Shown piece after piece: positions 1-64,000 of a DNA stretch of 64,000 bases; within the stretch, counting starts at the first letter, position 1; every line of letters begins with the position of its first letter. The stretch is from NCBI RefSeq assembly GCF_022387135.1, contig NZ_CP092462.1, positions 3,286,001 to 3,350,000 of the forward strand. Direction: 5' to 3'. The position numbers and the translations under genes were made by a program. This DNA is from Comamonas sp. B21-038 (lineage in GTDB: Bacteria > Pseudomonadota > Gammaproteobacteria > Burkholderiales > Burkholderiaceae_C). The notes under the pieces are model-generated. The model saw only the letters and a list, made by a program, of their open reading frames with translations. It was not told the origin of the DNA and did not search any database.

Positions 1-680
1 TCTGCATCGAAGCGTTCCGCATCTTGACCATCTACCTCAAGCCGATCCTGCCGGGTGTGGCTGCCGAAGTGGCGAACTTCCTGATCGTGCCGCCCGAGCA
101 ATTTGCCGACGTGGACAAGCCGCTGGGCGCTGGCCACCAGATTGGCGTCTACCAGCATCTGATGCAACGGGTGGACCCGCTGCAGCTCGAAGCGCTGTTC
201 GAAACCCCTGCCAGCCAGGAAAAGGCGGCGGCCGCTGCAGCGCCTGCCAAGGCCAAGAAGGCCGAGAAGAAAGCCGAAGCCGTGGTGGACCCGAACGCCC
301 CCGGCGGCGAGCCGCTGGCCGAGACCATCGGCATCGACGACTTTGCCCGCATCGACCTGCGCATTGCCAGGATTGTCGAATGCAAGGCCGTGGAAGGCTC
401 GACCAAGCTGCTGCAGCTGACCCTGGACGTTGGTGAAAAGGGTGAAGACGGCAAGCCCAAGACCCGCAATGTGTTCAGCGGCATCAGCAGCATGTACACG
501 CCGGAGCAGCTGCAAGGCAAGCTCACCGTGCTGGTCGCCAACCTGGCGCCCCGCAAGATGAAGTTCGGCATCTCCGAAGGCATGGTGCTGGCCGCCAGCC
601 ATGCCGACGAAAAGGCCCACCCTGGCATCTATGTGCTGGAGCCCTTCCCTGGCGCGCAGCCAGGCATGCGCATCCATTGA
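1..680 (+). CDS. metG: methionyl-tRNA synthetase, C-terminal part (5' end outside window)
   Basis: The reading frame is open from the left edge (first full codon at base 3) to TGA at 678-680. It covers the end of the anticodon-binding helical domain ([18 protein letters not shown] near the start), an Ala/Lys-rich linker (about 225-290) and a complete C-terminal tRNA-binding domain of the EMAP-II/Trbp111 type ([14 protein letters not shown] ... NVFSGI ... [18 protein letters not shown]). In long bacterial MetRS this appended OB-fold dimerises and increases tRNA affinity. The enzyme charges initiator and elongator tRNA-Met in the cytoplasm. The catalytic core lies outside the window, so completeness cannot be judged. 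A small lipoprotein gene follows 5 bases downstream on the same strand. Confidence 0.95.
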
Positions 681-685
681 TCTCG

Positions 686-1084
686 ATGGCCGCTGACCGC
701 CGCCTCCCCAAGCCCCTGCGCTCCCTGGCCGCAGGGGCTTTTTACTGCGCCTTGGCCATGCTGCTGGGCGGCTGCAGCGTCGTGGCAGTCGGCGCTGCGG
801 CCGTCAGCGTGACCGCCTCGGCAGTGGGGCTGGCCGCCGATGCGGCGGTGGGCACTGTCAAGGTCGTAGGTAAGGGAGTAGGCAAGGCCTACGACATGGC
901 GACCGGCGAGGAGCAGGACAACAGCGGCATAAGCGTGCGCTACCGGGAGCGCAGACCGGGCGAAACCTTCCCGCCGCAGCAGCCCACCGAGCCGCTAGCA
1001 ACGCAAACGCCCGCACCTACCCCTCCAATGCCGCCAGCCAGGCCTGCTGCGGGAGCAGAGACCACCATCCCCAACGGGCCCTGA
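686..1084 (+). CDS. small predicted lipoprotein of unknown function
   Basis: A 132-residue protein with a lipoprotein signal: basic N-terminus, hydrophobic core and lipobox LLGGC with the modified Cys near residue 28. An Ala/Val-rich stretch follows (VAVGAAAVSVTASAVGLAAD), then glycine/lysine repeats (VKVVGKGVGKAYDMATGEE), as in small NfuA-independent periplasmic lipoproteins found beside metG in Comamonadaceae. The C-terminal third is Pro/Ala/Thr-rich and probably disordered. ATG at 686 was chosen over an in-frame TTG at 677 that overlaps the metG stop. No enzymatic motif is seen. It starts 5 bases after metG and may be read through from it. The family is not recognised; only lipoprotein export is supported. 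Confidence 0.75.
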   Translation: MAADRRLPKPLRSLAAGAFYCALAMLLGGCSVVAVGAAAVSVTASAVGLAADAAVGTVKVVGKGVGKAYDMATGEEQDNSGISVRYRERRPGETFPPQQPTEPLATQTPAPTPPMPPARPAAGAETTIPNGP

Positions 1085-1105
1085 ATCAGCCGGTTTTGAG
1101 AGCGC

Positions 1106-1783
1106 TCAGTTACCCGCGTAGCGACCGGGCCGGTGGCTGATCCACAGGAACACGCTCATCACGACGGCAGCCAGCACTGAGTAGGCCACGCGCTCGAATG
1201 GCACGACCCACAGCGCCAGCAGCACCACCGTGCAGTCGATGACCATCTGCACTTTGCCGGCGCGGATGCCATAGCGGTCCTGCAGGTAGAGCGACACGAT
1301 GGTGGCGCCGCCCAGGCTGGAGCGGTGGCGCGCCAAAAAGAGGCAGCCGGTGCCCATCAGCAGGCCACCGGCGATGGCGGCATACAGCGGATTCAGGTAG
1401 TCGATATGGATGAAACGCGGGCCGATATCGACCAGCAGCGCCAGCATGGCCACCGAGATAAAGGTCTTGACGGTGAACTCCGGCCCCATGCGCGTCCAGG
1501 CAAACCAGTAAAAGGGCAGATTGATCGCGAAGAAAATCGCACCAAACGGCAGCCCCGTGGCGTAGTGCAGCAAAAACGCCAGCCCAGCGGTGCTGCCCGT
1601 CAGCAAACCCGCCTGCGCAAACAGGCCCAAGGTGATCGAGACAAACAGCGAGCCGGTGAACAGCGCCTGGGCATCTTCAAAGCGGCCATGGCGCATGGCA
1701 GGCCCCGGCAGCGCAGCAGGGGCAACGGCCACGGTGCCGGGCAGGACTGTGGGCGCGGTGGGGCGGGATAGCGGTGAGGACAT
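1106..1783 (-). CDS. YitT family membrane protein
   Basis: About 225 residues with five to six hydrophobic segments and the YitT signature regions (SLFVSITLGLFAQAGLLTGSTAGLAFLLHY near the N-terminus, then LARHRSSLGGATIVSLYLQDRYG). It is an inner-membrane protein of the YitT/DUF161 family, whose transported substrate is unknown. Here the usual C-terminal soluble DUF2179 domain is absent, as in the short proteobacterial members. ATG at 1783 (MSSPLS) is preferred to an in-frame start 11 codons upstream because it leaves a more normal N-terminus; the choice is uncertain. Its upstream region holds the first copy of the 160 bp inverted-repeat element, which could separate it from its original promoter. 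Confidence 0.8.
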   Translation of the reverse strand: MSSPLSRPTAPTVLPGTVAVAPAALPGPAMRHGRFEDAQALFTGSLFVSITLGLFAQAGLLTGSTAGLAFLLHYATGLPFGAIFFAINLPFYWFAWTRMGPEFTVKTFISVAMLALLVDIGPRFIHIDYLNPLYAAIAGGLLMGTGCLFLARHRSSLGGATIVSLYLQDRYGIRAGKVQMVIDCTVVLLALWVVPFERVAYSVLAAVVMSVFLWISHRPGRYAGN

Positions 1784-1896
1784 GTCGGGTGGACAGCAAG
1801 TTTCATGCCCGCGCAAGGGTGGTGCGCGGGGCAGCCTGGCAAGGGTAATGCTAGGTATAAACCCGAATTTTAAAGAGTTTCAGCCCGTTACGGTAA

Positions 1897-2059
1897 AGGA
1901 TTTTCTGCAAGACCCTCGCCAAGCGGGATGGGCGCGGATCGGGATGAGACGCAAGGCGTCTTTCGCGGTCAATAGCGGTAGCTATTGACAAGGAAGACAA
2001 CGCAGCGGATCGCCCGAGCCCGCGTTCAGACCACGGCAGGGAGTTTTGCAGAAGGTCCT
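1897..2059. repeat. MITE-like element, copy 1 (163 bp, terminal inverted repeats)
   Basis: A non-coding element nearly identical to the one at 10348-10508. The ends are imperfect inverted repeats of about 20 bp: the left begins AGGATTTTCTGCAAGACCC and the right end, read on the minus strand, begins AGGACCTTCTGCAAAACTC. Inside are two hairpins: AGACGC-aag-GCGTCT at 1947-1961 and a perfect 9-bp stem with 4-base loop at 1968-1989. It lies between the 3' end of the BamE-like lipoprotein gene and the 5' end of yitT. No transposase is encoded. The size, TIRs and dispersion fit a miniature inverted-repeat transposable element, possibly mobilised by an IS5-type transposase (inference). Confidence 0.75.
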
Positions 2060-2110
2060 GAGGCATATCCGCAACAGTTGGGGGCCCATCACGGCGGATG
2101 GAGGCCGCGC

Positions 2111-2605
2111 TCAGCGGCTGGGCAGCACCTGGGTGCTGTTGCTGCGCAGCACCTTGCCCTGGGCGTCGAACACCACGGTGAACAGCATCTTGGTGTTGGG
2201 CGGATCGATCCAGCCCCAGTCCCATTCCGCCTCGTTCTTCAGCGGGTAGCTGGTGCGCTTGGCCGGCTGGCCCAGCAGCCGGCGGATCTCCTGCTGGTCC
2301 ATGCCCGGCTGCACCTTCGCAAAGTAAGCCGGGGCCAGTACCTGGCGCAGCGCGCTCATCTTGCCGTCGGTGCCAATGGTGATCATGTAGTTCTGCGCAC
2401 CGGCGGGCTGGCGCGTGTACTCCAAGGTGTGCGAGCCATCGGTCTCGTCCCAGATCTGGTTGGGCTCGCCAAAACGGTCGCGCACGTCCTGCTCGGTCGA
2501 GACGTGCTCTTCCAGTTCCTTGATGCGCTGCTGGTCGCAGCCCGCCAAAAACACGGAAACGGCCAGCGCGGAAGCGGCGATTGCAAATTTGGTCAGGAAG
2601 GACAT
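2111..2605 (-). CDS. BamE/SmpA-like outer-membrane lipoprotein
   Basis: 164 residues with a lipoprotein signal (hydrophobic AASALAVSVF, lipobox LAGC, Cys near residue 23). The body contains a SmpA/OmlA-like fold: two similar halves, each with a turn of the type RFGEPNQIWDE and LLGQPAKRTSYPL followed by beta strands (FTVVFDAQGKVL). The family is small periplasmic outer-membrane-anchored proteins related to BamE of the beta-barrel assembly machine. The true bamE of this organism is normally near fur, so this is more likely a paralogue than BamE itself. It is divergent from the DUF3460 gene with only 44 bases between starts, so they share a promoter region. Confidence 0.8.
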   Translation of the reverse strand: MSFLTKFAIAASALAVSVFLAGCDQQRIKELEEHVSTEQDVRDRFGEPNQIWDETDGSHTLEYTRQPAGAQNYMITIGTDGKMSALRQVLAPAYFAKVQPGMDQQEIRRLLGQPAKRTSYPLKNEAEWDWGWIDPPNTKMLFTVVFDAQGKVLRSNSTQVLPSR

Positions 2606-2649
2606 GGTCAGGTTCGGTAGAATCCAGGCACAAGAGGTAAATATACGCT

Positions 2650-2856
2650 ATGTCTTTCTTCCGCCGCCCCGACTACCAATCCGACACCACCCAGTTCCTG
2701 CTGAAGCTCAAGGCCGACAAGCCCGAGCTGGAACAAGGCCAGCGCGAAGGCCGCGCCCTGCTGTGGGACAAGGATCTGGACCGCCAGCAGCAAGCCGAGT
2801 ACCAGACCGCACGTGTGGCGCAAAAGCCTTACGTATACCAAACCAACCACGATTGA
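2650..2856 (+). CDS. DUF3460 family protein
   Basis: A 68-residue basic/acidic hydrophilic protein (start MSFFRRPDYQSDTTQFL) matching the small Burkholderiales-specific DUF3460 family: one conserved block around F-L-x-x-L-K followed by an EGRALLWDK motif. There is no signal peptide or membrane segment, so it is probably cytoplasmic. Function is unknown. An AAGAGGT ribosome-binding site lies upstream of ATG 2650. It sits directly upstream of scpA, an arrangement common in this order; it may be cotranscribed with scpA (64-base gap). Confidence 0.85.
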   Translation: MSFFRRPDYQSDTTQFLLKLKADKPELEQGQREGRALLWDKDLDRQQQAEYQTARVAQKPYVYQTNHD

Positions 2857-2920
2857 TCGCCCTGTCCGCTGCCGGCCGCTTGGCTCCGCAGCGGCTTTCG
2901 ATCCCGCATAGCCCCCGCGC

Positions 2921-3784
2921 ATGGCAACCCCCGGCAACCTGACCACGGCTGAGGACGACGCACGCCCCGCCGCAGGTGCCGCTGCCATGCCCGAAGTGGT
3001 GGACCAGGTGGCGCTCGCCCGCCTGTACGGCGAGCCGCTGTTCGCGATGCCCACCGACCTGTACATCCCGCCCGATGCGCTGGAGGTGTTTCTGGAGGCT
3101 TTTGAAGGCCCGCTGGACTTGCTGCTCTACCTGATCCGCAAGCAGAACTTCAACATCCTCGACATTCCGATGCTGAGCGTCACCCGCCAGTACCTGAGCT
3201 ATGTGGACGAGATCCGCAGCCGCAACCTGGAGCTGGCCGCCGAATACCTGCTGATGGCCGCGATGCTGATCGAGATCAAGTCGCGCATGCTGCTGCCGCC
3301 CAAGAAGCAGGCCGAGGGTGAAGAAGCCGAAGACCCCCGCGCCGAGCTGGTGCGCCGCCTGCTGGAGTATGAACAGATGAAGCTGGCCGCCCAGGGGCTG
3401 GGCGCCGTGCCGCAGTACGGGCGCGATTTCATCAAGGCCCAGGTCTTCATCGAGCAGGCGCTGCAGCCGCGCTTTCCGGATGTGGAGATGTCCGAGCTGC
3501 AGGAGGCCTGGCGCGACATCCTCAAGCGCGCCAAGCTGGTGCAGACCCACAAGATCACCCGCGAAGAGCTCTCGGTGCGGGAGTACATGAGCGCCATCCT
3601 CAAGCGCCTGCAAGGCCGGCGCTTTGTCGAGTTCGAGGACATCTTCGAGCCCGAGAAAGGCAGCACCGTGCTGGTGGTGACCTTTATCGCGCTGCTGGAG
3701 CTGGCCAAGGAAACCTTGATTGAGATCACCCAGGCCGAAGCCTTTGCGCCCATCTATGTGCGGCTGTCGTACACACCCGTCTGA
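2921..3784 (+). CDS. scpA: segregation and condensation protein A
   Basis: 287 residues. After a variable N-terminal 45 residues it carries the kleisin ScpA core: FEGPLDLLLYLIRKQNFNILDIPML (about 66-90), the YLLMAAMLIEIKSRMLLP helix, a RLLEYEQMKLAA segment and a C-terminal winged-helix region. ScpA bridges the two SMC heads and works with ScpB in chromosome segregation. scpB is not adjacent here. The N-terminal extension before the core is longer than in Bacillus ScpA (about 250 residues) but normal for Burkholderiales. ATG at 2921 is the first plausible start after the DUF3460 gene. Confidence 0.93.
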   Translation: MATPGNLTTAEDDARPAAGAAAMPEVVDQVALARLYGEPLFAMPTDLYIPPDALEVFLEAFEGPLDLLLYLIRKQNFNILDIPMLSVTRQYLSYVDEIRSRNLELAAEYLLMAAMLIEIKSRMLLPPKKQAEGEEAEDPRAELVRRLLEYEQMKLAAQGLGAVPQYGRDFIKAQVFIEQALQPRFPDVEMSELQEAWRDILKRAKLVQTHKITREELSVREYMSAILKRLQGRRFVEFEDIFEPEKGSTVLVVTFIALLELAKETLIEITQAEAFAPIYVRLSYTPV

Positions 3785-3856
3785 GCCGCTCCAGGCCTGA
3801 CCCTGCTACCGCCCAAGCCCCCTTATTACCCTGCCTTTATTCCAACGGAGACCACC

Positions 3857-4219
3857 ATGCCGCATCTCGTCATCGAATACACCAACAACCTCGAGAACTT
3901 CCCCGAAGCCCATCTGCTCGATGCCCTCAACGCTGCGGTGATCGCCAGCGGCCAGGTGCAAAACGAGCAGGACCTCAAGAGCCGCGTTGTGCGCACCGAG
4001 CAGTTCGTCATTGGCGCCGACCCCACCGCGCTGCGCGGCTTTGTGCATGCCGAGCTGCGCCTGCTGGCCGGCCGCACGCCCGAGGCCAAGCGCGACCTGT
4101 CCGACCGCATCGCCGCCGTGCTGCGCGAGTTCACGCCCCACCCCGAGGGCATGCTGGTGCAGCTGAGCGTGGACATTGTCGACATGGACCGGGGCGCTTA
4201 CTACAAGGGCTCGCTGTAA
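3857..4219 (+). CDS. 5-carboxymethyl-2-hydroxymuconate Delta-isomerase family protein
   Basis: 120 residues in the tautomerase-superfamily CHMI fold. After Met the sequence begins Pro-His-Leu, providing the N-terminal catalytic proline (MPHLVIEYTNNL). Other family features are the VRTEQFVIG strand and the KRDLSDRIAAVLREFTP helix. HpaF-type enzymes isomerise 5-carboxymethyl-2-hydroxymuconate in homoprotocatechuate (4-hydroxyphenylacetate) degradation. No other hpa genes are nearby, so the physiological substrate is uncertain; stand-alone copies are common. A good RBS (ACGGAGA) precedes ATG 3857. It is followed by a strong terminator at 4259. Confidence 0.85.
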   Translation: MPHLVIEYTNNLENFPEAHLLDALNAAVIASGQVQNEQDLKSRVVRTEQFVIGADPTALRGFVHAELRLLAGRTPEAKRDLSDRIAAVLREFTPHPEGMLVQLSVDIVDMDRGAYYKGSL

Positions 4220-4258
4220 GCAGCGTTCAGCGGCCGCCGCATTCGCGGCCCCACATAC

Positions 4259-4295
4259 AAGGCCTGCCGACTCTTGCGAGAGGGCAGGCCTTTTT
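4259..4295. terminator. rho-independent terminator
   Basis: AAGGCCTGCC pairs with GGCAGGCCTT around a 14-base interior that can itself pair (CTC/GAG), followed by TTTTT at 4291-4295. It ends the CHMI gene on the plus strand; the symmetric stem may also serve the convergent TerC-family gene. Confidence 0.85.
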
Positions 4296-4324
4296 CATTG
4301 CGGGCCGAGGCGAAGATGCGGCGC

Positions 4325-5896
4325 TCAGTGCTCCACAGGCATCTGGCCCTTGTTCTCCCTCTCGATGCGGATCTTGCGCATCACGCCATCGGTGGCCTCG
4401 GTGACGGCAAACTGCCAGCCGTCGATCACCACCACATCGCCCTGCCGGGGCAGCGCCCCGTTGAACTCGGTGAGCAGACCGCCCAAGGTGGTGAAGGCAT
4501 CGGCAGACGAGACCAGCTCATTGGAGCCCAGCAGTTGCTGCACCATGTGCACATCGGCGGCGCCGCTGGCCATCCAGGTGTCGGGCTCGCCCTCCACCGC
4601 CTGGATCGTGAAGCTCTCGTCCTCGTCGGGGAACTCGCCGGCAATCGCTTCGAGCACATCGACCGGCGTCACGACGCCGCTCATCACATGGAACTCGTTG
4701 ATCACGATCACCATATGGCCCTTGGACTGGCGCAGGTCGTTGATCAGCGCGATTACGCCGGCGCCTTCGGGCACCATCAGCGGCTTGCGGATGGTGGCCG
4801 GCTGGATGGCGCCATGCTGCATCAGGTCCATCAGCATGTCCTTGGCACGGGCAACACCCTGGAGCTGGTCCACATGGCCCATGCACACCGGCAAGTGGCT
4901 GTGCGGGTTGTCGTTGAGCGAACGCTGGATGGCCTCGGCATCGTCGCTCAGGTCCACCCAGTCCACATCCGAGACGGGGGTCATGATCGAGCGCACCTTG
5001 CGATCACCCAGCGACAGCACGCCGCTGACCATGATGCGCTCTTCCGGCGCAAAGGTCAGCTCGGCCTCGGCAGCGCCCGGGTCGTTCTGCGCATGCTCGG
5101 TCTGGCCCTGGCCGCTGCGGCCTGCCATCAGCGACAGCACTTTCAGCGCCGTGCGCTCGCGCAGCGGCACGCGCTGCTCATGGCGGATCGCGTTGCGCGA
5201 GGACACCTGGTTGAAGGTCTCGATCAGGATCGAGAATCCAATGGCGGCATACAGATAACCCTTGGGCACATGGAAGCCCAGGCCTTCGGCCACCAGGCTG
5301 AAGCCGATCATCAGCAGGAAGCTCAGGCAGAGAATGACAATGGTCGGGTGCGCATTGACAAAGCGGGTCAGCGGCTTGGAGGCAAACAGCATCACACCGA
5401 TCGAGATGACGACCGCCGCCATCATCACGCCCAGGTTGTTGACCATGCCGACGGCGGTGATCACCGCATCGAGCGAGAAAACCGCATCGAGCACCACGAT
5501 CTGCGCGACCACGGCCGAGAAGCTGGCGTAGACCGTGCTGCTCGACTTGCTCAGGCTCACGCCTTCCATGCGCTCATGCAGCTCGGTCGTGGCCTTGAAC
5601 AGCAGGAACAGACCGCCCAGCAGCAAGATCAGATCGCGCCCGGAGAAACTGAGCGGCCCGACAGAAAACAGCGGTTGCGTGAGGGTCACCAGCCAGGAGA
5701 TGGCGGTGAGCAGACCCAGGCGCATCACCAGGGCCAGGGACAGGCCGATGACACGTGCCTTGTCCCGCTGGTGCGGCGGCAACTTGTCGGCAAGGATCGC
5801 GATAAAGATGAGATTGTCTATGCCCAGAACGATCTCGAGCACCACCAGGGTAATGAGACCAATCCAGATCTGCGGGTCCGAGAGCAGCTCGATCAT
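4325..5896 (-). CDS. TerC family integral membrane protein with CBS and CorC/HlyC domains
   Basis: 523 residues, the length of E. coli YoaE/YegH. Residues 1 to about 235 are a TerC membrane domain of seven hydrophobic helices with the conserved acidic motifs [14 protein letters not shown] and [18 protein letters not shown] paired CBS region follows (about 300-425: [15 protein letters not shown] ... [19 protein letters not shown]), then a C-terminal CorC/HlyC transporter-associated domain (about 440-515). TerC proteins are linked to metal (manganese) export and tellurite resistance; the intramembrane aspartates are the probable metal ligands. The CBS pair probably binds adenine nucleotides. 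The substrate is not provable here. No known Mn riboswitch was identified upstream. Confidence 0.9.
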
Positions 5897-6133
5897 GCGG
5901 CGCTCCCTTCAACGGGCAGAGACACCGTCAGCGGTGTACTGGGGCAAGAACTGAAGGACAGCGACAGCGTGGTCGCACACGGAAGAGGCTCAGGGTCCGG
6001 GTTGTCGGGCATACATTCCGAAGGGTTGCTAAACAGCCTCCATCCTAACGTGCAGCACAAAAACCCCTGGCCTCTGGCCCATTCGTCGCGGTAGCCGCAT
6101 GCCGCCACGCGGCAAGCACGGTCCCCGGCAGAC

Positions 6134-7975
6134 TCAGCGCTCCATCGCTGGCTGCGGCCGGACCGGCACCGCACCCTGCACCTGCGCCGGTATCCAGCCG
6201 CGCAGGCTGTTGACAAAAGCCCAGGCTTGCACACGCGGTACATCGCTCAACGTCACCACGCCTTCCTCCAGCTGACCCGCCTCCAGCGCCAGGCGGCGCC
6301 CCACGCCGGGCAGCAGGCCGCAGTGCAGCGCCGGCGTGATCCAGCGGCCATCGAGCTGCATGGCGATATTGCCCCGGGTGGTCTCGGTGATCTCGCCGGC
6401 CTCGTTCCACAGCAGGGTGTCAAACACGCTGCTGTCCTGCGGCGCCCAGCGCTCGTAGTGCGCGCGGCGGCTGGTCTTGAAGCGCACAAACTCGCCGTGG
6501 GCCTCGGCCAGCGGCGCGGCCGCCCATTGCAGCCGGACCTGCGCAGGCGATGGCGGACAGGCAAAGGCCTCAGCCTGGAAAGTGCCCTGGGCATGGAGCA
6601 ACAGGCGCAGGCGCCACAGGCCATGGGGCTGGGCCTGGGCCACCGCGTCCAATGCCGCTTGCGCGGCCACGCCATCCCAGCGGAAGCCAAAATGCGCGGC
6701 CGCAGCGGCCATGCGCTCCAGGTGCAGCGCAGCATGGCGCAGCTGGCCATCGTCCAGCGCCAGGGTTTCGATCAGCGCAAAGGGCATGCTGGCCCGCTCC
6801 AGAAAGGCACGCTTGTGCAGCCACTCGCGCCACTCGCCATCAGCGGTGGCATCGGCGGTGATGCCGCTGCCAATGCCGCATTGCAGCTGCGCGCCGCGCA
6901 AGGCCACGGTGCGGATGGGGACGTTGAAGGTCGCGCGTATGCCGCCTGCGCCATCGGAGCGCACAACGCCCAAGGCGCCGCAGTACCAGCCGCGCGGCCC
7001 AAGCTCCAACTCGGCAATCGCCTGCATCGCCGCCCGCTTGGGCGCGCCGGTGACCGAGCCGCAGGGAAACAAGGCCTGCATCACGTCGGCCAGGCCGGTG
7101 CCCTGGGGCAGCTTGGCCCGCACGTCCGAGGTCATCTGCCATACCGTTGGCAGCGCCTGCAGCGCAAACAGCTGCGGCACCTGCACGCTGCCCAGTTGCG
7201 CAATGCGCGCCAGGTCATTGCGCAGCAGGTCGACGACCATCACGTTTTCGGCCCGCTCCTTGGCCGATGCGCGCAAGGCCTGGGCCTGGGCCTCGTCCTG
7301 CGCGGGGCTGCTCCCCCGTGCGGCCGTGCCCTTCATCGGGCGGGTCAAGATATCGCCCGCGCCGCTGGCCGGTTGGTGCCAGTCAAAAAACAGCTCGGGC
7401 GATACCGACAGCAGCTGCTCATCGCCCCGGTCGATATGCAGTGCATAGCCGCCGGGCTGGGCCTGCTGCAACGCGGCAAACAGCGCGGCGCCGTCCACCC
7501 CGCCGCCGGGCAAGGCGCTGTGGCCCTGCAGCTGTTGGGTGTAGTTGATCTGGTAGTAGGCGCCGTTGCGGATATCGGCATGGATGCGCGCCATCTGCGC
7601 ATCGAACTGGGGGCGGCTCAGCGTGCTGCGCCACTGCAGTTGCACGGCAGGCGCTTCGGCCTCGGGCAGCTGCGCCATGTCAGCCGGTGGCGCATCCCAC
7701 ACCGCAAACCAGGCCAGGGGCTCGCCGCTGGGCGCTGCCTGGGTCGGCAAATAGGGGTTCAGCGCCGAGGCGGCTTCATAGCGCAGGCCGCCCACGCAGA
7801 AGGCCCCGGCGCGCGCGGCCTGCTCCACGGCATCCAGCAAGGCGCGCAAGGATGGCGCGTCCTGCGCCTCCAGCACCCGGTCCGGGCCGGACAGTGCCAG
7901 GCGCAGGCGCTGCTGCTCACCGGCCAGAGGCTGGCCCATATCGATGCGGGCAGAAAAGGACATGTGCGCTGTCAT
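6134..7975 (-). CDS. pabB: bifunctional aminodeoxychorismate synthase component I / aminodeoxychorismate lyase
   Basis: 613 residues as a PabB-PabC fusion. Residues 1 to about 400 form the chorismate-utilising domain (INYTQQLQG, LSVSPELFF, TRPMKGTAARG, ENVMVVDLLRNDLARI, LFPCGSVTGAPKRAAMQ). Residues 410 to the end form a class IV aminotransferase-fold lyase (ALIETLALDDGQL, PLP-lysine in RFKTSRRAHYE, NEAGEITETTRGNI, LLPGVGRR). Together with a PabA glutaminase encoded elsewhere it makes 4-amino-4-deoxychorismate from chorismate and releases pyruvate to give p-aminobenzoate for folate. The fusion lets the intermediate pass between domains. ATG at 7975 (MTAHMSF) is chosen; ATG 7963 is an alternative. 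It is divergent from the DTW-domain gene across 73 bases. Confidence 0.93.
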   Translation of the reverse strand: MTAHMSFSARIDMGQPLAGEQQRLRLALSGPDRVLEAQDAPSLRALLDAVEQAARAGAFCVGGLRYEAASALNPYLPTQAAPSGEPLAWFAVWDAPPADMAQLPEAEAPAVQLQWRSTLSRPQFDAQMARIHADIRNGAYYQINYTQQLQGHSALPGGGVDGAALFAALQQAQPGGYALHIDRGDEQLLSVSPELFFDWHQPASGAGDILTRPMKGTAARGSSPAQDEAQAQALRASAKERAENVMVVDLLRNDLARIAQLGSVQVPQLFALQALPTVWQMTSDVRAKLPQGTGLADVMQALFPCGSVTGAPKRAAMQAIAELELGPRGWYCGALGVVRSDGAGGIRATFNVPIRTVALRGAQLQCGIGSGITADATADGEWREWLHKRAFLERASMPFALIETLALDDGQLRHAALHLERMAAAAAHFGFRWDGVAAQAALDAVAQAQPHGLWRLRLLLHAQGTFQAEAFACPPSPAQVRLQWAAAPLAEAHGEFVRFKTSRRAHYERWAPQDSSVFDTLLWNEAGEITETTRGNIAMQLDGRWITPALHCGLLPGVGRRLALEAGQLEEGVVTLSDVPRVQAWAFVNSLRGWIPAQVQGAVPVRPQPAMER

Positions 7976-8048
7976 AGGGGCGCCAGCATAGCGGCGGCGC
8001 CTTGTCCTTGCAGCACAATAGCCCTCTGTCTGCTCCCTTACAGCTCCC

Positions 8049-8681
8049 GTGTCCTCTGCCCCGCGCCGCGCCCAATGCCCCCGCTGCCTCCGTCCGCAAA
8101 CTGCCTGCATCTGTGCGCTGGCGCAGCCGCTGCAGGCTGCTACCCAGGTCCTGGTCCTGCAGCACCCGCTGGAGCTGCAGGAAGCCAAGGGCACCGCGCG
8201 CCTGCTGCACCTGTGCCTGCCGGGCAGCCGGCTGGAGGTAGGCGAAGCCTTTGACCCGGCACAGCTGGAGCAATGGCTGTATGGCGCCTGGCCCGGCGCA
8301 GAAGCCCCCCAGCAAACGCTGTTGCTCTACCCCCAGACACCCGACCAGCCCGCCGCCTTGGCGGCGCTGACGGACCGCGACACGCCAGTACCCGTCCGGC
8401 GCCTGGTGCTGATCGACGGCACCTGGCGCAAAAGCCGCAAGATGCTCTATGCCAACCCGCTGCTGGCCCGGTTGCCCCGCCTGGCGCTGACGGACACCGC
8501 GCCAGCCGGCTACCGCATCCGCAAGGCACCCCGCGCAGGCCAGCTCTCGACCCTGGAGGCGGCTGCGCTGGCACTGCAACAGCTGGAGGCCTGGCCCGAT
8601 GGCGCGCCGCCGCTGCAGGCGCTGCAGCAGTCCTTTGACGGGCTGATCGCGCAGTACGAACGCCTGCGCAGCGCCCACTGA
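8049..8681 (+). CDS. DTW domain-containing tRNA-uridine aminocarboxypropyltransferase
   Basis: 210 residues with an N-terminal cysteine cluster (CPRCLRPQTACIC), the LQHPLE segment, and the diagnostic DTW-family motif LIDGTWRKSRKM near residue 142, followed by GYRIRKAP. DTW proteins (TapT/TuaA of E. coli) transfer the 3-amino-3-carboxypropyl group of SAM to uridine-47 of tRNA to form acp3U. The Cys pattern resembles the metal-binding N-terminus of this family. The predicted start is GTG at 8049, as no ATG fits. Length matches the family (about 200-230). Confidence 0.88.
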   Translation: MSSAPRRAQCPRCLRPQTACICALAQPLQAATQVLVLQHPLELQEAKGTARLLHLCLPGSRLEVGEAFDPAQLEQWLYGAWPGAEAPQQTLLLYPQTPDQPAALAALTDRDTPVPVRRLVLIDGTWRKSRKMLYANPLLARLPRLALTDTAPAGYRIRKAPRAGQLSTLEAAALALQQLEAWPDGAPPLQALQQSFDGLIAQYERLRSAH

Positions 8682-8798
8682 GCGATTGGCGCCCTGGCGA
8701 CAATGCGCCCGCCTGCGCGCCCGGGGGTGAGCGCGCACTCGGGGATACTCCAGGCCATTGCCTTGAACCTGTTTTCCTTTGACTGACGGAGCCCTTGC

Positions 8799-10328
8799 AT
8801 GAAGTTCTCGACCCTCACCCTGCTCAGCGCCGCGCTGTGCGCCGCCGGCCTGGCCCAGGCCGCCGCCCCCTCCGATGCCGCCGTGCAACAAGCCAGCAGC
8901 GCCAGCCTGCGTGAATGGATCGAGGTGCTGGCCTTGCCCAATGACTCGAACGTGGCAGCCGACATCGAGAAGAATGCGCAGTGGTTCAAGGCGGCGCTGG
9001 ACAAGCGCGGCTTCCAGACCCAGCTGCTGCCCAACCAGGGCAAGCCGATGGTGCTGGCCACCCTGCCCCCGGTGCCCGGCGCCACCAAGACGGTGCTGTT
9101 CTACGCCCATATGGATGGCCAGGCGGTGACCCCGTCGGAATGGCAGCAGGAAAGCCCCTGGAAGCCGGTGCTGAAGGAACGCCTGGCCGATGGCACCTGG
9201 AAAGAGATTGCACTGGATCAGCTCTACGGCGCCCAGCCCAACCCCGAGTGGCGCGTGTTTGGCCGCTCCTCGTCCGATGACAAGGCCCCTATCATCATGC
9301 TGATGGCCGCCATCGATGCGCTCCAGCAGCAGGGCCTGGCGCCCAGCACCAATATCAAGATCCTGCTCGACTCCGAAGAGGAAAAGGGCTCCCCATCGCT
9401 GGGCGGCGTCATCGACGCCAACCTCGAGGCCCTGAAGGCCGATGCACTGCTGGTGCTCGATGGCCCGATGCATGCCAGCAACCGCCCCACCCTGGTGTTT
9501 GGCAACCGGGGCGTGGCCCAGGCCACCCTGACCGTGTACGGCCCCAGCCAGGATCTGCACAGCGGCCACTATGGCAACTACGCCGCCAACCCCGCGTTCA
9601 CGATGGCGCAGCTGCTCGCCTCGATGAAGGCGCCCGATGGCCGCGTGCTCGTCAAGGGCTACTACGACGGCATCCGCTTTGATGCGCAGACCCAGGCGGT
9701 GATGAAGGCCGTGCCCGACGACGAGACCGCGCTGCGCAAGCGCCTGGGCATTGCCCAGACCGAGAAGGTGGGCAACAACTACCAGGAATCGATGCAGTAC
9801 CCCTCGCTCAATGTGCGCGGGCTGCAAAGTGCGGACGTCGGCGCCAAGGCCCGCACCGTGGTGCCCGCCCAGGCGATCGCCGAGCTGGACCTGCGCACCG
9901 TCCCCGAGACCCCGCCCGAGCGCCTGCTGCAGCTGCTCAAGACCCATATCGAAGGCCAGGGTTTCACGCTGATTGACGGCGAGCCCAGCGCCGAGCAGCG
10001 CGCCCAGTACCCCAAGATGGCGAGCCTCAAGATGGGCGGCGTGTCGGCCTCGTCCAGCGCCGTGCGCACCGACCTGAACGCCCCCATTGGCGACTGGCTG
10101 CGCCAGGGCATGCAGCAGGCCTGGGGCCAGGCACCCGTGCAGATCCGCATGATGGGCGGCACAGTGCCCACCGGCGCTGCGGTGCAGGCGCTGAAGGTGC
10201 CGTTTGTGATCGTGCCGATGGTCAATGCCGACAACAACCAGCACAGCAAGAACGAGAACATGCGCCTGGGCAACTACTTCGATGGCGTCAAGAGCCTGGC
10301 ATCCATCCTGAGCCAGCCCTGGAAATAA
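8799..10328 (+). CDS. exported M20 family zinc metallopeptidase
   Basis: 509 residues with a Sec signal peptide (MKFSTLTLLSAALCAAGLAQA). The M20 dizinc ligands can be followed in order: His in FYAHMDGQ, bridging Asp in SSDDKAP, the Glu pair in DSEEEKGS, Asp in LVLDGPMH and a C-terminal His in NNQHSKNEN. The dimerisation (lid) domain lies between about 240 and 390. It resembles the dipeptidase/carboxypeptidase (DapE/ArgE/CPG2) group. The probable role is periplasmic hydrolysis of peptides or N-acyl amino acids; the substrate is not derivable. ATG 8799 lies 9 bases after a GACGGAG ribosome-binding site. Copy 2 of the inverted-repeat element follows 19 bases after the stop. Confidence 0.9.
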   Translation: MKFSTLTLLSAALCAAGLAQAAAPSDAAVQQASSASLREWIEVLALPNDSNVAADIEKNAQWFKAALDKRGFQTQLLPNQGKPMVLATLPPVPGATKTVLFYAHMDGQAVTPSEWQQESPWKPVLKERLADGTWKEIALDQLYGAQPNPEWRVFGRSSSDDKAPIIMLMAAIDALQQQGLAPSTNIKILLDSEEEKGSPSLGGVIDANLEALKADALLVLDGPMHASNRPTLVFGNRGVAQATLTVYGPSQDLHSGHYGNYAANPAFTMAQLLASMKAPDGRVLVKGYYDGIRFDAQTQAVMKAVPDDETALRKRLGIAQTEKVGNNYQESMQYPSLNVRGLQSADVGAKARTVVPAQAIAELDLRTVPETPPERLLQLLKTHIEGQGFTLIDGEPSAEQRAQYPKMASLKMGGVSASSSAVRTDLNAPIGDWLRQGMQQAWGQAPVQIRMMGGTVPTGAAVQALKVPFVIVPMVNADNNQHSKNENMRLGNYFDGVKSLASILSQPWK

Positions 10329-10347
10329 GCCCCAAAAAAGGCCCCAA

Positions 10348-10508
10348 GGGAACCTCTGCAAAACCCTCGCCAAGCGGGATGGACGCGGATCGGGATGAGA
10401 CGCAAGGCGTCTTTTGCAGTCGAGCCGTAGCTATTGACAAGGAAGACAACGCAGCGGATCGCCCGAGACCGCGTTCAGACCACGGCAGGGAGTTTTGCAG
10501 AGGGTCCC
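10348..10508. repeat. MITE-like element, copy 2 (161 bp, terminal inverted repeats)
   Basis: Second copy of the element at 1897-2059, same orientation. The terminal inverted repeats match 18 of 21: left GGGAACCTCTGCAAAACCC and, on the minus strand, right GGGACCCTCTGCAAAACTC. The core is identical to copy 1 over long runs; the differences cluster around the second hairpin, whose left arm is degraded here, while the AGACGC-aag-GCGTCT hairpin is kept (10398-10412). It sits between two convergent genes, where its stem-loops could also act as a transcription barrier. No coding sequence. Confidence 0.75.
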
Positions 10509-10545
10509 AATCGCATGGGGGGCCTGCTGTGCGTAGCGGTTCAGC

Positions 10546-11607
10546 TCAGCGCTGTGCCGGCACGCCATCCTTCCACTGCGGCCAGTTCTTGACGACCGTG
10601 TCGACAAAGACGCCGCCCACGGCTGCCACATTGGCCACCGTTTCGGCAAAGCCGCCTGCGGTTTCGCCGGGCTTGGGGTCCAGGTGGGCCTGGGTCGTTT
10701 CCTGCGGGTTGCCCTGGTCAAAATTGACCGAGCCGCGCAGGCTCAGAATCCGGTCCGTCCCATGGCTGCGCTGGAGCACCAGCGCAATGGCGGCGGCCTC
10801 CATCTCGGTGGCGACATAGTCGTCCGCGCCGTAGAGCTTGGCGATGTACTGCGCCTCCCTGGACAGGCCCGGGCCGTGGAAGAAGGTATCGCCGGTCATA
10901 TGCGTGCCCACATGCACGCTGGGCGCCTGGCGGGCGGCGGCATCGGGGTAGCGCATGCGGTAGCGCTGGGCCGATTCGCTGTCCTGCAGCGGCACGGCGC
11001 GGGTCATCGCATAGGCGGCCTGGGTCAAGGCCGGATTCAGCGCAAAGCGGCGGTAGTCCTCATAGCCCTTGCGCGGCATGAACACCGGCGCGCCGGCCTG
11101 GCCCTCTTCCGGCGCCCAGCGGTGGCCCAGGTCGTAATCGACCAGCCAGCTGCCCCAGGTCACATCGCCAATGGTGCCGCGCGATGGCGGGGTGCCGGCT
11201 ACGCCGCTGATCACATAGTAGGCCTGGTCAAAATTGAACTGCGGGTTCAGCACGATGGCCTGGATCGAGGCCGAGGCATTGACCTTGCCCATGCCCAGCA
11301 CGCTGCCGCACACGCCATCGGCGTTGCAGAACACCGGCCCCAGCGCGCCCGGCACCTGGATCGGTTGGGCATCGCGGAAATAGCGCTCATACCAGTGCTG
11401 GAACTCGCCGGCCCGGTCGCCGGTATTGGCACCGATCTCGAACATGGCCGCAACAAACACCTTGACCTGGACCGGAGGCGCAGCCTGGGCCACGTCGGCC
11501 GTCTTGGGCGGCTGACTGCCGGTGCTGGCACAACCGGACAGCAGCGCCAGCAACAGCGCGCTGGCGCACAGCGGCCGGGCGAGAGAGCGGATCGGGGCAC
11601 GGGACAT
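10546..11607 (-). CDS. NUP (purine nucleoside permease) family lipoprotein
   Basis: 353 residues with a lipoprotein signal (LLLALLSGC, Cys near residue 26). The body matches the NUP family (PF06516): VKVFVAAMFEIGANTGDRAGEFQHW near the N-terminus, YVISGVAGTPPSRGTIGDVTW in the middle, and the nucleoside-phosphorylase-like signature ATEMEAAAIALVL. The family is named for a fungal purine nucleoside permease, but the fold resembles nucleoside phosphorylases. In bacteria these exported proteins probably bind or cleave nucleosides in the periplasm. Transport by this protein alone is unlikely because no membrane helices follow the signal. Convergent with the M20 gene. Confidence 0.8.
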   Translation of the reverse strand: MSRAPIRSLARPLCASALLLALLSGCASTGSQPPKTADVAQAAPPVQVKVFVAAMFEIGANTGDRAGEFQHWYERYFRDAQPIQVPGALGPVFCNADGVCGSVLGMGKVNASASIQAIVLNPQFNFDQAYYVISGVAGTPPSRGTIGDVTWGSWLVDYDLGHRWAPEEGQAGAPVFMPRKGYEDYRRFALNPALTQAAYAMTRAVPLQDSESAQRYRMRYPDAAARQAPSVHVGTHMTGDTFFHGPGLSREAQYIAKLYGADDYVATEMEAAAIALVLQRSHGTDRILSLRGSVNFDQGNPQETTQAHLDPKPGETAGGFAETVANVAAVGGVFVDTVVKNWPQWKDGVPAQR

Positions 11608-11639
11608 GGGGTATTTCTCCTGGTCAGACCACCGGTATC

Positions 11640-12629
11640 TCAGCGCGATCCGGCGTGCTGCGCATTGTAGGTCGGCAGCTGGGCCGCCGCCTGGCCCAGC
11701 GCTGTCACCAAGGCATCGACCTCCGGGACCGCCGCCCGGTGCAGCGGCAGCAGCACCTGGGTGCGGAATGGAATCGAAAAGGCCAGCGGCCGCTGCACCA
11801 GGCCCTGGCCCATGCAGGCCTTCGCGGTGAACGGGTTCACGATGGCCAGGCCCAGCCCGTTTTGCACCATCGCGCAGACCGCCACGGCGCTGTGCGTCTC
11901 CAGCAGCATCTGCCGGCCCACGCCGGCATCGGCAAACACCTGGTCGATCTGGGTGCGGTAGGGGTCACCCTCGGCCAGGCTGATAAAGGCCTGGCCCGCA
12001 AAGTCAGCGGGCTGCAACGCGCGCTTGCGCGCCAGCGGGTGGCCGGCGGGCAGGACTGCGACTTCGTCCAGCGCCGGCAAGGCCACGGCCCGCGTGCCAG
12101 CCGGTGCCTCGCCGTGCTCGGTCAGGCCCAGGTCATAGCGCTGGGCGGCCATCCACTGCTGCAACAGCGGGGCCTCCTGCGTGGCGACGCTGACTGCGAC
12201 CGGCCCCTGCGCCTGCTGCATCTGCGCCAGCGCCGCCGGCAGCAGCGCGTGGCTGAGTGCCGGCATGCTCAGCACGCTGATGCGCGCCGCCTGCGGGCGC
12301 GACAGTGCTACTGCCCGGTCGATGACCCGGTCCAGCCCCTGCCAACTGCGCTGCACCTCTTCCCACAGCGCCAACGCGCGTGCATTGGGCCGCAGCCTGC
12401 CTTGCACCCTCTCAAACAGCGGGTAGCCGAGCAGCTGCTCCATGCGCGCCAGATCGCGGCTCACCGTGGGCTGGGAGCTGAACAGCAGGCCTGCCGCGCC
12501 GGTCACCCCGCCCGCCAGCATGACGGCGCGGAACACCTCGATATGGCGGTGCTGCAGCCGGGTCGCTGATGGGCTGGGCTCCTGGGAGGGATCGGAAGCG
12601 GACGGAGCGGGGCTGGGCGAACGGGGCAT
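11640..12629 (-). CDS. lysR: LysR, transcriptional activator of lysA
   Basis: About 330 residues. The N-terminal winged helix (LQHRHIEVFRAVMLAGGVTGAAGLLFSSQPTVSRDLARMEQLLG) and the effector domain (TQEAPLLQQWMAAQRYDLGLTE, ETHSAVAVCAMVQNGLGLAIVNP) resemble the namesake E. coli LysR far more than a generic LTTR. It lies divergent from lysA exactly as in E. coli, where LysR activates lysA in response to diaminopimelate and lysine. The start is uncertain: ATG 12629 (MPRSPS) gives a family-like length; the frame is open to ATG 12674. About 30 residues before the helix-turn-helix are extra and Ser/Pro-rich. Confidence 0.9.
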   Translation of the reverse strand: MPRSPSPAPSASDPSQEPSPSATRLQHRHIEVFRAVMLAGGVTGAAGLLFSSQPTVSRDLARMEQLLGYPLFERVQGRLRPNARALALWEEVQRSWQGLDRVIDRAVALSRPQAARISVLSMPALSHALLPAALAQMQQAQGPVAVSVATQEAPLLQQWMAAQRYDLGLTEHGEAPAGTRAVALPALDEVAVLPAGHPLARKRALQPADFAGQAFISLAEGDPYRTQIDQVFADAGVGRQMLLETHSAVAVCAMVQNGLGLAIVNPFTAKACMGQGLVQRPLAFSIPFRTQVLLPLHRAAVPEVDALVTALGQAAAQLPTYNAQHAGSR

Positions 12630-12788
12630 GGCGAGGCGGCACGACGACAAAGACATATCCATTATGAATGACATGCCGATAAATAAGCATTAGACCAAAT
12701 ACCTCGCCCCGGGCACACTGGGCAGCTGATTTCTCCCATCCCCCTGATTCCCCGTTTCCCTGATTCCACGCCGTCCGGCACACCGACT

Positions 12789-14039
12789 ATGAGCAACCCC
12801 TTTACCCCCGATCTGCTGTGGCAGCTGGCCGATGACTTCAACACCCCGCTGTGGGTGTATGACGCGCACACCATCCGCCAGCGCATCGCACAGCTGCAGG
12901 CTTTTGATACGGTGCGCTTTGCCCAAAAGGCCTGCTCCAACATCCATGTGCTGCAGCTGATGCGTGCGCAAGGCGTCAAGGTCGATGCGGTCTCGCGCGG
13001 CGAAGTGCTGCGCGCGCTGGCGGCCGGCTACCAGGGCGGTTTTGGCGAGCCGTCCGACATCGTGTTCACCGCTGATGTGATGGACGAGGCCACGTTGGCC
13101 ACCGTGGTCGAGCACAAAATCCCCGTCAATGCCGGCTCCATCGACATGCTGCACCAGCTGGGCCAGGCATCGCCCGGCCATGCGGTCTGGCTGCGCATCA
13201 ACCCCGGTTTTGGCCATGGCCATAGCAACAAGACCAATACCGGCGGCGAGCACAGCAAGCACGGCATCTGGCACAGCGACCTGACGATGGCGCTGGCAGT
13301 CATTGCCGAGCGCGGCCTGCAGCTGGTGGGTCTGCACATGCACATCGGCTCGGGCGTGGACTACGGCCACCTGCAGGAAGTCTGCGGCGCGATGGTGCAG
13401 CTGGTGCAGCGCACCCACACGGCCGGCCACCGCCTGCAGGCCATCTCGGCCGGCGGCGGCCTGTCCATCCCCTACAAGGAGGGCGATGCCACCATCGACA
13501 CCCAGCACTACTTTGGCCTCTGGGATGCGGCGCGCAAGCAGGCCGAGGCGCTGGTGGGCCACCACCTGGGGCTGGAGCTGGAGCCGGGCCGCTACCTGGT
13601 GGCCGAATCGGGCGTACTGCTGGGCACGGTGCGCGCCACCAAGGATGCCGGCAGCAACCACTTTGTGCTGGTCGATACCGGCTTCAACGAGCTGATGCGC
13701 CCGTCGATGTACGGCAGCTACCACGGCATGCATGTGCAGCGCCGTGGCGTCGGTGTGCTGCCTGCGCAGGGCGAAGCCGTCGTCGCCGGTCCGCTGTGCG
13801 AATCCGGTGATGTCTTCACCCAGGGCGAGTCCGGCGTGGTGCTGCCCCGTCCGCTCGGTGATGCGCAGGTGGGCGATCTGCTGGTGATCCACGACACCGG
13901 TGCCTACGGCGCCTCGATGTCCAGCAACTACAACAGCCGCCCGCTGGCCGCCGAGGTGCTGGTCGAAGACGGCAAGGCGCGTCTCATCCGCCGCCGCCAG
14001 ACCGTCGAAGAACTGCTGGCGCTGGAGCTCGGCCTCTGA
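12789..14039 (+). CDS. lysA: diaminopimelate decarboxylase
   Basis: 416 residues, nearly the length of E. coli LysA (420), and closely similar to it: RFAQKACSN with PLP-lysine K47, PGFGHGHSNKTNTGGEHSKHG, GLHMHIGSGVDY, the glycine-rich AISAGGGLSIPY and the catalytic GPLCESGDVF cysteine. The enzyme decarboxylates meso-diaminopimelate to L-lysine in the cytoplasm. This is the gammaproteobacterial-type LysA. Burkholderiales usually also carry a second lysA near cyaY, so this may be a regulated extra copy (inference). Its TGA at 14037-14039 directly abuts the stop of the convergent MocR gene. Confidence 0.95.
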   Translation: MSNPFTPDLLWQLADDFNTPLWVYDAHTIRQRIAQLQAFDTVRFAQKACSNIHVLQLMRAQGVKVDAVSRGEVLRALAAGYQGGFGEPSDIVFTADVMDEATLATVVEHKIPVNAGSIDMLHQLGQASPGHAVWLRINPGFGHGHSNKTNTGGEHSKHGIWHSDLTMALAVIAERGLQLVGLHMHIGSGVDYGHLQEVCGAMVQLVQRTHTAGHRLQAISAGGGLSIPYKEGDATIDTQHYFGLWDAARKQAEALVGHHLGLELEPGRYLVAESGVLLGTVRATKDAGSNHFVLVDTGFNELMRPSMYGSYHGMHVQRRGVGVLPAQGEAVVAGPLCESGDVFTQGESGVVLPRPLGDAQVGDLLVIHDTGAYGASMSSNYNSRPLAAEVLVEDGKARLIRRRQTVEELLALELGL

Positions 14040-15449
14040 TCAGCGCGGCGCCGCCCGCCATTGCGCCACCGCCGCGTCCAGGCGCGGCGATTGCATGGCG
14101 CCAACATTGCAGCGTGACCAGCGCGATACCAGGCTGCTGTCAAGGCTGAACACGCGGCCTGGTGCCATCGTCACCTGCCGGGCCAGCAACTCGCTGGCCA
14201 GTTGGGCCGAATCCTCGCAACCGGGGAAGGCCGCCCACAGGTAGAGCGACTGCGCGCTGCGCGCAAACACCTCGCAACCCTGGCGGTCCATCCAGTCCAG
14301 CGCCTGCGCCGTGGCCTGGCCCAGGCGCCCGCGCAGGCGCACCAGGTGCCGCTCATACTGGCCCTCGCGCAGCATCACATCGACCATGCGCTCGCAGTAC
14401 TCCGAGCCGCTCACATGGATGAGGCTGCGCAGATCGGCCAGGTCGCTGGCCAGATCGGGGTGGCAGGCGATGAAGCCCACCCGCAGCGCCGCAGAGAATG
14501 ACTTGGAAAAGCTCCCGATGTAGATCGTGCGCGCCAGCTGGTCCAGCACCGACAGGCGCGTGGCCGTGGTCGGTTTGAAATCGGCCAGCGGGTCGTTTTC
14601 AACGATCAGCATCTGCTGCTGGCCCGCCAGTTGCAGGATGCGGTAGGCCTTGGCGGCACTCAGGTCCGAGCCCGTCGGGTTGTGCGCCAGCGATTGGGTG
14701 AAGAACAGCCGCGGGCGCTCGGTCTGCAGCAGGCGCTCGAGCGCCTGCACATCGGGGCCATCGGGCTGGCGCGGCACGCCCAGCACCCGCGCGCCAGCGA
14801 GCTTGAGCTTGCCAAACAGCAGGTAGTAGCCGGGGTCGTCCACCAGCACGGTGGTGCCGGGTGTCACCCAGTGGCGGATGACCAGGTCGAGCGCGTCATT
14901 GGCGCCCTGGGTCAGCAGCAGCTGCTGGGAGGTCACGCTCAGGCCGAACATGCCCAGCTTGCGCACCAGGCTGTCGCGCAAGGGCGCATAGCCCATGCGG
15001 CTGCCGTAGCGGAACAGCGCACCCAGCCCTGTGCGCACCACCTTCTGGTGGTAGCGGTCCAGGCGCATATCGGCCAGCCAGCCGATTGGCGGAAAACCAT
15101 CGCCCAGCGCCAGCGCGTCGGGCTGGGTCTTGAGTTGCTCGCGCATCAGCCAGACCACATCCATCGCGCGCTGCAGTGGCGCGCTGTCATCGCTTGCAGG
15201 CACGGCCACCACCGGCCGCTGGTCCAGCACATAAAAGCCCGAGCCGCGCCGCGCCTCAACCAGGCCGCGCGATACCAGCAACTCAAAGGCCGCCACCACG
15301 GTGTTCTTCGCATAGCCATGCAGCTGCGCCAGCGCGCGCAAGGAGGGCAGCTTGTCACCGGCGCGCAGCACGCCGCCCGCAATCTGCCGGCCTAGCATGG
15401 CGGCCAGGTTTTCCGCAATTGAGGCCTTGCGGCCAGAGGGGGTGGGCAT
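14040..15449 (-). CDS. MocR-type GntR/aminotransferase-fold transcriptional regulator
   Basis: 469 residues. The N-terminal GntR winged helix (IAENLAAMLGRQIAGGVLRAGDKLPSLRALAQLHGYAKNTV) is followed by a fold-type I aminotransferase domain with the PLP-lysine motif IGSFSKSFSAALRVGF and substrate-binding Asn/Asp (HNPTGSDLS, VDDPGYY). MocR proteins sense PLP or amino-acid-derived ligands rather than catalysing transamination. ATG at 15449 (MPTPSGRK) is chosen over an open frame extending into the next promoter. It is divergent from HMG-CoA reductase across 143 bases holding a perfect palindrome, so it most likely autoregulates and controls that gene. Confidence 0.9.
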   Translation of the reverse strand: MPTPSGRKASIAENLAAMLGRQIAGGVLRAGDKLPSLRALAQLHGYAKNTVVAAFELLVSRGLVEARRGSGFYVLDQRPVVAVPASDDSAPLQRAMDVVWLMREQLKTQPDALALGDGFPPIGWLADMRLDRYHQKVVRTGLGALFRYGSRMGYAPLRDSLVRKLGMFGLSVTSQQLLLTQGANDALDLVIRHWVTPGTTVLVDDPGYYLLFGKLKLAGARVLGVPRQPDGPDVQALERLLQTERPRLFFTQSLAHNPTGSDLSAAKAYRILQLAGQQQMLIVENDPLADFKPTTATRLSVLDQLARTIYIGSFSKSFSAALRVGFIACHPDLASDLADLRSLIHVSGSEYCERMVDVMLREGQYERHLVRLRGRLGQATAQALDWMDRQGCEVFARSAQSLYLWAAFPGCEDSAQLASELLARQVTMAPGRVFSLDSSLVSRWSRCNVGAMQSPRLDAAVAQWRAAPR

Positions 15450-15506
15450 AGGTGCTCCAACGGAAGAACCGGTCCCGATGCTGCATTGCAGCAGCACTGT
15501 CCCGGC

Positions 15507-15536
15507 AAACTGTACCTGTCTATAGCGGTACAGTTT
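15507..15536. promoter_or_regulatory. perfect inverted repeat, candidate MocR operator
   Basis: AAACTGTACC, 10-base spacer, GGTACAGTTT: both 10-base arms match perfectly. It lies midway between the divergent MocR regulator and mvaA starts (57 bases before each). The spacer contains TATAG, so the operator overlaps likely promoter elements. The arm centres are 20 bp (two turns) apart, suiting a dimer with two wing-helix heads. Confidence 0.7.
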
Positions 15537-15592
15537 AGATAGATTGCGGGCTGGACCTATCGCATCCCCCTCAAAAATTACCAGGAGACACC

Positions 15593-16879
15593 ATGGCCAC
15601 CGATTCACGCCTGCCGCAGTTCCGCGCCCTCAGCCCCGCCCAGCGCTGGGATGTCATCGCCAAGGCCTGCCAGCTGAGCGACGAAGACCGCGCACTGCTG
15701 ACCCAGCCCGGTGCCCTGCCCTCCAGCGTGGCCGACGGCATGATCGAAAACGTGATCGGCACCTTTGAGCTGCCGCTGGGCGTGGCCGGCAACTTCCAGG
15801 TCAATGGCCGCGATGTGCTGGTGCCGCTGGCCGTCGAAGAGCCCTCGATCATCGCCGCAGCCTCGTACATGGCCAAGCTGGCGCGCGAGGACGGGGGGTT
15901 TCAGACCTCCAGCACCCAGCCGCTGATGCGCGCCCAGGTGCAGATCGTCGGCATCCAGGACCCCTATGGCGTGCGGCTGGCGCTGTACCAGGCGCGTGCC
16001 CGGATCCTGGAGCTGGCCAACAGCCGCGACAAGGTGCTGATCGGCCTGGGCGGCGGCTGCAAGGACATCGAGGTCCATGTGTTCCCCGATTCACCCCGTG
16101 GCCCCATGGTGGTCATGCACCTGATCGTCGATGTGCGCGATGCGATGGGCGCCAACACCGTCAACACCATGGCCGAGTCGGTCTCGCCGCTGGTCGAGCA
16201 GATCACCGGCGGCTCGGTGCGGCTGCGCATTCTGTCCAACCTGGCCGATCTGCGCCTGGCCCGCGCCCGCGTGCGCCTGACGCCCCAGACCCTGAAGACC
16301 GCCGAGCGCAGCGGCGAGGAAATCATCGAAGGCGTGCTCGATGCCTATACCTTTGCCGCCATCGACCCCTACCGCGCCGCGACCCACAACAAGGGCATCA
16401 TGAACGGCATCGACCCGGTCATCGTTGCCACCGGCAACGACTGGCGTGCGGTGGAGGCCGGCGCCCATGCCTATGCCAGCCGCCACGGGCGCTACACCTC
16501 GCTCACCACCTGGGAGAAAGACGGAACCGGCGCGCTGGTCGGCACCATTGAGCTGCCGATGCCGGTGGGCCTGGTCGGTGGCGCCACCAAGACGCATCCG
16601 CTGGCCCGCCTGGCGCTGAGGATCATGGACGTCAAATCTGCCCAGGAGCTGGGCGAGATCGCTGCCGCCGTGGGCCTGGCGCAGAATCTGGGCGCCTTGC
16701 GCGCGCTGGCCACCGAAGGCATCCAGCGCGGCCACATGGCTTTGCATGCGCGCAATATCGCGCTGGTGGCAGGGGCTGTCGGTGAGGAGGTTGACCAGGT
16801 CGCCAAGCGCCTCGCCGCCGAGCACGATGTGCGCACCGACCGTGCGCTGGAAGTGCTGGCCGAGTTGCGCCAGCGCTGA
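15593..16879 (+). CDS. mvaA: hydroxymethylglutaryl-CoA reductase, degradative (class II)
   Basis: 428 residues, the same size as Pseudomonas mevalonii HMG-CoA reductase. All four catalytic residues fall at the P. mevalonii numbers: Glu83 (AVEEPS), Lys267 (HNKGIMNG), Asp283 (ATGNDWRA) and His381 (QRGHMALH). The class II enzyme oxidises mevalonate plus CoA with NAD+ to HMG-CoA during mevalonate catabolism; Delftia acidovorans has a characterised homologue. No HMG-CoA lyase, mevalonate transporter or thiolase is adjacent, unlike the P. mevalonii mva operon. Good RBS (CAGGAGA) before ATG 15593. Probably regulated by the divergent MocR protein. Confidence 0.95.
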
Positions 16880-17236
16880 GACGGTGGACCGCGGGGCACC
16901 GCTTGCTCCGCGCCGCAATACACAGTCGCTTTCCATGCACACATCTAAATAGTGCGGAAATACATACAGCTTGATGCAAGTTAAGCCGCTGCGGTGAAGC
17001 GGGGGAGACAAACGGCTTCGCATGCAGACACAGTGCCTGCCGGCGTGCGGGCAGGGATCAGCGGGTATTCACTTGTATTCCACAACAATCGGCTAGCAAC
17101 GTTGTAAACATCTTGCGTAGCTGAGCGGTGATTTACATACAAATACAGTTCTTAATATTATTGGTATTTTTTATTGAATCCATTTTTGCAATACAAATAA
17201 ACTCAAACCCTCCCTTCGACTATAGAAAGAGTTCAT
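16880..17236 (+). other. 357-base intergenic region with AT-rich right half
   Basis: The left part is GC-rich with a weak CCTGCC/GGCAGG hairpin (17036-17055) lacking a T-run. From about 17070 the base composition drops sharply, with runs such as TTAATATTATTGG and TTTTTTATTG, unlike the rest of the window. A plausible promoter for the downstream gene is TTTACA (17132) - 18 bases - TATTAT (17156). No ORF or RNA gene is supported. The AT-rich patch suggests horizontally acquired DNA or a regulatory region under H-NS-like silencing (inference). Confidence 0.5.
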
Positions 17237-18423
17237 ATGTTTGCAAGATGGATGGCTACGGCCGCCACGCTGTTGGCCTGCCAATGGGTGAGCGCGCAGC
17301 CTGTTCCCTATATTCCGACGTTCAGCTGCCAATCGAGCAATGCCATTCTGAACACCGGTTATGACTTTGAAGCGGGGGCGCTGGTCCCCAACGGCGGCGA
17401 GGACCTGCAGTGGTGGGTGTCATCCAGCCAGTCGGATCCGACGGGTGCCCTCGGCCCCAGCCCCACGGCGGTTTGGAAACCCACCACTGTCCCCAACACT
17501 GCGGCGATACCTGCCGACTGGGTGTCGGGCAGCGCCCTGGGCGGCCAGACCAACTGGATCTCGCCGCTGGCCAACGCCACGACCCGCCCTCGCCCCTATC
17601 CGTTCAACCCGCTGGTCACCAACTACTACCGCATGCAGTTCAACTTGCCTGCCGGCATTCCGCCGAGCGCGCTGAAGCTGAGCATGGACTACTACGCAGA
17701 TGACGGCATGCTCGGTGTGTCCATCAACGGTGTTTTTCAACCGCTGCCCATCGGGAGCTATGCCCTGGCACCGGCGGGACGGCCCCGCTCAACGGCCAGT
17801 GGGTCACCGGTCTCAACACGCTGATCTTCTCCGTGGTCGATGGTGGCTGGGGATCGGGCTTGCTGGCGCACCTGAAGTCAGACAGCCTGATGTGCGAAAC
17901 CTCATTGACCATTCAGAAGACCATCGACAAGCCCAGCTACACCCCAGGACAGACGGCGAACTACACGATCACCGTGCGCAACCCGGGCCCCTCCGATGCC
18001 AGCCTGGTGACGCTCAGCAACGAGATGCCCACGGCCCTGAGCGAAGCAGCCTGGTCCTGCAGCGCCGCCAACGGTGCGGTCTGCCCCGGCGATCTGGGCA
18101 ATGCGCCTTTCAGCTTTGACCTGCCTCCAGGCGGCGAGTTGGTATTTGGCCTCTCCGGCACGGTGGCCGCATCGGGCAGCCTGGCGAGCGTCGCCACCAT
18201 CGAGCCCGGCCCGGGTGCGATCTGCGACGCCAGCACGGGCTGCACGGCCACGGCAGAGGCCGAGATCACCACCGAAGTCATCCCGCTGGATCCAGAGCCC
18301 CAGCCCACCCCGGAAAAGGTGCCCACCCTTGGCAACTGGGCGATGGCAATCCTGTCGGCGCTGACGATCGCGCTGGTGTGGACCCAGGCCCGCAGGCGCC
18401 AGCGGGGCCGCCCACAACGCTGA
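17237..18423 (+). pseudogene. IPTL-CTERM surface protein with DUF11-like domain, frameshifted
   Basis: One gene is split between two frames. The first part (17237-17824) has a signal peptide (ATLLACQWVSAQ) and a beta-sandwich-like domain with GYDFEAGAL and YYADDGMLGVSINGVF. Near 17764-17770 the coding frame shifts by -1: adding one base there restores GTGGTAPLNGQWVTGLNTL and joins the second part. That part has a DUF11/CARDB-like repeat (SLTIQKTIDKPSYTPGQTAN) and an IPTL-CTERM tail: VPTLGNWAMAILS, a hydrophobic helix and a final RRRQRGRPQR. The tail is a sorting signal for export and membrane processing. Either a real pseudogene, a phase-variable site, or a sequencing error. Function unknown; probably cell-surface. 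Confidence 0.75.
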
Positions 18424-18621
18424 TAGCGGGCCACCCCGCCGCCGCCAGGCCTCGTACTGCCCCGCAGGTGGTACGAGGCTTGTGTCTGTCTGGTCTGGCA
18501 CAGAGGGACGCGGCAGCCGGTCGCCAAGTTGACTGCGGCCACGCATGCGGCCGCCATGGCCCAAAGGCCTTGCGGTACGCTCGGGACATCGCTTACTTGT
18601 GCACATCGCCAGGAGATTTCC

Positions 18622-19512
18622 ATGCCATCGCAAACTGCCCAGCCGGTCGTCGGCCTGATTGGGGTCGGCCTGATGGGCCACGGCATTGCCCGCAACGTCG
18701 CGGCCAAAGGCTTTCAACTCTATGTGCTGGAGCACCCCGGCAACCAGCCGCTGACGGAGCTGCTGAGCCTGGGCACCCGCACCTGCCAGACTCCGGCCGA
18801 GCTGGCCGGCCACTGCGACGTCGTCATCCTCTGCGTGACCGGCTCGCCCCAGGTCGAAGCCGTGCTGACCGGCGCGCAGGGCCTGCTGTCGGCCTTGCGC
18901 CCCGGCACCGTCGTGATCGATTGCTCGACCGCCGTGCCCGCATCGACGGTGCGCATGGCGCAGGCGGTGCAGGCTGCGGGCGGCCAGTTCATCGATGCGC
19001 CGATGACCAAGACCTCCAAGCAGGCGCACGACGGCCAGCTCAATCTGCTGGTCGGCGGCGATGCCGCCGTGCTGGCCCAGGTGCAGCCGGTGCTGGCCAC
19101 CTTCACCAGCCAGGTCACCCATGTGGGTGCGCTGGGCGACGGCCACCGCATGAAGCTGCTGCACAACTTTGTCTCGGTGGGCCAGATGAGCCTGCTGGCC
19201 GAGGCCACCGCCTGCGCGCGCAAGCAGGGCATGGACATGCAGGCCTTCCACAGCGTGCTGGCCGCAGGGGGCGGCGCCGGTGTGGCGTTGGACCGTCTGC
19301 AGTCCTATATCCTGGCGGACGACCCCTCGGGCATTGCGTTCTCGATCGCCAACGCGGCCAAGGATTTGAGCTACTACGCGACGATGGCCCACGATGCAGA
19401 AGCCGCGAGCCTGATTGCCGATGCGGCCGCCACGACATTGCAGAACCAGGTCGAGGCCCGGCATGGCGATGCGATGCTGCCGGCGCTGATCGGACTGTTG
19501 GCCAAGTCCTGA
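18622..19512 (+). CDS. NAD(P)-dependent beta-hydroxyacid dehydrogenase (3-hydroxyisobutyrate dehydrogenase family)
   Basis: 296 residues. N-terminal Rossmann motif GLIGVGLMGHGIARNVAAKG (about 11-30), substrate-binding DAPMTKTSKQA in place of the usual DAPVSGG, and the catalytic-lysine helix GHRMKLLHNF near 175. The family reduces or oxidises 3-hydroxy acids such as 3-hydroxyisobutyrate, tartronate semialdehyde or 2-hydroxymethylglutarate. The changed DAPMTKT motif means the exact substrate cannot be assigned. ATG 18622 follows an AGGAGA RBS at 18611. Monocistronic, convergent with gpsA. Confidence 0.85.
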   Translation: MPSQTAQPVVGLIGVGLMGHGIARNVAAKGFQLYVLEHPGNQPLTELLSLGTRTCQTPAELAGHCDVVILCVTGSPQVEAVLTGAQGLLSALRPGTVVIDCSTAVPASTVRMAQAVQAAGGQFIDAPMTKTSKQAHDGQLNLLVGGDAAVLAQVQPVLATFTSQVTHVGALGDGHRMKLLHNFVSVGQMSLLAEATACARKQGMDMQAFHSVLAAGGGAGVALDRLQSYILADDPSGIAFSIANAAKDLSYYATMAHDAEAASLIADAAATTLQNQVEARHGDAMLPALIGLLAKS

Positions 19513-19530
19513 AGAGCAGTCCGGGAGTTT

Positions 19531-20532
19531 TTATTCGGCGCGGGGCTCGCGCCCCATCAGCGCCTGCACCACATCGGGGGCCGACAGGCTGCCATCGAGC
19601 AAGGCGACGACGGCGGCCGTGATCGGCATCTCCACGCCCAGCTTCTGGGCGCGCTGCAGCACTGTGCGGGCGCTGTATACCCCTTCGGCCACATGGCCGA
19701 GCGACTGCACCGCCTGCTCCAGGCTCTGGCCCTGGGCCAGCAACAGGCCGATCTTGCGGTTGCGCGACAGATCCCCTGTGGCCGTCAGCACCAGATCGCC
19801 CAGGCCCGACAGACCCATGAAGGTATCGGTGTGCGCGCCCAGCGCCACGCCCAGGCGCGTCATCTCGGCCAAACCGCGCGTCACCAGGGCGGCGCGGGCA
19901 TTCAGACCCAAATTCAGGCCATCACAGAGGCCGGTGGCAATCGCCAGCACGTTCTTGACGGCGCCGCCGACTTCGACCCCGCTGATGTCCTCATTGGCAT
20001 AGACGCGCAGGTTGTCGCCATGGAAGGCCGCGACCAGCGCATCGCGCACATCGGCATGGCGGCTGGCTGCCACCAAGGCCGTGGGCTGGTGCTGGGCCAC
20101 CTCCTGCGCAAAGCTGGGGCCGCTCAGCACGCCGGCATGCAGCGCGGGTGCCACCTGGGCGCAGACCTCATTGCCCAGCAAGCCATGGCTGCCGGCGGGC
20201 GCGCCCGGGGGCACGGCTTCAAAACCCTTGCTGAGCCAGGCCACCGGCACCTGGCAATCGCGCAGCATCGTCAGGCCGCCGCGCAACGCCGCCATCGGCG
20301 TGCCCAGCACAATCAGCTCGGCCTGGGCGACCAGAGGCTGCAGATCGCCGCTGGTTACATGCAGCGCATCGGGCAAGCGGATGCCTGGCAAATAGCGCTG
20401 GTTCTCGCGGCTGGTTTGCAGCTGGCGGGCCTGCTGAGTGTCGCGGGCCCACAACTGCACGCTGTGGCGTGCGGCCGCATGCATGGCCAACGCCGTTCCC
20501 CAGGCACCCGCGCCCATCACCAAGATCTTCAT
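19531..20532 (-). CDS. gpsA: NAD(P)+-dependent glycerol-3-phosphate dehydrogenase
   Basis: 333 residues. Rossmann motif [19 protein letters not shown] at the N-terminus, then [23 protein letters not shown] and the catalytic lysine in [13 protein letters not shown]. The enzyme reduces dihydroxyacetone phosphate to sn-glycerol-3-phosphate, the first step of phospholipid synthesis. ATG 20532 is favoured over an in-frame GTG 6 bases upstream because the AAGAGGGG ribosome-binding site directly touches the GTG. It is last in the secB-linked block, the same neighbours as E. coli yibN-grxC-secB-gpsA. Confidence 0.96.
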
Positions 20533-20601
20533 AGCCACCCCCCTCTTACATCAACTCAAATGCTGGCGCTGCCTGCGGCCGGCTCCCCGGCAGATACAAC
20601 A

Positions 20602-20631
20602 AAGGCCTTGCAACCTAGACTGCAAGGCCTT
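20602..20631 (-). terminator. hairpin between secB and gpsA
   Basis: AAGGCCTTGCA, 8-base loop, TGCAAGGCCTT: an 11-bp perfect stem. Read on the minus strand it follows the secB stop by about 20 bases and is followed by TTTGTTG, so it is a weak-tailed terminator or attenuator before gpsA. Confidence 0.55.
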
Positions 20632-20652
20632 GCGTTGTCAACACAGCGGCAA

Positions 20653-21114
20653 TTACTGGGCCAGTGCGGCACCTGCGCCAGCGCCATTGGCCTGGGCTTG
20701 TTGCTGCTCGTACATGGCCTGGAAGTTGATTTCCGCCAGATGCACAGGCGGGAAGCCGGCGCGGGTCACGATGTCTGCGACGTTGCCGCGCAGGTAAGGG
20801 TAGACGATCTGCGGGCAGGCCACACCGATCACAGCACCCATCTGGTCGTCAGGAATGCCACGGATCTCGAAGATACCGGCTTGCTTGGCTTCCACCAGGA
20901 ATACGGTCTTGTCTTCGATCTTGGTCTGCACGGTGGCGGTCACGGCCACTTCGAAAATGCCATCGGCCACAGGGGTGGCTTCCACACCCAGCTGGATGTC
21001 CACGCTGGGCTGGGTCTGCTCCAGCAGAATGGCTGGCGAGTTGGGCTGCTCCAGCGACGCGTCCTTCAGGTACACGCGTTGAATTTGGAACACGGGATTT
21101 TCTTGATCCGCCAT
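20653..21114 (-). CDS. secB: protein-export chaperone SecB
   Basis: 153 residues. Family features: [19 protein letters not shown] at the N-terminus, [19 protein letters not shown] and the [35 protein letters not shown]ecA-binding region. SecB tetramers hold precursor proteins unfolded and hand them to SecA. The C-terminus ends in an Ala/Gly/Gln tail. Its conserved partner genes grxC and the rhodanese lie immediately upstream. Confidence 0.97.
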
Positions 21115-21275
21115 GGTTGTCTGTCTTTCGCTAGAAAAAGGAATGGAGTGCAGCTGCGATGCCGCCCGTTGTGTGCGCCCCTCGCATGCAGCCTGCCATT
21201 ATGCAATGGCAAATTGACAGTGCCGGCAAGCGCCCGCTCCGGCTTGGAGGGGCATGCACGAGGCAGTGAAAGGTC

Positions 21276-21533
21276 TCAGGATTGCAGCAGTGGCAAGAGA
21301 CCACCACGCTGGTCCAGTGCTATCAGGTCGTCACAGCCGCCCACGTGGGTGTCGCCAATGAAGATTTGCGGCACGGTGCGCCGGCCGGTGGTCTCCATCA
21401 TCACCGCACGCTGCGCTGGATCGCTGTCGATCCGGATCTCTTCAATCTGCGCGACCCCCTTGGCTTGCAGCACCTGCTTGGCACGCGTGCAATAAGGGCA
21501 GTAGGCGGTGGTGTACATCTTTACAGCTTGCAT
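21276..21533 (-). CDS. grxC: glutaredoxin 3
   Basis: 85 residues with the dithiol active site Cys-Pro-Tyr-Cys (TTAYCPYCTRAKQVL), the cis-proline TVPQIFI and the GGCDDLIAL glutathione-binding loop. It reduces disulfides and glutathionylated proteins using glutathione in the cytoplasm. ATG 21533 (MQAVKMYT) gives the usual Grx3 length; the frame is open 15 codons upstream but without family similarity. Sits between secB and the rhodanese gene. Confidence 0.95.
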   Translation of the reverse strand: MQAVKMYTTAYCPYCTRAKQVLQAKGVAQIEEIRIDSDPAQRAVMMETTGRRTVPQIFIGDTHVGGCDDLIALDQRGGLLPLLQS

Positions 21534-21618
21534 GAGAGTGTCCTGGAGCCCGCGCCCTGGAGGACGCTGACCCGTCAATGGTGTCTAAAGACCGTAGATG
21601 GGGCCAAAATGTGCGAAA

Positions 21619-22026
21619 TCAAGCCTTCTTCAGCGGCATGCTGGCGGCGCGCCAGCCTTTCATGCCACCGGCCAGCGCCTGCACATTGGTGTAGCCCAGC
21701 TTCTTGGCCACGGCCACGGCCCGCTGCGAACGTTGGCCCTGTGCGCAGACCAGGATCAGCGGCAAGGCCTTGTTCTTGACGACGGCGGGCAGCTGGGCTT
21801 CGAGCTGGTCCAGCGGTACATTCTTGGCATTGCTGATGTGGCCGGCGCTGAATTCCTGCGCATCCGACACGTCGACCACGATGGCCTTCTCACGGTTGAT
21901 CAGCGCCACCGCGTTGGCAGGGCTGAGCGTGCCGCCGCCCATGTTCTTCATGGCGGGCATCATCAGCATCGCGCCCGAGCCCAGTACCAGCACGATCAGA
22001 TACCAGTTGTCGATCAGAAAGTTCAC
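21619..22026 (-). CDS. membrane-anchored rhodanese-like protein (YibN-like)
   Basis: 135 residues. An N-terminal membrane helix (NWYLIVLVLGSGAMLMMPAM) is followed by one rhodanese domain with active-site loop CAQGQRSQRA; the cysteine is the probable sulfur carrier. Position next to grxC-secB-gpsA matches E. coli YibN. Rhodaneses of this type move sulfane sulfur or act in protein insertion quality control; YibN has been linked to the inner-membrane insertase system. The substrate is not known from sequence. Divergent from gpmA. Confidence 0.88.
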   Translation of the reverse strand: MNFLIDNWYLIVLVLGSGAMLMMPAMKNMGGGTLSPANAVALINREKAIVVDVSDAQEFSAGHISNAKNVPLDQLEAQLPAVVKNKALPLILVCAQGQRSQRAVAVAKKLGYTNVQALAGGMKGWRAASMPLKKA

Positions 22027-22320
22027 ACAAGTCCCTTGTCAAAAATGCTCAAACAGCCTCGCATTCTAAAAGCGCGGCCATGCCGCTGCGCGATAAAAGC
22101 CTTTGATGCCCTGGAATGTCACCGCCGAAGGCCTGCGCAGATTTCTGGCCGCGCTGAATGCGGCTTCTGGCCATGCGGGGCCGCCAAGCTGTGCAGGCGC
22201 CGTGGGATTTAGGCCTGCCTCTACAATCGGCGCCATTGTGAATGCAGCGGGATCCCCAGGCCCTGTAGCGCCACCGGCCCGCGACACGTACCGCTTTTTT
22301 GACTATTGCACGAGGATTGC

Positions 22321-23061
22321 ATGTACAAGCTTGTCCTGATTCGCCATGGTGAATCGACCTGGAACCTGGAAAACCGCTTCACCGGCTGGACCGATGTGGA
22401 CCTGACCGACACCGGCGTGGCGCAAGCCAAGCAAGCCGGCCAGCTGCTCAAGGCAGAAGGCTATGACTTCGATGTGGCCTACACCAGCGTGCTCAAACGC
22501 GCGATCCGCACCTTGTGGCACACCCTCGACGAGATGGACCGCACCTGGCTGCCCGTGCAAAAGTGCTGGCAGCTCAATGAGCGCCACTACGGCGCGCTGC
22601 AGGGCTTGAACAAGGCGGAAACCGCGAAGAAGTTTGGCGACGAGCAAGTGCTGGTCTGGCGCCGCAGCTATGACACGCCCCCGCCGGCACTGGAATCCGC
22701 CGATCCGCGCAGCGAAAAGGCCGACCGCCGCTATGCCGGCGCTGCCGACCAGGTGCCACTGACTGAATGCCTCAAGGACACCGTCGAGCGCGTCGTGCCT
22801 TTCTGGAACGAAGCGATTGCACCGGCCATCCAGCGGGGCGAGCGTGTGGTGATTGCCGCCCACGGCAACTCCATCCGCGCGCTGGTCAAGTACCTCGATG
22901 GCGTCTCCGACAGCGACATCGTGAACCTGAACATCCCCAACGGCATTCCGCTGGTCTATGAGCTGGATGCCAACCTGAAGCCGCTGCGCCATTACTACCT
23001 GGGTGACGCCGAAGCCGCTGCCAAGGCCGCCGCTGCGGTCGCCTCCCAAGGCAAGGCCTGA
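22321..23061 (+). CDS. gpmA: 2,3-bisphosphoglycerate-dependent phosphoglycerate mutase
   Basis: 246 residues, typical for dPGM. Catalytic phospho-histidine H9 in LIRHGES, the [12 protein letters not shown] segment, [19 protein letters not shown], and the second histidine in [13 protein letters not shown]. It interconverts 3- and 2-phosphoglycerate in glycolysis and gluconeogenesis. ATG 22321 has GAGG 10 bases upstream. It heads the gpmA-ctpA-moeB series that is conserved in Burkholderiales. Confidence 0.96.
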
Positions 23062-23393
23062 ACGCCGGGCGGCCCGCCGCCCACCTGCGGGCCTGCCGGG
23101 CTGCGGGGAACTCTGCGCTGCAAGCGGTAATCCGAGTCAGGCGGCTGCGCACTGGCGATGACAGCGGCCTGCCCCATGGCAAGGCCGCTGCGCCATATCC
23201 CTACAGGCTCTTGGGCAGCGTTGAACCGCCCGAAGGCGTACCGCTACTGGCGGTGTCAGCGCCAGCCGCTTGCCGGTGCCAGTAGGCGGCTAGCGAAAGT
23301 AAATACTTGTCTTAACACCCGAAAAGCGCTGCTGCGCCGCACCGGCGCAGGCGCTTGGGTGTATATTGGCACGCTATAGAAAGTTGTGAGCAT
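23062..23393 (+). other. 332-base intergenic region before ctpA
   Basis: GC-rich with several short inverted repeats; the clearest is GCGCCG-cac-CGGCGC within a longer imperfect stem at 23325-23354. Downstream of it, GGGTGTATATTGGCACGCTATAGA (split here as TTGGCA and TATAGA elements) is promoter-like just before the ctpA start. No ORF with coding character and no RNA gene were recognised. Confidence 0.4.
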
Positions 23394-24902
23394 ATGGGCC
23401 AAAAATTGAAGATTGCCGGCTGGGTTTCACTGGGCGTGGTGGCTGGCGCGCTCACGACCGTCTCCTTGCAGACGGTCGCAAGGGGCGTGATGTCGCCGAT
23501 GCCGCTGGAAGAGATCCAGCAGCTGTCGGCCGTTTTCGGCCTGATCAAGACCGACTATGTCGAGCCGGCCGATGACAAGAAACTCATCACCGATGCCATC
23601 TCCGGCATGGTGTCCGGGCTCGATCCCCACTCGCAGTACTTCGACAAGAAGTCGTTCCGTGAATTTCAGGAAGGCACCAGCGGCAAGTTCGTCGGTGTCG
23701 GCATCGAGATCACCCAGGAAGACGGCCTGATCCGCATCGTCTCCCCGATCGAAGGCTCGCCTGCTGACCTGGCCGGCCTCAAGACCAACGACCTGATCAC
23801 CAAGATCGACGACACGGCAGTCAAGGGACTGTCGCTCAACGATGCGGTCAAACGCATGCGTGGCGAGCCCAACACCAAGGTGGTGCTGACGATTCTGCGC
23901 AAGGACGAGAGCCGCAGCTTCCCGGTGACGATCACCCGCACCGAGATCAAGACCCAGTCCGTCAAGGCCAAGATGATCGAGCCGGGCTACGGCTGGGTGC
24001 GCGTCTCCCAGTTCCAGGAACGCACCGTCGATGACTTTGTACGCAAGGTCGAAGACCTGTACAAGCAGGACCCGAACCTCAAGGGCCTGGTGCTGGACCT
24101 GCGCAATGACCCCGGTGGCCTGCTGGACGCCGCCGTGGCGATCTCGGCAGCCTTCCTGCAGCCGAATGTGACCGTGGTGACCACCGACGGCCAGCTGGCC
24201 GAGAGCAAGGCGATCTTCCGCGCCTCGCCCGAGTTCTATGCGCGCCGTGGCAGCGATCCGATCAAGTCGCTGCCTGCGGCGATCAAGAACATTCCGCTGG
24301 TGGTGCTGGTCAATGAAGGCTCGGCATCGGCCTCCGAGATCGTCTCGGGCGCGCTGCAGGACCACAAGCGCGCCACGATCATGGGCGCGCAGACCTTTGG
24401 CAAGGGCTCGGTGCAGACCGTGCGTCCCCTGGGCCCGGACACCGGCATCAAGCTGACGACGGCGCGCTACTACACCCCGAGTGGCAAGTCGATCCAGGCC
24501 AAGGGCATCGTGCCGGACATCATGGTCGACGAGTCGGCAGAAGGCGACCTGTTTGCCGCGCTGCGCACCCGCGAAGCAGATCTGGAAAAGCACCTGTCCA
24601 GCGGCCAGGGCCCTGAAGTCAAGGACGAAGCCCGCGAGAAAGCCCGTGAAGCGGCGTTGAAGCGCCTGGACGAAGAGAGCAAGAAGCCCGCCTCCGAGCG
24701 CCGCCCGCCCGAGTTCGGCTCGGACAAGGACTTCCAGCTGCAGCAGGCACTGCACCAGCTCAAGGGTGAGCCGGTGAAGGTCAGCCAGACCAAGACCGAG
24801 CGCCCCGCCGAGAAAAAGGACGAGGAGAAGACCAGCGCTACCGACAAGCCCGAATCGTCGACCGACGACACGAAGCTGCCGGCAACGGAGCCCAAGAAGT
24901 AG
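23394..24902 (+). CDS. S41 family C-terminal processing peptidase
   Basis: 502 residues. N-terminal signal-anchor (LKIAGWVSLGVVAGALTTVSL), a PDZ domain (about 75-165: GVGIEITQEDGLIRIVSPIEGSPADLAGLKTNDLI) and a tail-specific protease domain with the catalytic serine in NEGSASASEIVSGAL and lysine in TFGKGSVQT. The C-terminal 90 residues are highly charged (Lys/Glu/Asp/Ser/Thr) and probably disordered. CtpA enzymes trim C-termini of periplasmic proteins and cell-wall hydrolases. ATG 23394 was chosen; upstream frame lacks similarity. Followed by a terminator and then moeB. Confidence 0.93.
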   Translation: MGQKLKIAGWVSLGVVAGALTTVSLQTVARGVMSPMPLEEIQQLSAVFGLIKTDYVEPADDKKLITDAISGMVSGLDPHSQYFDKKSFREFQEGTSGKFVGVGIEITQEDGLIRIVSPIEGSPADLAGLKTNDLITKIDDTAVKGLSLNDAVKRMRGEPNTKVVLTILRKDESRSFPVTITRTEIKTQSVKAKMIEPGYGWVRVSQFQERTVDDFVRKVEDLYKQDPNLKGLVLDLRNDPGGLLDAAVAISAAFLQPNVTVVTTDGQLAESKAIFRASPEFYARRGSDPIKSLPAAIKNIPLVVLVNEGSASASEIVSGALQDHKRATIMGAQTFGKGSVQTVRPLGPDTGIKLTTARYYTPSGKSIQAKGIVPDIMVDESAEGDLFAALRTREADLEKHLSSGQGPEVKDEAREKAREAALKRLDEESKKPASERRPPEFGSDKDFQLQQALHQLKGEPVKVSQTKTERPAEKKDEEKTSATDKPESSTDDTKLPATEPKK

Positions 24903-24923
24903 AGCCCGTTTTAAGCTGCATCA

Positions 24924-24963
24924 AAAGGCCGCCAGCAGAGTTCCTGCTGCGGCCTTTGTTTTT
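24924..24963 (+). terminator. rho-independent terminator after ctpA
   Basis: AAAGGCCGC-c-AGCAG, 5-base loop, CTGCT-GCGGCCTTT, followed by a T-rich run TTTGTTTTTTT. It separates ctpA from moeB (start 24980). Confidence 0.8.
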
Positions 24964-24979
24964 TTCAGACAATAGCCCC

Positions 24980-25735
24980 ATGAACGATGAGCAACTCTTG
25001 CGCTACTCTCGCCATATTTTTCTGGACGAGATCGGCATTGAAGGCCAGGAGGCCATTCTGGCCGCGCACGCGGTGGTGATCGGCGCAGGCGGCCTGGGCA
25101 GCCCGGCGGCCATGTACCTGGCCTCAGCCGGTGTGGGACGCATCACCCTGGTCGATGACGACACCGTCGATCTGACCAATTTGCAGCGCCAGATTGCCCA
25201 TACCACCGAGCGCGTGGGACAGTCCAAGGTCAGCTCCTGCGCCGCCACGCTGCAGGCGATCAATCCGCATGTCCAGGTCATGGCGCTGCAGGAGCGTGTC
25301 GGTGAAGAGCGGCTGCAGGCCCTGGTCGCCAGTGCGACCGTGGTGCTGGACTGCACGGACAACTACCGCACGCGCCAGGCCATCAATGCGGCCTGCGTGG
25401 CAAAGGGCAAACCGCTGGTGAGCGGGGCGGCGATCCGCTTTGACGGCCAGATCAGCGTATTTGACAGGCGCCACGAAGGCGCCGCCTGCTACGCCTGCCT
25501 GTTCTCCCCGGACGAGCAGTTCGAGGAAGCCAGCTGCTCCACGATGGGGGTGTTTGCGCCGCTGGTGGGCATCATCGGCACGATGCAGGCCGCCGAGGCG
25601 CTCAAGCTCGTGGCTGGCGTGGGGCGCAGCCTGAACGGGCGGCTGATGATGCTCGAGCTCAAGGACATGGAATGGAGCAGCATGCAGGTCGCCCGCAACC
25701 CCCAGTGCCCGGTCTGCGGCCAGGCGCACCATTGA
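24980..25735 (+). CDS. moeB: HesA/MoeB/ThiF family adenylyltransferase
   Basis: 251 residues. ATP-binding GAGGLGSPAAMYLASAGVG, LVDDDTVDLTNLQRQ, catalytic-region DCTDNYRTRQAIN, and two zinc Cys pairs (CYACLF, CPVCGQ). The family adenylates the C-terminal glycine of ThiS or MoaD-type sulfur carriers in thiamine or molybdopterin synthesis. MoeB and ThiF cannot be separated by motif alone; the length and lack of thi genes favour MoeB. No strong ribosome-binding site precedes ATG 24980, which lies 16 bases after the terminator T-run. Confidence 0.9.
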   Translation: MNDEQLLRYSRHIFLDEIGIEGQEAILAAHAVVIGAGGLGSPAAMYLASAGVGRITLVDDDTVDLTNLQRQIAHTTERVGQSKVSSCAATLQAINPHVQVMALQERVGEERLQALVASATVVLDCTDNYRTRQAINAACVAKGKPLVSGAAIRFDGQISVFDRRHEGAACYACLFSPDEQFEEASCSTMGVFAPLVGIIGTMQAAEALKLVAGVGRSLNGRLMMLELKDMEWSSMQVARNPQCPVCGQAHH

Positions 25736-25888
25736 TATCCCGCTTTGTTATTTGTTTTTTATATATTATTATAGATAAATATTAAACCTACGAGGTCTTG
25801 TCCTACTTACGCCATCCTTTCAGACCGATGGTTTCACCACGGCTTGTTGCTATCATCGTTACGGTAAGACACACCCGTGTAGCCGTAT

Positions 25889-26275
25889 ATGCATCGCCGT
25901 TTGAAAACATATCTGGTAGAAGACAACAAGACCATCCGCGACAACCTGATAGCCACACTAGAGGATCTGGCACAGGTGGAGACCGTGGGGCATGCCAGCA
26001 CCGAAACCGACGCCACGACCTGGCTGACTAACCCGGCCACCGACTGGGATCTGGCCGTGATCGACATTTTTCTGCTGGAAGGCAGCGGCCTGGGTGTGCT
26101 CGAAAAGCTCCAGGAGCGGGCGCCACACCAGCACCTGGTGATTCTCAGCAACTATGCGACGCCGAGCATGCGTGAGCGCTGCGCGCAGCTGGGCGCCAAC
26201 CGGGTGTTCGACAAATCGGAAGATATTGACGCGCTGATCGACTACTGCGTTGAGCGCACATCCCAGCTGCAGTGA
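25889..26275 (+). CDS. stand-alone response-regulator receiver protein
   Basis: 128 residues forming one receiver domain with no output domain. Acidic pair E11-D12, phospho-acceptor D59 (LAVIDIFL), Ser/Thr switch in LVILSNYA, conserved lysine K109 (VFDKSED). It may act as a phosphate sink, phosphorelay shuttle or protein-interaction switch. It is preceded by 150 bases that are unusually AT-rich and is convergent with a NarL-type regulator whose kinase lies just beyond, so the three may form one signalling network (inference). Confidence 0.85.
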   Translation: MHRRLKTYLVEDNKTIRDNLIATLEDLAQVETVGHASTETDATTWLTNPATDWDLAVIDIFLLEGSGLGVLEKLQERAPHQHLVILSNYATPSMRERCAQLGANRVFDKSEDIDALIDYCVERTSQLQ

Positions 26276-26304
26276 GCGCCTGATGTTGCCCTGCTGGCCC
26301 TCAC

Positions 26305-26330
26305 AAAAAAGCGGCCTGGGCAGGCCGCTG
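26305..26330 (-). terminator. terminator for the NarL-type regulator gene
   Basis: On the minus strand GCGGCCTG-cc-CAGGCCGC is followed by TTTTTT; it lies 22 bases after the regulator stop and also 30 bases beyond the convergent receiver gene. Confidence 0.8.
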
Positions 26331-26351
26331 GTCTTGCGAAAGTGGGCGCAT

Positions 26352-26984
26352 TCAGTCGATCAGACCGTTCTTCAGTGCGTAGTAGGTCAGGTCGCTGTTC
26401 GACGCCAGTCCCATCTTCTCCATCAAACGCGTGCGGTAGGTGCTCACCGTCTTGACGCTGAGCGACAGCTGGTCGGCAATATTGCCCGCTGTCTCACCCT
26501 TGGCCAGCTTCAAGAACACCTGAAACTCGCGCTCGGACAGCTGCTCATGCGGAGGCGCATCCTCCTTGCGGTGCAGTTGCTGGGCCAGCAAGTCGGCGAC
26601 GGCCGGCGTCAGATAGCGTTTGCCCAGCGAGATCGTGCGCAGCGCCTCGACAATCTCGGACGGGTCGCATTCCTTGTTCAGGTAGCCACTGGCCCCTTGC
26701 CGGATCAGGTTGATCGCATAGTGGGCTTCAGGGTAGCCGCTCAGGATCAGAATGCCCATGTCGGGCGCCTTGGCGCGCAACATCGCCAGCGCATCGATAC
26801 CGCTTTGCCCGGGCATCGACAGATCCATGATCAGAACGTCGATCTCTTCCTTGCGCACCAGATCGATGGCTTCCCGTCCATTGGCCGCCTCTCCGACGAC
26901 ACGCAGATCGACATGTTCGGCCAAAAATTGCTTGAGGCCCGAGCGCACAATGGCGTGATCATCGACGATACCAACTTTAATCAT
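26352..26984 (-). CDS. NarL/FixJ-type response regulator
   Basis: 210 residues. Receiver domain with DD at 8-9, phospho-acceptor D54 (VLIMDLSMPG) and K in YLNKECD, then a LuxR-type helix-turn-helix (LSEREFQVFLKLAKGETAGNIADQLSLSVKTVSTYRTRLMEKMG). ATG 26984 follows a GAGGGGAA ribosome-binding site. It is divergent from the histidine kinase at 27094 and is its most likely partner. Target genes are not deducible; the neighbouring small envelope genes are candidates. Confidence 0.93.
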   Translation of the reverse strand: MIKVGIVDDHAIVRSGLKQFLAEHVDLRVVGEAANGREAIDLVRKEEIDVLIMDLSMPGQSGIDALAMLRAKAPDMGILILSGYPEAHYAINLIRQGASGYLNKECDPSEIVEALRTISLGKRYLTPAVADLLAQQLHRKEDAPPHEQLSEREFQVFLKLAKGETAGNIADQLSLSVKTVSTYRTRLMEKMGLASNSDLTYYALKNGLID

Positions 26985-27093
26985 ATTTCCCCTCATGCAG
27001 CGCAAACCGCAGCACTTGCCAGTCGCAAGCGCTGCCCGAAGTTTGCTCTATTATCACTCGCATAAACCAAAAACCATCAAAAAAGGAAGCTCC

Positions 27094-28431
27094 ATGCGTT
27101 GGTCACGCTTGCGCAAATGGGCGATCAGTCTGCCAGCCGCCTTTTTGGCTGCTGCCGTGCTGATCGGCATCAACGAGGCTGGTTATTACCGGTCCCATGA
27201 CTCGCTGCAGAACCTCACGGTCACCTACCAGACCCGCACCACCTTGGACAAGCTGATGCAGCAGGTGGTGGATGCGGAAACCCATGCACGCGGTTACCTG
27301 CTCAGCGGTGAAGAGAGCAACCTCATGGCCTACCAGCAGGCCTGCACGAACGTCAACAATGCCGTCGATGAATTGCGCGCCATCTACAGCGTGTTCCCCG
27401 AAGACCTGCAGACCTCATCGATGCTGGGACGGGAAGTCGCCAAGCGCCTCAGCCAGATGGATACCAGCATCTCGCTGCGCCGTCAGGGGCTTGAAGAGGC
27501 CTGGCGCTTTCTGGTCAAAAGCCCGGAAGCCCAGGCCACGATGGACAGCATGCGCAAGCTCAGCAATGAGCTGGTGATCCACAGCAACGAGCGGCGCATG
27601 CACAACGAGGCCGAGATCCTGAAATCGCTGACCCTGGCGCGGCTGGGAATCGCGATGGTCAGTGTCGTGGGCCTGCTGGCGTTCTACCTGTACCTGCGCC
27701 AATCGAACCGCCTCACCGGTCTGATGCTGCGCGAGCAACGCATGCTCGAAGACGAGCGCGATCAGCTGGAGAAACAGGTGCGCCAGCGCACGGCCACATT
27801 GGGCGAACTGGCCACCCACCTGCAGCAGGTGCGTGAAGACGAGCGCGCCCATCTGGCCCGCGAACTGCACGACGAGCTGGGCGCGTTGCTGACCACGGCC
27901 AAGCTCGACGTGGCGCGGCTCAAGTCCAAGATCGACATGGCAGCGCCCGATGTGCAGGAACGTATCAAGCACCTGATCGAAACACTCAACAGCGGCATTG
28001 CCTTGAAGCGCCGCATCATCGAAAACCTGCGCCCGTCATCGCTGTCCAACCTGGGCTTGACCGCGTCGCTGGAGATTCTGGCCAAGGAGTTCTCCGAAAG
28101 CAGCAACGTCGCCGTCGAGCTGAGCCTCGAGCCGATCAATGTGCCCGAAGCGATGCAACTGAGCATCTACCGCCTGATCCAGGAATCGCTCACCAACATT
28201 GCCAAATACGCGCAGGCGCGCAACGTGCTCATCAGCCTGCAGAGCCACCCCAAGCATGTGTTCGTGCAAGTGCGCGATGACGGTGTGGGCTTCGACCCCA
28301 GCCAGGCCCATCCCAACTCGCACGGTCTGGCCGGCATGCGCCACCGCATCGAAGCCAGCGGCGGGCGGCTGCACATCGCCTCCGCGCCCCAGCAGGGAAC
28401 CACGATCTCAGCCAACCTGCCGCAGAACTGA
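27094..28431 (+). CDS. CHASE3-domain sensor histidine kinase
   Basis: 445 residues. Two membrane helices (about 8-25 and 186-206) enclose a periplasmic CHASE3 domain with the [14 protein letters not shown] motif. After the second helix comes a coiled coil, then a HisKA_3 dimerisation domain with phospho-acceptor His259 ([14 protein letters not shown]), and an HATPase domain ([35 protein letters not shown]). This is the NarX/DegS-like kinase class that pairs with NarL-type regulators. AAAGGAAG precedes ATG 27094. The sensed signal is unknown. Confidence 0.93.
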
Positions 28432-28693
28432 TGGGGTGGGCAGCCCTTTTGCCCCCTTCCCCGCGGCGCCAGAAGCCGCCTCCACTAAAACACAGTCCAC
28501 GCAAGGGCCGCCGACAGGCGGCCCTTGCTGCATGCGGCTGCGCAGCTGCTGCGTTGCCGCAGCGGGCACGCGACAGCGGGAACCGTCCTACACCTGTTCT
28601 TCGCACCTGCTGGCAAGACGGCCTGCGGGCAGCAGCCAGAATGCAGTCATTGCTCGCACCTTCTTGCACAGCAAACAACATGAGGAGAAAAAT

Positions 28694-28855
28694 ATGCTGC
28701 ATTACGCTGTTGTCTTTCTGGTCATCGCCCTGATCGCCGCTGTGTTCGGCTTCGGTGGTATCGCGGCCAGCGCGGTGGGCATTGCGAAGATTCTGTTTGT
28801 GATCTTTATCGTGTTGGCCGTGGCGTCGTTCCTGATGGGATTGTTGAAAAAGTAG
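28694..28855 (+). CDS. DUF1328 small membrane protein
   Basis: 53 residues, almost wholly hydrophobic with two predicted helices separated by [15 protein letters not shown] and a KK C-terminus, as in E. coli YtjA (DUF1328). Inner membrane; function unknown, associated with envelope or osmotic stress in some species. TGAGGAG lies 7 bases before ATG 28694. It opens a run of three small envelope genes. Confidence 0.88.
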
Positions 28856-28869
28856 CGCTTTGACAACCC

Positions 28870-28898
28870 TTGAACCTGTGCTCACCACCAGATACATT
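28870..28898 (+). promoter_or_regulatory. candidate sigma-70 promoter for the DUF883 gene
   Basis: TTGAAC (28870-28875), 17-base spacer, TACATT (28893-28898); 69 bases upstream of ATG 28967. Four of six consensus bases in each hexamer with ideal spacing. Confidence 0.4.
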
Positions 28899-28966
28899 TA
28901 ATCGGTACGCGCAGGTCAACGTACACTGCAACATCTTCATTGAACATCATAGAAAGAGGCTATTTC

Positions 28967-29353
28967 ATGGATACCGAAAAAATTGCCAAAGACGCTGTGG
29001 ACAAAGTAAAAGACACTGCCAATGACGTACTGGACGGCGCTGAAAAGGCTGTCGACAACACCCGTCGTGCGGTCAAGTCCGCTGCCAACAAGGCCGAGCG
29101 TGCTGTCGATGAATACGGTCATGAAAAGAGCCACTCGATCGACCATATTGCCTCTCGCGCTCAAGACTGGGCAGAGCGCGGCATTGGCCTGGCGGCTGAC
29201 TCGTCGCACCGTGCCCGTGAGCAGTTCTACCGTGCACAAGAGCGTGCCAACGAATATGTCTCGGACCAGCCGGGCAAGTCGATGGCCATCGCGATGGCAG
29301 CCGGCGCTGCACTGGCCACCCTGGTCATCATGGCGACCCGCCGTCGCGACTGA
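28967..29353 (+). CDS. DUF883 (ElaB/YqjD-like) inner-membrane-anchored protein
   Basis: 128 residues. Long charged amphipathic helices rich in Ala/Lys/Asp (VDKVKDTANDVLDGAEKAVD...) followed by a C-terminal hydrophobic helix (MAIAMAAGAALATLVIMATRRRD) with basic end, the layout of ElaB/YqjD proteins that bind ribosomes or the membrane under stationary-phase stress. AGAAAGAGG before ATG 28967. Codon choice is less GC-extreme than neighbours (many GCT/GCC), suggesting strong expression. Confidence 0.8.
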   Translation: MDTEKIAKDAVDKVKDTANDVLDGAEKAVDNTRRAVKSAANKAERAVDEYGHEKSHSIDHIASRAQDWAERGIGLAADSSHRAREQFYRAQERANEYVSDQPGKSMAIAMAAGAALATLVIMATRRRD

Positions 29354-29446
29354 TTTCAAGTATCTGTCGGCATATAACGGATAAGTGCGGTGCAAATGCC
29401 GATCGATTTTCAAGCACCCTAACAACACTTTGCGAGGAAACAAAAA

Positions 29447-29767
29447 ATGAAACTCTCCCGTACTATCGCTATCGCTGCTTTCGCTGGTGCAACCCTGGTG
29501 ATGGCCACTGGCTGCTCCGTGGCTCGCAAGCAGGAAACCGTGGGTGAATACATCGACGGCTCCGCTGTGACCACCGCTGTCAAGGCTAAGCTGGCCGAAG
29601 ACAAGGAAACCTCCGCCAGCTCGATCAATGTGAAGACCATGGACGGCGGCATCGTGCAACTGTCCGGTTTCGCCAAGTCCCAACTGGAAAAGGACCGCGC
29701 TGGCCAGATCGCTCGCGGCGTGAAGGGCGTGACCGAAGTGCGCAACAGCCTGATCGTCAAGCAGTAA
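29447..29767 (+). CDS. BON-domain lipoprotein
   Basis: 106 residues. Lipoprotein signal (FAGATLVMATGC, Cys near 23) and one BON domain (DGSAVTTAVKAKLAEDKE ... VQLSGFAKSQLEKDRAGQIARGVKGVTEVRNSLIVK), similar to half of OsmY/DolP. BON domains bind phospholipid at the envelope, and such proteins support outer-membrane integrity under stress. GCGAGGAAAC upstream of ATG 29447. Followed by a strong terminator. Confidence 0.92.
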   Translation: MKLSRTIAIAAFAGATLVMATGCSVARKQETVGEYIDGSAVTTAVKAKLAEDKETSASSINVKTMDGGIVQLSGFAKSQLEKDRAGQIARGVKGVTEVRNSLIVKQ

Positions 29768-29788
29768 GCTTCGCGACCCGACTGCAAA

Positions 29789-29820
29789 AACCAGCTGGCC
29801 CAGGCCCGCTGGTTTTTTTT
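29789..29820 (+). terminator. rho-independent terminator after the BON gene
   Basis: AACCAGC, 12-base interior with a GGCC/GGCC sub-stem, GCTGGTT, then eight T residues. Confidence 0.88.
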
Positions 29821-29891
29821 CGCCTGTGCACGAGCGATCGTCTGACTGGGTGGTCATGGTCAATCGCGCAGCGATGCGTTAAGCTTGACCG

Positions 29892-31016
29892 ATGCGCCTG
29901 TTCCATTGCGACCAATGCGGTCAACTGGTTTTTTTCGAGAGCGTGCACTGTGTCAACTGCGGCGCAGCGTTGGCCTATCTGCCTGACTGCGACGATGTGG
30001 GGGCCATGGCTGCACTCGACTCCGATACGCCCACGCCCGTGCCGGGCCCTTTGTGGCAACGAATCACCTCAAGAGCGGGCAGCAGCGGCCAGCGCTACCG
30101 CATGTGTGCCAACCGGGACCAGTACCAGGCCTGCAATTTTGCGATTCCGGCCGATGCGCCCCATAGCCTGTGCAGCTCCTGCCGGCAAACCCTGGTGCTG
30201 CCTGATCTCTCCGTCAGCGGCAACACCTTGCGCTGGCAAAAGCTAGAAAGCGCCAAACGCCGGCTCTACTACACGTTGGCGCGGCTTGGCCTGCATCCCG
30301 ATGAACCCAGCTGGACCCCCCATTACCAGTTCCTCGCCGATGTGCCGGACCAGCCTGTGGTCACCGGCCATGCGAACGGTCTGATCACCATCAACATTGC
30401 CGAGGCCGACGACGACGAACGCGTGCGCCGCCGTGTGGCGCTGCACGAACCCTACCGCACCTTGCTGGGGCACCTGCGCCATGAATCGGGCCATTTCTTC
30501 TGGGACAAGCTGGTGCGCGATGGCGGAGAGCTGGACAGCTTCCGCCAGCTGTTTGGCGACGAGCGCCAAAGCTATCCGCAGTCTTTGCAGCACTACTATG
30601 CGAACCCACCCAGCTATATGCAGTGGAGCGGCCAGCACGTCAGTGCCTATGCCAGCGCCCACCCTTGGGAAGACTGGGCAGAATCCTGGGCACATTATCT
30701 GCATATGGTCGATGTGCTGGAGACCGCAGCGAGCTACCAGACGCGGATGACGATGGCCGAGGGCAGCCCTTCGGTGTCGATGGGGGATCCGTTTGTCCAG
30801 CCAGCGCCCAGTTTTGAAGACATGGTGGCGCAGTGGGTGCCGGTCACCCTGCTGCTCAACAGCCTCAACCGCAGCCTGGGCCAGCAGGATGCATATCCGT
30901 TCGCGCTGTCCGCAGGCGCTCTGGAAAAACTGCGGTACGTGCATGAGATTGTGCGGCGCCCGCACCCGCTGCACAGTGCGCCGGTGCATGCACTGGCCCA
31001 GTCCTCCGAGAGCTGA
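29892..31016 (+). CDS. putative zinc-binding metallopeptidase with N-terminal zinc ribbon
   Basis: 374 residues. The N-terminus has two Cys pairs (CDQCGQL ... CVNCGAAL) and a further set (MCANRDQYQAC ... CSSCRQTL), giving zinc-ribbon modules over the first 110 residues. The central region has the metalloprotease motif HESGH (LLGHLRHESGHFFWDKL, about 200), with a downstream EDWAESWAHYLHMVD glutamate/histidine cluster as third-ligand candidate. This matches the putative zinc-binding metallopeptidase family (PF15887). No signal peptide: cytoplasmic. Substrates are unknown. Confidence 0.85.
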   Translation: MRLFHCDQCGQLVFFESVHCVNCGAALAYLPDCDDVGAMAALDSDTPTPVPGPLWQRITSRAGSSGQRYRMCANRDQYQACNFAIPADAPHSLCSSCRQTLVLPDLSVSGNTLRWQKLESAKRRLYYTLARLGLHPDEPSWTPHYQFLADVPDQPVVTGHANGLITINIAEADDDERVRRRVALHEPYRTLLGHLRHESGHFFWDKLVRDGGELDSFRQLFGDERQSYPQSLQHYYANPPSYMQWSGQHVSAYASAHPWEDWAESWAHYLHMVDVLETAASYQTRMTMAEGSPSVSMGDPFVQPAPSFEDMVAQWVPVTLLLNSLNRSLGQQDAYPFALSAGALEKLRYVHEIVRRPHPLHSAPVHALAQSSES

Positions 31017-31030
31017 CCAGCGCTGCCGGA

Positions 31031-31528
31031 TCAGGCCTCTTCTGCCCGGCGCTGCGTCACCTTGCGCTGCAGCTCCTGCGCGACATAAGGAGAGACGAAC
31101 TTGTCAACCTCGCCGCTGAGCATCGCGATTTCGCGCACAAAGGTGCTGCTGATGAACTGGTAGCGGGTGCTGGGGGTCAGGAAGACGGCTTCCACATCGG
31201 GCATTAGCGAGCGGTTCATGCCGGCCAACTGGAACTCGTAGTCGAAATCGGTGACCGCACGCAGGCCGCGCACAATCGCATTGCCGCCTTGGGCCACAAC
31301 AAAATCGCGCAGCAGGCCTGAATAGCTCTCGACCCGTACGCTGGGGTAGTGCTTAACCGCTTCGCGCGCCATGTCCATCCGCTCCTTGAGCGTGAACATG
31401 GTCTTCTTGTGGTGGCCCTCGGCCACGGCCACGATCACGTTGCCAAACAGCTGGTAGGCCCTGCGCACCACATCCTCGTGGCCCAGGGTCATCGGGTCGA
31501 ACGTGCCTGGGTAGATGGCCAATGTCAT
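31031..31528 (-). CDS. coaD: phosphopantetheine adenylyltransferase
   Basis: 165 residues. Nucleotidyl-transferase motif AIYPGTFDPMTLGHEDVV with the T/HxGH-type nucleotide site, GLRAVTDFDYEFQLAGMN for substrate binding and STFVREIAMLSGEVDKFV near the C-terminus. It transfers AMP from ATP to 4'-phosphopantetheine in CoA synthesis. ATG 31528 (MTLAIY) preferred; AGGAGACAT precedes it. The rsmD gene lies upstream, a common bacterial pairing (rsmD-coaD). Confidence 0.96.
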   Translation of the reverse strand: MTLAIYPGTFDPMTLGHEDVVRRAYQLFGNVIVAVAEGHHKKTMFTLKERMDMAREAVKHYPSVRVESYSGLLRDFVVAQGGNAIVRGLRAVTDFDYEFQLAGMNRSLMPDVEAVFLTPSTRYQFISSTFVREIAMLSGEVDKFVSPYVAQELQRKVTQRRAEEA

Positions 31529-31633
31529 GTATGTCTCCTGCAAAGCATCATCGTCGTGCCAGCAGCCCTGGCACATTGCAGTGCAGCATAAACCATTCCG
31601 CCACGGCCCTGCTACCGCGCAGGCATTCCCGCT

Positions 31634-32338
31634 CTAGCCCTGCTGCGCCTCGGCTTTCTTCAACAGGTGCGCATGCACGGCGCCTGCCTTCAGGTAGCGA
31701 TGGCACACCAGCCCGAGCGCGGCCAAGGCCTCCTCGCTCCAGGCCTCTGGCGCCTCCAGGTAGATGTAGCCCTGGGCGGTCACCGCTGCATGCGCCGCCT
31801 TGAGCGCCGGCACAAACAGCTGGCCGGAGAACGGGGGGTCGATAAAGACCAGATCCCAGTGCGCCTGGTAGGCCTGCAGCGCTGCCAGTGCGTCGCCCCG
31901 GCTCACCTCCACCTGTGTGGCACCCAGCTTTTGCGCCAGCTGCTTGATCTGCGCGGCCAGTTGCACGTCGGACTCGACCATGCGCACCTGGCTGGCGTTA
32001 CGCGATGCGGCTTCCAGCCCGAGCGCGCCGGTGCCGGCAAAGGCATCCAGGCAGCGCCAGCCGGCCAGGTCCTGGCCCAGCCAGTTGAACAGCGTTTCGC
32101 GCACACGGTCCGGCGTTGGCCGCAGATCGGGGCGGGTCAGCACCGCCAGCTTGGTGCGGCGCCATTGGCCGCCGATGATACGGATCTCTCCGGCCGCAGA
32201 TGCTGCGACGCGGGAAGCATTGCCGGCGTTGCCGCGCTTGCGGGCGGGCGCCGCGTCGGCAGCGGTCTCTGCAGCAGCGGCTGCTTTTTGCACCAGCGCG
32301 CGCAGCGCACTCTCGCTTTTGATGGCACTGCGTCCCAT
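31634..32338 (-). CDS. rsmD: 16S rRNA (guanine(966)-N2)-methyltransferase
   Basis: 234 residues with a 45-residue low-complexity N-terminal extension, then the RsmD core: IRIIGGQWRRTKLAVL, RPTPDRVRETLFNWLG, SAM-binding LDAFAGTGALGLEAASR and the catalytic DPPF motif. It methylates G966 of 16S rRNA in assembled 30S subunits. Its ATG overlaps the stop of the upstream M16 gene by one base (TAATG), indicating translational coupling. Confidence 0.95.
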   Translation of the reverse strand: MGRSAIKSESALRALVQKAAAAAETAADAAPARKRGNAGNASRVAASAAGEIRIIGGQWRRTKLAVLTRPDLRPTPDRVRETLFNWLGQDLAGWRCLDAFAGTGALGLEAASRNASQVRMVESDVQLAAQIKQLAQKLGATQVEVSRGDALAALQAYQAHWDLVFIDPPFSGQLFVPALKAAHAAVTAQGYIYLEAPEAWSEEALAALGLVCHRYLKAGAVHAHLLKKAEAQQG

Positions 32339-33681
32339 TATGGTTTTGCTCCCAACACCACGGTCACTTGCTTGTCGGGCTGCACCATGCGCGCCATGGC
32401 CTTGCGCACATCGTCCGCACTGAGCGCCTCGACGCGGTCGGTCCAGTGGTCCAGGTAGTCAAGCGGCAGGCCATTCCAGGCGATATTGGTCACATTGCCC
32501 AGCAGCTTGGCATTGCTGTCCACGCGCAGCGCAAAGCCGCCAATCAGGTTGTCCTTGGCATCGCGCAGCTCCTGCTCGGTGGGGCCCTTGGCGATGAACT
32601 GGCTCAGCACCTCACGTGTGACCTTGAGCGCCTCGGCGGCCTGGTCTGGCCGCGTCTGCAGACCGATCTGGAAGGCACCGGCATCCAGCCCCGGGTTGAA
32701 CGTCGAATACACGCCATACACGAGGCCTCGCTTCTCGCGCACCTCCTCCATCAGGCGCGAGGCAAACCCGCCGCCGCCCAGAATATGGTTGCCCACCATG
32801 ACCGCCAGAAAATCCGGATCGGCGCGGCGGATGCCGGGCTGGCCCAACAGCACCTGGGCCTGGGCGGAGTCAAACGCGATTTTCACGTCATCGGCCTTGG
32901 CCAGCGGCTGCACTGCGGGCACCTCGGGCGGTGCAGTGCACTGCGCCTTGGGCGTGGCCGGCATCTGGGCCAGCAGGCGCTTGACCAGCGCATCGGCCTG
33001 GGCCTTGTCCAACGCCCCCACCAGGGTCACCTTGGCGCGGCAGGCATCGACCGAGCGCGCCAGGTACTGCTGCATCACCGCCGGGCTGATCTGGGCCAGC
33101 GTGTCTTCGGTGGCGCGCAGCCCATAAGGATGGCTGCCAAACACGGCCTTGTTGAAGGCACGGCCGGCGACGACGGCGGGGCGGGTATTGCCCTCCTTGA
33201 TCGCCGCATTCCAGCGCTCGCGCTCGCGTTGCCAGACAGCATCGTCATAGCTGGGCTGGGCCATCTGGCGCGCCGCCAGGTCGGCAGCACGGTTCAGCAG
33301 GCTGCTGTCGGTCAGCGACCGCAGCGAAAAGGTCAGCGCATCGCTGCTGGCACCCGCGCCAAAGCTGGCACCCAGATCGGCCCAGGCCTCGCCGACAGCG
33401 TTTTCGTCCAGCGCAGGCGCACTGCCCTGGGCTTTGACACCCTTGGACGCCATCATGGCCGCAGCGCTGGCCAGGCCGGCCTGGTTGGCCGGATCGCGCC
33501 GGCTGCCGGCATCAAAGTTCAGCTGCACATCCACCATCGGAATGGTGGGGCTGTTGACCAGCCAGACCTGGGCGCCGCTGTCCTGCGTCCAGTGTTCGAT
33601 GGGCAGCAAGGCCCAGGCCGAATGGGAGGCCAGCAAGGCTGCCGCGCCGCCGACCAGTGTTTTGCAAAAAGAGGTTCGCAT
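32338..33681 (-). CDS. M16 family peptidase-like protein lacking the zinc motif
   Basis: 447 residues with a signal peptide (VGGAAALLASHSAWA). It has the M16 fold (DVQLNFDAGSRRDPANQAGLASAAAMMASKG; GGGGFASRLMEEVREKRGLVYGVYS), but the HxxEH position reads SAAAMMA, so the zinc site is absent. The C-terminal Arg/Tyr region (REKRGLVYGVYSTF) that clamps substrate is kept. Such proteins are the non-catalytic beta partners of M16B heterodimers, like the mitochondrial processing peptidase pair. Its catalytic partner is encoded 103 bases upstream. Confidence 0.92.
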   Translation of the reverse strand: MRTSFCKTLVGGAAALLASHSAWALLPIEHWTQDSGAQVWLVNSPTIPMVDVQLNFDAGSRRDPANQAGLASAAAMMASKGVKAQGSAPALDENAVGEAWADLGASFGAGASSDALTFSLRSLTDSSLLNRAADLAARQMAQPSYDDAVWQRERERWNAAIKEGNTRPAVVAGRAFNKAVFGSHPYGLRATEDTLAQISPAVMQQYLARSVDACRAKVTLVGALDKAQADALVKRLLAQMPATPKAQCTAPPEVPAVQPLAKADDVKIAFDSAQAQVLLGQPGIRRADPDFLAVMVGNHILGGGGFASRLMEEVREKRGLVYGVYSTFNPGLDAGAFQIGLQTRPDQAAEALKVTREVLSQFIAKGPTEQELRDAKDNLIGGFALRVDSNAKLLGNVTNIAWNGLPLDYLDHWTDRVEALSADDVRKAMARMVQPDKQVTVVLGAKP

Positions 33682-33783
33682 GGGTATCTCTGCTAGCCAG
33701 GGCCGCCTGCCATGGGCAGCAGGCCCTGAGAAAAACAATCGGTGGCGGGCGCCTCAAGCACGGCACCCGCCACCGGGTTCCGG

Positions 33784-35229
33784 TCAGTGCACCGCACCAT
33801 CCTTGGTCGCCGCGCCGCTGCGCTTCTGGGCGGCCCGGTCCGCATCGGTCAGCGGCTGGGGCACCAGGGTCGCGACCGTCATCTGGTCATCGCCAAAATA
33901 GCGCGCTGCCACCGATTGCACCTGCGCAGCCGTCACCGTTTTCATCAGCGCCAGCAGCTTGTCATTGGCATCCAGCGGCAGGCCCAGCACCCAGTTGGAG
34001 CCCAGGTCATTGGCCTGGCCAAAGACCGAGTCGCGTTCATAGACGGTCGAGGCCTGCCACTGCGTGCGCACCCGCTCCAGTTCGGCCTCGCCCACCCCTT
34101 CGCTGGCAACCCGGGCCACTTCGGCACGCAAGGCCGTCTCTACCTCTTTGGCGGTCTTGCCCTGCGATGGCACACCGCCCAGCAAGAAGGTGGAAGGCCC
34201 CCGGTTGACCACGCTGGCACCGCTGAAGGTGGCATCGGCCACACGGTTGGCGCCCTGGGTCAGTTGGCGGTCCAGGCGCGCGCCGTCATAGCCGCTGAGA
34301 ACGGACCCGAGCATCAACAGCGCCATCGCATCCTTGTCGCTGTCCTTGGGCTCGACCAGGTTGCGCAGGTCAGGCACCTTGAAGCTCATCACCACATAGG
34401 CCTGCTCGGCAGGCGCCTTGTAGTCGAGACGGCGCTCGCCCTTTTGCAGCGGCTCGGGCCGGGGCTTGCGCTCGGGTAGCGCACGGCTGGGAATGCTGCC
34501 ATAGTATTTTTCGGCCAGCGCACGCACCTTGTCCACATCGACATCGCCGGCGACGACGACGACGGCGTTCTCCGGCACATACCAGGCCTTATGGAAAGCA
34601 CGGGCATCATCGGGGTGCATGGAATCGAGGTCGCCCATCCAGCCAATCACCGGGCGGTGGTAGGGCGAGGCCTGCCAGGTCGCGGCATTGAGCTGCTCCA
34701 TCAGGCTGGCACGCGGGTTGTCATCGGTGCGCATGCGGCGCTCTTCCTTGATGACCTCGATCTCTTTCTTGAACTCGCTGTCAGGCCACTGGTTGTTGGC
34801 AAAGCGGTCCGACTCCAGGCGCATCACGTCTTCGAGCTTGCCGGACGGGATCTGCTGGTAGTAGCCGGTGTAGTCGCGGTTGGTGAAGGCATTGTCCTGC
34901 CCGCCCAGCGCCGCGACCTTGCGCGAAAAGTCGCCGGGCGCCACCGTGGCCGTGCCCTTGAACATCATGTGTTCCAGCGCATGGGCCAGGCCCGAGCGGC
35001 CATCGACCTCGTCCATCGAGCCCACACGCACCCAGACCATGTGCACGGCCGTCGGCGCGCGCTTGTCTGGCTGCACGATCAGGCCCATGCCGTTGGACAG
35101 GGTGAACTGCTGGGCACCGGCAGAATTGGAGGCAATGGCAGCGCTGGAGACCGGCGGCGCGGCCAGCGCTGAAGAAGCCCCAGCGCCCAGGGAGGCCATC
35201 AAGGCCAGCAAAATGGTGGAACGTTTCAT
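33784..35229 (-). CDS. M16 family zinc metallopeptidase (catalytic)
   Basis: 481 residues with signal peptide (ILLALMASLGAGASSALA). The inverted zinc motif HxxEH is present (GLAHALEHMMFKGT) and the distal glutamate is in IKEERRMRTDDN, 70-80 residues later. The C-terminal half carries the Arg/Tyr clamp equivalent. It degrades peptides in the periplasm, probably together with the downstream inactive M16 subunit. Divergent from ftsY with 28 bases between starts. Confidence 0.95.
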   Translation of the reverse strand: MKRSTILLALMASLGAGASSALAAPPVSSAAIASNSAGAQQFTLSNGMGLIVQPDKRAPTAVHMVWVRVGSMDEVDGRSGLAHALEHMMFKGTATVAPGDFSRKVAALGGQDNAFTNRDYTGYYQQIPSGKLEDVMRLESDRFANNQWPDSEFKKEIEVIKEERRMRTDDNPRASLMEQLNAATWQASPYHRPVIGWMGDLDSMHPDDARAFHKAWYVPENAVVVVAGDVDVDKVRALAEKYYGSIPSRALPERKPRPEPLQKGERRLDYKAPAEQAYVVMSFKVPDLRNLVEPKDSDKDAMALLMLGSVLSGYDGARLDRQLTQGANRVADATFSGASVVNRGPSTFLLGGVPSQGKTAKEVETALRAEVARVASEGVGEAELERVRTQWQASTVYERDSVFGQANDLGSNWVLGLPLDANDKLLALMKTVTAAQVQSVAARYFGDDQMTVATLVPQPLTDADRAAQKRSGAATKDGAVH

Positions 35230-35257
35230 AAAATAGGCTGATTCTACGTAGCGCACA

Positions 35258-36472
35258 ATGTTCAGTTTTTTCAAGAAAAAATCTCCCGCTGCCGACGCAG
35301 CCCCCAGCCCTTCCGCCGCCGAGCCAGTGCCTGCGCCCGCTCCGCTGGCCGGCACCCCGGCGCCCGCACCCCAGGTGCCCAGTGCGCCGGTGGCCCCTGT
35401 CCCCCCTGTGGCGGCGGAGCCCGCCAAGACGGGCTGGCTGCGTGGCCTGGGCATGGGCGGCAAGGCCGCAGCCCCGGCACCCACGGCTGCAGAAACGGCA
35501 ACAAAAACCCCATCTGCACAAGCCCCGCACGCGCCGATAGCTCCTATCACTATAGCACCCGAGGTTCCCAGCAGCCGCGACAGCTGGATGGGCCGCCTGA
35601 AGAACGGGCTGCGCAAAACCGGCTCCAGCATTGCGACGGTTTTCACCGGCACCAAGATCGACGAACAGCTGTATGAAGAGCTGGAAGAGGCCCTGCTGAT
35701 GGCCGATACCGGTGTCAAGGCGACCCAGCACCTGCTGGACGACCTCAGGCAGCGCGTCAAGGACAGCAAGACCACCGACCCGGCCGCCGTCAAGGAACTG
35801 CTGGCCAGCGCGCTGGCCGACCTGCTGGCACCGCTGGAAAAGCCGCTGGTCATCGGTGAGCACAGCCCCACGGTCATCATGGTGGCCGGTGTCAATGGCG
35901 CCGGCAAGACCACCTCGATCGGCAAACTGACCAAGCACCTGGCCGATGCGGGCCAGAGCGTGCTGCTGGCGGCGGCCGACACCTTCCGCGCTGCGGCGCG
36001 CGAGCAGCTCGGTGTCTGGGCCACCCGCAACACGGTCGAGATCATCAGCCAGGAAGGGGGCGACCCCGCTGCTGTCAGCTTTGATGCGGTGACCGCCGGC
36101 AAGGCCCGGGGCAAGGATGTCGTGCTGGTGGATACCGCCGGCCGCCTGCCCACCCAGTTGCACCTGATGGAAGAGCTCAAGAAGATCAAGCGCGTCGTCA
36201 CCAAGGCCGATGGCAGCGCGCCGCACGAAGTGCTGCTGGTCATCGATGGCAACACCGGCCAGAACGCGCTCAACCAGGTGCGGGCCTTTGACGATGCCCT
36301 GCAGCTGACGGGCCTCATCGTCACCAAGCTCGATGGCACCGCCAAGGGCGGCGTGCTGGCGGCCATTGCGCAGGAGCGCCCCATCCCCGTGTACTTCATC
36401 GGCGTCGGCGAAAAGGTCGAAGACCTGGAGACCTTCAGCGCCAAGGAATTTGCGCAGGCCCTGCTGGCCTGA
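35258..36472 (+). CDS. ftsY: signal recognition particle receptor FtsY
   Basis: 404 residues. N-terminal Ala/Pro-rich acidic A-domain (about 1-105), then the N domain and the GTPase G domain: GVNGAGKTTSIGKL, DTFRAAAREQL, VDTAGRLPTQ, TKLDGTAKGG. It docks SRP-ribosome complexes at the membrane and activates GTP hydrolysis with Ffh. The pairing with the M16 genes and rsmD is conserved in many proteobacteria. Ends in a strong terminator at 36498. Confidence 0.97.
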   Translation: MFSFFKKKSPAADAAPSPSAAEPVPAPAPLAGTPAPAPQVPSAPVAPVPPVAAEPAKTGWLRGLGMGGKAAAPAPTAAETATKTPSAQAPHAPIAPITIAPEVPSSRDSWMGRLKNGLRKTGSSIATVFTGTKIDEQLYEELEEALLMADTGVKATQHLLDDLRQRVKDSKTTDPAAVKELLASALADLLAPLEKPLVIGEHSPTVIMVAGVNGAGKTTSIGKLTKHLADAGQSVLLAAADTFRAAAREQLGVWATRNTVEIISQEGGDPAAVSFDAVTAGKARGKDVVLVDTAGRLPTQLHLMEELKKIKRVVTKADGSAPHEVLLVIDGNTGQNALNQVRAFDDALQLTGLIVTKLDGTAKGGVLAAIAQERPIPVYFIGVGEKVEDLETFSAKEFAQALLA

Positions 36473-36497
36473 TCGCCACACCGGCCCTCCCCCGTGC

Positions 36498-36525
36498 AGC
36501 CCCGCTCTGCCCAGCGGGGCTTTTT
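36498..36525 (+). terminator. rho-independent terminator after ftsY
   Basis: AGCCCCGCT, 6-base loop, AGCGGGGCT then TTTTT (36521-36525). Confidence 0.88.
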
Positions 36526-36624
36526 CTGGGCTGAGTCATTGTAGTTTCATGCAATCTTGTTATTTTTTGCACTTCCTGGTGAAGACATGCTTTCACCACA
36601 TCGGCCTTGAATGCAGGAGGTTTC

Positions 36625-39600
36625 ATGAAAATAGCAAGCGTGCGGCAGCTGTGTGCCGCCGGGCTCTGGGCCATCAGCGGGTTGGCGCTGGCCCAGACGG
36701 TGGTGTTCAGCGAGAACTTTGATGCAGCGGGCGCCGATGCGCCTGCCGGCCTGGGCACAGCAGCGCCCGCCGGCTGGACGCTGCGGCTGGAGAATGCCGA
36801 GACAGTGGCCACCAGCGGCCGCTCGACCGCGGCCAAACTGCCCTGGCTGGGCTGGAAGTTCGTCACGCCCAGCTACTGGACCACCCAGGTCTCGGGCGGT
36901 GAGCGTGCCAAGTGGACCAAGGCCAGCGGCAAGATCGCCGTGGCCGAATCGGATGGCCTGCGGCCCACCAGCGGTCAGTACTTCAGCACCGTGATGGAGA
37001 GCCCCGGCATTGCGGTCCAGGGCGGCGGCAGCTACACGCTGGCCTTTCTCAACCATTTCCAGATGGGCTCGACGAAGAAGGAGAGCATCAGGGTCGAGGC
37101 GGTCTTTGATGACAGCAGCGTCCAGACCCTGTTGAATGAGACCAGCGCCTCGCGGCTGAACCAGGCCGAGAGCCTGGCCTTCAGCGTCCCGGCCGGTGCC
37201 AAGAGTGTCAGCCTGCGCTTCAGCTACCTGAACACCGACAACAATTGGTACTGGGGCCTCGATGATGTGGTGCTGACCCGCACCAGCAGCGAGCCGCCCA
37301 AGCCCTTTGACCCAGCCAAGCTGCCCAGCACGGCCACGGCACCGGCACTGACCGTCGGCCCCACGTTGCAAAACCCCGGCCCCGACCACATGGCCGTGAT
37401 GCTCGAGACCAGCGAATCCGCCCCCACCATCTGGTGGCGGCTGGCCGGCAGCACGGGGCCTTACACCTTGCTGCCCGCCAAGAACCCGGTCGGCGACTTT
37501 GCCGACAGCAGCATCTTCTTTGCCGACATCACCGGTCTGCAGTCCAACACACTCTATGAGTACGCGGTGGTGACAGGTACCAGCGCAGCACCCAAGCTGG
37601 CAGGCCCTTTCCAGTTCAAGACCTGGCCACGCGAAGGCGATGGCGTCGCCAGCGCCAAGTTCGCCGTGGTCTCGGACACCCAGGATGGCCTGGCCAACCG
37701 CCTCAAGAACATCACCCAGGGCATCATCAACAACGACTGCGCAGGCGTGGCCGCCCAATGCGCGCAGAACCTGGCCGGCTTCATGGTGCCGGGTGACCTG
37801 GTCGGATCGGGTGGCACACGCAGCAACTGGAAGGACCAGTTCTTCGGACCGCTGGCCGCCATCACCGCTTACGTGCCGCTGATTCCCGCGCCAGGCAACC
37901 ACGAATATTTTGGTGGAGAACAAGCCAGCGCCGGCGCTGAAAAAAGCTGGGCCAAGACCTACCGCAAGTACTTCAACCGCATGCCTGCCAATGGCTCGGA
38001 GAAGTACCCGCTGCACTGGTACCAGCTGGACTACCTGGGCATGCGCATTGTCGGCAGCGACTTCAACCCCGCCTCGGCCATGCACAACACCGGGGGATGG
38101 AGCAGCTATGACAACGGCCGCGGGCTCTTCCGCGCCGACTACATGCAGGAGCACCTGAACTGGTTCACCGGCCTGATGGCCCAGACCCGTGTGGACAAGA
38201 AGCCTTATATGGTGCTGCTCAACCACCACCCCTGCCTGAGCGAAAAATGGCGCCAGGGCGAGGTAATGGCCACCTGCGATTTCATTGCGCAGATGGAAGA
38301 CTATGGCCGCACGACCGGGGCCATCACGGTCAACCTGAACGGCCATGTGCACTTCTATGAGCGCGGCAATTCGATGAACAGCCGCCATCTCTGGCTGAAC
38401 GTGGCCTCTGGCAGTGGCGCGCTCGAAGGCGCCAAGCAAAGCGATGACAGCGATCTGGACGTCATCGCCAACACCAAACTCAGCTTTGGCTATGGCACCC
38501 TGGAAGCCAGCTTTGGCAGCGCCACCCCGGCCCTGACCTGGAAGCGCTACGACCTGGGCGCCTCCACCACCAGCAGCACGCCAGACGACAGCATCGCCAT
38601 CACCAGCCAGGCCTGGTCGCTCAAGCCGGAGCTGGTCCAGGCCAAGCTGGGCAAGGTCGATCCGGCCCGTCTGCAGCTGGCCTACCGGCCAGTGGCCGGG
38701 CCAGCGCTCTACGAAGCGCAGTGGCAGGTCTCCAAGGACCCGCAATTTGCCGCCGGCCAGCCGGTCTACGATATCTGGGGCAATGACACCCGCAGCGAAA
38801 ACTGGACCTACCTGAACGGCGTGCGCACCAATACGCAAAAGGATGCCGACATCACCACCCTGCCGCTGGGCCAGCTGCTGGCCAACCCCCAGCGCCTCTA
38901 CCCGAATGTGGCGGCCAACACCGCGCGCGGCAAGCTGACGAGCGCGATCATTGCAGGTGGCAACAGCCTGCGTGACCGCTGGAGCTGCGGCTACAAGTGG
39001 GACGAAGACGGTGACAGCGGTGCCGAGCGCCAGGGCGGCCGCCAGTGCTATGCGCAGCTGCTGCAGGCCGGTGGCAGCAAGGGCTCGGCCTGGGACCCCT
39101 TCCAGGGCCAGCCAGCGCAGGTGCTGCAGCTGGGCCAGGATGAACGCTGGTACTGGCGGGTCCGCGTGCGCGATACCCATCTGAACTGGTCCGGCTGGAG
39201 CGCGACCGGCTCTTTCGAGCTGGGCAACCCCGCGCCTGAGCCCGAGCCTCCCGTGCAGGACCTGATCGACACCGGCTTGCCCAGCCCCGGCGGCAACCTG
39301 CCCGCGATGAACTTGAACATCCAGGCCGCCACCCGCTGTGACCAGTCCAACGCCAGCGTCAGCGCCGTGCCCGCCGGTCTGCTGCCCGCCGGCCTGCAAG
39401 CTGCTACCGGCCTGCTGTCCTTCACGCTCTCGGGCTGCGACCATGCAGGCTTCAGCGCCCAGGTCCGCCTGGAGCTGCCCGCCGGCCTGCCCGCCAACAG
39501 CCGGGTCATGAAGGTGCATACCGCGAGCAACGGCCAGCGGACGGTCAGCGAGATCACCGGCGCCAGCATTGCAGGGGGCGCCGTCCGCTACACCGTGACC

Positions 39601-39795
39601 GACGGTGGCCCGCTGGACGAAGACGGGGTGGTCAACGGCGCCATCGTCGATCCGATGCTGGTCGCGGTGCCCGCCGACATCGTGGTGCCCCCGGTGCCGG
39701 CCGCCCAGCCGGTGCCCGCCAACCAGCCTCTGGCATTGCTGCTGGCATCACTGCTGCTGATCGCAATGGCTGTGGCCGCAAGGCGCCACCGCTGA
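36625..39795 (+). CDS. large exported metallophosphoesterase with C-terminal sorting tail
   Basis: 1056 residues. Signal peptide to about 24 (ISGLALAQ); N-terminal jelly-roll module (about 25-215); a fibronectin/purple-acid-phosphatase-like domain (about 235-340); a calcineurin-like phosphatase core with D in VVSDTQDG (about 349), GDL (389), GNHEY (422), NHHPC (532) and GHVHF (572); then further beta-rich domains. The tail PVPANQPLALLLASLLLIAMAVAARRHR splits into a Pro motif, a membrane helix and a basic end, resembling IPTL/PEP-CTERM-type anchors. The first motif is DxQ instead of DxH, which may alter one metal ligand. AGGAGG lies 4 bases before ATG 36625. Probably a surface phosphodiesterase or phosphatase; substrate unknown. 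Confidence 0.85.
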   Translation: MKIASVRQLCAAGLWAISGLALAQTVVFSENFDAAGADAPAGLGTAAPAGWTLRLENAETVATSGRSTAAKLPWLGWKFVTPSYWTTQVSGGERAKWTKASGKIAVAESDGLRPTSGQYFSTVMESPGIAVQGGGSYTLAFLNHFQMGSTKKESIRVEAVFDDSSVQTLLNETSASRLNQAESLAFSVPAGAKSVSLRFSYLNTDNNWYWGLDDVVLTRTSSEPPKPFDPAKLPSTATAPALTVGPTLQNPGPDHMAVMLETSESAPTIWWRLAGSTGPYTLLPAKNPVGDFADSSIFFADITGLQSNTLYEYAVVTGTSAAPKLAGPFQFKTWPREGDGVASAKFAVVSDTQDGLANRLKNITQGIINNDCAGVAAQCAQNLAGFMVPGDLVGSGGTRSNWKDQFFGPLAAITAYVPLIPAPGNHEYFGGEQASAGAEKSWAKTYRKYFNRMPANGSEKYPLHWYQLDYLGMRIVGSDFNPASAMHNTGGWSSYDNGRGLFRADYMQEHLNWFTGLMAQTRVDKKPYMVLLNHHPCLSEKWRQGEVMATCDFIAQMEDYGRTTGAITVNLNGHVHFYERGNSMNSRHLWLNVASGSGALEGAKQSDDSDLDVIANTKLSFGYGTLEASFGSATPALTWKRYDLGASTTSSTPDDSIAITSQAWSLKPELVQAKLGKVDPARLQLAYRPVAGPALYEAQWQVSKDPQFAAGQPVYDIWGNDTRSENWTYLNGVRTNTQKDADITTLPLGQLLANPQRLYPNVAANTARGKLTSAIIAGGNSLRDRWSCGYKWDEDGDSGAERQGGRQCYAQLLQAGGSKGSAWDPFQGQPAQVLQLGQDERWYWRVRVRDTHLNWSGWSATGSFELGNPAPEPEPPVQDLIDTGLPSPGGNLPAMNLNIQAATRCDQSNASVSAVPAGLLPAGLQAATGLLSFTLSGCDHAGFSAQVRLELPAGLPANSRVMKVHTASNGQRTVSEITGASIAGGAVRYTVTDGGPLDEDGVVNGAIVDPMLVAVPADIVVPPVPAAQPVPANQPLALLLASLLLIAMAVAARRHR

Positions 39796-39888
39796 ACGAA
39801 CCACCGGCCCCAGCAAGTATCTGCCGGGGCCGGTGTTGCACAATAGCGCGGGCTGCCCGAGCAGCCTGCCCCCGAAGGAAACGCATCC

Positions 39889-40668
39889 ATGCTGCAAGAA
39901 GACCGCTTCGTCCGCATCCAATCGCTGCTCGCCTCGATCGACCGGCTCAGCACCGAAAGACTCATTCAGGACATGCAGGTCTCGCGCGAAACGGTGCGCC
40001 AGGACTTGCTGGCGCTCGAATCCATGGGCCTGGTGCGGCGCGTGCATGGCGGCGTTGCCCGCGTCACACAGGAAGAGCCCCCGTTTGTGCAGCGCCAGGC
40101 GTTGCGCGTGGCAGAAAAGCGCGCGATTGCGAAGGCGGCGGTCAAGCGCCTGCAGCCGGGCCAGATGGTGTTTATCGATGCGGGCACCACCACCGCCATC
40201 CTCGCCGAAGAGCTCCGGCTGATCAGCCGGCTGGTCGTGGTCACCAACTCCATCACCGTCGCCCTGAAGCTGGCAGGCACCCAGGCCCCGTCAGACACAG
40301 CCCAGGGCATGCGCGTGGTGCTGCTGGGCGGCGATACCAACCCGGAAATTCCTTGTACCTATGGACCGGTCACCCTCAACGAGATCCGCCGCTACCGCGC
40401 CGATGTCACCCTCATCTCGCCCGTGGGCATCAACGCGCACGATGGCGTGACCTTCGGCAATGAGCAGGAAGCCAGTCTGGCCACGGCGATGGCCGAGCAG
40501 TCTTCCTCGCTGCTCGTGCTGGCCGACTACAGCAAGATAGGGCTGCGCAGCCGCTACGCTGTGACCCGCCCTCCTGCCCAGCAGACGCTGGTTACCAATA
40601 TCCATGCGGCCAATGCGCCGGCCTTGGCAGCGCTGAGCGCGCAGGGGTTGGACGTGGTCACCGTTTAA
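39889..40668 (+). CDS. DeoR family transcriptional regulator
   Basis: 259 residues. DeoR helix-turn-helix (RFVRIQSLLASIDRLSTERLIQDMQVSRETVRQDLLALESMGLVRRVHGGVAR) and a DeoRC sugar-phosphate-isomerase-like sensor domain (FIDAGTTTAILAEEL; SSLLVLADYSKIG). These repressors respond to phosphorylated sugars. There is no adjacent sugar operon; the upstream phosphatase or unlinked genes could be targets. A GGCCCC/GGGGCC hairpin at about 39805-39834 lies in front. Confidence 0.92.
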   Translation: MLQEDRFVRIQSLLASIDRLSTERLIQDMQVSRETVRQDLLALESMGLVRRVHGGVARVTQEEPPFVQRQALRVAEKRAIAKAAVKRLQPGQMVFIDAGTTTAILAEELRLISRLVVVTNSITVALKLAGTQAPSDTAQGMRVVLLGGDTNPEIPCTYGPVTLNEIRRYRADVTLISPVGINAHDGVTFGNEQEASLATAMAEQSSSLLVLADYSKIGLRSRYAVTRPPAQQTLVTNIHAANAPALAALSAQGLDVVTV

Positions 40669-40698
40669 GGCGCCACGGCAAGGCCTCGGTTCTGGCCC

Positions 40699-41061
40699 TC
40701 AGGCCTGCACCGGGGTTCCCACCTCGGCCGCCACCCAGGCTGCATAGGCGGGACTGGCAGGGCCATCCCCCCACAGCCATTGCGGCAGTGCATAGGGATG
40801 CAAGGGCACCAGCAAGCGTTGCAGCGCCGGCAGGCTGCGGGGCGTGGTCTTCCAGGTGATCCGCCATTCATCGCCCTGCTGCAACTGACCGTCCCACCAG
40901 TAGTGCGAATGGATTTTCTCAACCTGCGCGCAAGCGGCGAGCCTGGCATGGACCCCTTCGCGTGCCAACGCATGCGCAGCCGTTTCGCTGTCTACCGTGG
41001 TACTGGCCCAGGCCACCAGGTAGTTGCCGTCGGGGCGGGGGTTCATTGCCAACCTGTCCAT
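40699..41061 (-). CDS. cutA: CutA-like divalent-cation tolerance protein
   Basis: About 120 residues. Family features: NYLVAWASTTVDSETAAHALAREGVHARLAACAQVEKIHSHYWWDGQLQQGDEW, KTTPRSLPALQRLLVPLHPYALP and C-terminal AYAAWV, matching CutA1 trimers (112 in E. coli). ATG 41061 has a GGAG site at ideal distance; 41082 and 41046 are alternatives. Role in copper/divalent metal tolerance is from family knowledge; its molecular function is unsettled. Confidence 0.85.
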   Translation of the reverse strand: MDRLAMNPRPDGNYLVAWASTTVDSETAAHALAREGVHARLAACAQVEKIHSHYWWDGQLQQGDEWRITWKTTPRSLPALQRLLVPLHPYALPQWLWGDGPASPAYAAWVAAEVGTPVQA

Positions 41062-41082
41062 TTTCAACTCCATGACTTTCAT

Positions 41083-41425
41083 CGCATATTAGCCGCTCTA
41101 CGGCTGCCATCCAGCGTAGTGGCGCGCAGCAATGCCCGCCGATTCTTCGGCCATTCCTTGGAACTTATCCACAACCTGGCCACTCCAACCGTCCTGAAAG
41201 CGCATACGGGTGTCAGACAGCACCCCGCCCACTGCGGCTGCCGCCGTAAAGAAACTTGAAGATGCTCAAAAACAGGAGCAACGCCTCCTTCACCGGCGCC
41301 GTTTTCAGCGTTGCTTAGCTGAAACTTAACCCCCCGCATACTGCACCGCAGCATGGGAACTCCCACAGCATCTAGGGACTCCTACCGGTGTTACTATGTA
41401 TCGCATAGACGAAAGGACTTCTAGC
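41083..41425 (+). other. rpoH upstream region and leader
   Basis: About 340 bases between cutA and rpoH, with no ORF of its own. It contains a perfect DnaA-box sequence TTATCCACA at 41165-41173 and, near the rpoH start, a leader that can pair with the ribosome-binding site (see separate entries). No convincing -35/-10 pair for sigma-32 was found; an AACTTAACCCCCCGCATA stretch at 41323-41340 only loosely resembles one. Confidence 0.45.
41165..41173 (+). promoter_or_regulatory. DnaA-box sequence upstream of rpoH
   Basis: TTATCCACA, a perfect match to the TTATNCACA consensus, 253 bases upstream of the rpoH start. In E. coli DnaA represses two rpoH promoters through such boxes. Functional role here is inference. 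Confidence 0.4.
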
Positions 41426-41428
41426 GTG
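41372..41428 (+). promoter_or_regulatory. candidate RNA thermometer hiding the rpoH ribosome-binding site
   Basis: CTAGGG (41372-41377) can pair with TTCTAG (41419-41424), and TCCT (41380-41383) with AGGA (41414-41417), separated by a small internal loop; AGGA is the Shine-Dalgarno sequence and GTG 41426 follows. This gives an imperfect helix of about ten pairs with two G-U wobbles around a 30-base loop, the design expected of a heat-melting rpoH leader. Predicted by eye only. Confidence 0.4.
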
Positions 41429-42373
41429 ACAACTCATTCTGGAGCCGCCATCCCCTCTACCGCACTGGCTCCTGCAAACCCATGGTCGTTGGTACCACCC
41501 CTGGGCAATCTGGACGCATACATCACTGCGGTCAACCGCATCCCCATGCTGACCCCCGAGGAAGAGCTGGGCTATGCGAAGAAACTCAAGGAAAACGGCG
41601 ATGTCGAGGCCGCAGGCCGCCTGGTGCTCTCGCACCTGCGCCTGGTGGTATCCATTGCCCGCCAGTACATGGGCTACGGCTTGCCGCACGGCGATCTGAT
41701 CCAGGAAGGCAATGTCGGCCTGATGAAGGCCGTCAAGCGCTTTGACCCCGATCAGGGCGTGCGCCTGGTCAGCTACGCGATGCACTGGATCAAGGCCGAG
41801 ATCCACGAATACATCTTGAAGAACTGGCGCATGGTCAAGGTGGCAACCACCAAGAGCCAGCGCAAGCTGTTCTTCAATCTGCGCTCGATGAAGCAGGGCT
41901 TCAAGGCGGAAGCTGGCATGGAAGACGGTGCCATGCAGCGCGAGACGCTCTCCGAGAGCGAAATCGACGCGATGGCCGCGCATCTGAATGTCAAGCGCGA
42001 AGATGTGATCGAGATGGAAACCCGCCTGTCGGGCGGTGATGTGCTGCTTGACCCCAGCCCTTCCGATGACGGCGAGCAAGCCTACGGCCCCATTGCCTAT
42101 CTGGCTGATGCATCGCATGAGCCGACCGCGATGATCGAATCGCGCCAGCGCGATTACCTGGCTACCGATGGTATCCAGGAGGCCCTGGCCACCCTGGACG
42201 AGCGCAGCCGCCACATTGTGGAAGAGCGCTGGCTCAAGGTGAACGACGATGGCTCGGGCGGCATGACTCTGCACGACCTAGCTGCAGTTTATGGTGTCAG
42301 CGCCGAGCGGATTCGCCAGATCGAATCGGCAGCCATGAAGAAAATGCGCAAGGCATTGGCAGAGTATGCCTAA
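41426..42373 (+). CDS. rpoH: RNA polymerase heat-shock sigma factor (sigma-32)
   Basis: 315 residues from GTG 41426, preferred because GAAAGGA sits 8 bases upstream; the frame also has ATG 41396 with no RBS. Region 2 (GRLVLSHLRLVVSIARQYMGYGLPHGDLIQEGNVGLMKAVKRFDPDQGVRLVSYAMHWIKAEI) is followed by the diagnostic RpoH box QRKLFFNLRS and a region 4 helix-turn-helix (MTLHDLAAVYGVSAERIRQIE). It directs transcription of chaperone and protease genes. Followed by a terminator at 42435. Confidence 0.97.
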   Translation: MTTHSGAAIPSTALAPANPWSLVPPLGNLDAYITAVNRIPMLTPEEELGYAKKLKENGDVEAAGRLVLSHLRLVVSIARQYMGYGLPHGDLIQEGNVGLMKAVKRFDPDQGVRLVSYAMHWIKAEIHEYILKNWRMVKVATTKSQRKLFFNLRSMKQGFKAEAGMEDGAMQRETLSESEIDAMAAHLNVKREDVIEMETRLSGGDVLLDPSPSDDGEQAYGPIAYLADASHEPTAMIESRQRDYLATDGIQEALATLDERSRHIVEERWLKVNDDGSGGMTLHDLAAVYGVSAERIRQIESAAMKKMRKALAEYA

Positions 42374-42434
42374 ATAGGCAAAGAATATCCCCAAGGATAT
42401 ATTGATATCCAGAGGGCATTAAATACAATAATTA

Positions 42435-42467
42435 ACGCACAGACCTGTCGGTCTATGCGTTTTTTTT
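42435..42467 (+). terminator. rho-independent terminator after rpoH
   Basis: ACGCAcAGACC, TGTC loop, GGTCTaTGCGT with one mismatch, then a run of seven or more T. Confidence 0.9.
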
Positions 42468-42536
42468 ATGCTTGCATGCGACTTGGTGAATGTATAAAGT
42501 GCCTGCCGCCACGGTTCATGCGAAACTGGAACTCTT

Positions 42537-43508
42537 ATGACATTTAAATTACCTCGCCGTCTGATGGTGGCCACCCTCGCCGCCCTATGGGCCAGCACCG
42601 GCGCGCTGGCAGCGGACAACTGGCCGAGCAAACCCCTGCATCTGATCGTCGGCTTTCCAGCCGGGTCGTCGCCTGACCTGACCGCCCGCGCGCTGGCCGA
42701 GCCGCTGGAAAAAGCGCTGGGCCAACCGATCATCGTCGAGAACAAGGTCGGGGCCGGTGGCAATATCGCTGCCGAATATGTGGCGCGCGCGACCGACGGC
42801 TACACCTTCAGCGTGATGATCAACGGCAATATGACGATTGCCAAGCTGCTCAATCCGTCGATCCGCTATGACCCGCTGACCGATCTGCAGCCTGTAGGCC
42901 TGATTGGCGTGGCACCGCTGGTGCTGGTGGCGCCGGCCAAGGCGCCCGAGGGCAAGGCCTTCTTCGACGCCGCCACCCAGGCGGGCAGCAGCTGGAGCTA
43001 TGGCTCGCCCGGCGTAGGCACCATTGGCCACCTGGGCATGGAGCTGCTCAAAAGCCGCGCGAAGATCAAGCCCGAGCACATCCCCTACCCTGGCTACCCC
43101 CAGGTGTTCAATGGCATCCAGGGCGGCGACCTGCAGCTGTCGATGCTGCCCCCGGCGCTGGCGATGAACCAGATCCAGGCCGGCAAGCTGCGCGGCATTG
43201 GCGTGACCTCTGCCGCGCGCAGCCCGCTGGCCCCCGGCCTGCCCAGCCTCAAGGAGTTGGGCATTGGCAACTACGACATGGAAATCTGGAACGCCGTGGC
43301 AGCGCCCAAGGCCATGCCCAAGGCCCATGTCGACAAGTTGGCCGCTGCCGTGGGCGAGATCGTGCGCAGCCCCGACATGCGCCAGAAGCTGGCGCTGCAG
43401 GGCTGGCAGGCGGTCGGCAGCTCCCCCGAAGGCCTGAAGAACCGCATTGATGCCGATGTGAAGGCGCTGGGCGCCATCATCAAAGAGCAGAACATCCGCG
43501 CGCAATGA
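42537..43508 (+). CDS. Bug-type tripartite tricarboxylate transporter substrate-binding protein
   Basis: 323 residues. Signal peptide (LAALWASTGALAADN) and Bug fold: WPSKPLHLIVGFPAGSSPDLTARALAEPLEKALGQPIIVENKVGAGGNIAAEYVARATDGYT. These periplasmic proteins bind carboxylates and other small acids. Genes for the TctA/TctB membrane subunits are not nearby, so it may feed a remote transporter or act as a sensor. Its stop overlaps the next ATG (ATGA at 43505), so it belongs to the lipid-type operon that follows, which is unusual for a Bug protein. Short leader after the rpoH terminator. Confidence 0.9.
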   Translation: MTFKLPRRLMVATLAALWASTGALAADNWPSKPLHLIVGFPAGSSPDLTARALAEPLEKALGQPIIVENKVGAGGNIAAEYVARATDGYTFSVMINGNMTIAKLLNPSIRYDPLTDLQPVGLIGVAPLVLVAPAKAPEGKAFFDAATQAGSSWSYGSPGVGTIGHLGMELLKSRAKIKPEHIPYPGYPQVFNGIQGGDLQLSMLPPALAMNQIQAGKLRGIGVTSAARSPLAPGLPSLKELGIGNYDMEIWNAVAAPKAMPKAHVDKLAAAVGEIVRSPDMRQKLALQGWQAVGSSPEGLKNRIDADVKALGAIIKEQNIRAQ

Positions 43509-44260
43509 CGGCCGCCCAAGTCTTCTCCGATCTCAGCGCCTGGCAGGTGATGGCCTGGGGCCTCGTGTTCTTCAGCGCGCTGTACCTGATCGGAGGACTG
43601 GGCATGACGGCGCTCACCCGCTTTCTGCAAAAGCGTGGCATTGGCCGGGTGCTCGATACCCGGCCGCTCAAGCCCGACCAGCTGCGGCGCGAATGGCGCC
43701 AATCCTTTCATTCCATCCTGGTGTTTGGCCTGGGCATGGTCGTGCCCTGGGGCTTTGTACAGCTGGGCTGGGCGCATTTCGCCATCGCCCCCAGCGGCTG
43801 GCAGATCGCCATCGAGATCTGGGTGCTGCTGATCTGGAACGATGTGCACTTCTGGATCAACCACCGCCTGCTGCACACGCGCTGGTTCAAGCGCTTCCAC
43901 GGCGACCACCACCGCTCGGTCGTGGTCACGCCGTGGTCGACCTACAGCTTCCACCCGATCGAGGCGATGATGCTGGGCAATGTGATCCTGCTGCCGATGG
44001 TGCTGCATGACTTTGCCTTCTGGTCCCTCGCTTCGGTGCCGGTGTTCAGCATCTTCCTCAACGCAGTGGGCCATGCCAATTACGACTTCTTCCCACATGT
44101 GGGGCCCCGCCACCCGCTCGCTGCCAGCCGCCGGCACCACCTGCACCATGCCCGGCCTGCCGGCAACTATGGCTTTGCGCTGGCCTTCATGGACCGGCTG
44201 ATGCGCAGCGAAGCCGACCCGCTGCCGCCACGCCCGGCCCCAGGCCGTCCCGCTGCTTGA
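43505..44260 (+). CDS. fatty acid hydroxylase / sterol desaturase superfamily membrane protein
   Basis: 251 residues with several membrane helices and the eight-histidine diiron signature: HFWINHRLLH (HxxxxH-like), FHGDHHRS (HxxHH), a lone His in VGHANYDFF, and RRHHLHHARP (HxxHH). The family hydroxylates or desaturates long-chain acyl or sterol substrates with O2. The ATG overlaps the upstream Bug gene stop by four bases and the desaturase follows after 10 bases, so the three are translated together. Substrate unknown. The last 20 residues are Pro/Arg-rich. Confidence 0.88.
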   Translation: MTAAQVFSDLSAWQVMAWGLVFFSALYLIGGLGMTALTRFLQKRGIGRVLDTRPLKPDQLRREWRQSFHSILVFGLGMVVPWGFVQLGWAHFAIAPSGWQIAIEIWVLLIWNDVHFWINHRLLHTRWFKRFHGDHHRSVVVTPWSTYSFHPIEAMMLGNVILLPMVLHDFAFWSLASVPVFSIFLNAVGHANYDFFPHVGPRHPLAASRRHHLHHARPAGNYGFALAFMDRLMRSEADPLPPRPAPGRPAA

Positions 44261-44270
44261 ACCGGTCCGC

Positions 44271-45227
44271 ATGACCCGCGACGACAGCCTGCCCCAGCCC
44301 GCCACCGCCCCCCGCAAGCTGCCCCGGCTGCGCCATTGGCGTGACTGGCAATCGCTGCTCTACATGCTGGCGCTGCCGCTGATCGCCGCCTGGCAGTGGC
44401 AGCATGGTCTCGTCTGGTGGCTCTACCTGGTCGCGCTGTTTCTGACTCTGGGCATCGGCGTCATCCACCACAACCACACCCATCTGCGCATGTGGACGGG
44501 CCCCCACAGCCGCTGGCCCAACCGTGCCACCGACTATGCGCTGACCCTGCTGCAGGGCCACCCCACCTTTGTGTTCTGGCCCGCCCATGTCGGCAACCAC
44601 CACCGCTACAAACATGGCGAGCAGGACATCGCCCGCACCTACCGCTTTGGGGGCGACACCAACCACCTCTGGGGTTACCTGGTCCATCCGCTGCAGGCTG
44701 CCTGGGTGCTGTACCCGCTGTTCATCCGCTGGCTCCGTGGCCTGCGCCAACGGCATCCGGGCGCGTTTCGCTACTGCATGGGCCAGTACGCGCTGTGGCT
44801 GGGCAGCTGGGCGGCTCTGCTGGCGCTGGACTGGAAAAAGGCGCTGCTCTTCGTCATCGTGCCGCAGCTCCATGGCCTGCACTGGCTGCTGGCCACCAAC
44901 TACCTGCAACATGCCCATGCCGATGGCCGCAAGCCCCCCAAGCCGGAAAACGATACCGGCAGTGGCATGCTGAACTACGCACGCAATTTTGAGGGCATGG
45001 TCAACCCGTTGCTCTTTAATATTGGCCTGCACACCGCCCACCATGAATGCCCGCATGCACACTGGTCGGCGTTGACCCGCCTGCATGCCGATGAATACCG
45101 ACACCGGGTCCACCCGGTGCTCAATGAGGCAGGCCTGTTGCCGTATATGGCGCGGGTCTTTGTAGGAGGGTTGGTGCGCCGATCGGCCCGCAGCCGGTCG
45201 CTGATGCCGCCTATGGAGAAAAAGTAG
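44271..45227 (+). CDS. membrane fatty acid desaturase
   Basis: 318 residues, four or more membrane helices, with three histidine boxes of the desaturase family: HHNHTH (about 66), HVGNHHRYKH (about 105), HTAHHECPHAHW (about 260). Such di-iron enzymes introduce double bases into acyl chains, or hydroxylate them, at the cytoplasmic face. It lies 10 bases after the hydroxylase-type gene and 6 bases before the ketosynthase fusion, clearly one operon. Which acyl carrier (CoA, ACP, lipid) is used is not visible. Confidence 0.88.
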   Translation: MTRDDSLPQPATAPRKLPRLRHWRDWQSLLYMLALPLIAAWQWQHGLVWWLYLVALFLTLGIGVIHHNHTHLRMWTGPHSRWPNRATDYALTLLQGHPTFVFWPAHVGNHHRYKHGEQDIARTYRFGGDTNHLWGYLVHPLQAAWVLYPLFIRWLRGLRQRHPGAFRYCMGQYALWLGSWAALLALDWKKALLFVIVPQLHGLHWLLATNYLQHAHADGRKPPKPENDTGSGMLNYARNFEGMVNPLLFNIGLHTAHHECPHAHWSALTRLHADEYRHRVHPVLNEAGLLPYMARVFVGGLVRRSARSRSLMPPMEKK

Positions 45228-45233
45228 TCATCT

Positions 45234-47177
45234 ATGCCAGTCGCATACTCGCAGGTCTATATCGAATCCGCCGGTCACTTCATGCCCGGTGCCCCCGTCG
45301 CCAATGACGGCATGGATGCCTATGTGGCTCCGCTCAACCGGCTGTCCGAACGCATCAAGCGCCGCATTCTCGCGGAAAACGGCATCCAGCAGCGCCACTA
45401 TGCGATTGCGCCCGATGGCAGCACCACCTACAGCAATGCGCAAATGGCCAAGGGCGCTATTGAAGCAGCATTGGCGCAAGCCGCAAGGCCGCTGGCCGAC
45501 ATCGGCTTTCTGGCCAGCGGTTCATCGGGTGGCGATGCGCTGATGCCCGGCTTTGCCAGCATGATCCAGGGCGAGATGGCCGCCCCGCCGATGGAGCTGC
45601 TCAGCGTGCATGGCGTCTGCGCGGCCAGCGTCGGCGCGCTGCAAAGCGCGGCGCTGGCGGTGGAGCATGGCACGCATGGCCATGCGCTGGCGGTGGCCAG
45701 CGAGATGCCGTCCCGGCTCTTCAAGCGTTCGCGCTACGCGGGCCAGGACTACAACACCGATTTTGATGCGCACTTTTTGCGCTGGATGCTGAGCGATGGC
45801 GCCGGCGCCGTGCTGTTGGGCCAGGGCGCCGCGCTGCCCCAGCGCCCCGACCTGCGCCTGAAGCTGCGCTGGACACACCAGCGCAGCTTTGCCGGCGACT
45901 ACCCCGTGTGCATGCAGCTGGGCCTGACGCATGACCGCCAGCGCAGCCACCTGGATTTCCCCTCCTGGGCCGACGCCGAGGCCGCGGGCGCGCTGTCGCT
46001 GCGCCAGGACATCCGCCTGCTGCCCCACCTCTTTGATGTCTGCATCCACGAGTACGCCCGCATCGCCCACCAGGGCTGGCTGCCCGAGCGCGGCATCGAC
46101 CACTTTCTGTGCCATTACTCGTCGGAGAAATTCATCCCCGTCGTCGATGAGCTGCTGAACAAGGCCCAGCTGTCCATCCCGCGCGAGCGCTGGTGGAGCA
46201 ACCTGGCCTGGCGCGGCAACACCGGTGCGGCCTCCATTTTTGTGATGATCGCCGAGTACCTGCAGACCCAGCATGCGCGCCTGAAACCCGGCGACACGAT
46301 ACTCTGCTTTGTGCCAGAGTCCGGCCGCTTTACCGCTGGCTATATGCTGCTGGAGGTGGAGAACCACACGCCCGCCAGCCCGGCAGCAGCCCGTACCAGC
46401 ACGCCTGCCCAGCGGGCCACCCCCGCCGCCGCCGCTGCACAAAGCGCGCTGATCGCCCCACCCCATGACCCTGCCGCCGCCCCGGCCGGCCTGGCCCCCT
46501 TGCTGACCGAGCTGGCCAGCATCTGGCATGACTACCGCTCCCAGGTCTGGCGCACGCCGCTGGTGCACCGCATCCACAGCGGCCAGATCCGGCAGGCCGA
46601 CTATGTGCGCTGGATGAGCCAGTGGGTGCCCCAGGTGCGCGAAGGCAGCCTGTGGATGCGCGAAGGCGCGTCCTCGCTCACAGGCGCCTATGCCGAGCTG
46701 GCCGCGCTGATGGGCGTGCATGCCAGCGAGGAGCAGAACGACTTCAAGATCCTGCACCAGGACTATCTCAACGCCGGCGGCACGCAAACCGACATCCAGC
46801 AGCTGCGCCGCAACCCCGGCGGCGAGGCGCTCAACAGCTACCTGCACAGCCTGGCGGCCACCCCCAACCCGATTGGGCTCCTGGGTGCCATCTACATCAT
46901 TGAAGGCACGGGCCAGCGCATCGTTCCCAGCCTGCTGCCGCTGCTGCGCCAGCACCTGGCACTGGGACCGGACTGCTTCCGTTTTCTGGAATACCACGGC
47001 GCCAATGACGAAGACCACCTGGAGCGCTGGCTGATGGCCGTGCAGATGGCCATGGCGCTGGACGAGACTGGCACTGCCGCTGCGGCGATTGCCGCCACCG
47101 CACGCCATACCGCGGCGCTCTACCTGATGCAGTTCCAGCACATTCTGGATGCCACGGCCACGGAGCCCGCACGATGA
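45234..47177 (+). CDS. ketoacyl-ACP synthase III fused to a haem-oxygenase-like diiron domain
   Basis: 647 residues in two domains. Residues 1 to about 375 have the FabH/KAS III thiolase fold with a complete Cys-His-Asn triad: C129 (HGVCAASVGA), H294 (FLCHYSSEKF), N329 (RGNTGAASIF). The residue usually Asn after His (HQAN) is replaced, as in many non-FabH KAS III enzymes. An Ala/Pro/Thr linker (about 379-420) joins a C-terminal domain of about 220 residues resembling TenA/PqqC/iron-containing redox enzymes (HDO). Its candidate metal ligands are E500 or D503, H508, E557 (YIIEGTG) and H588-x3-D592-x2-H595. HDO enzymes such as UndA and CADD perform O2-dependent oxidations of amino or fatty acids. 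The next gene overlaps by ATGA. Product unknown. Confidence 0.85.
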   Translation: MPVAYSQVYIESAGHFMPGAPVANDGMDAYVAPLNRLSERIKRRILAENGIQQRHYAIAPDGSTTYSNAQMAKGAIEAALAQAARPLADIGFLASGSSGGDALMPGFASMIQGEMAAPPMELLSVHGVCAASVGALQSAALAVEHGTHGHALAVASEMPSRLFKRSRYAGQDYNTDFDAHFLRWMLSDGAGAVLLGQGAALPQRPDLRLKLRWTHQRSFAGDYPVCMQLGLTHDRQRSHLDFPSWADAEAAGALSLRQDIRLLPHLFDVCIHEYARIAHQGWLPERGIDHFLCHYSSEKFIPVVDELLNKAQLSIPRERWWSNLAWRGNTGAASIFVMIAEYLQTQHARLKPGDTILCFVPESGRFTAGYMLLEVENHTPASPAAARTSTPAQRATPAAAAAQSALIAPPHDPAAAPAGLAPLLTELASIWHDYRSQVWRTPLVHRIHSGQIRQADYVRWMSQWVPQVREGSLWMREGASSLTGAYAELAALMGVHASEEQNDFKILHQDYLNAGGTQTDIQQLRRNPGGEALNSYLHSLAATPNPIGLLGAIYIIEGTGQRIVPSLLPLLRQHLALGPDCFRFLEYHGANDEDHLERWLMAVQMAMALDETGTAAAAIAATARHTAALYLMQFQHILDATATEPAR

Positions 47178-48097
47178 CCGACTTCCGCGACATTCCCCAC
47201 GACGAGCGCGATCCCAACCCCTGGCTGGCGCTCTACCTGGACGACAGCACGCCGCTGCCCGACCATGTCAAGGCAGCCTGGCTCAAGGATTCGAGCAGCC
47301 GCTCGCGCCAGTTTCTGCTGCCCTTCATCCGGCCGATTGCACGGCTGAGCATCATCCTGATCCAGATCCTGAAGGTGCTGCTGCCCAAGCGCTGGGCGCA
47401 TTCCAGGCTGCTGCATCGCACCCTGGCCTTCAGCATGAACCGCTTTGTCTCGCCCGAGGCGAACTGGCTCATCATGCGCCACTTCCACCTGGGCTCGCAG
47501 ATCCTGAGCTTTATCGGCGCCAATGCCCCCACGCCCGTGCCCACACAGCCACTGGCACCGATGGAGATCGACGACATCAAGGACGAGCTGTTCCTCAAGC
47601 ACGACCTGAACCTGTTCAACTTTGTCATCCGGCTCAACACCAGCTTGCGCACCCACGGCCAGCACATGGGCCCGGTGGCCGAGCCCAACTTTGGCATGCT
47701 CTGCGATCCGCCGCTGGAGCTGGCGGCGATGCCGCAGGGGCGGTTGAACATTCTCGATCTGCAAAGCGCCATCGAAATCTACACGCCGGTCTACCAGCTG
47801 CTGCTGACCGACAACGATTTCTGGCGCGCCAGCAATTCGCTGCAGCTCGATGAGACCGTCGCCATCTATGCGGCCAAGATCCTGTCCTCGCCCGAGCATT
47901 TGGTGATGCTCAACAACAAGCACCCGCTGGTGCCGCTGTCCACCCTGCGCGCCGGCCACCGCCTGGTGCTCCATGGCCTGTCCACCGAGATGCTGCACTG
48001 CCTGCTGATGCGCATGGCCACCGGTGAGACCCCGCTGCCCAGCCGCGAAATCGCCAAGACCCGGCAGGCCGCCGGCCGTTCCCCCCAACCCAGCTGA
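47174..48097 (+). CDS. conserved-looking protein of unknown function in the KAS III-HDO operon
   Basis: 307 residues, not recognised. Mostly helical; one hydrophobic stretch (LSIILIQILKVLLP, about 58-71) may be a membrane-binding helix, not a clear transmembrane span. Other features: SPEANWLIMRHFHLGSQ, NLFNFVIRLNTSLRTHG, and AIEIYTPVYQLLLTDNDFWRASNSLQLDETVAIYAAKIL. No catalytic motif is obvious; RHFHLGSQ and HDLNLFNF are candidates. The ATG overlaps the preceding stop (ATGA), so translation is coupled to the ketosynthase-HDO protein, suggesting a partner subunit or tailoring enzyme. Confidence 0.8.
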   Translation: MTDFRDIPHDERDPNPWLALYLDDSTPLPDHVKAAWLKDSSSRSRQFLLPFIRPIARLSIILIQILKVLLPKRWAHSRLLHRTLAFSMNRFVSPEANWLIMRHFHLGSQILSFIGANAPTPVPTQPLAPMEIDDIKDELFLKHDLNLFNFVIRLNTSLRTHGQHMGPVAEPNFGMLCDPPLELAAMPQGRLNILDLQSAIEIYTPVYQLLLTDNDFWRASNSLQLDETVAIYAAKILSSPEHLVMLNNKHPLVPLSTLRAGHRLVLHGLSTEMLHCLLMRMATGETPLPSREIAKTRQAAGRSPQPS

Positions 48098-48121
48098 GCC
48101 ACCGCCCTCCACCACCTTCCG

Positions 48122-48622
48122 ATGCAGACGCCGCCCCCCGAACACCCCATCCCCGCACGCTGGATCCCTTGCGGCGCCGGCCATGTCGCCGTCTATGGCA
48201 CCTTGCGCGCCGGCGGCGTCAACGACATCACCCGCCTGGCCGACCAGCTCGCCTGCGTGGGCCGCACCCTGCTGACCGGCACCTTGTATGACCTGGGCTG
48301 GTACCCCGGTTTGCAACTGCAGGGCAGCGGCCTGGTGCTGGCCGAGGTCTACCCGTTGAGCGATGCGCTGGAGCAGGCGATGGACCGCATAGAAGGCATC
48401 TGGCCTGTCGATATTGGCGAATACACCAAGCGCGTGCTGACCCTGGATGTGGAGCTGGTCAGCGGCGGCCAGCAGCCGCTGGAGGTGCTGGTCTACGAGG
48501 CCCTGCCCCCCGCCCTGCACGGACGCACGCAGATCACCGCGCAGGACTGGCTGGAATGGATTGCGCAGCAGGGTCGCGAGCACCCCGATACGGCATTCAG
48601 CTTGAACACGCCCCCGGGCTAA
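48122..48622 (+). CDS. gamma-glutamylcyclotransferase-like protein
   Basis: 166 residues. N-terminal VAVYGTLRAGG is the substrate-loop motif (YGTLR/K) of the GGCT/AIG2 fold, followed by GTLYDLGWYPGL, VLAEVYPL and a dimer-region acidic residue in MDRIEG that fits the catalytic glutamate. These enzymes cyclise gamma-glutamyl groups to 5-oxoproline or act on gamma-glutamylamines. It lies 24 bases after the unknown gene and is probably the last gene of the operon; a role in that pathway is only possible. Convergent with ureG (24 bases). Confidence 0.8.
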   Translation: MQTPPPEHPIPARWIPCGAGHVAVYGTLRAGGVNDITRLADQLACVGRTLLTGTLYDLGWYPGLQLQGSGLVLAEVYPLSDALEQAMDRIEGIWPVDIGEYTKRVLTLDVELVSGGQQPLEVLVYEALPPALHGRTQITAQDWLEWIAQQGREHPDTAFSLNTPPG

Positions 48623-48646
48623 GCTGCAAGCGCCCAAGCCAGGGGC

Positions 48647-49306
48647 TCAGCCCAGCAGCAGACCCTGCTTTTCGATAAAAGCGACCACCTCGTCCAGACC
48701 ATCCAGCGTCTTCAGGTTGGTCATCACAAAGGGCTTGGTGCCCTTGGGGCCGCTGCGCATGCGCTCGGTGTCGCTGCGCATGACATCCAGATTGGCACCG
48801 ACATAGGGCGCCAGATCGGTCTTGTTGATCACAAACAGATCGCTCTTGGTGATGCCGGGACCGCCCTTGCGCGGGATCTTCTCGCCGGCCGCCACATCGA
48901 TCACATAGATCGTCAGGTCCGACAGCTCGGGGCTGAAGGTCGCAGCCAGGTTGTCCCCGCCCGATTCGATAAAGACGATGTCGGCATCGGGAAACTGGCC
49001 CAGCATGCGGTCAATCGCTTCGAGGTTGATCGACGCATCCTCGCGGATCGCCGTGTGCGGGCAGCCGCCCGTCTCCACCCCCATGATGCGCTCGGCCGGC
49101 AGCGCGCCGCTGACGGTCAGCAGGCGCTGGTCCTCCTTGGTGTAGATGTCGTTGGTGATGGCGATCAGGTCCCATTTGTCGCGCATGGCCTTGCACAGCA
49201 TCTCGAGGATGGTGGTTTTGCCCGAGCCCACGGGCCCGCCGATGCCGACGCGCAGCGGAGGCAGCTTTTTGCTGCGGTGGGGAATGTGGTGCAGTGCAGT
49301 GCTCAT
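48647..49306 (-). CDS. ureG: urease accessory GTPase UreG
   Basis: 219 residues. P-loop [33 protein letters not shown] with the Cys-Pro-His nickel motif, [20 protein letters not shown] and the [11 protein letters not shown] guanine site. It couples GTP hydrolysis to nickel delivery to apo-urease with UreD-UreF. It starts inside the end of ureF (ATGA-type overlap, 49303-49306) and is the last gene of the leftward urease operon. Confidence 0.97.
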
Positions 49307-50010
49307 GATCGAAAAAGCCGTGAGTATTGGTGTTCATGCCGGGCCGAGAGAATGGCCAGCATCGGAGAAAAAGCCTGGCGCTGGTCATCGCCCAGCGCCA
49401 GCGCATGGTCGGCCGCGCCCGGTATCGCCTGCGCCAGCCGCGCCAGAATGCGCTGGCCGGCGCTCTGCCCCAGCGGTACCGATTTGATGGCCGCCTGCAC
49501 CATGTTCTCGGCCCAGCCAAAGGCATAGGCCAGCAGCGCATCGCGCGCGCCCGCCCCTGCCAGGTGCGCGGCCAGCGCAAAGGCCAGCGGGTAGCTCGCA
49601 TCCTCGGCCGCCAGCCAGTGCACCAGCGCCAAGGCCTGGGCATCATCGGCATAGCGGTTCTGCAGCCAGGCCACCAGCGAGCGGCCCATCTGCTCGGTCT
49701 GCAGGCGCAGCTCACTGCTTTCGCGCGTCTGCAGCACCCAGGCATTGAGGGCAACAATGCGCGCGCGCTCATCGCGCTGCCAAGCCTGCATCGCCTGGGC
49801 CAGCACCGCCATATCGCCCCGTGCCTGGCTCAGCTGCAGCTGCTGGTCAATCCAGTCTGCGGCCTGCTCCTCGTTGCCTACCAGCGCGGCATTCACGCCC
49901 GCCTCCAAGCCTTCCGAATAGGAGAAGCCACCAATGGGCAAAGCTGGCGAGGCCAGCCATATCAGCTGCAAAAAACTGGCGGGCGAGAGGCTGAGGGGCT
50001 GCATGCTCAT
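49303..50010 (-). CDS. ureF: urease accessory protein UreF
   Basis: 235 residues. All-helical Ure[25 protein letters not shown] at the N-terminus, [10 protein letters not shown] and the C-terminal [21 protein letters not shown] tail that contacts UreG/UreD. It acts as a bridge or GTPase regulator in the activation complex. It overlaps ureE upstream (50007-50010) and ureG downstream by four bases each. Confidence 0.95.
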
Positions 50011-50582
50011 CCGTGGTGGTGCGGATGGGCATGGCCATGCCCGTGGTCATGGGGGTGGTCATGGCTGTGCACATGACCATGTCCATGGTGGCTGTGGCCA
50101 TCGTTGGTGACATGCCCGCCATAGGCGCCGCCTTCCGGCTCAAAGGGCAGCTCCGCCTCTACGACGGTCATGTGCATGCTGCGCAGCATGTCGGCCAGCA
50201 CATGGTCGGGCTCGATCTTGAGGTGGTCGGGCTGCAGCTCGATCGGCACATGGCGGTTGCCCAGGTGGTAGGCGGCACGCATCAGGTCAAAGGCCGAGCC
50301 ATGCTGCGCGCAGGCGCTGATGTGCAGCACTTTCTGCGGCGCGGCCTGCACGACGACCACCGAGCCGTCTTCGGCGACCAGCACATCACCACCGCGCACG
50401 GCCTGGCCGCGTGGCAGAAAAATCGCCAGCGCGCGGCCGCTGCTGTCGGTGGCCGAGAAGCGCGACTTCTGGCGCACATCCCAGTCCAGTTCGACAAAGC
50501 TTGCGCGCTTGCGCAGGGCCGGCGCCAGGCCTTGGCCACCGGGCAGACATTTGGAGACCTGCAGCATCGCTTGCGCCGTCAT
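50007..50582 (-). CDS. ureE: urease nickel chaperone UreE, His-rich tail
   Basis: 191 residues. The peptide-binding N-domain ([28 protein letters not shown]) and metal-binding domain with [16 protein letters not shown] and [13 protein letters not shown] are followed by a C-terminal tail holding 17 histidines in about 35 residues. That tail stores nickel, as in Klebsiella UreE. Overlaps the GNAT gene stop (ATGA) and ureF start. Confidence 0.96.
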
Positions 50583-51061
50583 GACAGCTCCAGGCGCATG
50601 AAGCAGCTGTTGGGATCGGGCTGGTAGCTGCCAAACGGCGCGCAGTGGGCAAAGCCATTGCGCGCGTAGAAGCGGCGCGCCGGCGCAAAGAAGGTCTCGG
50701 TACCCGTCTCCAGGCTGATGCGTGCAGCCCCCATCACCCGGGCTTGGGCCAGTACATGGTCCAGCACCTGCTGGGCTGCGCCCGAGCCGCGCTGCTCGGC
50801 GCCCACCCGCATCGATTTGAGCTCCAGATGGCCGGCATCCAGGGTCTTGAGCGCGCAGGTGGCGACCAGCGCCTGGGGCTCTTGCCCGGCCGTCCAGGCG
50901 GTCCAGAGGTACATTCCGGGCGCACGCAGCTGCTCCGAGTCCAGCGCATGCACGCTCTCGGGCGGCGAGATACGGCGCATATCGCTCAGGTGCTCTTCCA
51001 AAAACGCCAGCACGCGCGGGTCGGTCACCGGGTCGCGCTTGAAAATCAATGGGCTTGCCAT
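50579..51061 (-). CDS. GNAT family N-acetyltransferase within the urease operon
   Basis: 160 residues. GNAT fold: beta strand LVATCALKTLDAGHLELKSMRVGAEQRGSGAAQQVLDHVLAQA contains the acetyl-CoA loop (QRGSGA), and RRFYARNGFAHC is the C-terminal motif B. It lies 14 bases after ureC and its stop overlaps ureE ATG, so it is cotranslated with urease genes although it is not a known urease accessory factor. Substrate unknown; it may have moved into the operon. Confidence 0.9.
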   Translation of the reverse strand: MASPLIFKRDPVTDPRVLAFLEEHLSDMRRISPPESVHALDSEQLRAPGMYLWTAWTAGQEPQALVATCALKTLDAGHLELKSMRVGAEQRGSGAAQQVLDHVLAQARVMGAARISLETGTETFFAPARRFYARNGFAHCAPFGSYQPDPNSCFMRLELS

Positions 51062-51075
51062 GGGTCTCTACCGCT

Positions 51076-52794
<1,719 letters not shown>

Positions 52795-52843
52795 CAGAAC
52801 CATCCTGTCTTAGAGCGCAGGCTCGCAGGCTGCGTGCTGCGCA

Positions 52844-53152
52844 TCATTCCAGCGCCCCTTGCACCAGGCCGCGAAAGCCGTAGATCTGCCGGTCACCACC
52901 GATGTCCACCAGCTCCACCGTGCGCTGCTGGCCGGGCTCAAAGCGCACGGCCATGCCGCTGGCAATATGCAGGCGCATGCCGTGGGCCGCCTGGCGGTCA
53001 AACACCAGGCCGGCATTGGTCTCGGCAAAGTGGTAGTGCGAGCCGACCTGGATGGGCCGGTCGCTGGCGTTGTGCACCACCAGGCTGGTGGTGCGGCGCC
53101 CCGGGTTCAGCGTATGTTCGCCGGCGTCCAGCAGCAGTTCACCTGGGATCAT
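52844..53152 (-). CDS. ureB: urease subunit beta
   Basis: 102 residues, the usual length. [19 protein letters not shown] at the N-terminus, [11 protein letters not shown] and [27 protein letters not shown] near the end match UreB. It is a structural subunit of the (ABC)3 trimer. It lies between the HupE/UreJ gene and ureC, 49 bases before the ureC start. Confidence 0.97.
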
Positions 53153-53166
53153 CGTGCGGCTCCTCG

Positions 53167-53775
53167 TCAGGCCAGGCGGGTCAGCATGGCTGCGCCCAGG
53201 ACGGCGGTGGCGCCGCCCGCCAGCCTGGCCAGCCAGCGGTGGCGCTGCATGAACACCTTGCCCAGCACCATGCCGGCAACATGCAGCAGGGCCGAGCCCA
53301 GCGCCATGCCCGCCAGCGCGCCGGCAGATGCCAGTGCAGAATCGGCCGCCAGCTCAAAGCCGTGGGCCGCACCATGGAAAAACGCAAACACCCCGGCCAG
53401 CGCAGCGGCCAGCACCCAGGGCATCTGCTTTTGCACGGCCACCAGCAGGCCCAGCACCAGCACCGATGCGGCAATCATCGGCTCCACGCCGGGCACCCAC
53501 AGGCCCGCAAAACCTGCCAGTGCGCCGGCCACCAGCAGGGCCACAAAGGCAGCCGGTGCGCGCCAGGCGGGCGTTACGGTCAGCGCACTCCAGGCACCCA
53601 CGGCCAGCATGGCCGCCATGTGGTCGGCACCGGTAAAGGGGTGGGCAAAGGCATGGCCAAAGCTGCTCAAAAAGCCATGGTGGCCGCCGCCATCGCTGCC
53701 CACATGGGCGAGTGCAGACAGGGGCAAGGCGGCAGCGGCAAGCGCCACACTGGCAGAGAGTTTCTTGAAGTTCAT
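53167..53775 (-). CDS. ureJ: HupE/UreJ family putative nickel permease
   Basis: 202 residues, with signal peptide ([14 protein letters not shown]) and six or so membrane helices, and the HupE/UreJ motif [19 protein letters not shown] near the first helix, plus [12 protein letters not shown]. Histidines of these motifs probably bind nickel. ATG 53775 (MNFKKL) chosen; the open frame continues upstream into ureA. It follows ureA by 31 bases. Presumed to import nickel for urease (family inference). Confidence 0.9.
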
Positions 53776-53806
53776 GGTGCTATCTTGCGCAGGGGAAAGA
53801 AGGAGT

Positions 53807-54109
53807 TCAGACAATGGGCTCGTGCACGGTGACGAGCTTGGTGCCATCGGGGAAGGTGGCCTCGATCTGGATATCGGCAATCATCTCGGGGATGCCCTCC
53901 ATCACATCGGCGCGGGTCAACACTGTGCGGCCGGCGCTCATCAGCTGGGCAACGGTTTGGCCATCGCGCGCACCTTCCATTACGAAGGCGCTGATCAGGG
54001 CCACCGCCTCGGGGTAGTTCAGTTTGAGCCCCCGGGCCAGGCGCCGCTCGGCCAGCAAGGCGGCGGTAAAGATCAGCAGCTTGTCTTTTTCGCGAGGTGT
54101 CAGTTCCAT
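53807..54109 (-). CDS. ureA: urease subunit gamma
   Basis: 100 residues, complete: [41 protein letters not shown] and [12 protein letters not shown] are the standard UreA start, middle and end. The smallest urease subunit. No Shine-Dalgarno sequence is visible before ATG 54109, and a sigma-54-type promoter would place the transcript start at the base before the ATG, so a leaderless message is possible. First gene of the leftward urease operon and divergent from ureD. Confidence 0.97.
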
Positions 54110-54121
54110 ACAGACTGCAAA

Positions 54122-54136
54122 GCAAGGCACATGCCA
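54122..54136 (-). promoter_or_regulatory. candidate sigma-54 promoter of ureA
   Basis: Minus-strand TGGCATGTGCCTTGC: GG and GC separated by exactly 10 bases, one mismatch to TGGCACG-N4-TTGC. The transcript start would be at about 54110, immediately before the ureA ATG. Confidence 0.4.
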
Positions 54137-54188
54137 AGGGCCGCAGCGGCAGCGCATGCACGCTTTGCGTGCTGCATCGCCAGCCCTT

Positions 54189-54205
54189 TGCACCACAAGC
54201 ATGCA
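54189..54205 (+). promoter_or_regulatory. candidate NtrC-binding site 1
   Basis: TGCACCA-CAA-GCATGCA: the left half is a perfect NtrC half-site; the right half matches TGGTGCA in 4 of 7. Part of a TTGCA-N9-TGCAA inverted repeat. 30 bp from site 2. Confidence 0.45.
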
Positions 54206-54218
54206 AGCCTGGCGCAGA

Positions 54219-54235
54219 TGCACCAATTCAGCGCA
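54219..54235 (+). promoter_or_regulatory. candidate NtrC-binding site 2
   Basis: TGCACCA-ATT-CAGCGCA: perfect left half-site, degenerate right half. It is exactly 30 bp (about three helical turns) from site 1, which would place two NtrC dimers on one face of the DNA. Confidence 0.4.
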
Positions 54236-54262
54236 GCCCGCCCCCCAGCGCAGTGCAGTTCC

Positions 54263-54278
54263 TGGCACGTGGCTTGCA
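54263..54278 (+). promoter_or_regulatory. candidate sigma-54 promoter of ureD
   Basis: TGGCACG-TGGC-TTGCA, a perfect match to the -24/-12 consensus with GG and GC 10 bases apart. Transcription would start near 54289, about 80 bases before ureD. Confidence 0.6.
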
Positions 54279-54369
54279 AAAGCCCAGGCATGTCCTGCGC
54301 ACCCTTCTCGCCTCCGATCCCTGCCCCTGGGCTATGCTGCCCAGCGGCGACTGCGCACCAGCGCCAGCC

Positions 54370-55200
54370 ATGAGCTGGCATGCCCAATTGGCGCTGCAGT
54401 ACCACCAGCACGCCGGCAAGACCTCGGTGCATTTCAGCCACGATGGCCCGCTGCGCATCCTCAAAAGCCTCTACCCCGAAGGCCCGGGCATTTGCCACAA
54501 CGTGCTGGTGCACCCGCCCGGTGGTCTGGTGGGCGGTGATGTGCTGGATATCTCGGTGGAGGTAGCGGCAGGCGCGCATGCGCTGGTGACCACACCGGGG
54601 GCGACGCGCTTTTACAAGAGCAATGGCCAGCCAGCCTTGCAGCGCACCCGCCTGCGGCTGCAGGCCGGCGCCCGGCTGGAATGGCTGCCGCTGGAGGCCA
54701 TTGCCTACAACGCCTGCGATGCAGCCAATGAGCTGCAGATGGAGCTGGCACCCGGCGCCGAGCTGCTGAGCTGGGACATCACCGCGCTGGGCCTGCCGCT
54801 GGCGGGCCAGCCCTTTGTGCAGGGGGTGTTCTCCCAGCACATCGCCTGGCCGGGGCATTTTCTGGAGCGTGGCCGCATCCGGGCCGATGATGGGCTGCTG
54901 CTCAACGGCCAGCTCGGTCTGGCCGGCCAGCGCTGCATGGGCAGCCTGGTCTACGCCAGCGGCTCGCCGATCGCCCGCGCCCAGCGCGAAGCGCTGCTGG
55001 AGAGCACCCAGCTGCTGCTGGAGGCCGCGCCTGCAGAGGTGATGGCAGGCGTGACCGCGCCGAACGAGCACATGCTGGTGCTGCGCGGCCTGGCGCCGGT
55101 GGTGGAGCCTGCGATGCAGCTGTGGAAGACAGTCTGGGGCCACTGGCGCAGCAGCCTCTGGGGCCTGCCGGCGCAGCGGCCGCGCATATGGTCGATGTAA
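54370..55200 (+). CDS. ureD: urease accessory protein UreD
   Basis: 276 residues. MSWHAQLALQYHQHAGKTSVHF is the standard UreD start; LYPEGPGICHNVLVHPPGGLVGGDVLDI, TTPGATRFYKSN, WLPLEAIAYNACDA and SWDITALGLP follow. UreD binds apo-urease and with UreF forms the nickel channel. It is transcribed rightward, opposite to the rest of the operon, whereas ureD usually leads ureABC on the same strand. ATG 54370 chosen by family alignment; no strong RBS is seen. Confidence 0.96.
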   Translation: MSWHAQLALQYHQHAGKTSVHFSHDGPLRILKSLYPEGPGICHNVLVHPPGGLVGGDVLDISVEVAAGAHALVTTPGATRFYKSNGQPALQRTRLRLQAGARLEWLPLEAIAYNACDAANELQMELAPGAELLSWDITALGLPLAGQPFVQGVFSQHIAWPGHFLERGRIRADDGLLLNGQLGLAGQRCMGSLVYASGSPIARAQREALLESTQLLLEAAPAEVMAGVTAPNEHMLVLRGLAPVVEPAMQLWKTVWGHWRSSLWGLPAQRPRIWSM

Positions 55201-55250
55201 GAAGCTGTTCTAAGGGGCTGCCTGCCCCACTCGCTTGCGCGATTGCGCGC

Positions 55251-55859
55251 TCAGGCGCCGTCGATCAGCTGCTCGATGTCTTTGGCCAGGGTGTCGACCG
55301 GCGTGCCGTAGCGGCTGTACAGGCGCAGGCGGCCTTCCGGGTCGAAGATGTAGTCGCCCGCGGTGTGGTCCATTGTGTAGCTGCCCGGGGTCTGGCCCTC
55401 GACCCGCTTGTAGTAGACCTTGAAGTCCTTGGCCATCTTGGCCGTTTCCTCGTCGCTGCCGCGCAGCGCCAGAAAGCTGGGATCGAAGTTGGCCAGGTAG
55501 GCCTGCAGGATCTCGGGCGTATCGCGGGCAGGATCGACCGAGGCAAAGATCACCTGCAGCTTCTCGCCCTTGGCGCCGAGCTTTTGCTTGACCGCTGCCA
55601 GGTCACCCAAGGTGGTCGGGCAGACATCGGGGCACTGGGTAAAGCCAAAGAACACCAGCACGACCTTGCCCTTGAAGTCCGCCATGCTGCGGCGCTGGCC
55701 ATGCTGGTCGGGCATCGAAAAATCCTGGCCGTACTCTTTGCTGCCCGTCAGGTCGATGGCGTTGAAATCGGCCTTGGATTTGCAGGCGGTCAGAAAACCG
55801 GCGGTCGAGGCCAGCATGGCCGAGCCCGCCAGCCAGCGAAGGGCATTGCGCTTGTTCAT
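55251..55859 (-). CDS. SCO1/SenC family copper metallochaperone
   Basis: 202 residues. Lipoprotein signal (STAGFLTAC, Cys26). Thioredoxin fold with the copper CxxxC motif (C76-P-D-V-C80) and the conserved histidine H165 (MDHTAGDYIFD). It delivers copper to the CuA site of cytochrome c oxidase subunit II. Last gene of the leftward ctaA-ctaB-sco group; 7 bases after ctaB. Confidence 0.95.
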   Translation of the reverse strand: MNKRNALRWLAGSAMLASTAGFLTACKSKADFNAIDLTGSKEYGQDFSMPDQHGQRRSMADFKGKVVLVFFGFTQCPDVCPTTLGDLAAVKQKLGAKGEKLQVIFASVDPARDTPEILQAYLANFDPSFLALRGSDEETAKMAKDFKVYYKRVEGQTPGSYTMDHTAGDYIFDPEGRLRLYSRYGTPVDTLAKDIEQLIDGA

Positions 55860-55866
55860 TGCAGAT

Positions 55867-56790
55867 TTACCAGCTCACATAGTGGTCCACCAGCAGCGCC
55901 ACGAACAGCAGGCTGAGGTAGACCAGTGAAAAACGGAAAGTCTTGCGTGCCAGCGCATCGGAGTAATTGCGCCACAGTGCAAAGGCATAGCCAAAGAACC
56001 CGGCACCCAGCACGACGGCCGCCACCAGGTAGATCCAGGAGCTCATCTGGATGATGAAGGGCAGCAGACCAGCGGCGAACAAGACCACGGTGTAGAGCAA
56101 GACCTGCACGCGGGTGTAATAGTTCCCATGGGTGACCGGCAGCATCGGCAGGCCGGACTTGCGGTAGTCCTCGACCCGGTACAGCGCCAGCGCCCAGAAG
56201 TGCGGAGGCGTCCACAGGAAGATGATCAGGAACAGCAGCAACGCCTGGGGCGAGACATCGCCGGTCATCGCAGCCCAGCCCAGCACCGGCGGCATGGCGC
56301 CCGATGCGCCGCCGATCACGATGTTCTGCGGCGTCAGCGGCTTGAGGATCACGGTGTAGATGATGGCGTAACCGACGAAGGTGGCAAAGGTCAGCCACAT
56401 CGTGATGGCATTGATCCAGACGATCAGGATGGCCGAGCCGGCAATGCACAGCGCTGCAGAAAACATCAGGGTCTGCAGGTTGGACAGCTCACCGCGCGCC
56501 GTCGGGCGCCAGGCCGTGCGCTTCATGCGCGCATCGATGCTCTGCTCCACCAGGCAGTTGAAGGCGGCGGCGGCCCCCGCCACCAGCCAGATGCCCGCGC
56601 AAGCAACGGCCATGCGCAGCAGCTCGGCGCCGCTCGGCACACCGGGCACGGCCAGCACCATGCCGATCAGTGCGCAAAACACAATCAGCTGCACCACCTT
56701 GGGTTTGGTCAAGGCATAGAACTGCGCAAAGCGGTTCGGCATTGGCGTTGCGGCAAGTTCGGTCATCGGGGCACTCAGTCTTTGTTCCAT
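55867..56790 (-). CDS. ctaB: protoheme IX farnesyltransferase (haem O synthase)
   Basis: 307 residues with about eight membrane helices. Prenyl-transfer motifs: [24 protein letters not shown] (first Asp-rich motif DARM) and [28 protein letters not shown]. It farnesylates haem B to haem O for haem A synthesis. ATG 56790; 56766 is an alternative start. Lies between ctaA (9-base gap) and sco. Confidence 0.95.
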
Positions 56791-56799
56791 ACAGCGTCA

Positions 56800-57930
56800 T
56801 CAGCTCGCAGCACTGCGGGCAGGTTCAGGGCCCGCAGTACACCAGATCCAGGTCAGCACCACCATGATGGCAGCAGCGCCCCCGGTGTGCAGAACGGCCG
56901 CCAGCATCGGCCAGTCCAGCACCACATTCGACAGTCCCGTGGCAAATTGCAGCAGCGTCAGGCCGATCAGCCAGCGGCGCTGCTGCCGCAGCAGCGGCAC
57001 CGTGCGCAGCATCCAGCCCAGCCACAACAAGGCGGCAATCACCAGGTAGGCAAACAGCCGGTGCATGTAGTGGATGGCCACCAGCGCTTCGTAGCTGATG
57101 TGCGACCCGTCGGCCAGAAAGCCGAGCGGGCGCCAGATCTGGAACCCGTCGAAGTTCATCGCCGGCCACCAGGCGCCATTGCACATGGGAAAGCTGGTGC
57201 AGGCCAGCACCGCATAGTTGGTACTGACCCAGCCACCCAGGGTCACCTGCGCAAACACCAGCAGCGCCGTGACCGCCACCAGGCCCCGCAACAGGCGCGG
57301 CACTGGGACTAACCCTAGATTATCGGCAAATTGCGTGTGGCGCGTTGCCTGCACGGTTAATAGCATCAAGAGCACGGTGCCACCCAGCAGGTGCAGGGTG
57401 ACGATGGCGGGGAACAGCTTCATCGTCACGGTGAGCGCGCCAAAGGCCCCCTGGATCAGCACCCAGACCAGCGTGGCGGTCGGCCACCAGGGGCTGATCG
57501 GCTGGGATCCACCGCGTTTGCGCTGCAGCCAGGCACTGGCGGTCAGCACAATGATCAGGCCGCCCACGGCGGTGGCCAGGTAGCGGTGGATCATCTCCAC
57601 CCAGGCCTTGCCATGGGTGACCGGGCCGGTCGGCATGGCCGCTTGCGCGGCCGATATCTCGGCATGCGCGCCAATCGGGCTGGCATTGCCGTAGCAGCCC
57701 GGCCAGTCCGGGCAGCCCAGGCCGGAATCGGTCAGCCGCGTAAAGGCGCCAAACATCACCAGGTCGAAGGACAGAAACAGGGTCAGAACGGCGAGCACCT
57801 GCAGGCGCTTGAGCGGCGTGGCACCCCGGTGGCGCCACCAGATCCAGACGATGGGGCCCAGCGCAATGATGGCCCCGGTCAGCAACACACGCGCCAGCGG
57901 CGCGAAATCATACAAATCCTGCGAAGTCAT
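56800..57930 (-). CDS. ctaA: haem A synthase (COX15/CtaA)
   Basis: 376 residues, eight membrane helices. Haem-binding histidines in IHRYLA and IHYMHRLFAYLV and others; LTDSGLGCPDWPGCYG and LACTSFPMCNG are the paired Cys loops of the Cox15 class. It oxidises the methyl of haem O to formyl to give haem A. Between the CxxxC membrane protein gene and ctaB. Confidence 0.95.
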   Translation of the reverse strand: MTSQDLYDFAPLARVLLTGAIIALGPIVWIWWRHRGATPLKRLQVLAVLTLFLSFDLVMFGAFTRLTDSGLGCPDWPGCYGNASPIGAHAEISAAQAAMPTGPVTHGKAWVEMIHRYLATAVGGLIIVLTASAWLQRKRGGSQPISPWWPTATLVWVLIQGAFGALTVTMKLFPAIVTLHLLGGTVLLMLLTVQATRHTQFADNLGLVPVPRLLRGLVAVTALLVFAQVTLGGWVSTNYAVLACTSFPMCNGAWWPAMNFDGFQIWRPLGFLADGSHISYEALVAIHYMHRLFAYLVIAALLWLGWMLRTVPLLRQQRRWLIGLTLLQFATGLSNVVLDWPMLAAVLHTGGAAAIMVVLTWIWCTAGPEPARSAAS

Positions 57931-57942
57931 GCTAGCTATCCA

Positions 57943-58683
57943 CTACCGCCCTTCCTGGTCCCAACTCGACGACGCGCGCAACAAACGCTCCAGATCCTTG
58001 CGCGCCTTGGCCGCATCGGAGCGGCTGAGCTGGGCGGGGAAACGCATCATCCAGTGGCCCAGCGGGTCCACCACATACAAATGTTCGCCCAGCTGCTGGC
58101 CGGCCGCCGGCTGCAGCCACTGGGCCACCAAGGCCTGGGGGACGCGCAGCACCGTAGCCTGGTCCAGCGCGGCACGCAGGGCCTGCGGCGGCTCGCCGTC
58201 ATCGGTCACCAGCCAGACCCAGTCCAGCCGGTCCTTCTCGCGGCCCAGACTCTCGCGCAGCTGGCGCTGCAGGTAGAGGTTGTTCTGGCAAACCTCGTCG
58301 CAGGCCGCAGCCGAAGCGCTCAGCAGCAGCCACTGGCCTTTAAGGCTTTGCAGGTCAAACGGCCGGCCGTCCAAGGTCTTCACCTGCGCGGCCGGAATCG
58401 CCGGCTGCTGGCTGACCAGCTCGCCAAAATTGCGCCGCCCTTCGGGTCGGATCACGTAGTAGGTGAAGTAGGAGGCGATCACCGGCGCCGCACAGACCAG
58501 CAGCACCAGCAACATCTTGAGGCGGCCGCTGCGCGAGCGCTCGGCCTGCTCCAGGGCGGCTTCCGCCTGCCCGGCAGGCGGCAGGCCATGCACGGTCAGG
58601 CCCAGCAGCGCTTCATCAGCGGGCGGCGGGGCCTGGGTGGCTGCGGCGTCGAAGGACACGTCGGACAATTTGGAACCAGACAT
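57943..58683 (-). CDS. membrane-anchored CxxxC thioredoxin-like cox assembly protein
   Basis: 246 residues from ATG 58683. One membrane helix (about 56-77), then a SCO-like thioredoxin domain: DGRPFDLQSLKGQWLLLSAS, C128-D-E-V-C132 and YVVDPLGHWMMRFP (His at the place of the SCO histidine). It is found between SURF1 and ctaA in Burkholderiales and probably binds copper or reduces a cox cysteine (inference). The chosen start overlaps the SURF1 gene by 68 bases in another frame; GTG 58593 would avoid the overlap but gives a shorter N-terminus. Confidence 0.8.
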   Translation of the reverse strand: MSGSKLSDVSFDAAATQAPPPADEALLGLTVHGLPPAGQAEAALEQAERSRSGRLKMLLVLLVCAAPVIASYFTYYVIRPEGRRNFGELVSQQPAIPAAQVKTLDGRPFDLQSLKGQWLLLSASAAACDEVCQNNLYLQRQLRESLGREKDRLDWVWLVTDDGEPPQALRAALDQATVLRVPQALVAQWLQPAAGQQLGEHLYVVDPLGHWMMRFPAQLSRSDAAKARKDLERLLRASSSWDQEGR

Positions 58684-59440
58684 AGAGGATCGCAATCAGG
58701 CTACACAGACCAAACCATTGAAATGCATAACCATAATGCTTTTCCACGCCGCTGCCTACTACGGGCCAGTCGCGCAGCAGGCCTTCACTGGACTGCCCGG
58801 TCTGCACCACGGTGAGTGCTGCCAAGGGCTGGCCGGTTTCCTGCGCGTAACCATCGGTGTCGAGATTCTGCCGGATTCGGGAAACCCCTGGGTTCCCGGC
58901 GGACGTCTGCAGCTCGAAAAGCCGCGCCGGCTGGCCCGCCACCCGCCCCTCCAACTGCACCGTGCCGGCAGGCGTTTGCACCTCGGGCAGCGCCAGCCGG
59001 TCTTCAAAGTTGCGCGGTACCCAGCCGCGCTGCACCAGCACCGTCTGCGGCTGGCCTGGCGCTACCGGGCCTGCCAGGCGCAGCGGTGTCAGCACATAAA
59101 AGCCGGGGCGCGCCTGCATCTGGCGGTTGTCCAGGAAGACCGTGAACTGCGGCAGCCACTCACCCTGCAGCACCACCTGGCGGTGCAGCAGGCTGGCGCG
59201 CTCGGCCTCGCCCATGGGCTGCAGCAGGCTGGCCCCGGCCAGCGCCGGAAGGGCCGCACGCGCATCCAACTGGGCCTGGTAGGCCAGCTTCTGGTCGGCG
59301 CGGCGCAGCTGCCAGAAGCCGAGCGAGGCGGTCAGCAGCATCGAGGCCGCAGCGGCGGCGGTGATCAGCACCCAACGCAGCTTCGCCCGGCGCTCCGTGC
59401 TGGTCGTGGGGATGGAGGAGGAAGCAGAAGGCGCGGGCAT
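58616..59440 (-). CDS. SURF1 family cytochrome c oxidase assembly protein
   Basis: 274 residues. Two membrane helices at the ends (AAAAASMLLTASLGFWQLRRA; WFGLCSLIAILYVWFQIVRRV) around a periplasmic domain with VLVQRGWVPRNF, the SURF1 signature. SURF1 helps insert haem A into subunit I. ATG 59440 (MPAPSA) by length. Its 3' end overlaps the CxxxC gene by 68 bases. Confidence 0.93.
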   Translation of the reverse strand: MPAPSASSSIPTTSTERRAKLRWVLITAAAAASMLLTASLGFWQLRRADQKLAYQAQLDARAALPALAGASLLQPMGEAERASLLHRQVVLQGEWLPQFTVFLDNRQMQARPGFYVLTPLRLAGPVAPGQPQTVLVQRGWVPRNFEDRLALPEVQTPAGTVQLEGRVAGQPARLFELQTSAGNPGVSRIRQNLDTDGYAQETGQPLAALTVVQTGQSSEGLLRDWPVVGSGVEKHYGYAFQWFGLCSLIAILYVWFQIVRRVLRRRSHPGPAAR

Positions 59441-59643
59441 ACGCTGGTTATACCCGCTGCAGGGCGTCGCAGCCAGCACCGCGTTGGACGTGATGCCGCA
59501 GGGTGACCTTATTGGGGTGCGGGCGGATGGCGCGCTGTCTGGCACTGCCGCACAATGGGTGGGCTGCGCCAGCTGCCAGAGAGGCCATCCGGGCGCTACG
59601 CGGCGCATTCCAAGAACACCGAGACAACCCTGAGGACAGCCCT

Positions 59644-59862
59644 ATGCACCTGCTCATCGCACTCGCCCTTGTGGTGATCCTGGCCTGCCTGGCTGCGGCC
59701 GGTCTGTTCATGCTGCGCGGCAACCAGTCCGACGCAGGCAGCAAGCGCATGGCCTGGGCGCTGACCTTGCGCATTGCGCTGTCGGTACTGGTGTTTGCCG
59801 GTATCCTGCTGGCATGGAAGCTGGGCTACCTGCAGCCCCATGGCATACCGCTGGGGGCTTGA
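59644..59862 (+). CDS. DUF2909 twin transmembrane protein
   Basis: 72 residues, with two membrane helices (LLIALALVVILACLAAAGLFML and LRIALSVLVFAGILLAWKLGYL) and PLGA end. Matches the small DUF2909 family found among Burkholderiales cox genes. Transcribed rightward, against the surrounding cox genes, so it needs its own promoter. Function unknown. Confidence 0.85.
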   Translation: MHLLIALALVVILACLAAAGLFMLRGNQSDAGSKRMAWALTLRIALSVLVFAGILLAWKLGYLQPHGIPLGA

Positions 59863-59887
59863 GGCCCCGGCAGCGGTCAACCTTCCG

Positions 59888-60769
59888 CTACATCCAGTAC
59901 ACGAGGATGTAGAGGCCCAGCCAGACCACATCGACAAAGTGCCAGTACCAGGCCGCGCCCTCAAAGCCAAAATGCTTTTTGGCGGTGAAATGGCCCTTCT
60001 GCAGCCGCAGCGTGATGACCAGCAGCATCAGCATGCCGATGAACACATGCAGGCCGTGGAAGCCCGTCAGCATGTAGAAGGTGGAGCCGTAGGTGCCCGA
60101 ATTGAGCTTGAGGTTCAGCTCGGTGTAGAGGTGGAAATACTCATAGCCCTGCACGCAGAGGAAGATGATGCCCAGCACCACCGTCATCCACATGAAGCGG
60201 ATGCACTTGCTGCGCTGGTCGGCCTGCAATGCATGGTGGGCAATAGTCAGGGTGACGCCCGAGGTCAGCAGCAGCGCGGTATTGATGGTGGGCAGCCAGA
60301 AGGGGCCCACGGTCTGGAACGGCTCGACGATGCCCGCAGGCGAGGCAGTCGCGCCCATTTCCACGCTGGGCCACACGGCCTTGAAATCGGGCCAGAGCAG
60401 GGCATTGTCCAGGCTGCCCAGCGCTGGCAGCGAGTGGGAGCGTGCCCACCACAGCGCCGTGAAGAAGGCGCCGAAGAACATCACCTCCGAGAAGATGAAC
60501 CAGCTCATGCTCCAGCGGTAGGACAGGTCGATGCGGTGGCTGTAGAGGCCCTGCTCGCTTTCGCGGATCGCATCACCAAACCACTGGTACAGCACAAACA
60601 GCCACCAGGCAATGCCGGCAAAGAGCAGGTACATGCCCCAGGTATGGCCGTTGACCCAGTTGCCGGCGCCGGCAATCACAAAGCCCAGGCCAATGGCCGC
60701 CATCACCGGGTGGCGGGACTCGGCCGGGACATAGTAGTACGGTGTGGTGCCATGGGAAGTCGCACTCAT
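59888..60769 (-). CDS. ctaE: cytochrome c oxidase subunit III
   Basis: 293 residues, seven membrane helices. YYYVPAESRHPVMAAIGLG at the N-terminus, SEVMFFGAFFTALWWAR, FYMLTGFHGLHVFIGMLML and AAWYWHFVDVVWLGLYILVYW at the end match CoxC/CtaE. Stabilises the proton path of subunit I. Followed by convergent DUF2909. Confidence 0.97.
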   Translation of the reverse strand: MSATSHGTTPYYYVPAESRHPVMAAIGLGFVIAGAGNWVNGHTWGMYLLFAGIAWWLFVLYQWFGDAIRESEQGLYSHRIDLSYRWSMSWFIFSEVMFFGAFFTALWWARSHSLPALGSLDNALLWPDFKAVWPSVEMGATASPAGIVEPFQTVGPFWLPTINTALLLTSGVTLTIAHHALQADQRSKCIRFMWMTVVLGIIFLCVQGYEYFHLYTELNLKLNSGTYGSTFYMLTGFHGLHVFIGMLMLLVITLRLQKGHFTAKKHFGFEGAAWYWHFVDVVWLGLYILVYWM

Positions 60770-60825
60770 CGCTGCTCCTGAAATATCGTTTATTGATTCA
60801 TTCTTGCGCTATGCCAATCCTGGCA

Positions 60826-61038
60826 TCAAACCAGCCACTGCACCAGGGCCATCAACCCCAGCACAAACAGGAAGATCGCCACCAAACCCACGGCAATCAC
60901 CTGCAATGGCGTGATCTGCACGCCATCCTCTTGCCATTCCGCGCCCTTGCGCACCCCCAAAAAGGACCAGGCCACGGCCTTGACCGTGCGCCAGAGATTG
61001 CCTTTGCGCGGCGGTTGCGGGCCGGGCACGCTCGCCAT
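60826..61038 (-). CDS. DUF2970 small membrane protein
   Basis: 70 residues. A basic N-terminus (RKGNLWRTVKAVAWSFLGVRKGAEWQED) and a C-terminal membrane helix (LQVIAVGLVAIFLFVLGLMALVQWLV): the DUF2970 family of Burkholderiales cox operons. Its start overlaps the ctaG stop (TGATG). Probable assembly factor; function unproven. Confidence 0.88.
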   Translation of the reverse strand: MASVPGPQPPRKGNLWRTVKAVAWSFLGVRKGAEWQEDGVQITPLQVIAVGLVAIFLFVLGLMALVQWLV

Positions 61039-61664
61039 CAGGAGGCCCCTGCCTGCGCCCCGGCGCCCTGCACCGCAGGCACCAGCACCGCCGTTGACGC
61101 AGGCGCTGCCGGGATACGGCCACCGACCTCAAAGAAGGTATAGGACAGCGTGATCGTCGTCACGTCCTTGGACAGCTTGGGGTCGATCACAAAGGCCACT
61201 GGCCATTCCTTGCGCTCACCGGGCTCCAGCGTGTACTGGTTGAAGCAGAAGCATTCGAGCTTGTTGAAATACGGCGCGGCCTGCTTGGGCGCATAGCTGG
61301 GAATCGCCTGGGCCGACATGCGGTGGTCCTGCTCGTTGCGGAACTCGTACATCACCGTGCTCAGCGCGCCGGGGTGGACCTGCATCGAGCGCACCGCCGG
61401 CTTGAAGCTCCAGGGGCCGCGCGCATTCGCATCGAACTCCACAGTGATGGTGCGGCTCTCGTCGACCTGGCTGTTGAGCTTGACGTTCTTGCCCGCGGTG
61501 CCGTTGCCCGGCACGTCACGCTCGGTCAGCGCCAGGATGTTGATGCCGGTGACCTCACAGATGCGCTTGTACAGCGGGATCAGCGCGTAGCCGAAGGCAA
61601 ACATGCCAAAGGCGACCACGGCCAGCTTGCCCACCATCTTCGCGTTGTCTGCATGTCTGCTCAC
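61038..61664 (-). CDS. ctaG: cytochrome c oxidase assembly protein Cox11/CtaG
   Basis: 208 residues. One N-terminal membrane helix (LAVVAFGMFAFGYALIPLYKRICEVTGIN), then a periplasmic immunoglobulin-like domain with the copper motif CFCFNQ. It delivers copper to CuB of subunit I. Stop overlaps the DUF2970 start. Confidence 0.96.
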   Translation of the reverse strand: MSRHADNAKMVGKLAVVAFGMFAFGYALIPLYKRICEVTGINILALTERDVPGNGTAGKNVKLNSQVDESRTITVEFDANARGPWSFKPAVRSMQVHPGALSTVMYEFRNEQDHRMSAQAIPSYAPKQAAPYFNKLECFCFNQYTLEPGERKEWPVAFVIDPKLSKDVTTITLSYTFFEVGGRIPAAPASTAVLVPAVQGAGAQAGAS

Positions 61665-61682
61665 CTGCTGCTCCCCGTGCTG

Positions 61683-61790
61683 CTAGAGCACCGTCATTTT
61701 TACGAGAAATCCGATGAAGAACGCCACGGCGATCGACGCCAGAATCCATGCCAGTCGCCGGTTGGCCTTGCGCTGCGCCGGCGTGATCAT
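61683..61790 (-). CDS. cytochrome oxidase small assembly protein (35 residues)
   Basis: 35 residues: a basic N-terminus (MITPAQRKANRRLAW) and one membrane helix (ILASIAVAFFIGFLVKMTVL). ATG overlaps the ctaD stop by four bases (ATGATC...: ATG 61790, TGA 61787), and ctaG follows after 18 bases, so it is part of the translated cox operon. Matches the small assembly protein annotated in this place in Burkholderiales. Too short for most gene finders. Confidence 0.8.
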   Translation of the reverse strand: MITPAQRKANRRLAWILASIAVAFFIGFLVKMTVL

Positions 61791-63433
61791 CCAATCACCT
61801 TGGTGGCGGTCGCATCAAGCTTGGGCGGGGTCTCAAAGGTGTGGAAAGGCGCGGGCGATGGCACCTCCCACTCCAGACCTTCGGCACCTTCCCAGGGCTT
61901 TTGCGGGGCCTTCTCGCCACGGTGGCGCATGCCAGGCCAGACGACGAAGGCGAAGAAGTACACCTGCATCAGACCAAAGCCGAAGGCGCCGATCGATGCG
62001 ATCATGTTGAAATCGGCGAACTGCATCGGGTAGTCGGCATAGCGGCGCGGCATACCGGCCAGGCCCAGGAAGTGCATCGGGAAGAAGGTGATGTTGAAGA
62101 AGATCAGCGAGCCCCAGAAGTGGATGCGGCCGCGCGATTCGGAATACATCACGCCCGTCCACTTGGGCGCCCAGTAGTAGTAGCCGGCAAACATCGAGAA
62201 CAGCGAGCCCGCCACCAGCACATAGTGGAAGTGCGCCACCACATAGTAGGTGTCCTGCAGCTGGATATCGATCGGCGCCATCGACAGGATCAGGCCGGTG
62301 AAGCCGCCCATCGTGAACACGAAGATGAAGCCCACCGAGAACAGCATCGGCGTCTCGAAGGTCATCGAGCCGCGCCACATCGTCGCGACCCAGTTGAAGA
62401 TCTTCACCGCCGTCGGCACCGAGATCAGCATCGTCGCGTACATGAAGAACAGCTGGCCAGTCACCGGCATGCCGGTGGTGAACATGTGGTGTGCCCAGAC
62501 GATGAAGGACAGGATCGCAATCGCCGCCACCGCATAGACCATCGAGGCATAGCCAAACAGCTTCTTGCGGCTGAAGGCCGGCACGATCTGGCTGATGATG
62601 CCAAAGGCCGGCAAGATCATGATGTAGACCTCGGGGTGGCCGAAGAACCAGAAGATATGCTGGTACATCACCGGATCACCACCGCCGGCGGGGTTGAAGA
62701 AGCTGGTGCCGAAGTGGCGGTCGGTCAGGGTCATCGTGATGGCGCCGGCGAGCACCGGCATCACGGCGATCAGCAGGTAGGCGGTGATCAGCCAGGTCCA
62801 GGCGAACATCGGCATCTTCATCAAGGTCATGCCCGGCGCGCGCATGTTCAGGATCGTGACGATGATGTTGATCGAGCCCATGATCGACGAGGCACCCATG
62901 ATGTGCATCGCAAAAATGCTGGTGTCCATCGAAGGACCCATTTGCAGGGTCAGTGGCGCATACAAGGTCCAGCCCGCAGCGGGTGCCCCACCAGGCATGA
63001 AGAACGAGCCCACCAGCATCAGGCCGGCCGGGATCATCAGCCAGAAGCTGAAATTGTTCATGCGGGCAAAGGCCATGTCGCTCGCGCCAATCTGCAGCGG
63101 CAGCATCCAGTTCGCAAAGCCGACAAAGGCCGGCATGATCGCGCCGAACACCATGATCAGCCCGTGCATCGTCGTCAGCTGGTTGAACAGCTCGGGGTTG
63201 ACCAGCTGCAGCCCGGGCTGGAACAGTTCGGCACGGATCAGCAGGGCCAGCACCCCGCCGACCATCAGCATCGTGAACGAAAACAGCAGGTAGAGGGTGC
63301 CGATGTCCTTGTGGTTGGTGGCAAACACCCAGCGGCGCCATCCCGTGGGCGCACCATGGTGGTGGTCGTCATGGGCATGGTCGGCGTGGCCGTGGTCGCT
63401 ATGGCTGGGGTCTGTGGGGAGAACAGCGCTCAT
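61787..63433 (-). CDS. ctaD: cytochrome c oxidase subunit I
   Basis: 548 residues, 12 membrane helices. Haem/CuB ligands and channels can be seen: WMLPLQIGASDMAFARMNNFSFW, WFFGHPEVYIMILPAFG (HPEVY CuB His-Tyr), HHMFTTG (paired CuB His) and VVAHFHYVLVAG (haem a/a3 His). The N-terminus has an unusual His/Asp-rich stretch (SHSDHGHADHAHDDHHHG). ATG 63433 chosen. Confidence 0.97.
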   Translation of the reverse strand: MSAVLPTDPSHSDHGHADHAHDDHHHGAPTGWRRWVFATNHKDIGTLYLLFSFTMLMVGGVLALLIRAELFQPGLQLVNPELFNQLTTMHGLIMVFGAIMPAFVGFANWMLPLQIGASDMAFARMNNFSFWLMIPAGLMLVGSFFMPGGAPAAGWTLYAPLTLQMGPSMDTSIFAMHIMGASSIMGSINIIVTILNMRAPGMTLMKMPMFAWTWLITAYLLIAVMPVLAGAITMTLTDRHFGTSFFNPAGGGDPVMYQHIFWFFGHPEVYIMILPAFGIISQIVPAFSRKKLFGYASMVYAVAAIAILSFIVWAHHMFTTGMPVTGQLFFMYATMLISVPTAVKIFNWVATMWRGSMTFETPMLFSVGFIFVFTMGGFTGLILSMAPIDIQLQDTYYVVAHFHYVLVAGSLFSMFAGYYYWAPKWTGVMYSESRGRIHFWGSLIFFNITFFPMHFLGLAGMPRRYADYPMQFADFNMIASIGAFGFGLMQVYFFAFVVWPGMRHRGEKAPQKPWEGAEGLEWEVPSPAPFHTFETPPKLDATATKVIG

Positions 63434-63472
63434 AAATCTTGACTCCGATGGCTCTTCTGGGGCTTGCACGCT

Positions 63473-64000
63473 TCAGGGTGCAGCAACAATATCGACACGG
63501 CGCGCCTGGCTGTCAGCGCCCTCGCCTGCGGTGATGGTCTGCGGCTTGCGCAGTTCGATGCGTGCTTCGGCCACGCCCTGCGCGACCAGCAGCTTGGCCA
63601 CCGCCTGGGCGCGCTCCTTGGCCAGCAGCGCATTCTGATCGGCATTGCCAGTGCCATCGACAAAACCGGACAACGCTACCTTGCCGCTCTGGCCGGCCAG
63701 GGTCGCGGCCGCCTTCTTCACGGCTTCCTGCGCTGCGCCGTCCAGCTCGCTCTTGCCGCTGGCAAACAGCACTTGGGAGATGGGCGCTTCTGCGGCTGCT
63801 GCAGCATTGGCACCGGCCGACTCAGCGGCTGCTGGTGCTGCTGGTGGTGCTGGTACAGCCGGTGCTGCTGGGGCCGCAGAGGCTGCCCCTTCCGCTGGCG
63901 CTGCGCCCGGTGCAGCAGCAGCGGCTGGCGTGGCCGAACCTCCGCCTTCAGGGAAGGTGCCGCCCCGTGCAGCGACAAACTGGGCGGGTTGCACCATCGT
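63473..64000 (-). CDS. ctaC: cytochrome c oxidase subunit II, C-terminal part with OmpA-like domain (5' end outside window)
   Basis: The frame is open to the right edge; stop at 63473. The part seen begins TMVQPAQFVAARGG, matching the end of the subunit II c-type haem domain in Burkholderiales (consensus GxxVQPAxV). An Ala/Pro-rich linker of about 50 residues follows, then an OmpA/MotB-like domain: QVLFASGKSELDGAAQEAV, GFVDGTGNADQNALLAKERAQAVAKLLVAQGV and a final RRVDI. OmpA domains bind peptidoglycan. The CuA domain is outside the window, so the subunit II identity rests on this tail and on ctaD 39 bases downstream. Confidence 0.8.
   Translation of the reverse strand, partial: TMVQPAQFVAARGGTFPEGGGSATPAAAAAPGAAPAEGAASAAPAAPAVPAPPAAPAAAESAGANAAAAAEAPISQVLFASGKSELDGAAQEAVKKAAATLAGQSGKVALSGFVDGTGNADQNALLAKERAQAVAKLLVAQGVAEARIELRKPQTITAGEGADSQARRVDIVAAP

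Follow-up and report, generated by a model that had tools for sequence, protein, structure and literature searches.

Background

The ketosynthase StlD of Photorhabdus, of the isopropylstilbene pathway, is a chain made of a ketosynthase alone. In the DarA/DarB dialkylresorcinol pathway (flexirubin, arcuflavin, HPR), the gene table of PMC3949708 lists DarB as the DAR cyclase and DarA as the DAR aromatase. At least in the clusters that PMC8406957 describes, CylC dimetal halogenases adjoin DarA/DarB in cyanobacteria. Characterised haem-oxygenase-like diiron (HDO) enzymes include UndA, BesC, SznF and CADD; although their superfamily exceeds 10,000, a 2026 review (PMC13108848) counts only about a dozen as functionally validated.

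The locus analysed here lies in a 64,000-nucleotide stretch of Comamonas sp. B21-038 DNA (the window) and carries a StlD/DarB-type ketosynthase fused to an HDO-like domain. As in the cyanobacterial clusters, a dimetal-type enzyme is paired with a DarB-type ketosynthase; CylC differs in that its outgroup, AurF, is a ferritin-like diiron enzyme and not an HDO, and in that DarA is retained, as far as the account in PMC8406957 goes. Searchable literature yielded no named product for the set formed by the ketosynthase, the HDO and a DUF6999 protein, in agreement with the initial annotation, which had matched the order to no named pathway; the conserved enzyme set is apparently undescribed.

Gene content and borders of the locus

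The fusion-bearing cluster comprises six genes, all on the plus strand (42537-48622; Table 1), each assigned to a family by Pfam above the curated cut-off. Coordinates and junctions agree with the six closely spaced genes initially described: 4-base ATGA overlaps occur at two junctions (43505 and 47174), the remaining gaps being 10, 6 and 24 bases. Judged by this spacing, the six genes are likely co-transcribed. The upstream hairpin, with its T-run, is probably the terminator of the preceding sigma-factor gene and would mark the 5' border of the operon. The Bug protein, His-box hydroxylase, desaturase, ketosynthase-HDO and GGCT-like protein first read from the letters were all recovered by Pfam (TctC, FA_hydroxylase, FA_desaturase, ACP_syn_III_C/Haem_oxygenas_2 and GGACT, above cut-offs), and the 307-residue protein, formerly called unknown, can now be assigned to DUF6999. 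A phage or defence role was rejected, for among the five proteins scanned (all save Bug) PADLOC returned zero defence matches and GGACT was the sole PHROG match.

Table 1. Positions of the genes, domains and border element in the window.
Feature	Position	Strand	Basis
Hairpin followed by T-run on + side	42434..42461	.	inverted repeat, 12-nt arms 92% complementary; terminator-like site
Bug/TctC periplasmic binding protein	42537..43508	+	Pfam TctC E 1e-50
FAH, membrane fatty-acid hydroxylase/sterol-desaturase family enzyme	43505..44260	+	Pfam FA_hydroxylase E 1e-19
DES, membrane fatty-acid desaturase-like enzyme	44271..45227	+	Pfam FA_desaturase E 2e-20
Ketosynthase-HDO fusion, whole gene	45234-47177	+	Pfam ACP_syn_III_C and Haem_oxygenas_2 on one protein
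StlD/DarB-type ketosynthase domain, residues 1-376	45234..46361	+	PDB StlD 5gk0 E 2e-80
HDO-like domain of fusion	46500..47174	+	Pfam Haem_oxygenas_2 E 4e-10
DUF6999 protein, helical	47174..48097	+	Pfam PF22523 E 3e-128
GGACT-family protein	48122..48622	+	Pfam GGACT E 8e-16

A conserved four-gene block around a three-gene core

Synteny over 37 related loci, some of which stop at contig edges, narrows the six-gene operon first proposed to a conserved block of four genes (43505-48097), namely FAH, DES, the ketosynthase-HDO fusion and DUF6999; FAH is present in 36 of these loci and DES in 34. Bug (at least 80% identity) stands upstream in 18/37, in Comamonas, Delftia and MAGs, of which one bears no label beyond Burkholderiaceae, and is probably a lineage-specific neighbour outside the conserved system, while GGACT, found downstream in 4/37, is a local neighbour outside the conserved unit; both were ruled out as parts of the system. 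That the six genes are unrelated, co-oriented neighbours is thus true of Bug and GGACT and refuted for the four-gene block, and as a reading of the whole it is extremely improbable: the four-gene order repeats in loci labelled Comamonas, Delftia, Collimonas, Iodobacter, Chitinibacter and Bordetella, and the ketosynthase, HDO and DUF6999 stay together far beyond the four-gene loci. Since the order recurs even where FAH and DES drop to 50-60% identity, the grouping is more than chance.

In farther relatives the core is a triad of StlD/DarB-type ketosynthase, HDO and DUF6999, which is complete on a single contig in 20 of 24 DUF6999-bearing genomes and also exists without FAH and DES. Of 61 loci, 46 encode ketosynthase and HDO as one fused protein and 11 as separate proteins; 37 of the fused cases were retrieved with the fused protein as query, but two fused Alpha-type genomes have a different place in the ketosynthase tree. 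An HDO of this subtype (>300 bits) occurs in exactly the nine genomes, out of 398, that have DUF6999, with a profile to which six of the nine contributed, and no other genome exceeds 96 bits. Three Gamma loci have, next to the triad, a gene for a small protein rich in His that looks membrane-like by eye. An LplT/Aas-type protein (named by eye) near loci L028 and L051 was dropped as a partner, two genes intervening in L028.

DUF6999 is a near-constant partner of the ketosynthase-HDO pair. Its polar residues R-H, H-D, D, N and D are invariant, and its model (pLDDT 80) is helical, residues 43-69 forming a helix that is hydrophobic by eye. A known fold was rejected: profile searches against PDB were empty at E up to 10, and Foldseek of the model against PDB gave none at E <=0.001 (best E 2.1). 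A disguised DarA was likewise rejected, BLAST showing no similarity (best E 1.7). A control search with DUF6999 matches Caulobacter vibrioides, a species readily handled in the laboratory, and a literature search on the family found no paper.

FAH and DES fall within membrane diiron families on their above-cut-off Pfam matches and His-box motifs (HFWINH, HGDHH, HVGPRH and HHLHH in FAH; HHNHTH, HVGNHH and HTAHH in DES). The search for solved structures gave none for FAH and one chance match for DES (E 0.86). The presence of both enzymes in 34 of the 37 related loci, the small His-rich neighbour and the hydrophobic DUF6999 helix would all suit a system for membrane-lipid modification, in which the ketosynthase would supply an unusual acyl chain or headgroup precursor, FAH, DES and the HDO would alter membrane lipids, and DUF6999 would be a membrane-associated carrier or assembly factor. 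Against this quite unlikely reading stand nine loci of a second class (L051, L059-L063 and L081-L083; some on short contigs), in which the triad occurs while neither FAH nor DES is matched, so that membrane tailoring by FAH/DES is not the core function.

A ketosynthase of the StlD/DarB type

The initial annotation was right that a ketosynthase, which it called FabH-like, is fused to a domain resembling HDOs; on sequence comparison, however, the enzyme lies closer to StlD/DarB than it does to the housekeeping FabH. Its nearest solved relative by sequence is StlD (PDB 5gk0), OleA being much farther (about 1e-9 against 2e-80). The model agrees, matching StlD at Foldseek E 3e-21 to 1e-20 with a TM-score by target length of 0.75-0.78. 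Cys129, Glu157, His294 and Asn329 are invariant in 52/52 rows from 51 loci and align with the corresponding StlD residues. The glutamate has a catalytic role in StlD; Glu157 is non-discriminating, because the FabH-like protein of the same genome has the equivalent Glu too. Across the 52 triad-type and 15 DarB-type rows 43 columns are identical, among them Arg183, Cys226, Met227, Asn323 and Glu362, which the same-genome FabH-like KAS III lacks. A ketosynthase of this type points to a ring-forming condensation and not to chain initiation.

The resemblance has limits. The NCBIfam PRK06816 match (E 3.5e-93) scores 312.7 bits against a cut-off of 450, and the second StlD/DarB model (DarB) 253.6 bits against 550; the N-terminal Pfam ACP_syn_III is also below its own cut-off (20 vs 24 bits). 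Canonical DarB loci (n=15) score 543-621, as against 313-413 in four triad genomes. Lying under both StlD/DarB cut-offs, the ketosynthase may have drifted in its reaction. Beside the catalytic His it has Cys293 (51/52 rows), at a position that is Pro in every one of the 15 DarB-type rows. In the ketosynthase tree the triad enzymes separate from DarB with modest support only; a Streptomyces ketosynthase, whose gene adjoins a DarA-like gene, groups with them (92/74).

The initial annotation had suggested a terminal alkene or an amino-alcohol. Neither is supported by any result, and both were set aside as leading ideas since the ketosynthase is StlD/DarB-like (PRK06816, 5gk0 and the residues common with DarB). 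An alkene does persist within a linear route, which is unlikely: an OleA-like condensation would stop short of ring closure, at a beta-keto acid or 1,3-diketone, and the HDO would, like UndA, remove carbon or add unsaturation, yielding an alkene, a ketone or a modified acyl chain. FabH and OleA structures do rank next after StlD among the fold matches listed, and UndA is an HDO that acts on fatty acids, as PMC13108848 summarises it. The far closer sequence match to StlD and the retained DarB-type residues nevertheless speak against it, and so does the ligand pattern of the fused HDO.

An HDO-like domain with an altered ligand set

Sequence matches to Pfam Haem_oxygenas_2 (40.2 bits, cut-off 28.9) and PDB 3dde (E 1.5e-7, and E 2e-13 by profile) place the C-terminal domain with the HDOs, and the model has helices spanning residues 418-635 of the fusion. 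The HDO fold, which the initial annotation had set as a check, is thereby answered only in part, for all 50 fold matches listed for the fusion model are ketosynthases. The stand-alone HDO of a Pseudoalteromonas locus misses Haem_oxygenas_2 even at E 0.1, its record being named iron-containing redox enzyme.

In the alignment, His496, Glu500, Asp503, Glu557, His588, Asp592 and His595 (fusion numbering) are invariant in 51/51 rows, and five of the six positions of the canonical 3 His/3 carboxylate set are kept (Glu500, Glu557, His588, Asp592 and His595, as compared with 11 neighbouring HDOs). The E-x2-H pair of helix 1, found in 11/11 of those HDOs, is missing: in every row Asp503 replaces the usual His, and the invariant His496 lies seven residues earlier. 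The Comamonas domain thus shares the Haem_oxygenas_2 match with UndA, BesC, SznF and CADD, and differs from them in Asp503, in His496 and in its fusion to a ketosynthase.

The non-canonical pattern means that O2 activation is not assured. The domain might accordingly be no oxygenase but structural, metal-sequestering or protective against oxidative stress, as proposed for Acinetobacter DtpC, a predicted HDO that protects dried cells in the account of PMC13232832. The helix-1 pair is altered in all aligned members, as such a role would allow; the seven invariant His/Asp/Glu residues and the steady linkage to the ketosynthase make it very unlikely.

A possible alternative to the DarA step

Compared with the DarA/DarB pathway, the Comamonas system has the same ketosynthase family and condensing residues and lacks its usual companions. 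The DarA query owes its name to its position next to DarB and is identified by no family model. It found no match in 16 of 17 tested DUF6999 genomes, the Comamonas genome included (0 matches); the seventeenth has a DarA-type gene on another contig. Conversely, neither this HDO nor DUF6999 turns up in any of the canonical DarB loci (n=15, each of about 4 kb). Among the operon genes there is no carrier protein and no DarG/DarH-type gene.

The reading that I tentatively prefer, at somewhat less than even confidence, is a lipid- or polyketide-making system in which a ring product formed from two acyl chains is oxidised by the HDO in place of the DarA step. The ketosynthase would condense a pair of acyl thioesters, and the most likely product would resemble 2,5-dialkyl-cyclohexane-1,3-dione; the attached HDO would oxidise this product with O2, most likely replacing the DarA aromatase; FAH and DES, in the Comamonas lineage, may serve as tailoring enzymes for the alkyl chains or for the lipid product; and DUF6999 is the near-constant third partner. 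The order of these steps is likewise provisional. An acyl-derived product, as first anticipated, is in line with the ketosynthase and the two membrane His-box enzymes. A bolder form of the proposal is doubtful: the ketosynthase, HDO and DUF6999 as a new lipid-forming machine, joining a DarB-type ring to a fused diiron enzyme whose His496/Asp503 arrangement would perform an O2 step for which no HDO is known, such as ring aromatisation or cleavage, with DUF6999 as a new helical enzyme or carrier whose invariant residues form a polar core.

To sum up, a ketosynthase physically joined to an HDO would reveal the likely substrate of the latter, the piece of information that is usually lacking. Were the HDO to carry out the DarA step, a DarB product could be completed by either of two routes that differ in their chemistry. 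The DUF6999 family, in addition, gains its first functional context.

Organisation of the operon

The six plus-strand genes of the initial annotation were recovered at the same positions, on the single 5.18-Mb contig of the source genome. Two neighbouring pairs overlap by ATGA (43505 and 47174); the remaining three gaps measure 10, 6 and 24 bases. Family searches bore out a Bug/TctC binding protein, a membrane fatty-acid hydroxylase (FAH), a membrane desaturase (DES), a ketosynthase III (KS) joined to a haem-oxygenase-like diiron domain (HDO, Pfam Haem_oxygenas_2) and a GGACT protein, and placed the protein formerly listed as unknown in DUF6999. A hairpin with a T-run sets the block off from the upstream sigma-factor gene, and the only plus-strand terminator-like site within it is a weak one at 44417, inside the DES gene (the scan gave 7 such sites on both strands versus 3.2 by chance); the predicted co-transcription of the block is likely.

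Wherever a close Bug gene occurs (18 loci), the directly upstream sigma-factor gene, sigma-32-like by eye, precedes it and the operon. Urease genes converge on the 3' end of the operon; of 37 related loci, just 4 have ureG next to it.

Among these 37 loci, retrieved with the fusion protein as query and some of them stopping at contig edges, FAH occurs in 36, DES in 34 and DUF6999 in 36 (the exception, L022, stops at a contig edge). Bug genes reaching 80% identity were seen in 18 and GGACT genes in 4. Therefore, the conserved unit in this lineage is FAH, DES, KS-HDO and DUF6999; the proposal of a six-gene unit holds for these four and fails for Bug and GGACT. FAH stands without DES in two Lysobacter loci, and neither was found close by in Corticibacter. 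Judged by protein identity, which is 98% across the fusion, the nearest named loci belong to Comamonas koreensis and Comamonas sp. JUb58.

Coordinates of the operon and of other features in the window and related loci (L numbers)
Feature	Sequence	Coordinates	Strand
Operon	window	42537-48622	plus
Sigma-factor gene	window	41396-42373	
Urease genes	window	48647-53152	minus
Orphan DUF6999 beside transposase-like gene (by eye)	L077	9889-10947 and 11181-11912	
His-rich membrane-like protein	L058	12660-13214	
His-rich membrane-like protein	L052	11953-12501	minus
His-rich membrane-like protein	L078	2626-3171	
Distant HDO relative, open frame of 708 residues	L127	19-2145	
Distant HDO relative, open frame of 684 residues	L135	1465-3519	minus
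StlD/DarB-like KS, then DarA-like gene	L087	7703-15349	

A triad of KS, HDO and DUF6999

Whole-genome searches found DUF6999 in 9 of 398 genomes of a phylum sample, 7 of 369 of the window's own class, 6 of 289 of the class of genome G223 (presumably Alphaproteobacteria, consistent with Caulobacter vibrioides being drawn in by the DUF6999 control search) and 6 of 17 of the order of G528, overlapping searches that together give 24 distinct genomes. In 20 of the 24, KS, HDO and DUF6999 share one contig; in two (G1012, G1013) HDO accompanies DUF6999 and KS lies on a separate contig, and in one (G703) KS and DUF6999 survive only as interrupted fragments. The only orphan is the lone DUF6999 of G723, adjoining a transposase-like gene; no KS or HDO of triad type was found elsewhere in that genome.

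On a plasmid of Pseudoalteromonas sp. THAF3 the triad forms three consecutive genes. Searches for FAH and DES drew a blank in L052, L058, L076, L078 and L079 and in nine presumed-Alpha loci, of which some lie on short contigs, and the sole match in L050 is a broken-up DES: the core is the triad. Three Gamma loci (L058 of Pseudoalteromonas; L052 and L078 of the class that includes the window, a class here taken to include the Beta group) have, directly upstream of KS, a small His-rich protein, about 185 residues long and membrane-like by eye, which perhaps stands in for FAH and DES and which, in the two cases scanned, matched no Pfam family.

KS and HDO form one open frame in 46 of 61 loci scanned (37 of the 46 having been retrieved with the fused protein as query, which biases the count) and neighbouring genes in 11, four loci being incomplete or lacking one or both. 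Fused forms occur at two separate places in the KS tree: one is the Beta/Gamma group, the other a pair of related presumed-Alpha genomes (L081, L082) placed with separate-gene relatives at 98/94. Judging from this tree, fusion or fission occurred on more than one occasion, an argument for functional coupling of KS and HDO.

Kinship of the ketosynthase with StlD and DarB

The best solved relative of KS is Photorhabdus StlD (5gk0, E 2e-80), followed by FabH-type structures at 4e-12 and weaker and by OleA at about 1e-9; the predicted KS-HDO model, of moderate quality (mean pLDDT 73.8, pTM 0.54), also agrees with StlD. KS scores under the cut-offs of both StlD/DarB models, and a 274-genome sample splits cleanly into 15 StlD/DarB proteins at 543-621 bits and 4 at 313-413 bits. 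HDO and DUF6999 lie within the same 4.1 kb in all four of the latter and in none of the former, short loci from which more distant partners would escape. All 52 rows, drawn from 51 loci, retain the condensing residues, and 43 columns are common to triad and 15 DarB-type rows; one systematic change, seen in 51 of the 52, puts Cys293 (fusion numbering) in place of Pro beside the catalytic His. In the KS tree modest support (87/74) separates 22 of 23 triad KSs from DarB, and the KS of L079 is left unplaced. A Streptomyces KS whose neighbour is DarA-like groups with the triad KSs at 92/74; a single triad clade is neither rejected (p 0.524) nor proven.

The gene caller found canonical DarB in 13 loci, and in 12 of them a gene of 280-350 codons, with mutually similar products, adjoins it. 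This gene is called DarA, the aromatase of the dialkylresorcinol pathway, by its position, as in a published gene table (PMC3949708). Searches of Pfam and NCBIfam gave it no family name, and its relatives on three Streptomyces plasmids carry the annotation 'hypothetical'; DarG or DarH matches adjoin it in four scanned loci (L095, L097, L100, L101), the scanned neighbour in L094 being DUF2058 instead. The DarA profile had no match in 16 of the 17 DUF6999 genomes tested out of the 24 (orphan G723 included); the seventeenth, G379, has one, on another contig than the triad. On a Streptomyces plasmid (L087), a KS of 35% identity and a DarA-like gene occur with carrier proteins, FabF, a P450 and an FAD monooxygenase, apparently a separate pathway.

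The HDO domain and DUF6999

The HDO domain matches PDB 3dde at E 1.5e-7 as a single sequence and 2e-13 as a profile; the stand-alone HDO of L058 fell short of the Pfam model at E 0.1, which counts against the assignment. Ligand spacing was considered by reference to UndA, SznF and CADD. The triad-HDO profile matches 78 of 398 genomes, apparently of the same phylum sample: exactly the nine with DUF6999 score 300 bits or higher, and the other 69 no more than 96 bits. The high scores of the nine are partly by construction, as six of them supplied profile rows; this does not apply to the empty range above 96 bits.

Most HDOs have three His and three carboxylates, according to a recent review (PMC13108848). 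Tyr496, Glu500, His503, Glu557, His588, Asp592 and His595 are found in all 11 lower-scoring HDOs aligned, and His496, Glu500, Asp503, Glu557, His588, Asp592 and His595 in 51 of 51 triad rows. By alignment, the triad HDO retains five of the six usual ligand positions and differs at the sixth; His496 may take the place of the lost ligand. Two distant relatives in long open frames (L127, L135) are possibly other fusions; a related HDO on an Alteromonas plasmid (L090) lies between AMP-binding and SDR genes.

An invariant polar pattern (R102-H103, N117, H143-D144, D195, N221, D226) and the nearly invariant N248, R263, H267 and E272 mark the 28 DUF6999 members aligned, one of them with a truncated row. 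The model is helical (pLDDT 80, pTM 0.80) and no solved fold matches it; the pattern might, at a guess, suit a catalytic or metal site.

A possible pathway

Neither the ketosynthase family nor the HDO superfamily is new. No product was seen tied to the gene set among the papers listed in the literature searched, outside which most subscription papers fall, and the words ketosynthase, fused, fusion, polyketide and resorcinol are absent from the HDO review. The KS-HDO fusion, DUF6999 as its third partner, the lack of DarA and the altered ligand pattern are undescribed in the literature searched.

Parts and linkage are what is observed; the following chain is tentative, with a somewhat less than even chance of being right as a whole. 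KS would take two acyl thioesters out of primary metabolism, the operon encoding no carrier protein, and close a ring, as DarB and StlD do; a linear alternative is rather unlikely. On the ring-forming route, HDO would oxidise the KS product, released or bound, with O2, DUF6999 would help or carry out a further step, and in Beta lineages FAH and DES may act on the alkyl chains or on lipid.
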